Source: Actinomycetes bacterium
GTDB taxonomy: Bacteria; Actinomycetota; Acidimicrobiia; Acidimicrobiales; RAAP-2
Direction: 5' to 3'
Length of the DNA: 33,661 nt
NCBI GenBank assembly: GCA_021809995.1
Contig: JAJZJT010000004.1
Coordinates: forward strand, 1-33,661
Of the stretch, positions 1-33,661 are shown in pieces. The position numbers were made by a program, and so were the translations under genes. Below the pieces are notes generated by a model. That model saw only the letters and a program-made list of their open reading frames with translations, did no database searches and had not been told where the DNA came from. How positions within the stretch are numbered: the first letter of the stretch is position 1; the number at the start of each line of letters is the position of its first letter.

Positions 1-577
1 CCGGGCCGATGCAGGGCGTCCAAGCGAAGGCGAACGCCATCCCGAGCACCGGCGGGGCCCACGCGCCGAGCGCGGAGGGCGTGACCGGCAGGCGTCGCTC
101 GGCCAGCAGCGCCCGCGGGAGCCGCATGCCCGCGGCCATGGCGACGAGCACGGCGCCGAACGCCACGATGACGGCACCCGAGGCCAGCTGCGCCCCGGCG
201 CGGTGGGTGGTGAGGAGCTGTCCGAGCACCGACGAGCCGGCGCCGAGGGCGACGAAGACCACCGTGAAGCCGCCGATGAAGGCGAGGATCCCTCGTACCA
301 CCCGAGCGCGGGCGGCCCGAGCTGCCGGCATCGCCGCACCCGGCGCCGGTGCCGGCCCGGCGGTCGCGGGCACAGGCCCACCGGTCGGGGCGGCCACCAC
401 GCCCCGCCCGGCGCCGAGCGCGGTCAGCTCGGCGGCGGACAGGCCCGACACCATCGACACGTACGCCGGCACGAGCGGGAGCACGCACGGCGAGACGAAC
501 GAGAGCATCCCTGCCCCGAACGCCACCAGCAGGCCCAAGGGGTCCGCGTGGAGGACGAGCGCCGGAGTCGGGAGCAC
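1..577 (-). CDS. ccdA: CcdA-family cytochrome c biogenesis / thiol-disulfide transport membrane protein (partial, C-terminus outside window)
   Basis: The minus strand encodes a polytopic membrane protein whose two signature segments are visible: MLSFVSPCVLPLVPAY near residues 24-39 and the segment ending AFAWTPCIGP just before the window edge. In CcdA/DsbD-type proteins these two cysteines (about C31 and C189 here) pass reducing equivalents from cytoplasmic thioredoxin across the membrane for cytochrome c maturation or thiol reduction. An Ala/Pro-rich cytoplasmic loop of roughly 50 residues separates the first and second hydrophobic blocks and is longer than usual. The chosen start is GTG at 577, 17 nt after the gmd stop, so it is probably co-transcribed with gmd and echA upstream; the ribosome site is weak. 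The C-terminal part is missing because the window ends. Family assignment is secure; the physiological partner is not visible. Confidence 0.88.
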   Translation of the reverse strand, partial: MLPTPALVLHADPLGLLVAFGAGMLSFVSPCVLPLVPAYVSMVSGLSAAELTALGAGRGVVAAPTGGPVPATAGPAPAPGAAMPAARAARARVVRGILAFIGGFTVVFVALGAGSSVLGQLLTTHRAGAQLASGAVIVAFGAVLVAMAAGMRLPRALLAERRLPVTPSALGAWAPPVLGMAFAFAWTPCIGP

Positions 578-594
578 GGTGCTGCCCGGCGGCG

Positions 595-2486
<1,892 letters not shown>

Positions 2487-2492
2487 GGGCGC

Positions 2493-2498
2493 ACGCTA
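2493..2498 (-). promoter_or_regulatory. Predicted -10 box (TAGCGT) for leaderless echA-like gene
   Basis: TAGCGT on the minus strand ends 6 nt before the GTG start at 2486, the same geometry as several other gene starts in this window. No clear -35 element is visible. Confidence 0.55.
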
Positions 2499-2566
2499 GC
2501 CCCGGGCGAGGACCGGGGTCCGGCGCTGCGTCCCGACGGACCCGGTGCCCGGGCACGGACCGACGG

Positions 2567-2572
2567 TACCGT
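2567..2572 (+). promoter_or_regulatory. Predicted -10 box (TACCGT) for the glycosyltransferase
   Basis: TACCGT is followed by 6 nt and then ATC at 2579, the point where glycosyltransferase homology begins. Spacing matches the leaderless promoters of this window. Confidence 0.45.
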
Positions 2573-2578
2573 GTCGAC

Positions 2579-3667
2579 ATCCCCACTGCCGCGCTGCTCT
2601 CCTTCCGCCTGGGCGGGACCGACGGAGTCGCCGTCGAGGCGGCCAAGTGGCGCCGCGCGCTCGAAGCCCTCGGGTACGCAACGGTGACGGTGGCCGGAGA
2701 GGGGAGGGTGGACCGGCTGCTACCGGGGCTCGCCATCGGCGCCGCCGCGCCGCCGACGCCAGCCGAGCTCGACGATGCCCTGGCCGACGCCGACCTGGTG
2801 GTGGTGGAGAACCTCTGCTCGCTGCCCCTCAACCCGGCCGCCGCCGGTGTCGCGGCCCGGGTGCTCGCCGGTCGCCCCGCCGTCTTCCGCCACCACGACC
2901 TCCCGTGGCAGCGGCCGCAGTACGCCACCTCCCCACCGCCGCCCGACGACTCCTGCTGGGCCCACGTCACGATCAACGATCGCAGCCGGCGCGAGCTCGC
3001 CGCCCACGGCATCGCCGCCACCACCGTCTACAACTCCTTCGACCCGGTCGACCCCCCGAGCGCCGAGCGACGCCGGTCGGCTCGCGCCCTCCTCGGCGTC
3101 CCCGAGGCGAGCCGCCTCGCCCTGCAGCCGACCCGGGCCATCCCTCGCAAGAACGTGGCCGGCGGCGTCCGGGCCGCCGAGGCCCTCGACGCGACCTTCT
3201 GGCTGCTCGGCCCCGCCGAGGACGGCTTCGACGACGAGCTCGAGAGGGTCCTCGGCGGAGCCCGGTGCCCGGTCGTCACCGGCTGGCCGGGCGGCGACGT
3301 GCGCCCGGTCGCCGACGCGTACGCCGCCTGCGACGTCGTCCTGCTCCCCTCCACCTGGGAGGGGTTCGGCAACCCGTCGGTCGAGTCGGCCTTCCACCTG
3401 CGCCCCCTCGTGGTCGGGCCCTACCCGGTGGCCAGCGAGCTCGCCGCCTTCGGGTTCCGCTGGTTCGGGCTCGGCCAGCTCGCCGAGGCGGCTGCCTTCC
3501 TCGACCAGCCCGACCCCTCGCTGCTCGCCCGCAACCGCGCCGTGGCCACGGCCCACTTCTCGACGTCGGGGCTCCCCCGGCGCCTTGAGGCAGTCCTCGA
3601 CGACCTCGGGGCACGCCTCGCCGCCTGTGGCGTGACTGGCCAGCTCGGAGCACGCCGGTACCGCTGA
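2579..3667 (+). CDS. GT-B fold glycosyltransferase (GT4-like)
   Basis: About 362 residues with the two-domain GT-B pattern. The N-terminal domain opens AALLSFRLGGTDGVAVE, then comes an IPRKN segment (nucleotide-sugar binding loop) and the C-terminal motif STWEGFGNPSVES, whose two glutamates are spaced EX7E as in GT4 retaining transferases. It presumably transfers a sugar from a nucleotide donor to a lipid, glycan or small acceptor; the acceptor is unknown. The start is uncertain. Recognisable protein begins at about 2579, where the codon is ATC, 6 nt after a TACCGT box. The only standard in-frame starts upstream are GTG 2462 and 2471, which overlap the divergent crotonase gene and add about 37 Arg/Gly-rich residues unlike this family. 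A sequencing error or a true non-standard start would both explain this. TetR follows 25 nt after the stop. Confidence 0.82.
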   Translation: MPTAALLSFRLGGTDGVAVEAAKWRRALEALGYATVTVAGEGRVDRLLPGLAIGAAAPPTPAELDDALADADLVVVENLCSLPLNPAAAGVAARVLAGRPAVFRHHDLPWQRPQYATSPPPPDDSCWAHVTINDRSRRELAAHGIAATTVYNSFDPVDPPSAERRRSARALLGVPEASRLALQPTRAIPRKNVAGGVRAAEALDATFWLLGPAEDGFDDELERVLGGARCPVVTGWPGGDVRPVADAYAACDVVLLPSTWEGFGNPSVESAFHLRPLVVGPYPVASELAAFGFRWFGLGQLAEAAAFLDQPDPSLLARNRAVATAHFSTSGLPRRLEAVLDDLGARLAACGVTGQLGARRYR

Positions 3668-3680
3668 CGCCCGTCACGGC

Positions 3681-3686
3681 TACCAT
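3681..3686 (+). promoter_or_regulatory. Predicted -10 box (TACCAT) for leaderless tetR gene
   Basis: TACCAT ends 6 nt before the ATG at 3693, and no Shine-Dalgarno sequence lies between them. No convincing -35 box was found. Confidence 0.5.
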
Positions 3687-3692
3687 GCCGGC

Positions 3693-4361
3693 ATGGTCAC
3701 GTCCGTCGGCCGGAGCCGTCCCGCCGACGCCGACGGCGCCCCGCCTCGCCCCGCTCAGGCCCGGCGCCTGAGCGCGAGCGCCCGGCGGCGGCAGCTGAGC
3801 GACGTGGCGCTCCACCTCTTCGCCGAGCGGGGCTTCGGGGCGACGACCATGGACGACATCGCCGAGGCGGCCGGGGTCACCAAGCCACTCCTCTACCAGC
3901 ACTTCGCCTCCAAGCGAGCCCTCTACCTCGGGCTGATGGACGCCGTGGCGGCCCAGCTGATCGACGACATCCGCACGGCGGCGGCGGCGGCCGACGGCCC
4001 GCGCCAACAGGTCGAGCGGGGCTTCCTCGCCTACTTCACGTTGATGATGCGCCAGGAGCGCGCCTTCCGGCTCCTCTACGGACGCGACGGCGAGTCCGGT
4101 GACCCCGAGCTCGGTGCCGCCCTCCGGCGGGTCGAGGACGCCATCGCCGCGGCCATCGACCCGCTCATCGACGCCGGCCTCGACGACGAGCACCGACGGG
4201 CACTCGCCCACGCCGTGGTCGGGATGGCCGAGGGCGTCGGCCGGCACTGGATCACCTCGCGCACCGACGGTCGCACCGCTCAGCCCGACGAGGCTCAGGT
4301 GCTCGCCACGCGCATCTCCGACTTCGCGTGGGCCGGGCTCCGCCAGGTCCACCGCACCTGA
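3693..4361 (+). CDS. TetR/AcrR family transcriptional regulator
   Basis: A 222-residue regulator. After a disordered Pro/Arg-rich start of about 28 residues, the N-terminal helix-turn-helix domain reads LHLFAERGFGATTMDDIAEAAG, then VTKPLLYQHFASKRALY, the recognition helix typical of TetR proteins. The remainder is an all-helical ligand-binding and dimerisation domain with no recognisable ligand signature. These proteins usually repress nearby genes until a small molecule binds. The target is not evident: the gene follows the glycosyltransferase by 25 nt but has its own leaderless promoter (TACCAT, 6 nt before ATG 3693), and no palindrome was seen next to it. The strong hairpin at 4377-4406 ends the transcript. 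Confidence 0.92.
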   Translation: MVTSVGRSRPADADGAPPRPAQARRLSASARRRQLSDVALHLFAERGFGATTMDDIAEAAGVTKPLLYQHFASKRALYLGLMDAVAAQLIDDIRTAAAAADGPRQQVERGFLAYFTLMMRQERAFRLLYGRDGESGDPELGAALRRVEDAIAAAIDPLIDAGLDDEHRRALAHAVVGMAEGVGRHWITSRTDGRTAQPDEAQVLATRISDFAWAGLRQVHRT

Positions 4362-4376
4362 ACGGGGCGGGAGGGG

Positions 4377-4406
4377 CGGACGGGGCGGCAACCCGCTGCC
4401 CGTCCG
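4377..4406. terminator. Bidirectional hairpin terminator between tetR and anti-sigma gene
   Basis: Arms CGGACGGG (4377-4384) and CCCGTCCG (4399-4406) pair perfectly; an inner GCGG/CCGC stem closes a CAAC loop, with a two-base bulge. It lies between the convergent tetR and anti-sigma genes. No T-run follows, as is common in high-GC actinobacteria. Confidence 0.6.
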
Positions 4407-4434
4407 GCAGGCCCCTGCGACGCTCCGGCGGTGC

Positions 4435-5313
4435 TCAGGCGGGGAGCGAGCCCGCTACCACCGGGGCGTGGGTCGTGCGCACGACACCGCCGGCCCGCTC
4501 GGCGGTCACCGCGAACGCCCGGACCGGCGAGCTCGTGGCGAGGCTGAAGGCGACCACCGTCGGATGGGGCCCGAGGAGACCCAGCGAGATGAGCTGGCCG
4601 TCCACCGCTCCCCACAGCTGGTAGGTCTGCGAACCGGGCAGGGTCGGCAGTCCCCGAGCGATCAGGAACGCCGTCCCGTCGCGCTCGAGCACGACGGTGG
4701 CGGCGGCACCGGCGTCGGGCGACGAAGCCTGGGCCGTCAGACGGACCCGGGTCGTTGCCGGGTCCTCGAGGGCAGCCTGCGCCACGCCCGCCAGCCGGGT
4801 GCTCCCGGCCGACGCCTGCAACGCGGCGACCTGGCGGTCGAGGTGGTGGACCTGGACGCCGAGGAAGAGGGCGGCCACCGCCGCGGCGGCAGCCACCGCC
4901 CCGGCCGCCCACGCGACCGGGCGGGCGAGCTGACGGCGGCCGACCGGCAAGCCAGCCGTGCCCGGCATCCGACCACCACCGCGCCGGTCGCCGAGGGTCG
5001 ACGGCACGGTCGGCACGGTCGGCACGGTCGGCACGGTCGGCACGGTCGGCACGGTCGGCACGGGCACGGGACGTTCCAGGCGCTCGGCGATCCGGTCCCA
5101 CAGCTCGGCGGGGGCGTCCCCGCCCGCGTTGGCGAGGAGCCCGGCTACCTCGTGATGGCGGGCGACCTCTGCCGCGCACCGCCGGCACGTGGCGAGGTGC
5201 GCCTCGACGGCAGCGGCCTCCTCTGGTTCGACGGCGTCGAGGGCGTAGGCGCCGAGCAGTGCCTCGACGGCGTCGTGGCCGGCGGACGCCGGTCCCCCGT
5301 GCTCCGGCTTCAT
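4435..5313 (-). CDS. RskA-type membrane anti-sigma factor with zinc-binding ASD
   Basis: A 292-residue single-pass protein that should hold the adjacent ECF sigma factor inactive at the membrane. The N-terminal cytoplasmic domain has the zinc anti-sigma motif HxxxCxxC (H39, C43, C46 in EAHLATCRRC). A low-complexity linker of six Pro-Thr-Val repeats spans about residues 86-103. One transmembrane helix follows at about 132-153, and the extracytoplasmic part resembles the RskA domain (LPGSQTYQLWGAVDGQLISLG). Start ATG 5313 overlaps the sigma-factor stop as ATGA, which implies translational coupling and fixed stoichiometry. The PTV repeat is encoded by a perfect 9-bp tandem repeat, so linker length probably varies between strains. 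In known systems, regulated proteolysis of RskA frees the sigma factor; the signal here is unknown. Confidence 0.93.
   Translation of the reverse strand: MKPEHGGPASAGHDAVEALLGAYALDAVEPEEAAAVEAHLATCRRCAAEVARHHEVAGLLANAGGDAPAELWDRIAERLERPVPVPTVPTVPTVPTVPTVPTVPSTLGDRRGGGRMPGTAGLPVGRRQLARPVAWAAGAVAAAAAVAALFLGVQVHHLDRQVAALQASAGSTRLAGVAQAALEDPATTRVRLTAQASSPDAGAAATVVLERDGTAFLIARGLPTLPGSQTYQLWGAVDGQLISLGLLGPHPTVVAFSLATSSPVRAFAVTAERAGGVVRTTHAPVVAGSLPA
5003..5056. repeat. 9-bp tandem repeat (GGCACGGTC x6) in the anti-sigma gene
   Basis: Six perfect copies of GGCACGGTC followed by degenerate partial copies. In the minus-strand gene they encode Pro-Thr-Val units in the linker between the zinc domain and the membrane helix. 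Unit length keeps the frame, so copy-number change would alter only linker length. Confidence 0.95.
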
Positions 5314-5891
5314 CGCTCGACCCCCGCCGGCTCGACACCCCACTCGACCAGCTGGGCGCGCAGGCGTCCGAGCCCCGAGCGGATGCGGCTCTTCACCGTC
5401 CCCTCCGGTTCTTGGAGCATGGCTGCCACCTCCCGGTACGTGTGCCCGCCGAAGTACGCCAGCTCGATCGGCCGGCGCTGGTCGTCGGGTAGAGCACGGA
5501 GCGCCTCGGCCACCTGCTCGGCGACGGCGAGGTCGTGGACCTGGTGCTCGACGTCGTAGCCGGCGAGGGCCGTCTCACGCGTCGTGCGCTCCTCTCGCCG
5601 GCGGCGGGCCGTCTCGGAGCGCACCCGGTCGACGGCCTTGCCGTGGGCACGGGCGAGCAGGAACGAGCGCAGGGTGCCCCGCTGGGCGTCGAAGCGCTCC
5701 GGGTGCTGCCAGAGGTCGAGGAAGACCTCCTGGACGACCTCCTCGGCGGCGGGACCGCTCCGGAGCACCCGGCGCGCGAGACCGTGGACAGCTCCGCCGT
5801 GGCGGCGGAAGACCTCGGCCATCGCCGGCTCGTGGTAGCGGCCGATGGCCACCACCAGGTTGGCGTCGCTCGCCAGCTCCACGTCGATCAC
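5310..5891 (-). CDS. ECF RNA polymerase sigma factor (SigK-like)
   Basis: A 193-residue extracytoplasmic-function sigma factor. Region 2 is visible as the AMAEVFRRHGGAVHGLARRVL segment, then AAEEVVQEVFLDLWQHPERFD, and region 4 as LRALPDDQRRPIELAYFGGHTYREVAAML and PEGTVKSRIRSGLGRLR. It directs RNA polymerase to a stress or envelope regulon when released by the coupled anti-sigma factor, whose start codon overlaps its stop. The start chosen is GTG 5891, where the N-terminal helix begins; the longer frame upstream is Pro/Arg-rich and not protein-like. A TAGGGT box on the minus strand at 5954-5959 could drive it with a leader of about 55 nt, but that is weakly supported. The pairing with an RskA-type protein places it near the SigK group. 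Confidence 0.93.
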   Translation of the reverse strand: MIDVELASDANLVVAIGRYHEPAMAEVFRRHGGAVHGLARRVLRSGPAAEEVVQEVFLDLWQHPERFDAQRGTLRSFLLARAHGKAVDRVRSETARRRREERTTRETALAGYDVEHQVHDLAVAEQVAEALRALPDDQRRPIELAYFGGHTYREVAAMLQEPEGTVKSRIRSGLGRLRAQLVEWGVEPAGVER

Positions 5892-6029
5892 TGCCTGGTC
5901 TTCGATGCCGGGGCGGCACCCGGATGACCGGCCCGCCCGGGGGCCCGCCCTGGACCCTACCCAACGGACGCCGCCTCGGTGCGGACGGGGCCGGCTCATC
6001 CAGCAGGGGCCGGGTGCCGAAGAACGGTC

Positions 6030-6926
6030 ATGCGCTTCGATCTCGCCACCTACCGACGCCACTCGGCCAAGCTCGTCACCGACGACCTGGACCTCGCCTC
6101 GTTCGAGAGCCGGCCGCTCGACGCCGACGCGCTGCGCTGCCTCCGCTACATGCACGACGTCGAGAGCCACACGATCTGCTACCTGCGCGACCTGCTCGTG
6201 ACCCGGGCCCACCGCGACCCGGAGGTGACCACGTTCCTCACCTTGTGGAGCTACGAGGAGCTCTGGCACGGCGAGGCGATCGCCGCCGTGCTCGCCGCCC
6301 ACGGCGAGGCCGCCGGTCCGACCCGTGTCGCCGCGACGCGGCGCTCCCTGCCCCGGCGCGACGCGCTCCGCCCGGTGGCCTCACAGCTCGCCTCGGCGGC
6401 GTCGTCGCACGTCACCGCCGTCCACATGGCGTGGGGCGCGGTGAACGAGTGGACGACGCAGGCCGGCTACGCGCGACTGGCCGCTCGAGCTGGCCATCCC
6501 GTCCTCACCGAACTGCTCCGCCGAGTCATGCGACAGGAAGGCCGCCACGTCGACTTCTACGCCTCGCAGGCGAACGAGCGCCTCGCCGACAGCCGGGCGG
6601 CCCGGCGGCTCGCCCGCTTCACCCTTCGGCGCCTGTGGGCGCCGGTCGGCAGCGGGGTGATGCCGGCTGCGGAAGTGGCCTTCGTGTCCCGCTACCTCTT
6701 CGCCGGCCCCGAGGGTGCCGCCGTCGCCGCACGGGTGGACCGCCGGATCGACCGGCTGCCGGGCCTCGTGGGCCTGGACCTCCTCACCTCGGCCGTTGCC
6801 TCGCACGCCGGCCACGGGCCCGACGACGGGCGACCCCGGGGAGCCGGGGCACCGGTGGCCACCGCGGCCTCTGTGGACGCGGCCTTGTCCGCGTCGCCCC
6901 GGGCGGCCCGTCCGAGCGCGGCCTGA
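6030..6926 (+). CDS. Ferritin-like diiron protein of unknown function
   Basis: A 298-residue mostly helical protein. Two ExxH motifs, E77-L-W-H80 and E170-G-R-H173, together with E45 and E140, have the order E...ExxH...E...ExxH of a four-helix-bundle diiron carboxylate site, as in ferritin-like oxygenases and acyl-ACP desaturases. A redox or oxygenase role on an acyl or small-molecule substrate is plausible, but the product is not identifiable. The last 40 residues are Ala/Gly/Pro-rich and probably disordered. Start ATG 6030 fits the beginning of the fold; the upstream extension to GTG 5979 is Arg/Pro-rich. Only a weak GAAG precedes the start and no leaderless box is visible. It is divergent from the sigma-factor gene and 89 nt ahead of the DUF4395 gene, which has its own promoter. 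Confidence 0.75.
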   Translation: MRFDLATYRRHSAKLVTDDLDLASFESRPLDADALRCLRYMHDVESHTICYLRDLLVTRAHRDPEVTTFLTLWSYEELWHGEAIAAVLAAHGEAAGPTRVAATRRSLPRRDALRPVASQLASAASSHVTAVHMAWGAVNEWTTQAGYARLAARAGHPVLTELLRRVMRQEGRHVDFYASQANERLADSRAARRLARFTLRRLWAPVGSGVMPAAEVAFVSRYLFAGPEGAAVAARVDRRIDRLPGLVGLDLLTSAVASHAGHGPDDGRPRGAGAPVATAASVDAALSASPRAARPSAA

Positions 6927-7003
6927 ACCCGACCGACGGCACGCGCCAACCCGGGCCCCGTGGCGAGCACGGGCGTCGGGGTGGCAAAACTCGACAAACT
7001 TGG

Positions 7004-7009
7004 TAAGGT
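7004..7009 (+). promoter_or_regulatory. Predicted -10 box (TAAGGT) for leaderless DUF4395 gene
   Basis: TAAGGT ends 6 nt before ATG 7016 in a locally AT-richer stretch of the intergenic region. No good -35 match is visible. Confidence 0.55.
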
Positions 7010-7015
7010 ATTGCC

Positions 7016-7510
7016 ATGCTCTCCTTCCCCGACCCGGTCGACGAGCGTGCGGCCCGGACCGTCGCCACCGGCGTGGTGGCCCTCGTCGTCCTCACCCTCG
7101 CCACCCGTCAACCGTGGCTTCTCGCCGTGCTCGCCTACGGGTTCTGGGCCCGTGTGCTGACCGGGCCGCGGCTGAGCCCCCTCGGCCAGCTGGCCACCCG
7201 GGTGGTCGCACCCCGCCTCCCCGGCGCCGCCCGCCCCGTTCCCGGCCCGCCCAAGCGCTTCGCCCAGGCCGTGGGCGTCGCCTTCTCGACGACCGCCCTC
7301 GTGCTGTGGTTCGCGGCGGGCGAGCACGCTGCCGCCCTGACCGTCTTGGCCGCGCTGGGGGTCGCTGCCTTCCTCGAGGCGGCGTTCGGGCTGTGCCTCG
7401 GCTGCAAGGCGTTCGGCATCCTCATGCGGGCCGGCCTCGTGCCGGCGTCGGCGTGCGAGTCGTGCGCCGACCTCTCCCTGCGCCATCCCGAGCTCGCCCG
7501 CACCCGCTGA
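7016..7510 (+). CDS. DUF4395 family membrane protein
   Basis: A 164-residue protein matching DUF4395 as I recall the family: FPDPVDERAARTVA at the N-terminus, then GFWARVLTGPRLSPLGQLATRVVAPRL, then the PGPPKRFAQAVG segment and a C-terminal LCLGCKAFGILMR. Two hydrophobic pairs (about residues 18-45 and 85-125) suggest four membrane helices. Two CxxC pairs (CLGC and CESC) near the C-terminus could bind metal or act as redox thiols. Members often sit near thiol-redox genes, but here the neighbours are a ferritin-like protein and a phosphatase, so function stays open. The gene has its own leaderless promoter and ends 29 nt from the convergent phosphatase gene. Confidence 0.88.
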   Translation: MLSFPDPVDERAARTVATGVVALVVLTLATRQPWLLAVLAYGFWARVLTGPRLSPLGQLATRVVAPRLPGAARPVPGPPKRFAQAVGVAFSTTALVLWFAAGEHAAALTVLAALGVAAFLEAAFGLCLGCKAFGILMRAGLVPASACESCADLSLRHPELARTR

Positions 7511-7539
7511 GGGGGTCGGGCGGCCGGCTCCGGGCCCGG

Positions 7540-8091
7540 TCAGCCGAGCGCGCCCGGTCGGGCGGCGAGACCGAGGCGGATCGCGAGCTCGGCGGTGAGA
7601 TCGGCCAGCTCGACGGCGCAGGCCAGGTACTCGTCGTCGTCCCCGCCAGCAGGGTCGGGGACGTCCTCCCAGGGCTCGAGCTCGACCTCGTCGAGCCGGA
7701 GCGCGGACAACCGCTCGGCGAGCGGTCCTGGCGCCGCGGGCAGGTCACGGCACAGTCGCCGGATGGTGGCCGTCCGGACGGACGCCGCGGGGTGCCGGCG
7801 GCGGACATAGGCGACGTGCTCGCCCGCCATCGCCACCACGAGGTCGGCGCCGGCGACGTCGTCGTCGGTCACCTGGTGGCTGCGGTGGCCGTCGGCTCGG
7901 CCTCCGACGGCCTCGAGGGCGTCACGCGTCCGCCGGCTCATGGGCTGCCCCTCCACGACGTGGGTGCCCGCCGTGCGCACGGCGAGCGGGGCGTCGCCGG
8001 CGAGGCCGGTGAGCAGCGCCCCGGCCATCACCGAGCGGGCGGCGTTGCCCGTGCAGAGCGTGACGACACGGAGCTCGGCATGGTCCGACAC
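7540..8091 (-). CDS. Low-molecular-weight protein-tyrosine phosphatase
   Basis: A 183-residue phosphatase of the LMW-PTP / arsenate-reductase fold. The phosphate-binding loop CTGNAARS has the CX5R arrangement (C13 nucleophile, R19), and the general-acid aspartate lies in VPDPAG (D146). It would dephosphorylate protein tyrosines or small phosphoesters in the cytoplasm; a related arsenate-reductase activity cannot be excluded from sequence. At 183 residues it is somewhat longer than the usual 150-160 because of an insertion before the DP loop. Start is GTG 8091, preceded at exactly 6 nt by TAGGGT, implying a leaderless mRNA. It is convergent with DUF4395 and divergent from the BtuF-like locus. 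Confidence 0.9.
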   Translation of the reverse strand: MSDHAELRVVTLCTGNAARSVMAGALLTGLAGDAPLAVRTAGTHVVEGQPMSRRTRDALEAVGGRADGHRSHQVTDDDVAGADLVVAMAGEHVAYVRRRHPAASVRTATIRRLCRDLPAAPGPLAERLSALRLDEVELEPWEDVPDPAGGDDDEYLACAVELADLTAELAIRLGLAARPGALG

Positions 8092-8097
8092 CGGGCC

Positions 8098-8103
8098 ACC
8101 CTA
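8098..8103 (-). promoter_or_regulatory. Predicted -10 box (TAGGGT) for leaderless phosphatase gene
   Basis: TAGGGT on the minus strand is separated from GTG 8091 by 6 nt. There is no Shine-Dalgarno sequence. Confidence 0.55.
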
Positions 8104-8166
8104 GCCCCGGTGGCTCGCGCCCGAGCCGGCCCGAGCTTGCCCCGGTGCACGGCTCGGGCCGACCGG

Positions 8167-8172
8167 TACGCT
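8167..8172 (+). promoter_or_regulatory. Predicted -10 box (TACGCT) for leader ORF and btuF-like gene
   Basis: TACGCT ends 6 nt before ATG 8179, the first codon of a 14-codon ORF that overlaps the next gene. Confidence 0.5.
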
Positions 8173-8178
8173 CGGTCC

Positions 8179-8223
8179 ATGGCCCGCTGCGTCCGACCGG
8201 CGCCCGCCGGGCGCGAGCCATGA
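8179..8223 (+). CDS. Putative 14-residue leader peptide coupled to the BtuF-like gene
   Basis: A very short ORF (MARCVRPAPAGREP) begins exactly 6 nt after a TACGCT box, as expected for a leaderless mRNA. Its TGA overlaps the ATG of the next gene as ATGA (8220-8223). The downstream gene has no strong ribosome site (only GCGCGAG), so its translation may depend on ribosomes finishing this leader. The peptide has one Cys and a Pro-Ala-Pro, but no run of a single amino acid that would indicate attenuation. Real translation is inferred from geometry only. Confidence 0.45.
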   Translation: MARCVRPAPAGREP

Positions 8224-8939
8224 GGATCGTCAGCCTCGTCCCCTCGGTGACCGAGACCCTCACCGCCTGGGGCGCCGAGCCGGTGGCGTGCACCCGGTTC
8301 TGCGAGCGAGACGACCTCGTCCACGTCGGAGGTACGAAGGACCCCGACATCGCGGCGATCGTCGAGCTCCGCCCCGATCTCGTGGTGGTCGACGCCGAGG
8401 AGAACCGCCGCGAGGACCACGACGCCTTGGTGGACGCCGGGCTCGTCGTCCACGTGCTCCACGTGCGCTCCCTCGACGACGTGGTCCTGGCGCTCGCCGG
8501 CCTCGCCGAACGCGTGGGGGCGAGCTGGTCCGCGCCCGAGCTCCCGCCCCCGGTCGCCATCTGGCGGCGCGCCTTCGTGCCCATCTGGCGACGGCCGTGG
8601 ATGGCCCTCGGCCTCCCGACCTACGGCGGCTCGGTCCTGTCGCACCTCGGCGTCGCAACCGTCTTCGCCGACGACGGCCCGTACCCCACGACCACCCTCG
8701 AGGAGGCGGCGGCGCGTCACCCCGACCTGGTCCTCGCCCCGAGCGAGCCCTACCCGTTCACCCGACGTCAGCTCCCCGAGCTCGACGAGGTGGGCCCGAC
8801 CGTCTTCGTCGACGGCAAGGACCTGTTCTGGTGGGGCGTCCGCACCGAGGGTGCCGTCGCTCGCCTGGCCGCCGTCCTCGCCGAGGCCGGCGGTGGTGCC
8901 GGGTCCGCTCCAGGGCCTGACGGCAGCTGGGAGAGCTGA
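8220..8939 (+). CDS. BtuF-like helical-backbone metal receptor / cobalamin-binding-type protein (no signal peptide)
   Basis: A 239-residue protein of the periplasmic-binding fold used by BtuF and related metal-chelate receptors. The start MRIVSLVPSVTETL matches the beginning of the mature fold directly, so no signal peptide or lipobox is present and it is probably cytoplasmic. Characteristic segments are RFCERDD, VGGTKDPD, ELRPDLVVVDAEENRRED, IWRRPWMALG and a final VDGKDLFWWG. Family members are often annotated as cobalamin-binding proteins, but ligand binding by the signal-less subgroup is not established to my knowledge. No ABC permease or ATPase lies beside it. Its position, with only the marR gene between it and B12-dependent icmF, is suggestive, not proof, of a cobalamin role. 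Start ATG 8220 overlaps the leader ORF stop. Confidence 0.8.
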   Translation: MRIVSLVPSVTETLTAWGAEPVACTRFCERDDLVHVGGTKDPDIAAIVELRPDLVVVDAEENRREDHDALVDAGLVVHVLHVRSLDDVVLALAGLAERVGASWSAPELPPPVAIWRRAFVPIWRRPWMALGLPTYGGSVLSHLGVATVFADDGPYPTTTLEEAAARHPDLVLAPSEPYPFTRRQLPELDEVGPTVFVDGKDLFWWGVRTEGAVARLAAVLAEAGGGAGSAPGPDGSWES

Positions 8940-8945
8940 CTGCAG

Positions 8946-8964
8946 GAGCGCCTGCCGGGCGCTC
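8946..8964. terminator. Bidirectional hairpin terminator between btuF-like gene and marR
   Basis: Perfect 7-bp arms GAGCGCC and GGCGCTC flank a TGCCG loop in the 37-nt gap between two convergent genes. No T-run. Confidence 0.6.
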
Positions 8965-8976
8965 GCCGGGTGAGGA

Positions 8977-9522
8977 TCAGGTGGCGAAGTCGCCGGCAGC
9001 GGCGCGCACCTTGCGCAGCAAGGCGCACAGCCGACGGGCCTCGACGACGGTCAGCCCGGGGACGGCGAAGACGGTCTCGTTGATGCCGGCGGTGGCCTTG
9101 GCCAGCACCTCCCTCCCTTCGGGAAGGAGCTCCACGAGCGTCGTGCGCCGGTCCGTCTGGTGCGGGGTCCGCCGCACGAAGCCCTGGGCCTCCAGGCGGT
9201 CGACGGCGTTGGTGATGCTCGCCGGGTGGACCTGGAGGCGCGCTCCGGCCTTCGAGAGCGGCAACGACCCGGTCCGGGTGAAGCTGAGCAACGTCAGCAG
9301 CTCGAAGCGGGCGAAGGTCAGGTCGAACGGTCGCAGCACGGCGTCGATGCGCGCCAGGTAGATCTGCTGAGCCCGCATGACCGACGTCACGACGGCCATC
9401 CCGTCGGCGGCGTCGGCCCACCCGTGGTCCACCCACTGCCGGCGAGCCTCCTCGATGGGGTCGAAGGCCAGCGCCTTTGTCGCAGCCAGGGGTCCCCTCC
9501 CGTCTCCGACGTCAGGTGCCAC
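8977..9522 (-). CDS. MarR family transcriptional regulator
   Basis: A 181-residue winged-helix regulator. The core reads LTFARFELLTLLSF, LSKAGARLQVHPASITNAVDRLEAQGFV (recognition helix) and RRTPHQTDRRTTLVELLPEGRE (wing with the conserved D-R-R), flanked by the dimerisation helices. MarR proteins repress by binding palindromes and release on binding a ligand, often an acyl-CoA or aromatic acid in catabolic clusters. It is divergent from icmF, and a near-perfect palindrome covers the icmF promoter, so icmF is its likely target. Start GTG 9522 has GGGGTG upstream; a TAGGGT box lies at 9544-9549, giving a leader of about 15 nt. An alternative start further upstream lacks a standard codon. Confidence 0.92.
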   Translation of the reverse strand: MAPDVGDGRGPLAATKALAFDPIEEARRQWVDHGWADAADGMAVVTSVMRAQQIYLARIDAVLRPFDLTFARFELLTLLSFTRTGSLPLSKAGARLQVHPASITNAVDRLEAQGFVRRTPHQTDRRTTLVELLPEGREVLAKATAGINETVFAVPGLTVVEARRLCALLRKVRAAAGDFAT

Positions 9523-9543
9523 GTGGGCACCCCGGACGGAGCG

Positions 9544-9549
9544 ACCCTA
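9544..9549 (-). promoter_or_regulatory. Possible -10 box (TAGGGT) for marR
   Basis: TAGGGT on the minus strand lies 21 nt before GTG 9522. The transcript would have a short leader. A -35 match is lacking. Confidence 0.35.
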
Positions 9550-9664
9550 CCAGCGAACACGGGGCTGACCGTCGATCCCCGGCGTGGGCACGACGACCGG
9601 GACGCACGACGTCGGGCGAACCCACCGGCCGCGATGCAGGACGGCGGGACGGCACACCGGCAAC

Positions 9665-9693
9665 GTGACAATATGTTGATCTTCAACTATTGT
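9665..9693 (+). promoter_or_regulatory. icmF promoter: -35 GTGACA, 17-nt spacer, -10 TATTGT, leaderless
   Basis: GTGACA (9665-9670) and TATTGT (9688-9693) are separated by 17 nt, and the -10 box ends 7 nt before ATG 9701. This is one of the two best sigma-70-type promoters in the window. No ribosome site precedes the start, so the mRNA is probably leaderless. Confidence 0.7.
9668..9693. promoter_or_regulatory. Palindromic operator over the icmF promoter (probable MarR site)
   Basis: The half-sites ACAATA-T-GTTGA (9668-9679) and TCAAC-TATTGT (9683-9693) form an 11-bp inverted repeat apart from one inserted T, with a 3-nt centre. It runs from the -35 box through the whole -10 box, so a bound repressor would block RNA polymerase. 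Size and AT-rich symmetry fit MarR operators. Confidence 0.65.
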
Positions 9694-9700
9694 CCGTCGT

Positions 9701-12700
9701 ATGAGTGACGCCGCAACCGGGAGCACGTCTCCCGAGCCATCGGCGAGGCAGCGTCCGCTGCACCGGCCGCGGCACCCGGTCCGGTTCGTGACGGCGTCGA
9801 GCCTCTTCGACGGGCACGACGCCGCCATCAACATCATGCGGCGCCTACTGCAGGCCCAGGGTGCCGAGGTCGTCCACCTCGGTCACAACCGCTCGGTCGA
9901 CGAGGTGGTCACGGCTGCTGTCGCCGAGGACGTCCAGGGGGTGGCCGTCAGCTCGTACCAGGGCGGCCACGTCGAGTACTTCACCTACCTCGTCGACCGC
10001 CTCACCAGCGAGGGCCGCGGCGACGTGAAGGTCTACGGCGGCGGCGGCGGGGTGATCGTGCCGGCCGAGATCGCCGCGCTCGAGGCCCACGGCGTCCAGC
10101 ACATCTTCTCCCCCGCCGACGGTCAGCGCCTCGGGCTCGATCGGATGATCAACGTCCTCGTCGAGGAGTGCGACGTCGACCTCGCCGCGCACCAGCCCTA
10201 CGGCATCGACGACCTCGCCGTCGGCGACATCCGGGCCCTTGCGCGCGTCATCACCGCCGTCGAGGCGGGCGCGCTCGCCCCCGGACTGGCTGCCGACATC
10301 GAGCAGGCGGCTCGCCGGCGACCGGTGCCCGTCCTCGGCATCACGGGCACCGGTGGCTCGGGCAAGTCGTCGCTGACCGACGAGCTGGTCCGCCGCTTCC
10401 GCCTCGACCAGGGCGACAAGCTCCGCATCGCCGTGCTCGCCGTCGACCCCACCAAGCGCCGAGGGGGCGGTGCGCTCCTCGGCGACCGCATCCGGATGAA
10501 CGCCATCGACACCCCCCAGGTGTTCTTCCGCTCCCTCGCCACCCGGGGGAGCACCTCCGAGGTCCCCTCGCCGGTGCCCGGCGCCATCGCCGCCTGCAAG
10601 GCCGCCGGCTACGACCTGGTGCTCGTCGAGACGCCGGGGATCGGCCAGGGCGACGCCGCCATCGTCGACGTCGCCGACGTCTCGCTCTACGTCATGACAC
10701 CCGAATTCGGTGCCGCCTCGCAGCTCGAGAAGATCGACATGCTCGACCTCGCCGACCTCGTGGCGATCAACAAATTCGACCGCCGCGGCGCCGAGGACGC
10801 CCTGCGCTCGGTGCGGCGCCAGTGGTCACGCACCCACCCGGGCGCGGGCGACCTGGCGTCGCTCCCCGTCTTCGGCACCATCGCCGCACACTTCAACGAC
10901 GACGGCACCACCGCCCTCTACCAGGCCCTGCGCGACCTGCTCGGCGAGCACGGCCTCACCCTCGGCGAGCCCCAGCTGCCACCGGTGGCCGTCCGGGCGT
11001 CGACCGCCTCCTCGCCCGTCGTGCCACCCGAGCGGCTGCGGTACCTCGCCGACGTCGCCGGGACGGTCCGCGGCTATCACGCGGAGACACACCGCCAAGC
11101 TGACACCGTCCGGCGGGCCACGCAGGTGGGCGCGACCGCCGCGCTCGTCGCCGAGCGCACGGGGGAGGTTCCCGCAGACCTCGAAGCGCTCGCTGTCGAC
11201 ACGTCGGCAGCGGTCTCGGCCGACAGCCGCGCGCTCCTCGACGAGCTGGCCGAGCTCCGCGTGGAGCTGGCCGGCGACGAGCTGGTCTCCACCGGCCCGG
11301 ACGGCGAGCGCAGGACCCCCCTCGTGCGGACGTCGCTGTCGGGCACCCGCGTCCCCCGGGTGGCGCTTCCTCGGGCGACCGACGAAGCCGACCTGCTCGT
11401 GTGGCTTCGGTCCGAGCACCTTCCCGGGCACTTCCCCTTCACCGCCGGGGTCTTCCCCTTCAAGCGCGACGACGAGGAGCCGGCCCGGATGTTCGCCGGC
11501 GAGGGTGACCCGTTCCGGACCAACCGGCGCTTCCACCTGTTGGCCGAGGGGCAGCCGGCGACCCGGCTGTCGACCGCTTTCGACTCCGTCACGCTCTACG
11601 GTCGCGACCCCGACACCCGCCCCGACGTCTACGGGAAGATCGGCACCTCGGGCGTCTCCGTGGCGACCCTCGACGACATGCGTGCGCTGTACGCCGGCTT
11701 CGACCTGTGCGACCCCTCGACGTCGGTGTCGATGACCATCAACGGCCCCGCTCCCACCATCCTCGCCATGTTCCTCAACACGGCGATCGACCAGCAGCTC
11801 GAGCGCTTCGCCGAGGGGCAAGGACGGGCGCCGTCGGCGGAGGAGGCCGCCGAGGTGCGGGCCCGGACGCTGCGCACGGTGCGCGGCACCGTGCAGGCGG
11901 ACATCCTGAAGGAGGACCAGGGCCAGAACACCTGCATCTTCTCGACGGAGTTCTCGCTGTCGGTGATGGCCGACATCCAGCAGTACTTCGTCCAGCACGG
12001 CATGCGGAACTTCTACTCGGTGTCGATCTCGGGGTACCACATCGCCGAGGCGGGGGCGAACCCGATCACCCAGCTCGCCTTCACCCTGGCCAACGGCTTC
12101 ACCTACGTCGAGTCGTACCTGGCCCGGGGGATGTCGGTCGACGACTTCGCCCCGAACCTCTCCTTCTTCTTCTCGAACGGGATGGACCCCGAGTACACGG
12201 TGATCGGCCGGGTGGCCCGGCGCATCTGGGCCGTCGCCATGCGCGAGCGCTACGGGGCGAACGAGCGGTCCCAGCGGCTCAAGTACCACGTCCAGACCTC
12301 GGGACGGTCGCTGCACGCCCAGGAGATGGCGTTCAACGACATCCGCACCACGCTGCAGGCGCTGTGCGCCATCTACGACAACGCCAACAGCCTGCACACC
12401 AACGCCTACGACGAGGCGGTGACTACTCCGACCACCGAGTCGGTGCGGCGTGCGCTGGCCATCCAGCTCATCATCAACCGCGAGTGGGGCCTCGCGTCCA
12501 ACGAGAACCCGCTACAGGGGAGCTTCGTCGCCGAGGAGCTGACCGACCTCGTCGAGGAGGCGGTCCTCGCCGAGCTGGACCGGCTCTCCGAGCGCGGCGG
12601 CGTCCTCGGCGCCATGGAGACCGGTTACCAACGCGGCCGGATCCAGGACGACTCGATGACCTACGAGCACGCCAAGCACGACGGGTCGCTGCCCATCGTC

Positions 12701-12982
12701 GGAGTGAACACCTTCGTCGACCCGGCGACCTCGGGAACGCCCGAGACGGTCGAGCTGTCGCGAGCGACCGAGGACGAGAAGCGCGGACAGATCCGCCGGC
12801 TCGCCGAGTTCCGCGAGCGCCACGGCCCCGAGCGGCCGGCCGCGCTCGCCCGGCTTCGCGAGGTGGCCCTCGGCGGCGGGAACGTCTTCGCCGAGCTGAT
12901 GGAGACCGTCCGGCACGCCTCGCTCGGCGAGATCACGGCAGCGCTCTTCGAGGTGGGCGGTACGTACAGGAGGAACGTGTGA
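9701..12982 (+). CDS. icmF: Fused isobutyryl-CoA mutase IcmF (B12 domain, G-protein chaperone, mutase)
   Basis: A 1093-residue adenosylcobalamin-dependent mutase interconverting isobutyryl-CoA and n-butyryl-CoA by carbon-skeleton rearrangement. Domain order is that of IcmF. First is a B12-binding domain with the cobalt-ligand segment FDGHDAAINIM (about 36-46). Next is a MeaB/MeaI-like GTPase with Walker A GTGGSGKSS (K222) that loads and protects the cofactor, then a linker and the large mutase barrel. Substrate-site residues identify IcmF, not methylmalonyl-CoA mutase: GVFPFK at 583-588 replaces the MCM tyrosine region, and Q742 in GQNTC replaces the carboxylate-binding arginine. SGYHIAEAGANP carries the conserved His. 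A pivalyl-CoA/isovaleryl-CoA mutase variant is possible. It is leaderless from a palindrome-covered promoter; the stop overlaps the next gene by 4 nt. Confidence 0.96.
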   Translation: MSDAATGSTSPEPSARQRPLHRPRHPVRFVTASSLFDGHDAAINIMRRLLQAQGAEVVHLGHNRSVDEVVTAAVAEDVQGVAVSSYQGGHVEYFTYLVDRLTSEGRGDVKVYGGGGGVIVPAEIAALEAHGVQHIFSPADGQRLGLDRMINVLVEECDVDLAAHQPYGIDDLAVGDIRALARVITAVEAGALAPGLAADIEQAARRRPVPVLGITGTGGSGKSSLTDELVRRFRLDQGDKLRIAVLAVDPTKRRGGGALLGDRIRMNAIDTPQVFFRSLATRGSTSEVPSPVPGAIAACKAAGYDLVLVETPGIGQGDAAIVDVADVSLYVMTPEFGAASQLEKIDMLDLADLVAINKFDRRGAEDALRSVRRQWSRTHPGAGDLASLPVFGTIAAHFNDDGTTALYQALRDLLGEHGLTLGEPQLPPVAVRASTASSPVVPPERLRYLADVAGTVRGYHAETHRQADTVRRATQVGATAALVAERTGEVPADLEALAVDTSAAVSADSRALLDELAELRVELAGDELVSTGPDGERRTPLVRTSLSGTRVPRVALPRATDEADLLVWLRSEHLPGHFPFTAGVFPFKRDDEEPARMFAGEGDPFRTNRRFHLLAEGQPATRLSTAFDSVTLYGRDPDTRPDVYGKIGTSGVSVATLDDMRALYAGFDLCDPSTSVSMTINGPAPTILAMFLNTAIDQQLERFAEGQGRAPSAEEAAEVRARTLRTVRGTVQADILKEDQGQNTCIFSTEFSLSVMADIQQYFVQHGMRNFYSVSISGYHIAEAGANPITQLAFTLANGFTYVESYLARGMSVDDFAPNLSFFFSNGMDPEYTVIGRVARRIWAVAMRERYGANERSQRLKYHVQTSGRSLHAQEMAFNDIRTTLQALCAIYDNANSLHTNAYDEAVTTPTTESVRRALAIQLIINREWGLASNENPLQGSFVAEELTDLVEEAVLAELDRLSERGGVLGAMETGYQRGRIQDDSMTYEHAKHDGSLPIVGVNTFVDPATSGTPETVELSRATEDEKRGQIRRLAEFRERHGPERPAALARLREVALGGGNVFAELMETVRHASLGEITAALFEVGGTYRRNV

Positions 12983-14811
12983 CGAGCACCGTGGCAACCG
13001 ACGCACCGACGGCGGACGGCGACGGCGGAGGGAGCGGCCACGACGCCTACCGGGCCCCGGTCGACGACGTGCTGGCCGCCCTCGACGTCGCCGGCCTCGA
13101 CGACCTGCTGGCGCTGCCGGACTTCTCCCACGTCGAGCGTGACGCCGTCGCCCTCGTCCTCGCCGAGTTCGGGCGCCTGGCCGCCGAGGTGATCGCCCCG
13201 ACCGACCGGGTGGGCGACCGGGTCGGCGCGCGCTTCGACCGGGGCACGGGGCGGGTCACGACACCGGAGGCCTTCCACGTCGCCTACCGCCACTACGTCG
13301 ACGGCGGCTGGGGAGCGCTCCCCTTCCCCGAGGACCTGGGCGGCGGCGGCTTCCCCTCAGTGGTCGCGCTGGCCCTCCAGGAGCTCTTCGCGTCGGCCAA
13401 TCTCGCGCTCTCGCTCAACCCCGTGCTCACCCAGGGGGCGATCCACGCGCTGGCGCAGTGGGGCAGCCCCGCCCAGCAGGCCATGTACCTGCCCAGGCTC
13501 CTCACCGGTGCGTGGTCGGGCACGATGAACCTCACCGAGCCCGACGCCGGCTCGGACCTCGGCGAGATCCGGACCCTCGCCGAGCCCGACGGGGACGGGA
13601 CGTGGCGGCTGACCGGCACCAAGATCTTCATCACCTGGGGCGAGCACGACCTGACCGACAACGTCGTCCACCTGGTGCTCGCCCGGACCCCCGGCGCGGC
13701 GGCGGGGACCCGGGGGCTCTCCCTCTTCGTCGTGCCCAAGCGCCTCGTGACCACCGAGGGCGTGCTCGGGGAGGCCAACGCGGTGTCGTGCGTGCACGTC
13801 GAGCGCAAGCTCGGGATCCACGGCAGCCCGACGTGCGTCATGGCCTTCGACGGCGCGGTCGGCGAGCTCGTCGGGCCCCTCCACGGGGGCATGCGGGCCA
13901 TGTTCACCATGATGAACGCCGCCCGCCTCTCGATCGGCGCCCAGGGCCCGGCCGTGGCCGAGCGGGCGTTCCAGCACGCCCTCGCGTACGCCGGCGAGCG
14001 CCTGCAGGGCCGGGCGGCGGGCGTGGCCCCGCCCGCCCGCTCCCCCATCGTCGACCACCCCGACGTCCGGCGCATGCTCCTCGTCATGCGGACCCGCGCC
14101 CAAGCGGCTCGCTCGCTCCTCTTTCTCGCCGCCACCCACGTCGACCGGGCCCGTCACGACCCGGACCCCGACCGTCGCGAGCGCTCCCAGCAGCTCGCCG
14201 ACCTGCTCACGCCGGTGGCGAAGGCGTGGTCGACCGACAGCGGGCTCGAGGCCGCCTCCCTCGGGGTCCAGGTGCTCGGCGGGGCCGGCTACCTCGAGGA
14301 GGCGGGGATGGCCCAGCGGCTCCGCGACGGACGCGTCGCCCCCATCTACGAGGGGACGAACGGCATCCAGGCGCTCGACCTCGTGACCCGCAAGCTCCCC
14401 CGCGACGGGGGTCGCTCCGTCCACGAGCTCCTCGCCGACGTCTGGGACTTCGTGGCACGCCCGGTGGCCGACGACGACCCGCTCGCCGAGACGCTCGAGG
14501 TGCTCGCCAGCGTGCTCGGCGTGCTCGAGCCGACGACCGAGTGGGTGCTGGCCCGGCTCGCGACGGCTCCCGAAGACGCCGTCGCCGGTGCCACCGCCTA
14601 CCTCGAGCTGCTCGGCACCGCCCTCGGCGGATGGCTGCTCGCTCGGCGGGCACGCCTCGCCCTCGACGGCGACGGCCTCGACGCGGCACGGGCCGTGGCC
14701 GAGAGCAACTTCTTCGCCACCGAGGTCCTCGCCCGGGCGACCGGCCTCGCCAGACCGGTCACCGCGGGCGCGGCCCGGGTCGCCGTCCTGCTCGAGGGTG
14801 GCGCCGCCTGA
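12979..14811 (+). CDS. Acyl-CoA dehydrogenase, long form with C-terminal extension
   Basis: A 610-residue FAD flavoenzyme that makes 2-enoyl-CoA from acyl-CoA. The FAD/substrate domains are seen in MNLTEPDAGSDLGEIRT, TGTKIFITWGEHD and RKLGIHGSPTC; the catalytic glutamate is E458 in IYEGTNGIQA. An N-terminal extension of about 80 residues and about 130 residues after the catalytic loop match the longer class with the acyl-CoA dehydrogenase C-terminal domain. Start GTG 12979 overlaps the icmF stop as GTGTGA and is preceded by a strong AGGAGG (12969-12974). It is therefore translated with icmF. As icmF gives n-butyryl-CoA, oxidation to crotonyl-CoA is the natural inferred role, but the chain-length specificity cannot be read from sequence. 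Confidence 0.93.
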   Translation: MTSTVATDAPTADGDGGGSGHDAYRAPVDDVLAALDVAGLDDLLALPDFSHVERDAVALVLAEFGRLAAEVIAPTDRVGDRVGARFDRGTGRVTTPEAFHVAYRHYVDGGWGALPFPEDLGGGGFPSVVALALQELFASANLALSLNPVLTQGAIHALAQWGSPAQQAMYLPRLLTGAWSGTMNLTEPDAGSDLGEIRTLAEPDGDGTWRLTGTKIFITWGEHDLTDNVVHLVLARTPGAAAGTRGLSLFVVPKRLVTTEGVLGEANAVSCVHVERKLGIHGSPTCVMAFDGAVGELVGPLHGGMRAMFTMMNAARLSIGAQGPAVAERAFQHALAYAGERLQGRAAGVAPPARSPIVDHPDVRRMLLVMRTRAQAARSLLFLAATHVDRARHDPDPDRRERSQQLADLLTPVAKAWSTDSGLEAASLGVQVLGGAGYLEEAGMAQRLRDGRVAPIYEGTNGIQALDLVTRKLPRDGGRSVHELLADVWDFVARPVADDDPLAETLEVLASVLGVLEPTTEWVLARLATAPEDAVAGATAYLELLGTALGGWLLARRARLALDGDGLDAARAVAESNFFATEVLARATGLARPVTAGAARVAVLLEGGAA

Positions 14812-14873
14812 GCCAGCCCGCCACCTCGGGGCGAACGGCGTGCGTCGAGTGGTGGAGCCGGCACGTCCGGGCT

Positions 14874-14879
14874 TACCGT
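14874..14879 (+). promoter_or_regulatory. Possible -10 box (TACCGT) upstream of second acyl-CoA dehydrogenase
   Basis: TACCGT lies 38 nt before GTG 14918 in the 106-nt gap after the first dehydrogenase. It could give a transcript with a leader of about 30 nt containing the GAGGAG ribosome site. Read-through from icmF is equally possible. Confidence 0.3.
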
Positions 14880-14917
14880 TGCAGCCACCGCAACCAACCA
14901 GCGAGGAGCGTGGCGAC

Positions 14918-16069
14918 GTGCAGTTCACCGAGGAGCACGAGCAGTTCCGCAAGACCGTCCGCGGGGTCGTCGAACGGGTCATCGCCCCCCACGTGGACGA
15001 GTGGGAGGAAGCCGGGACCTTCCCCGCCCACGAGGTCTTCGGCGCCCTCGGCGATGCAGGCCTCCTCGGGCTCGAGTACGACCCCGCCTACGGTGGCCAG
15101 GGCGCCGACCACTCCTACACCGCCGTGCTCGGCGAAGAGCTGGGGCGGATCGACTGCGGCGGGGTGCCCATGGCCATCTCGGTGCAGACCGACATGGCGA
15201 CGCCGGCCCTCCACCGCTTCGGCAGCCACGAGCTCAAGGAGCGGTACCTGACGCCCGCCATCCGGGGCGAGCAGGTCGCCTCGATCGCCGTCACCGAGCC
15301 CGACGCCGGCTCCGACGTCGCCGGGCTGCGGACTCGGGCGGTGCGCGACGGCGACGAGTGGGTCGTGAACGGCACCAAGCTCTACATCACCAACGGCACC
15401 CAGGCCGACTGGCTGTGCCTGCTCGTGCGCACGACCGACGAGGGTGGAGCCCGCGGCATGTCGCAGCTCGTCTTCCCGACCGACACCCCGGGCTTCTCGG
15501 TGAGCCGCAAGCTCGACAAGATGGGCAACCGGTCCTCGGACACCGCCGAATTGTCCTTCGTGGACGCCCGGGTGCCGGTGGCCAACACCATCGGCCAGGT
15601 CGGCAAGGGCTTCCAACAGCAGATGGCCCAGTTCCAGAACGAGCGGATGATCGCCTCGTACCTCGCCGTCGGGTCGACGTCCTTCGCCCTCGAGCGCACG
15701 GAGGCGTACCTGCGCCAGCGCCGGGCCTTCGGGGCGCCGCTGCTCGCCAACCAGTCCGTGCAGTTCCGGCTGGCCGAGCTCCGCTCCGAGGTCGAGCTGC
15801 TCCGCCAGTTCAACTACGCCTGTGCCGAGGCCTACGTGCGCGGCGAGGACATCACGCGCATGGCCTCGATCGCCAAGCTGACCGCCGGCCGGCTGGCCCG
15901 AAAGGTGGCCGACGCCTGCATGCAGTTCCACGGTGGCGTCGGTTACATGGAGGAGACGTGGGTGTCCCGCTACTACCGCGACGCCCGGCTGCTCTCGATC
16001 GGCGGCGGGGCCGACGAGGTGATGCTCCGCATCCTCGCCCGCATGGACGGGCTCGACACCGGGCTCTGA
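14918..16069 (+). CDS. Acyl-CoA dehydrogenase, short-chain type
   Basis: A 383-residue acyl-CoA dehydrogenase. Typical segments are AVTEPDAGSDVAGLRTRA, NGTKLYITNGTQADW, KLDKMGNRSSDTAELSF and MQFHGGVGYMEETWVSRYYRDARL. The usual catalytic Glu loop (YEGT) reads GGGADEVM, so that position is Gly. E242 in QNERMIASY sits where isovaleryl-CoA dehydrogenase carries its catalytic Glu, so the base has probably moved to that helix, as in branched-chain-type enzymes. This makes isobutyryl-, 2-methyl- or isovaleryl-CoA substrates plausible. Start GTG 14918 has GAGGAG about 9 nt upstream. It follows the icmF operon by 106 nt on the same strand and is convergent with hbd. Confidence 0.92.
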   Translation: MQFTEEHEQFRKTVRGVVERVIAPHVDEWEEAGTFPAHEVFGALGDAGLLGLEYDPAYGGQGADHSYTAVLGEELGRIDCGGVPMAISVQTDMATPALHRFGSHELKERYLTPAIRGEQVASIAVTEPDAGSDVAGLRTRAVRDGDEWVVNGTKLYITNGTQADWLCLLVRTTDEGGARGMSQLVFPTDTPGFSVSRKLDKMGNRSSDTAELSFVDARVPVANTIGQVGKGFQQQMAQFQNERMIASYLAVGSTSFALERTEAYLRQRRAFGAPLLANQSVQFRLAELRSEVELLRQFNYACAEAYVRGEDITRMASIAKLTAGRLARKVADACMQFHGGVGYMEETWVSRYYRDARLLSIGGGADEVMLRILARMDGLDTGL

Positions 16070-16090
16070 CCCCGGCCGCCGGATCGTCGG

Positions 16091-16109
16091 CGCCCGGCCC
16101 GAGCGGGCG
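16091..16109. terminator. Hairpin between convergent acyl-CoA dehydrogenase and hbd genes
   Basis: CGCCCG and CGGGCG arms (6 bp) flank a 7-nt loop in the 76-nt gap. Other pairings are possible in this GC-rich stretch. Confidence 0.4.
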
Positions 16110-16145
16110 GTGAGCCGGCCCCGGCCCTCGGGCGGTCGACGGGCG

Positions 16146-17015
<870 letters not shown>

Positions 17016-17060
17016 CCCGTGCTCCTCACCGACCTGCCAGCGCAGGTGCTTGGACACCCG

Positions 17061-17082
17061 TCATTTTGCTCTCAAACTATGT
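17061..17082. promoter_or_regulatory. Palindrome over the hbd promoter, similar to the icmF operator
   Basis: On the minus strand CATAGTTTG-AGAG-CAAAATG is an imperfect inverted repeat covering the -10 box and start point. Aligned to the icmF palindrome, it shares ATAGTT, then AGA and CAA at matching offsets (about 13 of 18 positions). It is a candidate second site for the same MarR protein. Confidence 0.45.
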
Positions 17083-17102
17083 CCCCGCCAGGTGGCCGTC
17101 AA
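17074..17102 (-). promoter_or_regulatory. hbd promoter: -35 TTGACG, 17-nt spacer, -10 TAGTTT
   Basis: On the minus strand TTGACG (17102-17097) and TAGTTT (17079-17074) are 17 nt apart. Transcription would start near 17067, giving a leader of about 50 nt with the GAGGAG ribosome site before ATG 17015. Confidence 0.65.
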
Positions 17103-17124
17103 GGGAGGTCGCATTCCGCTCCGG

Positions 17125-17175
17125 CGGGGACGGCGGGGACGGCGGGGACGGCGGGACGGCGGGACGGCGGGACGG
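17125..17175. repeat. Tandem repeat (CGGGGACGG x3, then CGGGACGG x3)
   Basis: Three 9-bp units are followed by three 8-bp units lacking one G. It lies between the hbd promoter and the SDR pseudogene, in no supported gene. Confidence 0.9.
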
Positions 17176-17213
17176 GACCCTGCCCCGTCGCGACGCTCCC
17201 GGCCGAGGTCGAC

Positions 17214-17549
17214 CCCTTCGCGCCCGCGCGCCTCGACGGCCGCACCGCCCTCGTGACCGGCGCGTCGAGAGGGGCGTCGTCGTGAACCTGACGCGCGAGC
17301 TGGCCGCCCGGAGGGCGCGAGCCGGTGTAGGGGCGAGCGCCCTGGCACCCGGGCGGTCCCCGCGGCGCTGACGTCTGCTCTGGTCTGCTCGGCGACCGAG
17401 CCGGCAGGCGCCGGGTCGCCCGCCGGGCGCCCCCGGGCCGGGCGGGTGCCGGGGGCAGGCTCGACGGCGCGCTCCTCTACCTGGCCAGCGAGGCCAGCAC
17501 CTCCACGACGGGGACCACGATCACCGTCGACGGCGGCCACTCGGCGGTC
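17214..17549 (+). pseudogene. Decayed short-chain dehydrogenase/reductase (FabG-like) pseudogene
   Basis: Three SDR pieces appear in the correct order but broken frames. An N-terminal LDGRTALVTGASRG (nucleotide-binding strand and TGxxxG loop) runs into a stop at 17285. A middle NLTRELAARRARAGVGASALAPG, resembling the post-catalytic helix and strand of FabG-like enzymes, ends at a stop at 17371. The C-terminal LDGALLYLASEAS and TTGTTITVDGGHS follow in another frame and lack a stop. About 130 internal residues, including the Ser-Tyr-Lys catalytic region, are missing, so it cannot be functional. An intact version probably once belonged to this fatty-acid catabolic locus. Confidence 0.75.
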
Positions 17550-17609
17550 GGACCGGGCACGACACCGGGCCGCTGGCGGCGGTGCGCGGGTCGGGCCGGC
17601 TGGGGTCGA

Positions 17610-18824
17610 CTACTGGATGTGCATCCCCGAGATCGCCCGGGCGATGACCAGGCGCTGGATCTCCGAGGTGCCCTCGAAGATGGTGAAGATCTTCGAGTCG
17701 CGGTGCCAGCGCTCGACCGGGTGCTCGCGGATGTAGCCGTAGCCGCCCATGATCTGGATGGCTTCCTCGGTGACGTGGACGGCCGTCTCGCCGGCGTAGA
17801 GCTTCGACATCGAACCCTCGCCCGCGGTGAACTCCTTGCCGTTGCGGGCCATCCACGAGGCCCGCCACACGAGCAGGCGCGATGCGTCGATCCGGGTCTT
17901 CATGTCGGCGAGCTTGAAGGCGATCGCCTGGTTCTCGATGATGGCCCGGCCGAACGCCTTGCGCTCCTTGGCGTAGTCGAGGGCGTACTCGTAAGCGGCT
18001 CGGGCGATGCCGAGCGCCTGGGCGCCCACGGCCGGGCGGGACGCCTCGAAGGTCTTCATGGCCGCCTGCCCTGCCGACCGCTTCCCCTCGCGGGCCCGGG
18101 CCAGCTTCTCGTCGAGCTTCTCCTTGCCGCCGAGCAGCAAGCTGCCGGGGACGCGCACGTCGTCGAGAACGACCTCGGCGGTGTGCGAGGCGCGGATGCC
18201 CATCTTCTTGAACTTCTGCCCCTGCGACAGGCCGGGTGTCCCCGGGGGGACGATGAAGCTGGCCTGGCCGCGCGAGCCCAGCTCGGGGTCGACCGAAGCC
18301 ACCACCACGTGGACGTCGGCGATGCCACCGTTCGTGATCCACGTCTTCGTGCCGTTCAGGACCCATTCGTCCTTGGCCTCGTCGTAGACGGCGCGCGTCC
18401 GCAGCGACGAGACGTCGGAGCCGGCGTCGGGCTCCGACACGGCGAAGGCAGCGACCTGGATCTTCTCCGGGGTGCCGAAGCACTGGGGACCCCACTCGAT
18501 CAGCTGCTCGGGCGTGCCGTTGGAGGCGATGCCGGCGAGCCCGAGCGTGCTGCCGAGGATGGCCAGCGCGATGCCAGCGTCACCCCAGGCAAGCTCCTCG
18601 GCGGCGATGGCCATCATCAGCCCCGACTCGTCGAAGAACGCCTGCGAGACGAAGTCGAAGGAGTAGAGCCCGACCTTCGCCGCCTCCTCGATGACGGGCC
18701 ACGGCGTCTCCTCGCGCTCGTCCCACTCGTGGGCGACGGGCCGGATCACCGTCTCGGCGAAGTCGTGGACCCACTTCTGGATCTGCTGCTGGTCCTCGTT
18801 CAAGTCCATCGAGAATTCGGCCAT
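17610..18824 (-). CDS. Acyl-CoA dehydrogenase
   Basis: A 404-residue acyl-CoA dehydrogenase, the third in the cluster. Diagnostic parts are AVSEPDAGSDVSSLRTRAV, NGTKTWITNGGIADV, KKMGIRASHTAEVVLDDV, IMGGYGYIREHPVERWHRD and the catalytic loop FTIFEGTSEIQRLVIAR with E384 in the classical position. A charged insertion of about 30 residues (GKEKLDEKLARAREGKRS region) follows the beta domain and is longer than in many relatives. Start ATG 18824 with a GGAG ribosome site just upstream opens the recognisable fold; the much longer open frame upstream is not protein-like. It faces the SDR pseudogene and follows cspA on the same strand after a 295-nt gap containing a palindrome. Confidence 0.94.
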   Translation of the reverse strand: MAEFSMDLNEDQQQIQKWVHDFAETVIRPVAHEWDEREETPWPVIEEAAKVGLYSFDFVSQAFFDESGLMMAIAAEELAWGDAGIALAILGSTLGLAGIASNGTPEQLIEWGPQCFGTPEKIQVAAFAVSEPDAGSDVSSLRTRAVYDEAKDEWVLNGTKTWITNGGIADVHVVVASVDPELGSRGQASFIVPPGTPGLSQGQKFKKMGIRASHTAEVVLDDVRVPGSLLLGGKEKLDEKLARAREGKRSAGQAAMKTFEASRPAVGAQALGIARAAYEYALDYAKERKAFGRAIIENQAIAFKLADMKTRIDASRLLVWRASWMARNGKEFTAGEGSMSKLYAGETAVHVTEEAIQIMGGYGYIREHPVERWHRDSKIFTIFEGTSEIQRLVIARAISGMHIQ

Positions 18825-18994
18825 CGGCCCTGCTCCGTTCCGGCCCGGTCGGGCCTCGTCTCCTCCGTCGGCCCGTCGGGACCGCAACCTGCCGGCACCC
18901 TCCGGATGTGCTCGCAGGGGCGTGCCCGGCGTGCTCGCTCCGCCCGACGCCAGACGCGCACCCGAGCCAGGGGCGTGCTCGCGCCCGGAGAACG

Positions 18995-19012
18995 GGTTAC
19001 CCAATGGTAACC
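18995..19012. promoter_or_regulatory. Perfect palindrome GGTTACC-CAAT-GGTAACC upstream of acyl-CoA dehydrogenase
   Basis: Seven-base arms match perfectly around a CAAT centre in the 295-nt gap between cspA and the dehydrogenase. On the minus strand the palindrome contains TACCAT, 17 nt downstream of TGGCAG, so it may overlay a promoter whose transcript has a leader of about 170 nt. The remaining gap holds nothing else I recognise. It differs from the icmF-type operator and suggests another regulator. Confidence 0.5.
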
Positions 19013-19119
19013 ACTTGGATCGGGCGCTGCCAGTGCGCCGCCCACCGGGCCTACGCGCCGCTGCGCCGCTGGACCTCCGCGCCGCTGCCCGTCGCCGGGG
19101 GCGTGATGCCCCCGCTCGC

Positions 19120-19323
19120 TCAGGCGGGGCGGACGTCGACCGCCTGGAGGCCCTTCGGCCCCTCCTGGACGTCGAACTCGACGGCCTGTCCCTCCTCGAG
19201 AGACCGGTACCCGCTCGACTGGATGGCGCTGAAGTGGACGAACACGTCCGGCCCGCCACTGGGCTGGGAGATGAACCCGAAGCCCTTCTCGGCGTTGAAC
19301 CACTTGACCGTTCCGGATGCCAC
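19120..19323 (-). CDS. Cold-shock domain protein
   Basis: A 67-residue single cold-shock domain of the CspA family, which binds single-stranded RNA/DNA and acts as an RNA chaperone. The RNA-binding motifs are KGFGFI (RNP1) and VFVHF (RNP2), preceded by [11 protein letters not shown]; length is exactly that of the family. Start is GTG 19323, with AAGGGG about 9 nt upstream. It lies 149 nt downstream of cysS on the same strand, so it may be monocistronic or read through from cysS. A long 5' leader typical of cold-inducible csp genes cannot be confirmed. Confidence 0.96.
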
Positions 19324-19472
19324 GGCGGCGATCCCCTTTCGACCTGCATGCCAGTGCGTTCGGACCGACCCGCTCCGGCGGTGCGGCCGGGTGGTCCGGC
19401 CACGGACGCTAGCAGCCCCCGACTGCTCGGGCAGGCCCGCACGCGGCCCCGGCCGGAACCTTCACGCGGCGT

Positions 19473-20873
19473 TCACGGGCGGCGCACTCGGGTCCCCTCG
19501 GGCCCGTCCTCGACCACCCAGCCGAGCCGGACGAGCTCGGTGCGCAGGGCGTCGGCGTCGGCGAAGCGGCGCTCCGCGCGTGCGGCGTCACGACGGGCCA
19601 CGAGGTCGAGCACCTCGGGGTCCTCCACGGCCGACCGGACGCCGCGCAGTGGCAGGCCCAGCACGGCGGCGAGGTGCGCGACGGTGCGCGCCGTGCGGGC
19701 AGCGTCCGTGGCGCGGCCGGCGTCGGCGGCGGCGTTCGCCTCCCGCACCAGCTCGAAGACCCCCGACAGGGCCCCAGGGGTGTCGAGGTCGTCGTCCATC
19801 CGCTCGACGAAGCGGGCCACGGCCTCCCGGTCGAGGTCCTCGTCATCCGCCTCGCCCACCACCGCCACCGGGTCCCCCACCGCCAGCGGGTCGGCGAGGT
19901 GGAAGCGCCGGGCGAGCTCGTCGAGCCGGGCGAGGCCGGCCTCGGCCTGGCCCACCGTCTCCGGCGTCACCTCGATCGGCGATCGGTAGTGGGCTCGGAG
20001 AACGAGCAGGCGGTAGGCACGCGGGTCGCCGCGAGCGAGCAGGTCGTCGAGGGACGTGAAGTTTCCGAGCGACTTCGACATCTTCTCGCCGGCGACGGTC
20101 ACCCAGCCGTTGTGCACCCAGTGGTGGGCGAAGTCGCGGCCGAGGGCGACGGCCTGGGCCCGCTCGTTCTCGTGGTGGGGAAAGATCAGGTCGATCGCCC
20201 CGCCGTGGAGGTCGAAGCCCTCCCCCAGCAGATCGAGGGACATCACCACGCACTCGGTGTGCCAGCCCGGCCGTCCCGGGCCCCACGGCGAGGGCCACGT
20301 CGGCTCGCCCGGCTTGGCCTTCTTCCACAGCACGAAGTCGAGGGGCGAGCGCTTGGCCTCGACCGCCTCGACCCTTGCTCCCGCCCGCAACGTGTCGAGC
20401 GGCTGGCGGGCGAGCAGTCCGTAGCCGGGGACCGCCTCGGTCGACAGGTAGACGCCGTCGGGGATCTCGTAGGCGACGCCCCGCTGGACCAGCTCCCCGA
20501 CGACCTCGACCATGCGGGCGACGTACGCGGTGGCGTGGGGGACGTGGTCGGGCCGGAGCACGCCGAGGGCGTCCATGGCAGCCCACCACGTCTCCTCGTA
20601 GCGGCGGGCCAGCTCCCCGGGCTCGACGCCCTCTTGGCGGGCGCGCTCGATCACCTTGTCGTCGACGTCGGTGATGTTCGAGACGTAGGTGACCTCGAGC
20701 CCCGAGGCGACGAGGTACCGACGGAGCACGTCGAAGACGAGGGCGAAGCGGCCGTGGCCGAGGTGGGGCGCGTCGTAGACGGTGGGGCCGCACACGTAGA
20801 GCGACGCCGCACCCGGCCTCCGCAGGGCGAGCGGGCGCACCTTGGCCGTCGCCGTGTCGTAGAGCCGCAGCAC
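19473..20873 (-). CDS. cysS: Cysteine--tRNA ligase
   Basis: A 466-residue class I aminoacyl-tRNA synthetase. The HIGH motif is HLGH (37-40) and the KMSKS motif is at 264-268. The zinc-site Cys is C28 in LYVCGPTVYD, with HTECVVMS and the FPHHENE segment completing the site. The C-terminal DALR/anticodon-binding part is present (EDRRFADADALRTELV region), so length and domains are complete. Start is GTG 20873, beginning the fold at LRLYDTATAK. A TACCGT box ends 7 nt before it, implying a leaderless mRNA. The gene is divergent from valS with 18 nt between start codons, and the two -10 boxes overlap. Confidence 0.97.
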   Translation of the reverse strand: MLRLYDTATAKVRPLALRRPGAASLYVCGPTVYDAPHLGHGRFALVFDVLRRYLVASGLEVTYVSNITDVDDKVIERARQEGVEPGELARRYEETWWAAMDALGVLRPDHVPHATAYVARMVEVVGELVQRGVAYEIPDGVYLSTEAVPGYGLLARQPLDTLRAGARVEAVEAKRSPLDFVLWKKAKPGEPTWPSPWGPGRPGWHTECVVMSLDLLGEGFDLHGGAIDLIFPHHENERAQAVALGRDFAHHWVHNGWVTVAGEKMSKSLGNFTSLDDLLARGDPRAYRLLVLRAHYRSPIEVTPETVGQAEAGLARLDELARRFHLADPLAVGDPVAVVGEADDEDLDREAVARFVERMDDDLDTPGALSGVFELVREANAAADAGRATDAARTARTVAHLAAVLGLPLRGVRSAVEDPEVLDLVARRDAARAERRFADADALRTELVRLGWVVEDGPEGTRVRRP

Positions 20874-20879
20874 GCAAGG

Positions 20880-20886
20880 TACGGTA
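20880..20886. promoter_or_regulatory. Superimposed opposed -10 boxes of valS (+) and cysS (-)
   Basis: Reading plus, TACGGT (20880-20885) ends 6 nt before valS ATG 20892. Reading minus, TACCGT (20886-20881) ends 7 nt before cysS GTG 20873. The boxes share five base pairs, so two polymerases could not open both promoters at once. Confidence 0.65.
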
Positions 20887-20891
20887 ACCCG

Positions 20892-23573
20892 ATGTTGCCT
20901 GCTGACGCGACCAGCCACTCCACGCCGCCGCCGGCACGCACGGGCCCCACCGGGGTCCCCGAGCGGCCCGGCCTGGAGGGGCTCGAGCCGCGCTGGGCAG
21001 CCGCGTGGGACGCCGAGGGCACCTACGCCTTCGACCGCACCGCGGAGCGGGCGGCCGTCTTCTCGATCGACACCCCGCCGCCGACCGTCTCGGGCTCGCT
21101 CCACGTGGGCCACGTGTTCTCCTACACGCACACCGACGCCGTGGCCCGCTACCAGCGGATGCGAGGCAAGGCGGTGTTCTACCCCATGGGCTGGGACGAC
21201 AACGGACTGCCCACCGAGCGCCGGGTGCAGAACCACTTCGGTGTCCGTTGCGACCCGACGCTCCCCTTCGACCCCTCGTTCTCGGCCCCGGAGGCGCCTG
21301 CCGATCCGCCGGTGGCCGTCTCGCGGCCGAACTTCGTGGAGCTGTGCCTCCGGCTGACCGAGGAGGACGAGCGCGCGTTCGAGCACCTGTGGCGGATGCT
21401 CGGGCTGTCGGTCGACTGGTCCCACACCTACGCCACCATCGGGGAGCGGGCCCGACGCGCCTCCCAACGGAGCTTCCTCAGGCTCCTCGCCGCCGGTCAC
21501 GTCGAGCAGCGGGTAGCCCCCACCCTGTGGGACGTCGACTTCCGTACCGCCGTGTCCCAGGCCGAGCTCGAGGACCGCGAGCGGCCCGGCGCCTACCACC
21601 GCGTCCGCTTCCCGCTGGCGGCCGTCCTCCCGGCGGGGGCGGTCGCCGAGGAAGACGGGGTCGACATCGAGACAACCCGGCCCGAGCTCCTGCCCGCCTG
21701 CGTCGCCCTCGTCGCCCACCCCGACGACGACCGCTACCGGCCGCTGTTCGGCACCGAGGTCACCACCCCGCTCTTCGGGGTGCGCGTCCCGGTCCTGGCC
21801 CATCCGCTCGCCGACCCCGAGAAGGGCTCGGGCATCGCCATGGTGTGCACGTTCGGCGACACGACCGACGTCCAGTGGTGGCGCGACCTCGACCTCGCCA
21901 CCCGGACGATCGTCGGGCGCGACGGGCGGCTCCAACCCGTCGCGTGGGGGGGACCCGGCTGGGAGTCCGTCGACGCCGCTGCCGCCCAGGCCACCTACGA
22001 CGAGCTGGCGGGACGGACCGTCTCCCAGGCCCGGACCCGGATCGTGGAGCAGCTGACCGCCTCCGGGGCGCTCGTCGCCGAGCCGTCCCCCATCACCCAC
22101 CCGGTGAAGTTCTACGAGCGCGGCGAACGCCCCCTCGAGATCGTGTCGTCGCGCCAGTGGTTCATCCGCACGCTCGCCCTCCGAGAACGCCTGCTCGAAC
22201 GGGGCGAGGAGCTCGTGTGGCACCCCGCCTACATGGCGCACCGCTACCGGGCCTGGGTCGAGGGCCTCTCGAGCGACTGGAACGTGAGCCGCCAGCGCTT
22301 CTTCGGCGTGCCCGTGCCCGTCTGGTACCCGGTCGACGCCGAGGGGACGGTCCGCTACGACCAGCCCATCGTGCCCGGCGAAGCGGCGCTGCCCGTCGAC
22401 CCCTCCACGGACGTCCCCGACGGCTACGCCGAGCACCAGCGCGGCGCCCCGGGCGGCTTCGTCGGGGACCCCGACGTCCTCGACACCTGGGCGACCTCCT
22501 CGCTCACGCCCCAGATCGCCGGCGGCTGGGAGGACGACCCCGACCTGTTCGGCCGGGTGTTCCCGATGGACCTGCGGCCCCAGGGGCACGACATCATCCG
22601 CACCTGGCTCTTCTCGACGGTCGCACGCGCCGAGCTCGAGCACGGCACCCTGCCGTGGCGCAACGCAGCCATCTCGGGGTGGGTGCTCGACCCCGACCGC
22701 AAGAAGATGTCCAAGTCGAAGGGCAACGTCGTCACGCCACTGCCGCTCATCGAGCGGCACGGTGCCGACGCGGTGCGCTACTGGGCGGCTTCCGGCCGAC
22801 CGGGAACCGACACGGCGGTCGACGAGGGCCAGATGAAGGTGGGCCGGCGCCTCGCCATCAAGGTGCTCAACGCCTCCCGGTTCGTCCTCGGGCGCCTGGA
22901 GGACACCGACAACGGCTCCGGGGCGGCCGGAGACGCGGACGACGTGACGGGGACGGCCCTCGCCGCCGTCACCGAGCCGCTCGACCTCGCCATGCTGGCC
23001 CGCCTGCGCCGCGTCGTCGAGGAGGCGACCGCCGCCTTCGACGCCTACGACTACGCGCGCGCCCTCGAGCGGACCGAGGAGTTCTTCTGGGCCTTCTGCG
23101 ACGACTACCTCGAGCTCGTCAAAGGGCGCGCCTACGACCGCGGCACGGGCTCGGGGCCCGCGTCCGCCCGCGCTGCTCTGACGGTGGCGCTGTCGGTGCA
23201 GCTCCGGCTGTTCGCCCCCTTCCTCCCCTTCGCCGCCGAGGAGGTGTGGTCGTGGTGGCGGACGGGATCGGTCCACCGGGCGCCCTGGCCCGAAGCCGGA
23301 GCCCTCCCCGACGCCGGCGACCCCGAGCTGCTCGCCGTCGCCGGCGAGGTCCTGGGCGCCGTTCGCCGCGCCAAGACCGCTGCCAAGCGGTCGATGCGCG
23401 CCGAGGTGGCGACCCTGACCGTCTCGGGAACGGCGGACCAGCTGGCACAGCTCGCGCTCGTCGCGTCCGACTTGTGCGAGGCGGGGCGGGTCGCGCACCT
23501 CGGTACCGTCGAGCAGCCCGGCCCCTCCGCGGACGGACTGGCCGTCGACGTCGAGCTCGCGCCCGAGACGTGA
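20892..23573 (+). CDS. valS: Valine--tRNA ligase
   Basis: An 893-residue class I synthetase charging tRNA-Val. HIGH is HVGH (71-74, in SGSLHVGHVF) and KMSKS is at 605-609; the connective editing domain lies between them. The segments GWDDNGLPTERRVQN and KFYERGERPLEIVSSRQWF are typical of ValRS. GWDDNGLPTE corresponds to the archaeal/Rickettsia-like ValRS type as I recall it, and the C-terminus ends soon after the anticodon domain without an obvious long coiled-coil arm seen in many bacterial ValRS. Start ATG 20892 follows a TACGGT box by 6 nt (leaderless). The in-frame extension upstream is antisense to cysS and not real. Confidence 0.96.
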   Translation: MLPADATSHSTPPPARTGPTGVPERPGLEGLEPRWAAAWDAEGTYAFDRTAERAAVFSIDTPPPTVSGSLHVGHVFSYTHTDAVARYQRMRGKAVFYPMGWDDNGLPTERRVQNHFGVRCDPTLPFDPSFSAPEAPADPPVAVSRPNFVELCLRLTEEDERAFEHLWRMLGLSVDWSHTYATIGERARRASQRSFLRLLAAGHVEQRVAPTLWDVDFRTAVSQAELEDRERPGAYHRVRFPLAAVLPAGAVAEEDGVDIETTRPELLPACVALVAHPDDDRYRPLFGTEVTTPLFGVRVPVLAHPLADPEKGSGIAMVCTFGDTTDVQWWRDLDLATRTIVGRDGRLQPVAWGGPGWESVDAAAAQATYDELAGRTVSQARTRIVEQLTASGALVAEPSPITHPVKFYERGERPLEIVSSRQWFIRTLALRERLLERGEELVWHPAYMAHRYRAWVEGLSSDWNVSRQRFFGVPVPVWYPVDAEGTVRYDQPIVPGEAALPVDPSTDVPDGYAEHQRGAPGGFVGDPDVLDTWATSSLTPQIAGGWEDDPDLFGRVFPMDLRPQGHDIIRTWLFSTVARAELEHGTLPWRNAAISGWVLDPDRKKMSKSKGNVVTPLPLIERHGADAVRYWAASGRPGTDTAVDEGQMKVGRRLAIKVLNASRFVLGRLEDTDNGSGAAGDADDVTGTALAAVTEPLDLAMLARLRRVVEEATAAFDAYDYARALERTEEFFWAFCDDYLELVKGRAYDRGTGSGPASARAALTVALSVQLRLFAPFLPFAAEEVWSWWRTGSVHRAPWPEAGALPDAGDPELLAVAGEVLGAVRRAKTAAKRSMRAEVATLTVSGTADQLAQLALVASDLCEAGRVAHLGTVEQPGPSADGLAVDVELAPET

Positions 23574-23583
23574 ACGGGCCAGC

Positions 23584-23609
23584 GCCTGCGGGCTGACCGC
23601 GGCGCAGGC
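23584..23609. terminator. Possible hairpin between convergent valS and livF
   Basis: GCCTGCG and CGCAGGC (7 bp) flank a 12-nt loop in the 45-nt gap between two convergent genes. No T-run; weak support. Confidence 0.35.
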
Positions 23610-23618
23610 CGCTCGGTC

Positions 23619-24365
23619 TCAGCTGAGGTAGGCGCCGAGGGCGGCGTCCCCCACGTCAGCGGGCGGCCCTTCGCGCACGATCCGGCCGTGGACCATGATG
23701 GCGGCGCGCGTGGCCACGGCGAGGGCCGTCGTGACGAACTGCTCGACGAGCAGGACGGTCATGCCGGTCGACGCCAGGGAGGCAACCAGCTCGTAGAGCT
23801 CGGCGACCACCAGCGGGGCCAGGCCCATCGACAGCTCGTCGAGGAGCAGCACCCGCGGCGAGCCGACGAGGGCTCGGGAGATGGCGAGCATCTGCTGCTC
23901 GCCACCCGAGAGCGTGCCAGCGAGCTGACGCCGCCGTTCGGCGAGCCGGGGGAAGCGCTCGTAGGTCGCGGCCTCGACGTCCGCCATGCTCACCCCGCCG
24001 CGGTACGTCCAGACCCGCAGGTTCTCGCGGACGGTCAGGTTCGGGAACACCGCCCGCCCCTCGGGGATGGCGCACAGGCCCGCTCGGGCCAGGCGTTCGG
24101 TCGGCGTGCGGGTGACGTCGAGGTCTCCGACGGTCACCGTCCCGTGGGTGGGCCGGAGCTGACCGCGCACGACGGCCAGCAGCGTGGACTTGCCGGCGCC
24201 GTTGGGGCCGAGGAGGGCGAAGACGCTGCCTGCCGGAACGGCGAGGTCCACCCCGTGGAGCACCTCGATCCGGCCGTAGGCGGCGCGCACGCCGGCAACG
24301 GTGACCGCGAGAGCGCCGGGCCCGACCGCTTCGTCGGGGTGCCGGCGGGTGCCGAGCACCTTCAC
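23619..24365 (-). CDS. livF: Branched-chain amino acid-type ABC transporter ATPase LivF
   Basis: A 248-residue ABC ATPase that powers uptake through the adjacent permease. Walker A is GPNGAGKST (K59), the signature is LSGGEQQML and Walker B is VLLLDELSMGLAP. The sequence after Walker A (PTHGTVTVGDLDVT) and the FPRLAERRRQLAGTLSGGEQQMLAISRAL run are typical of LivF. Start GTG 24365 overlaps the livG stop as GTGA, so translation is coupled. It is the last gene of a long same-strand series starting with livK; a gene beyond it (valS) is convergent. A polar amino acid or another small carboxylate could be the cargo; only the binding protein would decide. Confidence 0.95.
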   Translation of the reverse strand: MKVLGTRRHPDEAVGPGALAVTVAGVRAAYGRIEVLHGVDLAVPAGSVFALLGPNGAGKSTLLAVVRGQLRPTHGTVTVGDLDVTRTPTERLARAGLCAIPEGRAVFPNLTVRENLRVWTYRGGVSMADVEAATYERFPRLAERRRQLAGTLSGGEQQMLAISRALVGSPRVLLLDELSMGLAPLVVAELYELVASLASTGMTVLLVEQFVTTALAVATRAAIMVHGRIVREGPPADVGDAALGAYLS

Positions 24366-25252
24366 CGGTCGCCCCCGGCCACCCCGACGCCGTCGGGGAC
24401 GGCACCGAGGTAGGCGGCCTGCACTGCGGGGTCCTCGCGCACCTCGGCCGGAGCGCCCGAGGCGATCACGTGGCCGAAGTCGAGGACGTGGATCGGGTCG
24501 CACACCCGCATGACCAGCTCCATGTCGTGCTCGACGAGCAGCACGGCGACGCCCGAGGACGCCAGCCGGACCAGCAGGTCCCCGAGGGCCGCGGACTCGG
24601 CACGGTCGAGGCCCGATCCCGGCTCGTCGAGGAGGAGGAGCCGCGGGTCGATGGCGAGGGCGCGGGCCAGCTCGGCCATGCGGGCGAGCCCGGTGGGCAG
24701 CGTGCTGGCCTGCACGCCGGCGACCGAGGTGAGCCCGACCTCGGCGAGGATCCGGGCCGCTCGCGCCGCACGGCGGCGATCGGCCTCGTCGAGCGCGCCG
24801 GGACCTTGCCGGCGCCGTCGGTGACGCCGGTGCCACCACACCGCCGTCGACTCGAGCCCGACGAGGACGTTCTCCTCGACGGTCAGGCTCCCGAAGAGCT
24901 CGAGGCGCTGGAAGGTGCGAGCCAGGCCGAGGCGCGCCCGCGCCGGAGGGGCCAACGCGGTGACGTCGCGACCGAAGAGGTGGACGGTGCCGTGGTCGGG
25001 GTGGTGCAGGCCGCTCACCACGTTGAACAGCGTGGTCTTGCCGGCACCGTTCGGGCCGATGAGCCCGGTCACGTGCCCCGGGGCGGCCTCGAGGGAGACG
25101 TCGTCGAGGGCGAGCACGCCCCCGAAGCGAACTGACACTCCCGAGACGACCAGCGCAGCCGGTCCGTCGGCCACGCCGGGCACGCCGGGCACGCCGGGCA
25201 CGCCGGGCAGTCCTCCCGCAGTGGAGCTGGACGTGTCGTCAGCCGGCGGCAC
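24362..25252 (-). CDS. livG: Branched-chain amino acid-type ABC transporter ATPase LivG
   Basis: A 296-residue ABC ATPase partnering LivF. Walker A is GPNGAGKTT (K72) and Walker B is LLLLDEPGSGLD; the DFGHVIASG tail is typical of LivG. The usual LSYGxQR signature appears as LPTGLARMAELARAL, retaining the glycine but not the leading LS. An N-terminal extension of about 30 residues holds four Pro-Gly-Val units (16-27) encoded by a 9-bp repeat; LivG proteins normally begin near VSGVSVRFGG. Start GTG 25252 overlaps the end of livHM by 14 nt. A second start nearer the fold is not evident. Confidence 0.93.
   Translation of the reverse strand: MPPADDTSSSTAGGLPGVPGVPGVPGVADGPAALVVSGVSVRFGGVLALDDVSLEAAPGHVTGLIGPNGAGKTTLFNVVSGLHHPDHGTVHLFGRDVTALAPPARARLGLARTFQRLELFGSLTVEENVLVGLESTAVWWHRRHRRRRQGPGALDEADRRRAARAARILAEVGLTSVAGVQASTLPTGLARMAELARALAIDPRLLLLDEPGSGLDRAESAALGDLLVRLASSGVAVLLVEHDMELVMRVCDPIHVLDFGHVIASGAPAEVREDPAVQAAYLGAVPDGVGVAGGDR
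25172..25207. repeat. 9-bp tandem repeat (CACGCCGGG x4) in the livG N-terminal extension
   Basis: Four perfect units encode Pro-Gly-Val on the minus strand. Frame is preserved by any change in copy number. Confidence 0.95.
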
Positions 25253-27197
25253 GTGCCTCGCTCCCCAAGGCGAAGGCGCCTTCCGCGGCCCGCGAGTCGG
25301 CTCCGAGCGCCTCGCCCGCCGGGCCGGAGCGCCCCGTCGAGCGCGAGGCGAGCGGCGCGAAGCGCTGGAGCGGCTCGGCACCGAGGATGCCGGCAGCCGC
25401 CCGGCCCACCAGGATGACGCCCGCCCCGGCGAACAGCCCGAGCCCGTTGTCCCACACGTTCGCCAGCACGACGTAGGTGATCGAGGCCAGCAGGGCCCCG
25501 CCGACCGACCGCACGCTCCACGTGGTCACGAAGAGGAAGAAGATGACCCCGGCGAAGACCGAGAAGTCCGACGTCCCGACCACCCCTTCGACCGTGCCGT
25601 AGAGGGCGCCTGCCAGGCCGGCCATCGCCGCGCCCACGGCGAAGACGACCACCCGCGTGGCCGGCACGTTCAGCCCTACGGTGGCGAAGGCGGCGGGCGA
25701 GTCGTTGAGCGCAACCAGCCGCCGCCCGACGAGGGAGCGTCGCAGGGCGAGCACCAACCAGGCGCAGCCCAAGAAGCAGCCCGCGACGAGGAGGAGCTCG
25801 GCCCGGTCGCCGCCGAAGGAGAGGCCGGGCAGGACGACGCGGCCGACCGTGAGGCCTCCGCTGCCGAACACGTGGACATCGGCGAAGAACCCGGTGGCCA
25901 CGGCGTCGGCGAAGGCGAACGTGGCGAGCGCCAGGTAGAGGTCGCGCAGGCGCACGGTGGGCAGGGCCACGAGCGCGCCGAGCACGCCGCACACGCCTGC
26001 TGCGGCGACGAGCCCGAGCAACGAGCCGCCGCCGGCCACCTTGCCCATCACGAACGCCCCGATGCCCATGAAGGCGAACTGGCACAGGGACACCTGGCCG
26101 GCGTAGCCGGTCACCAGCACGAGCGAGAGCCCCACGATGCCGAAGGCCATCACCTGCCCGGCCAGGTCGAGGACCGTGGTGCCGTTCGACTGGTCGCCGG
26201 CGAGGGCGACGGCGCAGAGGACGACCACGACGGCGAAGGCGATGCCGGAGAGGGCGGCCTGGCGCGCCCCGACGAGCCGTTGGGCCCGCACCGTGGTGAG
26301 CCGGCCGACCGCACGGAGCCGCGCGGCGGGCACCGTGACCAGGGCAACGAAGAAGAAGATCATCGGCAGGACGAGCGGGACGTCCGTCTGGAGGTTCTGG
26401 GCCAGGTGGGGAACGGCGTACGAGTTGACGTAGCTCTCGGCGAGGCCGATGCCCACGGCCGCCGCGAAGGTGACGGGGATGTTGCGCAGCCTCCCGACCA
26501 CGGCGGCCGCGTAGCCGTTCACGACGAGCAGCGTCAGAGCGGCGATGTTGACACCGGTGCTCTGGGTCCCGGCGATCAGCACCCCGGCCAGGGCGGCGAG
26601 CACGAAGCCGAGCACCCAGCCAAGCTGGCTCACCCGGTTGGGTGATGCCCCGGCCATGGCCAAGAGGTCGGGGTCGTCGACCACGGCGCGGAGGGCCAGA
26701 CCGGTCCTCGTGGAGAAGAACAGCAGGCGGAGGGCCACTGCCACCACGGCGGCGAGGCCCACGGTGATCACGTACTGGTACTCGATGTTGACGCCGACCA
26801 GCCGGAAGGTGCCGGCCACGAGGGGGTTGACGACCCGGGTGACCGTCGGGCTCCACACGAGCGTCGCCACGCCGGTCAAGATGACGAGCAGACCGAGGGT
26901 CACGAGCACCGGGCGCTCGGCGGAGGCCCCGTGGAGGCGTCGCATGAGGACCCGCTCGACGAGGGCGCCGAAGAGGGGCGCGACCACGAGCAGGACGACC
27001 ACGAGAGCCAGCGGGACGGGGACGTGGTCGTGGACGACCAGCTCCCAGTAGAGGAACGCGGCGGTCATCCCGACGGCACCGTGGGCGAAGTTGAACACGC
27101 CCGAGGCGGCGTACGTGACGACCAGGCCCGTGGCGGCGATGGCGAACCCGGCGCCGAGCATGACGCCGAACACGGTGTACTGCAGGAAGTCGCTCAC
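25239..27197 (-). CDS. livHM: Fused LivH-LivM permease of a branched-chain amino acid-type ABC transporter
   Basis: A 652-residue membrane protein equal to LivH plus LivM, normally two polypeptides. The LivH half begins YTVFGVMLGAGFAIAATGLVVTYAASGVFNFAHGA (family FAHG motif). The LivM half begins after about residue 310, with GQVMAFGIVGLSLVLVTGYAGQVSLCQFAFMGIGAF (family GxxSLxxxAFMGIGAY-like stretch). The polypeptide supplies both permease subunits of the pore for LivK, with LivG and LivF as motors. The final 45 residues are hydrophilic and Ala/Arg-rich. GTG 27197 is the last of four regularly spaced GTG starts, and three short ORFs run into it. The fusion fixes 1:1 stoichiometry. Confidence 0.94.
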   Translation of the reverse strand: MSDFLQYTVFGVMLGAGFAIAATGLVVTYAASGVFNFAHGAVGMTAAFLYWELVVHDHVPVPLALVVVLLVVAPLFGALVERVLMRRLHGASAERPVLVTLGLLVILTGVATLVWSPTVTRVVNPLVAGTFRLVGVNIEYQYVITVGLAAVVAVALRLLFFSTRTGLALRAVVDDPDLLAMAGASPNRVSQLGWVLGFVLAALAGVLIAGTQSTGVNIAALTLLVVNGYAAAVVGRLRNIPVTFAAAVGIGLAESYVNSYAVPHLAQNLQTDVPLVLPMIFFFVALVTVPAARLRAVGRLTTVRAQRLVGARQAALSGIAFAVVVVLCAVALAGDQSNGTTVLDLAGQVMAFGIVGLSLVLVTGYAGQVSLCQFAFMGIGAFVMGKVAGGGSLLGLVAAAGVCGVLGALVALPTVRLRDLYLALATFAFADAVATGFFADVHVFGSGGLTVGRVVLPGLSFGGDRAELLLVAGCFLGCAWLVLALRRSLVGRRLVALNDSPAAFATVGLNVPATRVVVFAVGAAMAGLAGALYGTVEGVVGTSDFSVFAGVIFFLFVTTWSVRSVGGALLASITYVVLANVWDNGLGLFAGAGVILVGRAAAGILGAEPLQRFAPLASRSTGRSGPAGEALGADSRAAEGAFALGSEARAAG

Positions 27198-27223
27198 GGC
27201 TCGTCGCCCTCCCCGTCGCTCAC
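27194..27223 (-). CDS. Minicistron 3 of ladder upstream of livHM (9 residues)
   Basis: GTG 27223 opens MSDGEGDEP and its TGA overlaps the livHM GTG at 27197 as GTGA. GGGGAGG inside this unit lies about 10 nt before the livHM start and is its ribosome site. Translation is inferred. Confidence 0.4.
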   Translation of the reverse strand: MSDGEGDEP

Positions 27224-27249
27224 GGCTCGTCGCCCTCCTCGACGCTCAC
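27220..27249 (-). CDS. Minicistron 2 of ladder upstream of livHM (9 residues)
   Basis: GTG 27249 opens MSVEEGDEP; its TGA overlaps GTG 27223 as GTGA. The unit carries its own AGGAGG about 10 nt before the next start. Translation is inferred. Confidence 0.4.
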   Translation of the reverse strand: MSVEEGDEP

Positions 27250-27275
27250 GGCTCGTCGCCCTCCTCGACGCTCAC
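27246..27275 (-). CDS. Minicistron 1 of ladder upstream of livHM (9 residues)
   Basis: GTG 27275 opens MSVEEGDEP, identical to minicistron 2, with TGA overlapping GTG 27249. It begins 28 nt after the livK stop (27303). Translation is inferred. Confidence 0.35.
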   Translation of the reverse strand: MSVEEGDEP

Positions 27276-27302
27276 GGCAACGGCCCCCGACCGGCCCCCG
27301 GG

Positions 27303-28625
27303 CTACGCGCCTGGCAGCCGGTAGTAGGAGTAGTTACAACGGTAGCCATGCGTCGGGCCCGACACCGGCGGGTCCTGGTAGCGCTGGAAGGTGCCGTTGA
27401 CCACCCGTCCGAGCAGGTAGCAGTTGCTCAGCGTCTTTGCTGCCGGGTCGCCGGGCGCCACGAGGTGCCCGCCGTCGAACGAGGTGATCTTCTGGAGGGC
27501 GGCGAGCAGCGAGCCCCGGCTCGGGTCGGAGCCGGCGTGGCGCAGCGCCTCGGTGAACAGCTCGGCCGACAGCCAGCCGTACAGGGTGAAGAGGTCCGGT
27601 TTGAACCCCGGCGAGGCGACCTGCACCCAGTGGAGGAACGTGGCGTCCGCGGGGATGACCGACGCGTCCTCGCCGAGGTAGAGCGACGTGTTCTGGTCGA
27701 GGTAGGCGCCGTCGATGGCCTTGGTCGAGCCCGTCTGCTTGACCACATCGGGGATGAGCGCCGACGAGTACGTCGAGGCGCCGAGGACGAGCGCGGGGTG
27801 GAAGTTCTGGTTCTGCATGGCCTTGATGACCGCCGCCGCGTAGTTGTACGGCATCTGCTCGATGAAGAGCATCTTGACCCCGGCCTGCTTCATGGCGATG
27901 ACGTTCTGGTCGAAGCTCGACTGGGTGATGTCGAAGGTCTGGTCGTAGGTGATGTGGTACCCGAGGTGCTCCATCGCCGCCTTCTCGCCGGCCCACTGGC
28001 TCTCCGCCGACGGCTGGTTGGCGATGAGGGCGCCCACTGCCTTCACCCCGGTCGGGTAGTGCTGCTTGAAGAACTCGAGGGGGCCGAGCTCCCACCCCGG
28101 AGAGACGGGCACCGCCGAGACGACGTTGGGCAGCGCCGCCGTCTTCGGGTCGATGGCGACCGAGACGTCTGGGACGCCCGGGTTCTGCGCGAGCAGCGCC
28201 CCGCCGTAGCTGTCGTCGAGGGAGAAGCTGCCCACGAGGGCGAAGTCGCTGTTGATCGCCTGCTGGGTGGCCTGCTTGTTGCCCGCCCCCGAGAAGTGGT
28301 CGTCGTAACCGTTCACGACCAGCTTGCGCCCGTCGATGCCGCCGGTCGAGTTGACGTACTTGGCGTACGCCTCGGTCCCGACGAGCGCTCCCTTGAAGAG
28401 CCCGAAGGTGAGGGTGGACACGTTGCCGATCGAGATCGAGGTGGCCGTCACGCCCGTGTGGTCGCTGAAGGCGCTCCTCGGGATGCCCGCCTGCTTCGTC
28501 GTCGTGGTCGCGGACGTGGTGGAGCTGCAGGCGGTGGCGACCAGTGCCGTCGCCACGACGATGGCGCCCGCCACCCGCCGGGTCATGCCCCTACGCCTCG
28601 CCTCCCGCTTCGGTGCAGTGCCCAC
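27303..28625 (-). CDS. livK: Substrate-binding lipoprotein of the Liv-type ABC transporter (LivK-like)
   Basis: A 440-residue periplasmic-binding protein of the leucine/isoleucine/valine-binding fold, anchored by a lipid: lipobox TAC with C33, after a hydrophobic AGAIVVATALVAT stretch. Typical segments are GVTATSISIGNVSTLTFGLFKGALVGTEAYAKYVNSTGGIDGRKLVV and SSFDQNVIAMKQAGVKMLFIEQ. Start GTG 28625 has AAGGGGG about 6 nt upstream and gives a proper positively charged signal region. ATG 28721, which overlaps the esterase stop as TGATG, and ATG 28586 are alternatives. It is the first transporter gene. Its cargo could be branched-chain amino acids or other carboxylates; the adjacent esterase offers no firm clue. 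Confidence 0.9.
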   Translation of the reverse strand: MGTAPKREARRRGMTRRVAGAIVVATALVATACSSTTSATTTTKQAGIPRSAFSDHTGVTATSISIGNVSTLTFGLFKGALVGTEAYAKYVNSTGGIDGRKLVVNGYDDHFSGAGNKQATQQAINSDFALVGSFSLDDSYGGALLAQNPGVPDVSVAIDPKTAALPNVVSAVPVSPGWELGPLEFFKQHYPTGVKAVGALIANQPSAESQWAGEKAAMEHLGYHITYDQTFDITQSSFDQNVIAMKQAGVKMLFIEQMPYNYAAAVIKAMQNQNFHPALVLGASTYSSALIPDVVKQTGSTKAIDGAYLDQNTSLYLGEDASVIPADATFLHWVQVASPGFKPDLFTLYGWLSAELFTEALRHAGSDPSRGSLLAALQKITSFDGGHLVAPGDPAAKTLSNCYLLGRVVNGTFQRYQDPPVSGPTHGYRCNYSYYRLPGA

Positions 28626-28720
28626 CGTTTCCCCCTTGCTCGTCCTCGTCGGGCCGCCGTCGCCGGGCCCTGCCGACGGGACGCCGACCTCGCGGTCGCC
28701 GTCTTGCCGGAACTCCTCCA

Positions 28721-30118
28721 TCAGGAATGTGACTCTACGTCAGAAACGGCTGGCGCGCCGAGTCCCCCCTCGCTGGTCGGGGTCGCTCGCGGACCCGCCG
28801 TCGGGTCGTCGACCGGGCTGCCAGCCTCCCGCCGATCGTGCCCCCGCGGCGCCCCAGCCTGCCCGGCCCGGACGGACTCGAGGAAGCGGACGACCCCGGC
28901 GACGGCGTGGCGGCAGCGAACCGACGCGAGCACGTCGAATGCGTGCTGCGCGTACGGAAGCTCGGCGTAGGCGACCGGAGCCCGCGACCGTTCGCGCAAA
29001 CGGTCGACATAGCGCCGGGCGACGACCACGGGCACGAGGGTGTCGTGGGTCCCGTGCAGCACGAAGTGGGGTGGTGCCGCCTCGGTGACCCGGCACAGCG
29101 GCGAGGCGTCCTCGAAGCGCTGGCGATCGTCATCGAGGGACGCCTTGAACACCCGCCGCTCGAGGAGCTCGCGCAGCCCCGGCCCGTAGGCACCGGCGAG
29201 CTCGGGGTCGGCCGTCATGTCGTAGACGCCGTAGAAGGCCACACAGGCGTCCACCGAGGTGTCAGCGTCCTCGAAGCCCGGCTGCCACGCGGGCTCCCCG
29301 GGCGTCAGGGCGACGAGGGAGCACAGCTGGCCGCCCGCCGAGCCACCGGCGATGGCGACGAACGACGGATCGCCGCCGTAGTCGGCGATGTGCTCACGCA
29401 CCCAGGCGACCGCCCGCTTGCAGTCGACGACGTGGTCGGGCCAGGTCGCACGCGGGCTCAGGCGGTAGTTGACGGCGACGCACACCCAACCTCGGGCGGC
29501 GAGCTCGTGCAGCAGCGGGATCCCCTGCTCACGCTTGTCACCGACGACCCAGGCGCCCCCGTGGACGTAGACGAGGACGGGGCCGCCCGCAGGAGGGCCG
29601 TCGCGGCGCCGGACGACGTCGAGGCTGTGGCGAGTGGTGCCGTCCCCCCAGTAGTCGACGTTGCGAACCCGCCGGATCGCCCGCAGCCGCAACGGCACCG
29701 CCAGGGCGACGTGCCACAGGGTGTTCCAGCGGGGCAAGGGGTCGAAGCCTGCGGGGATGGCGAGGTCGCCCGCGACGGCGTCGAGGGCGGAGGACACGAC
29801 CTCGGCCGTCCGGCGGGCGGCCACCAGCTGTACGGCGAGGCCGGGCCACGAGGTCACCGTCAGGGCGAGGCCCACCCACCCGGGCCATGCGCCGAGCGCA
29901 CCCGCAGCAGACAGCGCGGCCGTTCCGACCACCTCGACCGCCCAGAGCTGCACCGGTGCCTCGGCGGCGGGCCACCCGAGGACGAAGCTCGCCACCGTGA
30001 ACGGCTCACGGCGCACGGGCCGGACGGCGGCCGCCGAGGAGGCTGCGCCCACAAGGGCGAGGGTGAAGAGCGCCCAGGTCACGACGCCCATCACGGCCCA
30101 CCAAGGATCGGCGTGCAT
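28721..30118 (-). CDS. Membrane-anchored alpha/beta hydrolase (esterase/lipase, HSL-like)
   Basis: A 465-residue protein with hydrophobic N-terminal segments (about residues 10-30 and 60-100) and a C-terminal alpha/beta-hydrolase fold of the hormone-sensitive-lipase type. The oxyanion motif is HGGAW (186-190), the nucleophile is S260 in GGSAGG, and the acid and base are in HGTHD and YAQHAFD. It likely hydrolyses short-chain or lipid esters at the membrane; the active domain's side cannot be determined. The C-terminal 60 residues are low-complexity. Start ATG 30118 has only a weak ribosome site. It is 62 nt downstream of the lipoprotein gene and its stop overlaps the possible livK ATG (TGATG). 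Confidence 0.88.
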   Translation of the reverse strand: MHADPWWAVMGVVTWALFTLALVGAASSAAAVRPVRREPFTVASFVLGWPAAEAPVQLWAVEVVGTAALSAAGALGAWPGWVGLALTVTSWPGLAVQLVAARRTAEVVSSALDAVAGDLAIPAGFDPLPRWNTLWHVALAVPLRLRAIRRVRNVDYWGDGTTRHSLDVVRRRDGPPAGGPVLVYVHGGAWVVGDKREQGIPLLHELAARGWVCVAVNYRLSPRATWPDHVVDCKRAVAWVREHIADYGGDPSFVAIAGGSAGGQLCSLVALTPGEPAWQPGFEDADTSVDACVAFYGVYDMTADPELAGAYGPGLRELLERRVFKASLDDDRQRFEDASPLCRVTEAAPPHFVLHGTHDTLVPVVVARRYVDRLRERSRAPVAYAELPYAQHAFDVLASVRCRHAVAGVVRFLESVRAGQAGAPRGHDRREAGSPVDDPTAGPRATPTSEGGLGAPAVSDVESHS

Positions 30119-30179
30119 GCCGGAGCGCCGCCCCGACCGGGCCGGCGGCTGGGCCCAGCCGCGCTGCCCGTCGGGGCCG

Positions 30180-31448
30180 TCACGGCGCCGGTGCGACGGT
30201 CATCGAGGACGCCCCGTCGCACACGGTCACCGGAGCGGAGAACGTCCGGGTGGCGGTGTCGTAGCGGACCACGCTGTCGAACCCGTCGACGATCCACGCA
30301 TGGTGGCCCCCCGGGCCGGCGACGATGTCGCTCGGGTGCTGGGTGCCCGAGCCGTGCGCAGAGCCCGGCTGCACCGGGATCGGCACCGGGGACGGCGGTG
30401 ACGCGAACGACGTGACGGGCAGCGGGTCGACGGCGTTGTTGGCAGCGTCGACCACGGCGAGGGCGCTGCCCCCGCCCACCACGGCCAGCGCGGCGGGCTG
30501 GGTGATGCCGAAGGCGGCGAAGGACGCCACCGGCCCGGGCGTGTCGGTCGCCGCGGCGATGGAGAGCACGCGTCCCTGGTAGTCGGTACCTCCCTGTCCG
30601 ACCACGTAGATCGTCGAGCCGTCCGGGCTGACCACGATGCCGTGCGGTGAGAACGCCGACGAGACGGTGAGGCCGGTCGGCACGATGGGACCGACCGCTC
30701 CCCGGGACGGGTCGACGACCGCCACGGCCCCGGCCACGAGGACGTAGAGCGTCGTGCCCTGCGGATTGAGGGCCATCCCGGCCACCGCGCGACCGCGCCC
30801 GAGGACGATGGGCACGCCCACCCGGCGGTCGGCCACGTCGACGGGGACCACCTCGTCGCCGCTCGCCGCCAGCACGGTGCGCCCACCGGGCAGGACGACG
30901 ACGGCCCGGGCGGCCCCGGTGCCGGGCAGGACGATGGGCCGCTCGGCCCGCTGGGAGACGAGGTCCACCGGCACGAGGACGTTGTGCCCGTCGGCCGAGC
31001 CCGTCGCGCCGCCGGGCACCGACGTGGTCACCACGTACGCGGTGCGCCCGTTCGAGGACGTCGCCACGGCGAAGTCCCCCGGGGCCGGCGTGCCGCCGAT
31101 GGGGAGCGGGATGGCCGGCTCCGCGACCCCGGTGGCCAGCTCCACCGGGGTGAGGGCGTCGGGGCAGGCCACGTAGCCGATCGTGCCCGCGGGTGCGAGC
31201 GACGGGAGGTGGTCGGCCGGGGGCGTCGGCGAGGCGAACAGTGCGCACCCAGCCGTGGTGGTGGCCACGGCGACGAGCAAGGCCAATCTGGCAGGGCTGC
31301 CCCGACGGCGAGGGCTGCCCCGACGGCGAGGGCTGCCCCGACGGCGAGGGCGCCACGGACGCGACGGGTCGCCCGGGCCTCGGGTGTCGAGGCGGGCGTC
31401 GGCGAGGTGCAGGACGCCGGTCGTGCGACCGTCGGCGCGATCGTCCAT
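30180..31448 (-). CDS. Beta-propeller-type lipoprotein (YncE/NHL-like repeats)
   Basis: A 422-residue exported lipoprotein. The lipobox TAGC (C68) follows a hydrophobic ALLVAVATT stretch, but the N-region is very long, about 50 residues, with three RRRGSP repeats encoded by an 18-bp tandem repeat. The mature part repeats blades of the form GRTVLAASGDEVVPVDVADRRVG, PQGTTLYVLVAGAVAVVDPSRG and PDGSTIYVVGQGG, as in seven-bladed YVTN/NHL propellers. Function is unknown. Start ATG 31448 is the only standard codon ahead of the signal sequence; a TAACCT box lies 11 nt upstream on the minus strand. It is 85 nt downstream of uvrD. Confidence 0.85.
   Translation of the reverse strand: MDDRADGRTTGVLHLADARLDTRGPGDPSRPWRPRRRGSPRRRGSPRRRGSPARLALLVAVATTTAGCALFASPTPPADHLPSLAPAGTIGYVACPDALTPVELATGVAEPAIPLPIGGTPAPGDFAVATSSNGRTAYVVTTSVPGGATGSADGHNVLVPVDLVSQRAERPIVLPGTGAARAVVVLPGGRTVLAASGDEVVPVDVADRRVGVPIVLGRGRAVAGMALNPQGTTLYVLVAGAVAVVDPSRGAVGPIVPTGLTVSSAFSPHGIVVSPDGSTIYVVGQGGTDYQGRVLSIAAATDTPGPVASFAAFGITQPAALAVVGGGSALAVVDAANNAVDPLPVTSFASPPSPVPIPVQPGSAHGSGTQHPSDIVAGPGGHHAWIVDGFDSVVRYDTATRTFSAPVTVCDGASSMTVAPAP
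31294..31347. repeat. 18-bp tandem repeat (three units) in lipoprotein signal region
   Basis: Three perfect 18-bp units (GGGCTGCCCCGACGGCGA) encode Arg-Arg-Arg-Gly-Ser-Pro on the minus strand just before the hydrophobic signal segment. Confidence 0.95.
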
Positions 31449-31533
31449 CGTGCCGCCCGAGGTTAGCCAGGTGGACGGGCCTGCTCCGGCACCCTGGCCG
31501 GAGATGCCGGCACCGGCGCCTGCGGGAGCGGGC

Positions 31534-33552
31534 TCAGCAGCGCAACGACGCACGGATGGCTGCGAGGTGGGCGGCGCCGGCGGGGTCCCCCGGCGCCAGC
31601 GGCTCGTCGAGGACGTCGAGCAGCTCGACGGGGACGTCGTCGAGGAAACGGCTGCGTTCGTGCTCGACCAGCTGGCCGAGCACGCGCCGACGCCGGGCGT
31701 GCGAGAGGTAGAGGCGGCGCTGCGCCCGCGTGATGGCCACGTACGCCAGGCGCCGCTCCTCCTCGAGCGGGCCGGCCTCGAGGCACCGGCGGTCGGGGAA
31801 GACGCCCTCCTCGAGCCCGACGACGAAGACCACCGGGAACTCGAGGCCCTTGGCCGCGTGCACGGTCATCAGCACGACCCGGCCGGGGTCGCCTTCGTCG
31901 CCGGCGTCGTCGGCCAGGCTGGCCAGGCTGGCCAGGTCGAGGAACGACTCGATCGTCGCGTGCTCGGCCGCCACCGCCCGAAGCTGGTCGAGGCTCTCCC
32001 GGCGGTACTGGCGCTCCTCGTCGTCGACGGCCCGGGCCAGGAGCTGCCGGACGTACTCACCGTCGGCCAGCACCTCGTCGAGCCCGGCCGCCGGGCCGGC
32101 GCGCTCGGACGCCTCGGCGACCCGGCGCACGAGGTCGCAGAAGGTGCCAAGGCCCGTCGAGGCGAGCTGCGGGAGGTCCTCGATCTCACTGCGTCGGGCG
32201 AGAGCCTGCGACAGTGGCAGGTCGTAGGCGCGGGCGAACGCCCGGACCTTCTTCACGCTGCCGTCGCCCACCGACCGCCTCGGCGTGTTGACGCACCGCC
32301 GGAACGCCAGCTCGTCGTCGGGGTTGATGGCGAGCCGGAGGTAGGACACGAGGTCCTTGACCTCGCGACGCTCGAAGAACGGCGTCCCGCCCACCGTCCG
32401 GCAGGCGATCCCCCTCCGGACGAGCTCGGCCTCGACCGGGCGGGCCAGCGCCTTGGCCCGGCAGAGCACGGCGACGTCGCCGGGTCGCGTCCCTCGGGCG
32501 ACGAGCGATGCGACCTCGTCCGCCAGCCACGACGCCTCGTCGGCGTCGTCGTCGGCTTCGCGCAGGGCGATGGGGGCGCCGCCTCCCGCCTCGGTCCACA
32601 ACGTCTTGGCGGCACGGGCCTCGTTGCGAGCGATCACGGCGTTGGCCGCTTCGAGGATGGTGCCGGTCGACCGGTAGTTCTGCTCGAGCGTGACGGTGGT
32701 GGCGTCGGGGTACGTGCGTTGGAACCCGAGGATGTTGCCGACGTCGGCGGCGCGGAAGCCGTAGATGGACTGGTCGCCGTCACCGACGCAGCACAGGTTC
32801 CGATGCTCGGCGACGAGCTGGTCGACGATGACGCACTGGGCCCGGTTGGTGTCCTGGTACTCGTCGACGAGCACGTGGGCGAAACGCGACCGGTAGTGCT
32901 CGGCCACGTCGTCGTGCTCGGTGAGGAGCGTGACGACGTGGACCAGCAGGTCGTCGAAGTCGACGGCGTCCGCGGCTCGCAGGCGGGTGACGTACTCGGC
33001 GTAGAGGCGGGCGTGGGCGTCCGACCGGGCAGTTGCGGCTTCGAGGCGGAAGCGGCGAGGGTCGACCAGGCGGTTCTTCGCTGCACTGATCGCCGCCTTC
33101 GCACCGCCGACGGGCACCTGGGTGACGTCGATGTCGACGTCGTCGGCGATGTCGCGCAGCAGCCGCTTGCAGTCGTCCTCGGGCAGGATGGAGAAGTTCC
33201 GGGTCAGCCCCACCCGCTCGGCGTACGGCCGCAGCATGCGCACGCAGGCGCTGTGGAACGTCGACACCCACAGGTCCCCGGCGAGCCGGCCGAGCGCGGC
33301 GCGTAGCCGCTCTTGCATCTCGCGCGCCGCCTTGTTGGTGAAGGTGATGGCGAGGACCCGCGACGGGTCGACCCGACCCGTGGCGACGAGGTACCCGATC
33401 CGGTTGGTGAGCACGCGGGTCTTGCCGGACCCGGCGCCCGCCACCACGAGCAGCGGCCCGTCCCCGTGCTCGACGGCACGGCGCTGCGCCGGGTTGAGCC
33501 CGGCGGTGAAGCGAGACGGGTCGAGCGGGCGGGGACCGGGTGGGGTCGGCAC
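31534..33552 (-). CDS. UvrD/PcrA-family superfamily I DNA helicase
   Basis: A 672-residue 3'-5' DNA helicase. All motifs are visible: Walker A AGAGSGKT (K44), ITFTNKAAREM (Ia), DEYQDT (230-235, II), GDGDQSIYGFR (III), LEQNYRST (IV), TVHAAKGLEFPVVFV (V) and VAITRAQRRLYL (VI). It is shorter than many PcrA/UvrD1 proteins, ending soon after motif VI without the usual C-terminal extension. The actinobacterial UvrD2 HRDC domain is absent. It acts in DNA repair or replication restart. A 9-bp near-repeat around 31912-31938 encodes a Leu-Ala-Ser run just before motif V. Start GTG 33552 has TAGGGT 8 nt upstream. Confidence 0.94.
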   Translation of the reverse strand: MPTPPGPRPLDPSRFTAGLNPAQRRAVEHGDGPLLVVAGAGSGKTRVLTNRIGYLVATGRVDPSRVLAITFTNKAAREMQERLRAALGRLAGDLWVSTFHSACVRMLRPYAERVGLTRNFSILPEDDCKRLLRDIADDVDIDVTQVPVGGAKAAISAAKNRLVDPRRFRLEAATARSDAHARLYAEYVTRLRAADAVDFDDLLVHVVTLLTEHDDVAEHYRSRFAHVLVDEYQDTNRAQCVIVDQLVAEHRNLCCVGDGDQSIYGFRAADVGNILGFQRTYPDATTVTLEQNYRSTGTILEAANAVIARNEARAAKTLWTEAGGGAPIALREADDDADEASWLADEVASLVARGTRPGDVAVLCRAKALARPVEAELVRRGIACRTVGGTPFFERREVKDLVSYLRLAINPDDELAFRRCVNTPRRSVGDGSVKKVRAFARAYDLPLSQALARRSEIEDLPQLASTGLGTFCDLVRRVAEASERAGPAAGLDEVLADGEYVRQLLARAVDDEERQYRRESLDQLRAVAAEHATIESFLDLASLASLADDAGDEGDPGRVVLMTVHAAKGLEFPVVFVVGLEEGVFPDRRCLEAGPLEEERRLAYVAITRAQRRLYLSHARRRRVLGQLVEHERSRFLDDVPVELLDVLDEPLAPGDPAGAAHLAAIRASLRC
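31912..31938. repeat. 9-bp tandem repeat (GGCCAGGCT, 2.7 copies) in uvrD
   Basis: Two perfect units and a third differing at its end encode a LASLASLAD stretch in the region before motif V. Frame is kept. Confidence 0.7.
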
Positions 33553-33560
33553 GGCGGCTC

Positions 33561-33566
33561 ACCCTA
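33561..33566 (-). promoter_or_regulatory. Predicted -10 box (TAGGGT) for uvrD
   Basis: TAGGGT on the minus strand lies 8 nt before GTG 33552, so the transcript would be leaderless or nearly so. The last 95 nt of the window hold no gene I can support. Confidence 0.4.
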
Positions 33567-33661
33567 CCGGCCGGCGACGACACCGCCGGACGGCGTGAGA
33601 CGCACCGCCGGCATGCCGCGGCCGCAACTCCGCCGAGCCTCCCGGTGGCGAAGTGCGCGCA

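Follow-up and report, generated by a model that had tools for sequence, protein, structure and literature searches.

A symmetrical TANNNTA block as a likely shared promoter of the divergent cysS and valS genes in an actinobacterial genome

Divergent cysS and valS genes and the block between them

The window analyzed here, which is the whole DNA stretch of 33,661 nt, contains the divergent genes cysS and valS (Table 1). The product of cysS scored above the cut-off of the NCBIfam profile TIGR00435 and that of valS above the cut-offs of NF000540 and NF009687, and both were therefore regarded as real genes. For the valyl-tRNA synthetase, the match to NF000540 (alt_ValS, an NCBIfam exception model) was far above its cut-off, and the match to TIGR00422 was below it.

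Table 1. Positions of genes, intergenic region and –10 elements (in the window unless a contig is named)
Feature	Position	Strand	Remarks
cysS, cysteinyl-tRNA synthetase (CysRS)	19473..20873	–	466 aa; GTG start (20873–20871); predicted leaderless or nearly so
cysS–valS intergenic region	20874..20891	both	18 nt; modal length in relatives 20 nt
Shared –10 block TACGGTA (TANNNTA)	20880..20886	both	–7T of either reading pairs with –11A of the other
valS –10 box TACGGT	20880..20885	+	6 nt before ATG; T20880 (–12) needed by valS only
cysS –10 box TACCGT	20886..20881	–	7 nt before GTG; A20886 (T –12 on the – strand) needed by cysS only
valS, valyl-tRNA synthetase (alt_ValS / PRK13208 type)	20892..23573	+	893 aa; ATG start at 20892; predicted leaderless
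S9-like/ADH block	G000 contig C126, locus L338, around 1492–1513	both	boxes 9 and 6 nt from starts

An earlier note on this DNA had reported 18 nt between the two start codons and, within this gap, TACGGT and TACCGT boxes located 6 and 7 nt before valS and cysS, respectively, with five base pairs in common. Our reading of the sequence agreed with the gap, the boxes, their spacings and their coordinates, and the boxes overlap at 20881–20885. The resulting TACGGTA can be read as a –10 element on both strands, the –7T of each reading being paired with the –11A of the other. The start codons are 19 bp apart, and counting 7 nt from each –7T gives 18.

A TANNNT motif at approximately –12 is characteristic of actinobacterial leaderless genes (PMC3160421), and promoters of Mycobacterium tuberculosis have a –10 element and no conserved –35 element (PMC3898074). 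The cysS and valS boxes resemble these leaderless promoters, as the first T of TANNNT is located at –12 for valS and at –13 for cysS, no Shine-Dalgarno (SD)-like sequence was found in the 18-nt gap before either start, and no –35 element is needed. A sigma-70 scan that required a –35 element found no site from 20700 to 21100, as would be expected for TANNNT promoters without this element. However, described leaderless TANNNT promoters have one gene per box, whereas cysS and valS share one. Judging from the regions upstream of its predicted starts, the genome of the window uses leaderless promoters; TANNNT began 12–15 nt upstream in 34 of 325 predicted starts, against a background of approximately one or less per position.

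Conservation in relatives and chance expectation

We gathered divergent cysS–valS pairs from a scan of a genome collection, from 150 genomes belonging to the family of the window and from 198 belonging to its class; these pairs included 124 loci with short spacers of 17–23 nt, 57 of them unique. The outer bases of TANNNTA were retained in 55 of the 57 unique short spacers, a count for which the box helped to choose some of the valS starts, and the three inner bases varied among relatives (CGG, CCG, AAC, GGC, ACC, GGA and CGA on the + strand). When starts were chosen without the box, TANNNTA was present in 106 of 109 loci of the first genome set, and two of the three exceptions (L178 and L196) were wrongly picked upstream ATGs. 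The conservation that the earlier note had proposed to check in relatives with the cysS–valS pair was thus observed. In an alignment of 83 motif-carrying loci with pairwise identities below 85%, the outer TA...TA columns are invariant by selection for the motif, and the inner three columns contained <1 bit. The flanks of these 83 loci were also aligned in search of a –35 element; on the valS side none was found, and the conservation on the cysS side tracked an LxDT protein motif. SD-like 4-mers were found in one of 57 cysS leaders and one of 57 valS leaders in the coupled spacers.

In most relatives, the valS box is located 9 nt and the cysS box 6 nt from the start codon. Because of this 9-nt distance, valS may have a leader of 2–3 nt there, which we regard as just as likely as the absence of a leader. 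Both in the window (20892–20897) and in its same-genus relative, valS begins 3 nt further upstream than it does in most relatives (GATGTTGCC vs GATCATGCC), which reduces the distance between box and start codon from 9 nt to 6. Among the loci gathered, the spacer of L087 (JABBOA010000038.1, titled Acidobacteria bacterium isolate G2_27) was identical to that on contig C41 of genome G111, which belongs to the family of the window, and the phylum given in the title seems to be wrong.

We also estimated how frequently the block would be expected by chance. A sample of 433 kb from the same genome contained TANNNTA at 8 sites (0.018 per kb), of which only the site between cysS and valS had, on either side, a long open frame that begins at an appropriate distance. 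The long open frames of this GC-rich genome overlap, which led a simple gene caller to merge cysS and valS and to miss the pair; open frames were therefore checked at each TANNNTA site, and the genome was also searched for TANNNTA at 6, 7 or 8 nt from a start codon. An 18-nt gap offers 12 positions for the block, for which the chance expectation was approximately 2e-4 from the density in 433 kb and approximately 6e-4 from dinucleotide shuffles of the window. Because TANNNTA itself is not enriched in the 33.7-kb window (2 seen vs 1.7 expected from the shuffles), it is the position of the block that counts. For the sequences compared here, conservation in relatives is stronger evidence against chance than the rarity of the motif.

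Boxes of separated cysS and valS genes

We compared the boxes of coupled genes with those of relatives in which cysS and valS are separated. The base needed by valS only was present beside the cysS box in 55 of 57 cases with a gap of ≤24 nt, in 2 of 31 divergent cases with a longer gap and in 3 of 51 cases in which the genes are not neighbors. In the 31 unique longer spacers the cysS box stays, with the valS-only base missing in 29, and cysS genes without a valS neighbor had a TANNNT box 6–10 nt before the start in 51 of 58 unique cases, 48 of these 51 without the valS-only base. The reciprocal comparison gave the same picture, with the cysS-only base present beside the valS box in 55/55 coupled and 1/28 separated cases (missing in 27/28). 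Fisher tests of coupled against uncoupled cases, which ignore relatedness, gave P values of approximately 1e-18 (longer gap), approximately 1e-24 (non-neighbors) and 5e-21 (valS box). Three of the five cysS exceptions (L193 with a longer gap; L173 and L181 as non-neighbors) are apparently coupled copies interrupted by a frameshift or a contig end. As a separate observation, no valS was found beside cysS at L139/L140 and L198/L199 (genus g14 of the same family), where a TAGCCT box is located 9 nt from the cysS start.

On the valS tree, the coupled or uncoupled label required nine changes on the best tree and at least five on well-supported branches. Among five well-supported independent pairs, three to four were informative, and the base change was always in the expected direction; because so few pairs are insufficient for a sign test, this support is consistent and not formally independent of ancestry. 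In addition, since an unrooted tree such as this does not tell a gain of the coupled state from its loss, a missing base denotes a comparison between groups and not a proven direction of change. Some lineages do have the longer gap and the separate boxes that the earlier note had named as evidence against sharing; however, the changes in their boxes support sharing in the others. The block, its spacing, its conservation and the absence of the reciprocal base on uncoupling can all be read in the sequences. The absence of the reciprocal base in separated genes makes it very probable that both directions use the TACGGTA block, and the opposed and superposed leaderless promoters that had been proposed here are supported both by this difference and by the conservation in relatives.

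These comparisons bear on several other explanations of the block. One gene alone might use it, with the other transcribed from a promoter upstream, inside the coding sequence of its neighbor. We consider this very unlikely, as on both sides each box is without exactly the base of the other gene once the genes separate, and the SD-like signals normally used by leadered transcripts are found at neither gene. The block might instead be an operator for a DNA-binding regulator, and the sequence GGTACGGTAACC is indeed nearly palindromic in appearance and, at its full length, unique in the genome. However, only the outer TA...TA and its 3-nt spacing are conserved, and the bases inside and around it vary; half of the block persists at cysS without valS; and its position is locked to the start codons in the manner of leaderless –10 boxes, so that an operator is extremely improbable. 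We assign an equally small probability to a chance overlap with no promoter role in an AT-poor genome. The lack of over-representation of TANNNTA in the window would agree with it, but particular positions of the block are conserved across several families although the inner bases change.

A candidate bidirectional promoter and its precedents

We consider it highly likely that the 18-nt gap is one bidirectional promoter for the housekeeping sigma factor, with TANNNTA as its sole core element and with both mRNAs leaderless or nearly so. RNA polymerase with the main sigma factor would bind the pseudo-symmetrical TANNNTA in either orientation, and transcription would begin approximately 7 bp past the –7T on each strand, giving two starts approximately 18–19 bp apart. 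Both starts would fall at the start codons or no more than approximately 3 nt from them, and both mRNAs would then be leaderless or nearly leaderless. If both genes are leaderless, the promoter constitutes the entire intergenic region, and if each gene needs TANNNT 6–9 nt before its start in a gap of approximately 20 nt, the boxes are forced to superpose. This requirement for a box at a set distance from each start is the probable reason why the superposition persists; selection for two working promoters in a short gap suffices, and selection for coupling therefore need not be invoked. One polymerase at a time would occupy the site, which at ordinary promoter strength should hardly alter how much the other gene is transcribed. 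We thus infer the positions of the start sites, the use of the main sigma factor, the expression of both strands and the lack of marked competition.

The divergent start sites of bidirectional promoters as a class are separated by 7–25 bp, with 18 bp as the most frequent distance (Warman et al. 2021, cited in PMC10268837 and PMC12825309). The start sites of the commonest group are 18 bp apart because the –7T and –11A of both readings pair (PMC10268837). The cysS–valS block resembles this group in having a single –10 sequence for both strands, with reciprocal pairing of –7T and –11A, in its location between divergent protein-coding genes, and in predicted start sites approximately 18–19 bp apart. 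It differs in that both transcripts are predicted to be leaderless, the promoter coinciding with the 18-nt intergenic region, and in having a high-GC actinobacterial TANNNT instead of a TATAAT-like element and no known activator site. The prpD and Rv1129c genes of M. tuberculosis (PMC3898074) are likewise adjacent and divergent, and are leaderless by mapped starts, whereas cysS and valS are so by prediction; the pair differs in that one of its genes encodes a regulator and both are starvation-induced. The cysS–valS block would represent a known type of bidirectional promoter in its commonest form, with both genes predicted to be leaderless and with unusually good conservation.

To our knowledge, the sharing of a –10 element by two essential genes that are both leaderless, conserved over several families, is uncommon, and in this respect the arrangement can still be called unusual, as the earlier note had done. 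However, superposition as such cannot, since overlapping –10 elements are the published norm among bidirectional promoters (PMC10268837). Bidirectional promoters and leaderless TANNNT promoters are already known; as far as we found, the gene pair, the compactness of the doubly leaderless arrangement, how widely it is conserved and the reciprocal difference in bases between coupled and uncoupled genes are new. Our literature search found no paper on promoter sharing between cysS and valS. A Salmonella EF-Tu study was judged by its title and abstract to be unrelated to such sharing.

Bidirectional promoters were recognized mainly by means of start-site maps, in which much antisense initiation may be noise. 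The comparative evidence presented here suggests selection on both readings of a symmetrical –10 element at once; across several families, a single 7-bp block seems to be what two essential protein genes rely on. With pairs of coupled and uncoupled relatives, it could be tested directly whether sharing has a regulatory cost or benefit.

It had also been proposed that cysS and valS compete for RNA polymerase at the shared block, and that the charging capacities for Cys and Val are thereby coupled without a regulator. We know of no reason that links Cys and Val. That opposed polymerases exclude each other at the block is a physical property expected from its geometry, and in bidirectional promoters in general steric constraints exclude simultaneous binding of opposed polymerases (PMC12825309). 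This built-in exclusion, the competition that arises in E. coli only under strong activation of one direction (PMC12825309) and the persistence of the coupled state across several families would be in keeping with a physiologically meaningful competition that couples CysRS and ValRS levels. However, in all five of the E. coli bidirectional promoters tested, basal activity was too low for appreciable competition, and mutations of one direction hardly altered the other (Warman et al. 2026; PMC12825309). Moreover, the same architecture recurs in this genome between genes for an S9-like peptidase and an ADH-family protein and is therefore not tied to tRNA charging, and cysS and valS are uncoupled in lineages inside the family, so that sharing is dispensable. 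These three lines of evidence speak against both the competition and the coupling; we regard the latter as improbable, and a regulatory role of mutual exclusion as unlikely. Slightly less probable still is that the ratio of both essential synthetases is set, or their noise reduced, by polymerase exclusion, such that selection holds the 20-nt coupled state as a regulator-free balance in which the strength of one direction shifts the other.

The S9-like/ADH pair has the second shared block that is predicted to be doubly leaderless, with TACGGTA in a gap of 20 nt (Table 1). It has the same TACGGTA between divergent starts as the cysS–valS pair, with unrelated functions; the S9-like assignment is our own reading of the peptidase sequence, which had no Pfam match. 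TACGGTA or TACCGTA occurred at the same position of this pair in six other genomes of the family (L366–L371). In a same-genus genome (L365), the promoter unit was present in two tandem copies (GTCGGTACGGTACCC twice), with one TACGGTA per gene, which possibly represents a recent uncoupling by duplication. The symmetrical form was also observed in the window at 7004–7010, where TAAGGTA precedes by 6 nt the ATG of a gene for a DUF4395 protein of 164 aa, as a one-sided promoter of the leaderless type.

Follow-up and report, generated by a model that had tools for sequence, protein, structure and literature searches.

Is a ladder of repeated start codons between two bacterial genes a device that hands ribosomes across the gap, or the by-product of a duplication? 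The spacer between livK and livHM in an Acidimicrobiales genome (G000), where a 26-bp unit carrying a GTG start is repeated in tandem, raises this question. Copying a GTGA start at a period of 3n-1, provided that no stop lies within the unit, makes each copy end in a TGA that overlaps the next GTG. The ladder is therefore automatic from one coupled unit and a 3n-1 duplication, and the repeat by itself is no proof of function; its geometry is one coincidence, not three, and its rungs are one event repeated. The key question is whether coupling predated duplication of the 26-bp unit, and the conserved coupling across orthologs is more interesting than the repeat itself. After comparing the locus with orthologous, paralogous, and other spacers, we consider it probable that the minicistrons form a ribosome relay that leads from livK into livHM and is maintained by selection, in which a single ancestral unit was tandemly tripled in the studied genome.

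A 26-bp repeat forms coupled minicistrons between livK and livHM

Within the window (the whole 33,661-nt stretch of DNA that was analyzed), livK (27303..28586, minus strand) encodes a branched-chain amino acid binding protein (PF13458, 1.6e-27). Its stop is the TAG at 27305-27303, and its probable start according to our own gene caller is ATG 28586; a longer frame runs from 28721. livHM (25239..27197, minus strand) encodes a fused permease of 652 amino acids with two PF02653 stretches (3.4e-36) and an N terminus that is conserved among orthologs. Direct overlaps are frequent later in the operon: livG and livF, so named from their positions two and three genes past livK, share 4 nt in 9 of 11 contigs. 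The start of livG is unclear among relatives, with gaps of -14 to +52 nt assigned by our caller, and a 9-bp repeat (VPG codons) is located at the livHM-livG junction (25168-25209).

The livK-livHM spacer is 105 nt long (27198..27302, minus strand) and holds the array, which on that strand consists of two identical units, GTGAGCGTCGAGGAGGGCGACGAGCC, followed by GTGAGCGACGGGGAGGGCGACGAGCC, with two differences, and then by the livHM start, GTGAGCGAC. A first-pass annotation had proposed four evenly spaced GTGs and three 9-codon frames coupled by GTGA overlaps, and both were confirmed by reading of the sequence and by TRF (period 26, 3.4 copies, 96% matches; the score of 162 was the highest of 62 rows for the window). 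The GTG starts are at 27275, 27249, 27223, and 27197, the last being that of livHM, and each of the three upstream GTGs opens a frame of nine codons with its TGA inside the next GTGA. Minicistrons 1 (27246..27275) and 2 (27220..27249), which overlap each other at a GTGA, both read VSVEEGDEP, and minicistron 3 (27194..27223; VSDGEGDEP) shares a GTGA with the livHM start; all three are on the minus strand. The first mini-ORF starts 27 nt past the livK stop.

An AGGAGG-like ribosome site had also been ascribed to the repeat, and two details of this had to be amended. AGGAGG is present in minicistron 1 (27260..27265, minus strand), 10 nt ahead of GTG 27249, and in minicistron 2 (27234..27239, minus strand), 10 nt ahead of GTG 27223, each with a predicted pairing energy of -11.8 kcal/mol. 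The copy adjacent to livHM, in minicistron 3 (27208..27213, minus strand) and 10 nt ahead of GTG 27197, was converted to GGGAGG by one of the two differences in copy 3 (predicted -11.0 kcal/mol), and GTG 27275 is preceded by a G-run only, without AGGAGG (predicted -8.6 kcal/mol compared with -11.8 kcal/mol for the next two GTGs). These and all later Shine-Dalgarno (SD) energies were computed with the canonical anti-SD sequence, no 16S having been found in the assembly.

BLAST detected no second array in the studied genome, the assembly of which is 93% complete; four further partial matches, 21 to 68 bp in length, were all read. The array was found once, and the 26-bp unit is not interspersed at many loci of this genome. 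When 172 genomes of the family were searched with the array by BLAST, only partial matches were obtained, and one of these (L132) was read. It belongs to another tandem repeat, of ~23 bp in about three copies, in the sister genome (G001:C41, about 261423-261480), which has the word GGCGACGAGCC in common with the array unit and no GTG ladder.

Several other features of the window were recorded. A perfect 9-bp repeat (5002-5063, 6.9 copies) lies within a called gene (4435-5313, minus strand) and would give a three-residue protein repeat. A perfect 18-bp repeat (31293-31351, 3.3 copies) lies inside the N terminus of the gene at 30180 or just ahead of it and is coding or not depending on the start chosen. 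A tandem repeat of 8-9 bases (CGGCGGGGA type, about 6 copies; 17122-17175) has no called gene and is flanked by two genes named by eye as acyl-CoA metabolism-like. Finally, a 1299-aa open frame (19674-23573, plus strand) has a Pfam tRNA synthetase class I match over residues 441-1244, and residues 1-440 resemble an extension of the frame that goes unused, in GC-rich DNA.

Coupled frames are retained at the livHM start in three genera

In the ortholog search, 37 of the 172 family genomes gave a match within the set limit. The 46 match places gave 30 loci, and the 21 with at least 65% identity make up the core set; the other 9 were counted apart. Sixteen of the 46 match places had no locus, 7 of them being covered via other loci and 9 falling outside the sample. 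L110 and L117-L128 (outgroup stretches and one order-level genome stretch) were left out of all counts. In G063 (L054), the homologous livK stop was chosen by hand in place of the automatically assigned one, and the count of chains thereby moved from 14 to 15.

The species itself was represented by G000 alone, and the sister G001 was the sole other genome of the genus returned by the search. Its LivHM is 82% identical to that of the studied genome, and its spacer is without the repeat; one 13-codon frame, running from GTG to TGA and unlike the G000 unit, is coupled to livH by a GTGA. Across the core set, a coupled mini-ORF was present between livK and livH in 21/21 orthologs; by dinucleotide shuffling, 11.2 would be expected. 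Chains of at least two were present in 15/21 (1.8 expected), or in 10/21 when only frames of at least three codons were counted (1.4 expected); G083, for example, has three steps, and G071 and G070 have two. In 20 of the 21, the first ATG or GTG met when moving upstream from livH is in the coupled frame (distances, 5 to 38). Retention is faithful to the frame: after a shift of 1 or 2 nt, 0 to 6 of the 21 were coupled and no chain was seen, and the number coupled was 0 or 1 if one-codon frames were ignored.

In these 21 orthologs, the coupling linkage is kept more than the sequence of the spacer or, as judged by eye, of the peptide. Median spacer identity was 0.58 compared with 0.57 for shuffled pairs. 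By eye, the mini-peptides vary in sequence and length between genera and mostly also within them, and show no abundance of Leu, Ile, or Val. The excess of chains persisted in subsets of mutually dissimilar spacers; in the most dissimilar (smallest) subsets, the excess of single coupled frames was marginal, with p from 0.03 to 0.09 in several. Tandem self-match rose above the shuffled range in G000 only (1.0, period 26), with values of 0.58 to 0.82 for the other 20 spacers and a shuffled 95% point of 0.85; therefore, the other 14 chains did not come from recognizable tandem copying. The signal weakens beyond these three genera, with coupled frames in 5/9 loci (3.1 expected) and chains in 2/9 (0.45 expected). 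A second outside set, which overlaps the first and comprises the 10 of 23 rows that qualified for the shuffle test, gave coupled frames in 5/10 (3.9 expected) and chains in 2/10 (0.42 expected).

Chains are specific to the livK-livHM junction among sampled short spacers

The control sample consisted of 13 contigs from the same three genera (939,202 bases) with 760 genes called, starts included, by our own simple caller. No chain of two was found in 38 other spacers of 30-140 nt that precede an A/GTGA start (Fisher test for 15/21 compared with 0/38, 1.4e-9, a value that ignores kinship), and within this sample chains in short spacers are specific to the livK-livHM junction. Single coupled frames were present in 21/38 of these spacers compared with 14.8 expected, a mild excess that makes a lone coupled frame weak evidence. 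Longer control spacers (140-400 nt) held chains in 2/22 (2.6 expected). The short controls rule out chains as a general property of these genomes, and do so less than fully for single coupled frames.

Chains were also considered as a general property of liv operons. Nine junctions between livHM paralogs and their upstream frames, taken whatever the identity of those frames, were located in the same genera; the three with an A/GTGA start and a spacer are chain-free and have 0, 1, and 0 coupled frames, which rejects this idea. Of the other junctions, a direct gap of -4 nt is seen at three; two have GTGG starts, which are unable to couple in this way, and for one the start was not found. A -4 nt gap between paralogous livHM and the upstream frame was noted at G004:C83, G023:C48 (83557), and G023:C70 (L141-L143), all in one genus, in contrast to the spaced livK-livHM ortholog.

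The tests were chosen after the data had been seen, and the species are related. A neutral simulation was run along a tree built from one protein fragment (LivH), with a two-step chain at the root; rate and indels were varied over ten settings, each run 150 times. At each of the 10 settings, 0/150 runs gave both 21/21 coupled tips and at least 15/21 chains; on average, 8.5 to 12.0 of the 21 tips were coupled and 0.5 to 2.4 had chains of two. On the tree, the number of steps (frames of at least three codons) changes at least four times, as counted by starred branches. From these comparisons, coupling looks kept and step number looks free.

The chain begins a short distance past the livK stop

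Spacers in the core set are 51 to 136 nt long, and the chain (frames of at least three codons) begins 12 to 31 nt past the livK stop in 20 of the 21; the exception is G035, with a 50-nt gap. In shuffles, a first gap of 12-31 nt occurred in a mean of 6.7 and a maximum of 14 of the 21, the 31-nt limit having been fixed after the values were seen. Coupling is reported to be best at -4 to +3 nt, and one recent study found little or none beyond 30 nt (PMC12548453, available part). The bare livK-livH distance is outside the range of that study, and the chain leaves one short jump followed by -4 nt steps only. Other work cited in the same 2025 review describes coupling across longer gaps (PMC12548453); therefore, a relay may not be needed.

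The predicted SD of livH, in the 22 nt before its start, has a median energy of -8.6 kcal/mol compared with -6.25 for called genes and -3.2 for random windows. Because livH has its own predicted SD, ribosomes could load there independently, and both routes may add. The predicted SD of rung 1 is modest (median -4.5 compared with -3.2 for random windows). Weaker sites at rung 1 would fit hand-over better than fresh loading, but GTGs 2 and 3 of the studied genome have strong predicted sites (-11.8).

Relation to known coupled small ORFs

The first-pass annotation had stated that no equivalent of the array was described, and this was wrong: in mycobacteria, both RTGA-coupled small ORFs (PMC4633059) and MIRUs (PMC12548453, PMC9392950) have been reported. 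The comparisons made here draw on the available portions of the cited papers. As with the RTGA-coupled small ORFs, each small frame here closes with a TGA that overlaps an RTG start following it, and in mycobacteria too the linkage is sometimes kept when the peptide is not (Shell et al. 2015, PMC4633059). The RTGA set of that study starts leaderless transcripts, whereas the frames described here lie behind livK and several are chained. A MIRU is an apparently mobile repeat, present in many mycobacteria, with an ORF that is coupled at -4 nt to the gene behind it (PMC12548453), and the same -4 nt coupling of a repeat ORF to the next gene is found in the array. The senX3-regX3 spacer contains two or three 77-bp MIRU copies (PMC9392950). 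Both 77 and 26 are of the form 3n-1, and tandem MIRU copies would probably couple to each other. MIRUs are interspersed, whereas the array occurs once in its genome and orthologous spacers form chains without tandem repeats. Because the unit was not found interspersed, we class the array with RTGA-coupled small ORFs and not with MIRUs.

In bicistronic design (BCD) leaders, the SD of the second cistron lies inside the first, and the leaders are synthetic and single-step, unlike the G000 chain. An SD within the preceding minicistron and a stop-start overlap are both present in the G000 array, and the likeness extends to a short first cistron that delivers ribosomes to the second (PMC12548453). 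In E. coli, ORF27 is a short ORF whose stop overlaps the start of iraD and whose loss lowers iraD expression; unlike the minicistrons, it encodes 27 amino acids in a 5' leader, is a CsrA target, and involves an SD-sequestering structure, and no chain is described in the available part of that report (PMC5574718). The 8-aa ORF mgtQ, between mgtC and mgtB of Salmonella, is likewise intergenic, has an AGGAGG, precedes a transporter gene, and is conserved though its length varies. It depends on alternative stem-loops and acidic residues, and a stop-start overlap is unmentioned in the available text (PMC8092293). Among the papers listed by a literature search in which subscription journals were thinly covered, none was recognizable from its title or abstract opening as describing a conserved multi-step minicistron chain.

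Discussion

In the relay that we favor, a ribosome finishing livK, or loading at an SD in the spacer, would translate one or more tiny frames, and each NTGA overlap (a 4-nt stop-start) would deliver it to the next start and lastly to livHM. The mini-ORFs would then be translated, ribosomes would be handed on along the chain, and livHM output would depend on the relay, with the peptides themselves being irrelevant. In the studied genome, a single ancestral coupled unit would have been copied in tandem to three, and the triplication may add something to one unit. The hand-down of ribosomes had been part of the first-pass annotation, and this part is favored by the comparison of universal coupling and frequent chains in the orthologs with the chain-free control spacers. 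The further suggestion in that annotation, that copy number tunes livHM translation relative to livK, may hold as well. More tentatively, and as a reading that we hold to be doubtful, the relay could be independent of sequence and conserved in frame in all three genera, which are related actinobacteria, with a first jump of ~30 nt or less and a step number that sets the LivK:LivHM ratio; step number, altered here by tandem copying, would in that joint reading determine how many ribosomes pass.

A neutral origin of the repeat is quite possible, if somewhat short of probable: slippage may have duplicated the livH initiation region, leaving the extra rungs as a geometric by-product. A ladder arises whenever a GTGA start is copied at a 3n-1 period, copy 3 of the array opens with the first nine bases of livHM, the sister genome has one unlike unit, tandem repetition exceeds the shuffled range in G000 alone among the 21, and the window contains many other short repeats. 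Slippage, which is compatible with a selected single unit, accounts for the triplication but not for a coupled frame in every ortholog or for the 14 repeat-free chains. Those could be explained by chance and shared ancestry if G-rich spacers often hold an open frame that ends at an NTGA start and is inherited by relatives, and about half of the spacers do have a coupled frame after shuffling, with the controls mildly in excess. We judge this explanation highly unlikely, given the low averages of the neutral tree simulation, the failure of the frame-shifted versions, and the repeated changes of chain depth on the tree.

Two further explanations would retain translation of the minicistrons without a relay. 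The frames might mainly keep the spacer covered by ribosomes or unfolded, which would protect the mRNA or prevent Rho-dependent termination with no hand-over. The chain covers a mean of 59% of the spacer compared with 31% in shuffles, and a two-codon minigene (axe-txe) is reported to raise expression of the next gene, possibly via mRNA stability (PMC8708949, available part). Coverage or unfolding needs no exact 4-nt overlap with the livH start, yet this overlap is what is kept, and the G000 spacer, the one that was folded, is predicted to be no more stable than its shuffles (z +1.07); we regard this explanation as rather unlikely. Barely plausible is a regulatory leader, in which the mini-peptides act as an attenuator or as a translation-aborting peptide like MgtQ. 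The G000 peptides are acidic (VSVEEGDEP), as would suit the parallel with the 8-aa MgtQ, in which acidic residues matter (PMC8092293), but the variation of the peptides between and mostly within genera, their composition by eye, and the lack of a fold above shuffles in the G000 spacer argue against it.

The coupled small ORFs that we found described are single ones. If the chain is conserved, bacteria would be able to carry ribosomes over a spacer whose length prevents efficient direct reinitiation, by means of stepping stones that stay in frame as the remaining sequence drifts. The 21 natural variants, with 1 to 3 steps in spacers of 51 to 136 nt, would be suited to testing post-termination ribosome travel and the cost of each overlap. 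The finding is also a warning that frames under selection can lie in spacers that annotation leaves empty.
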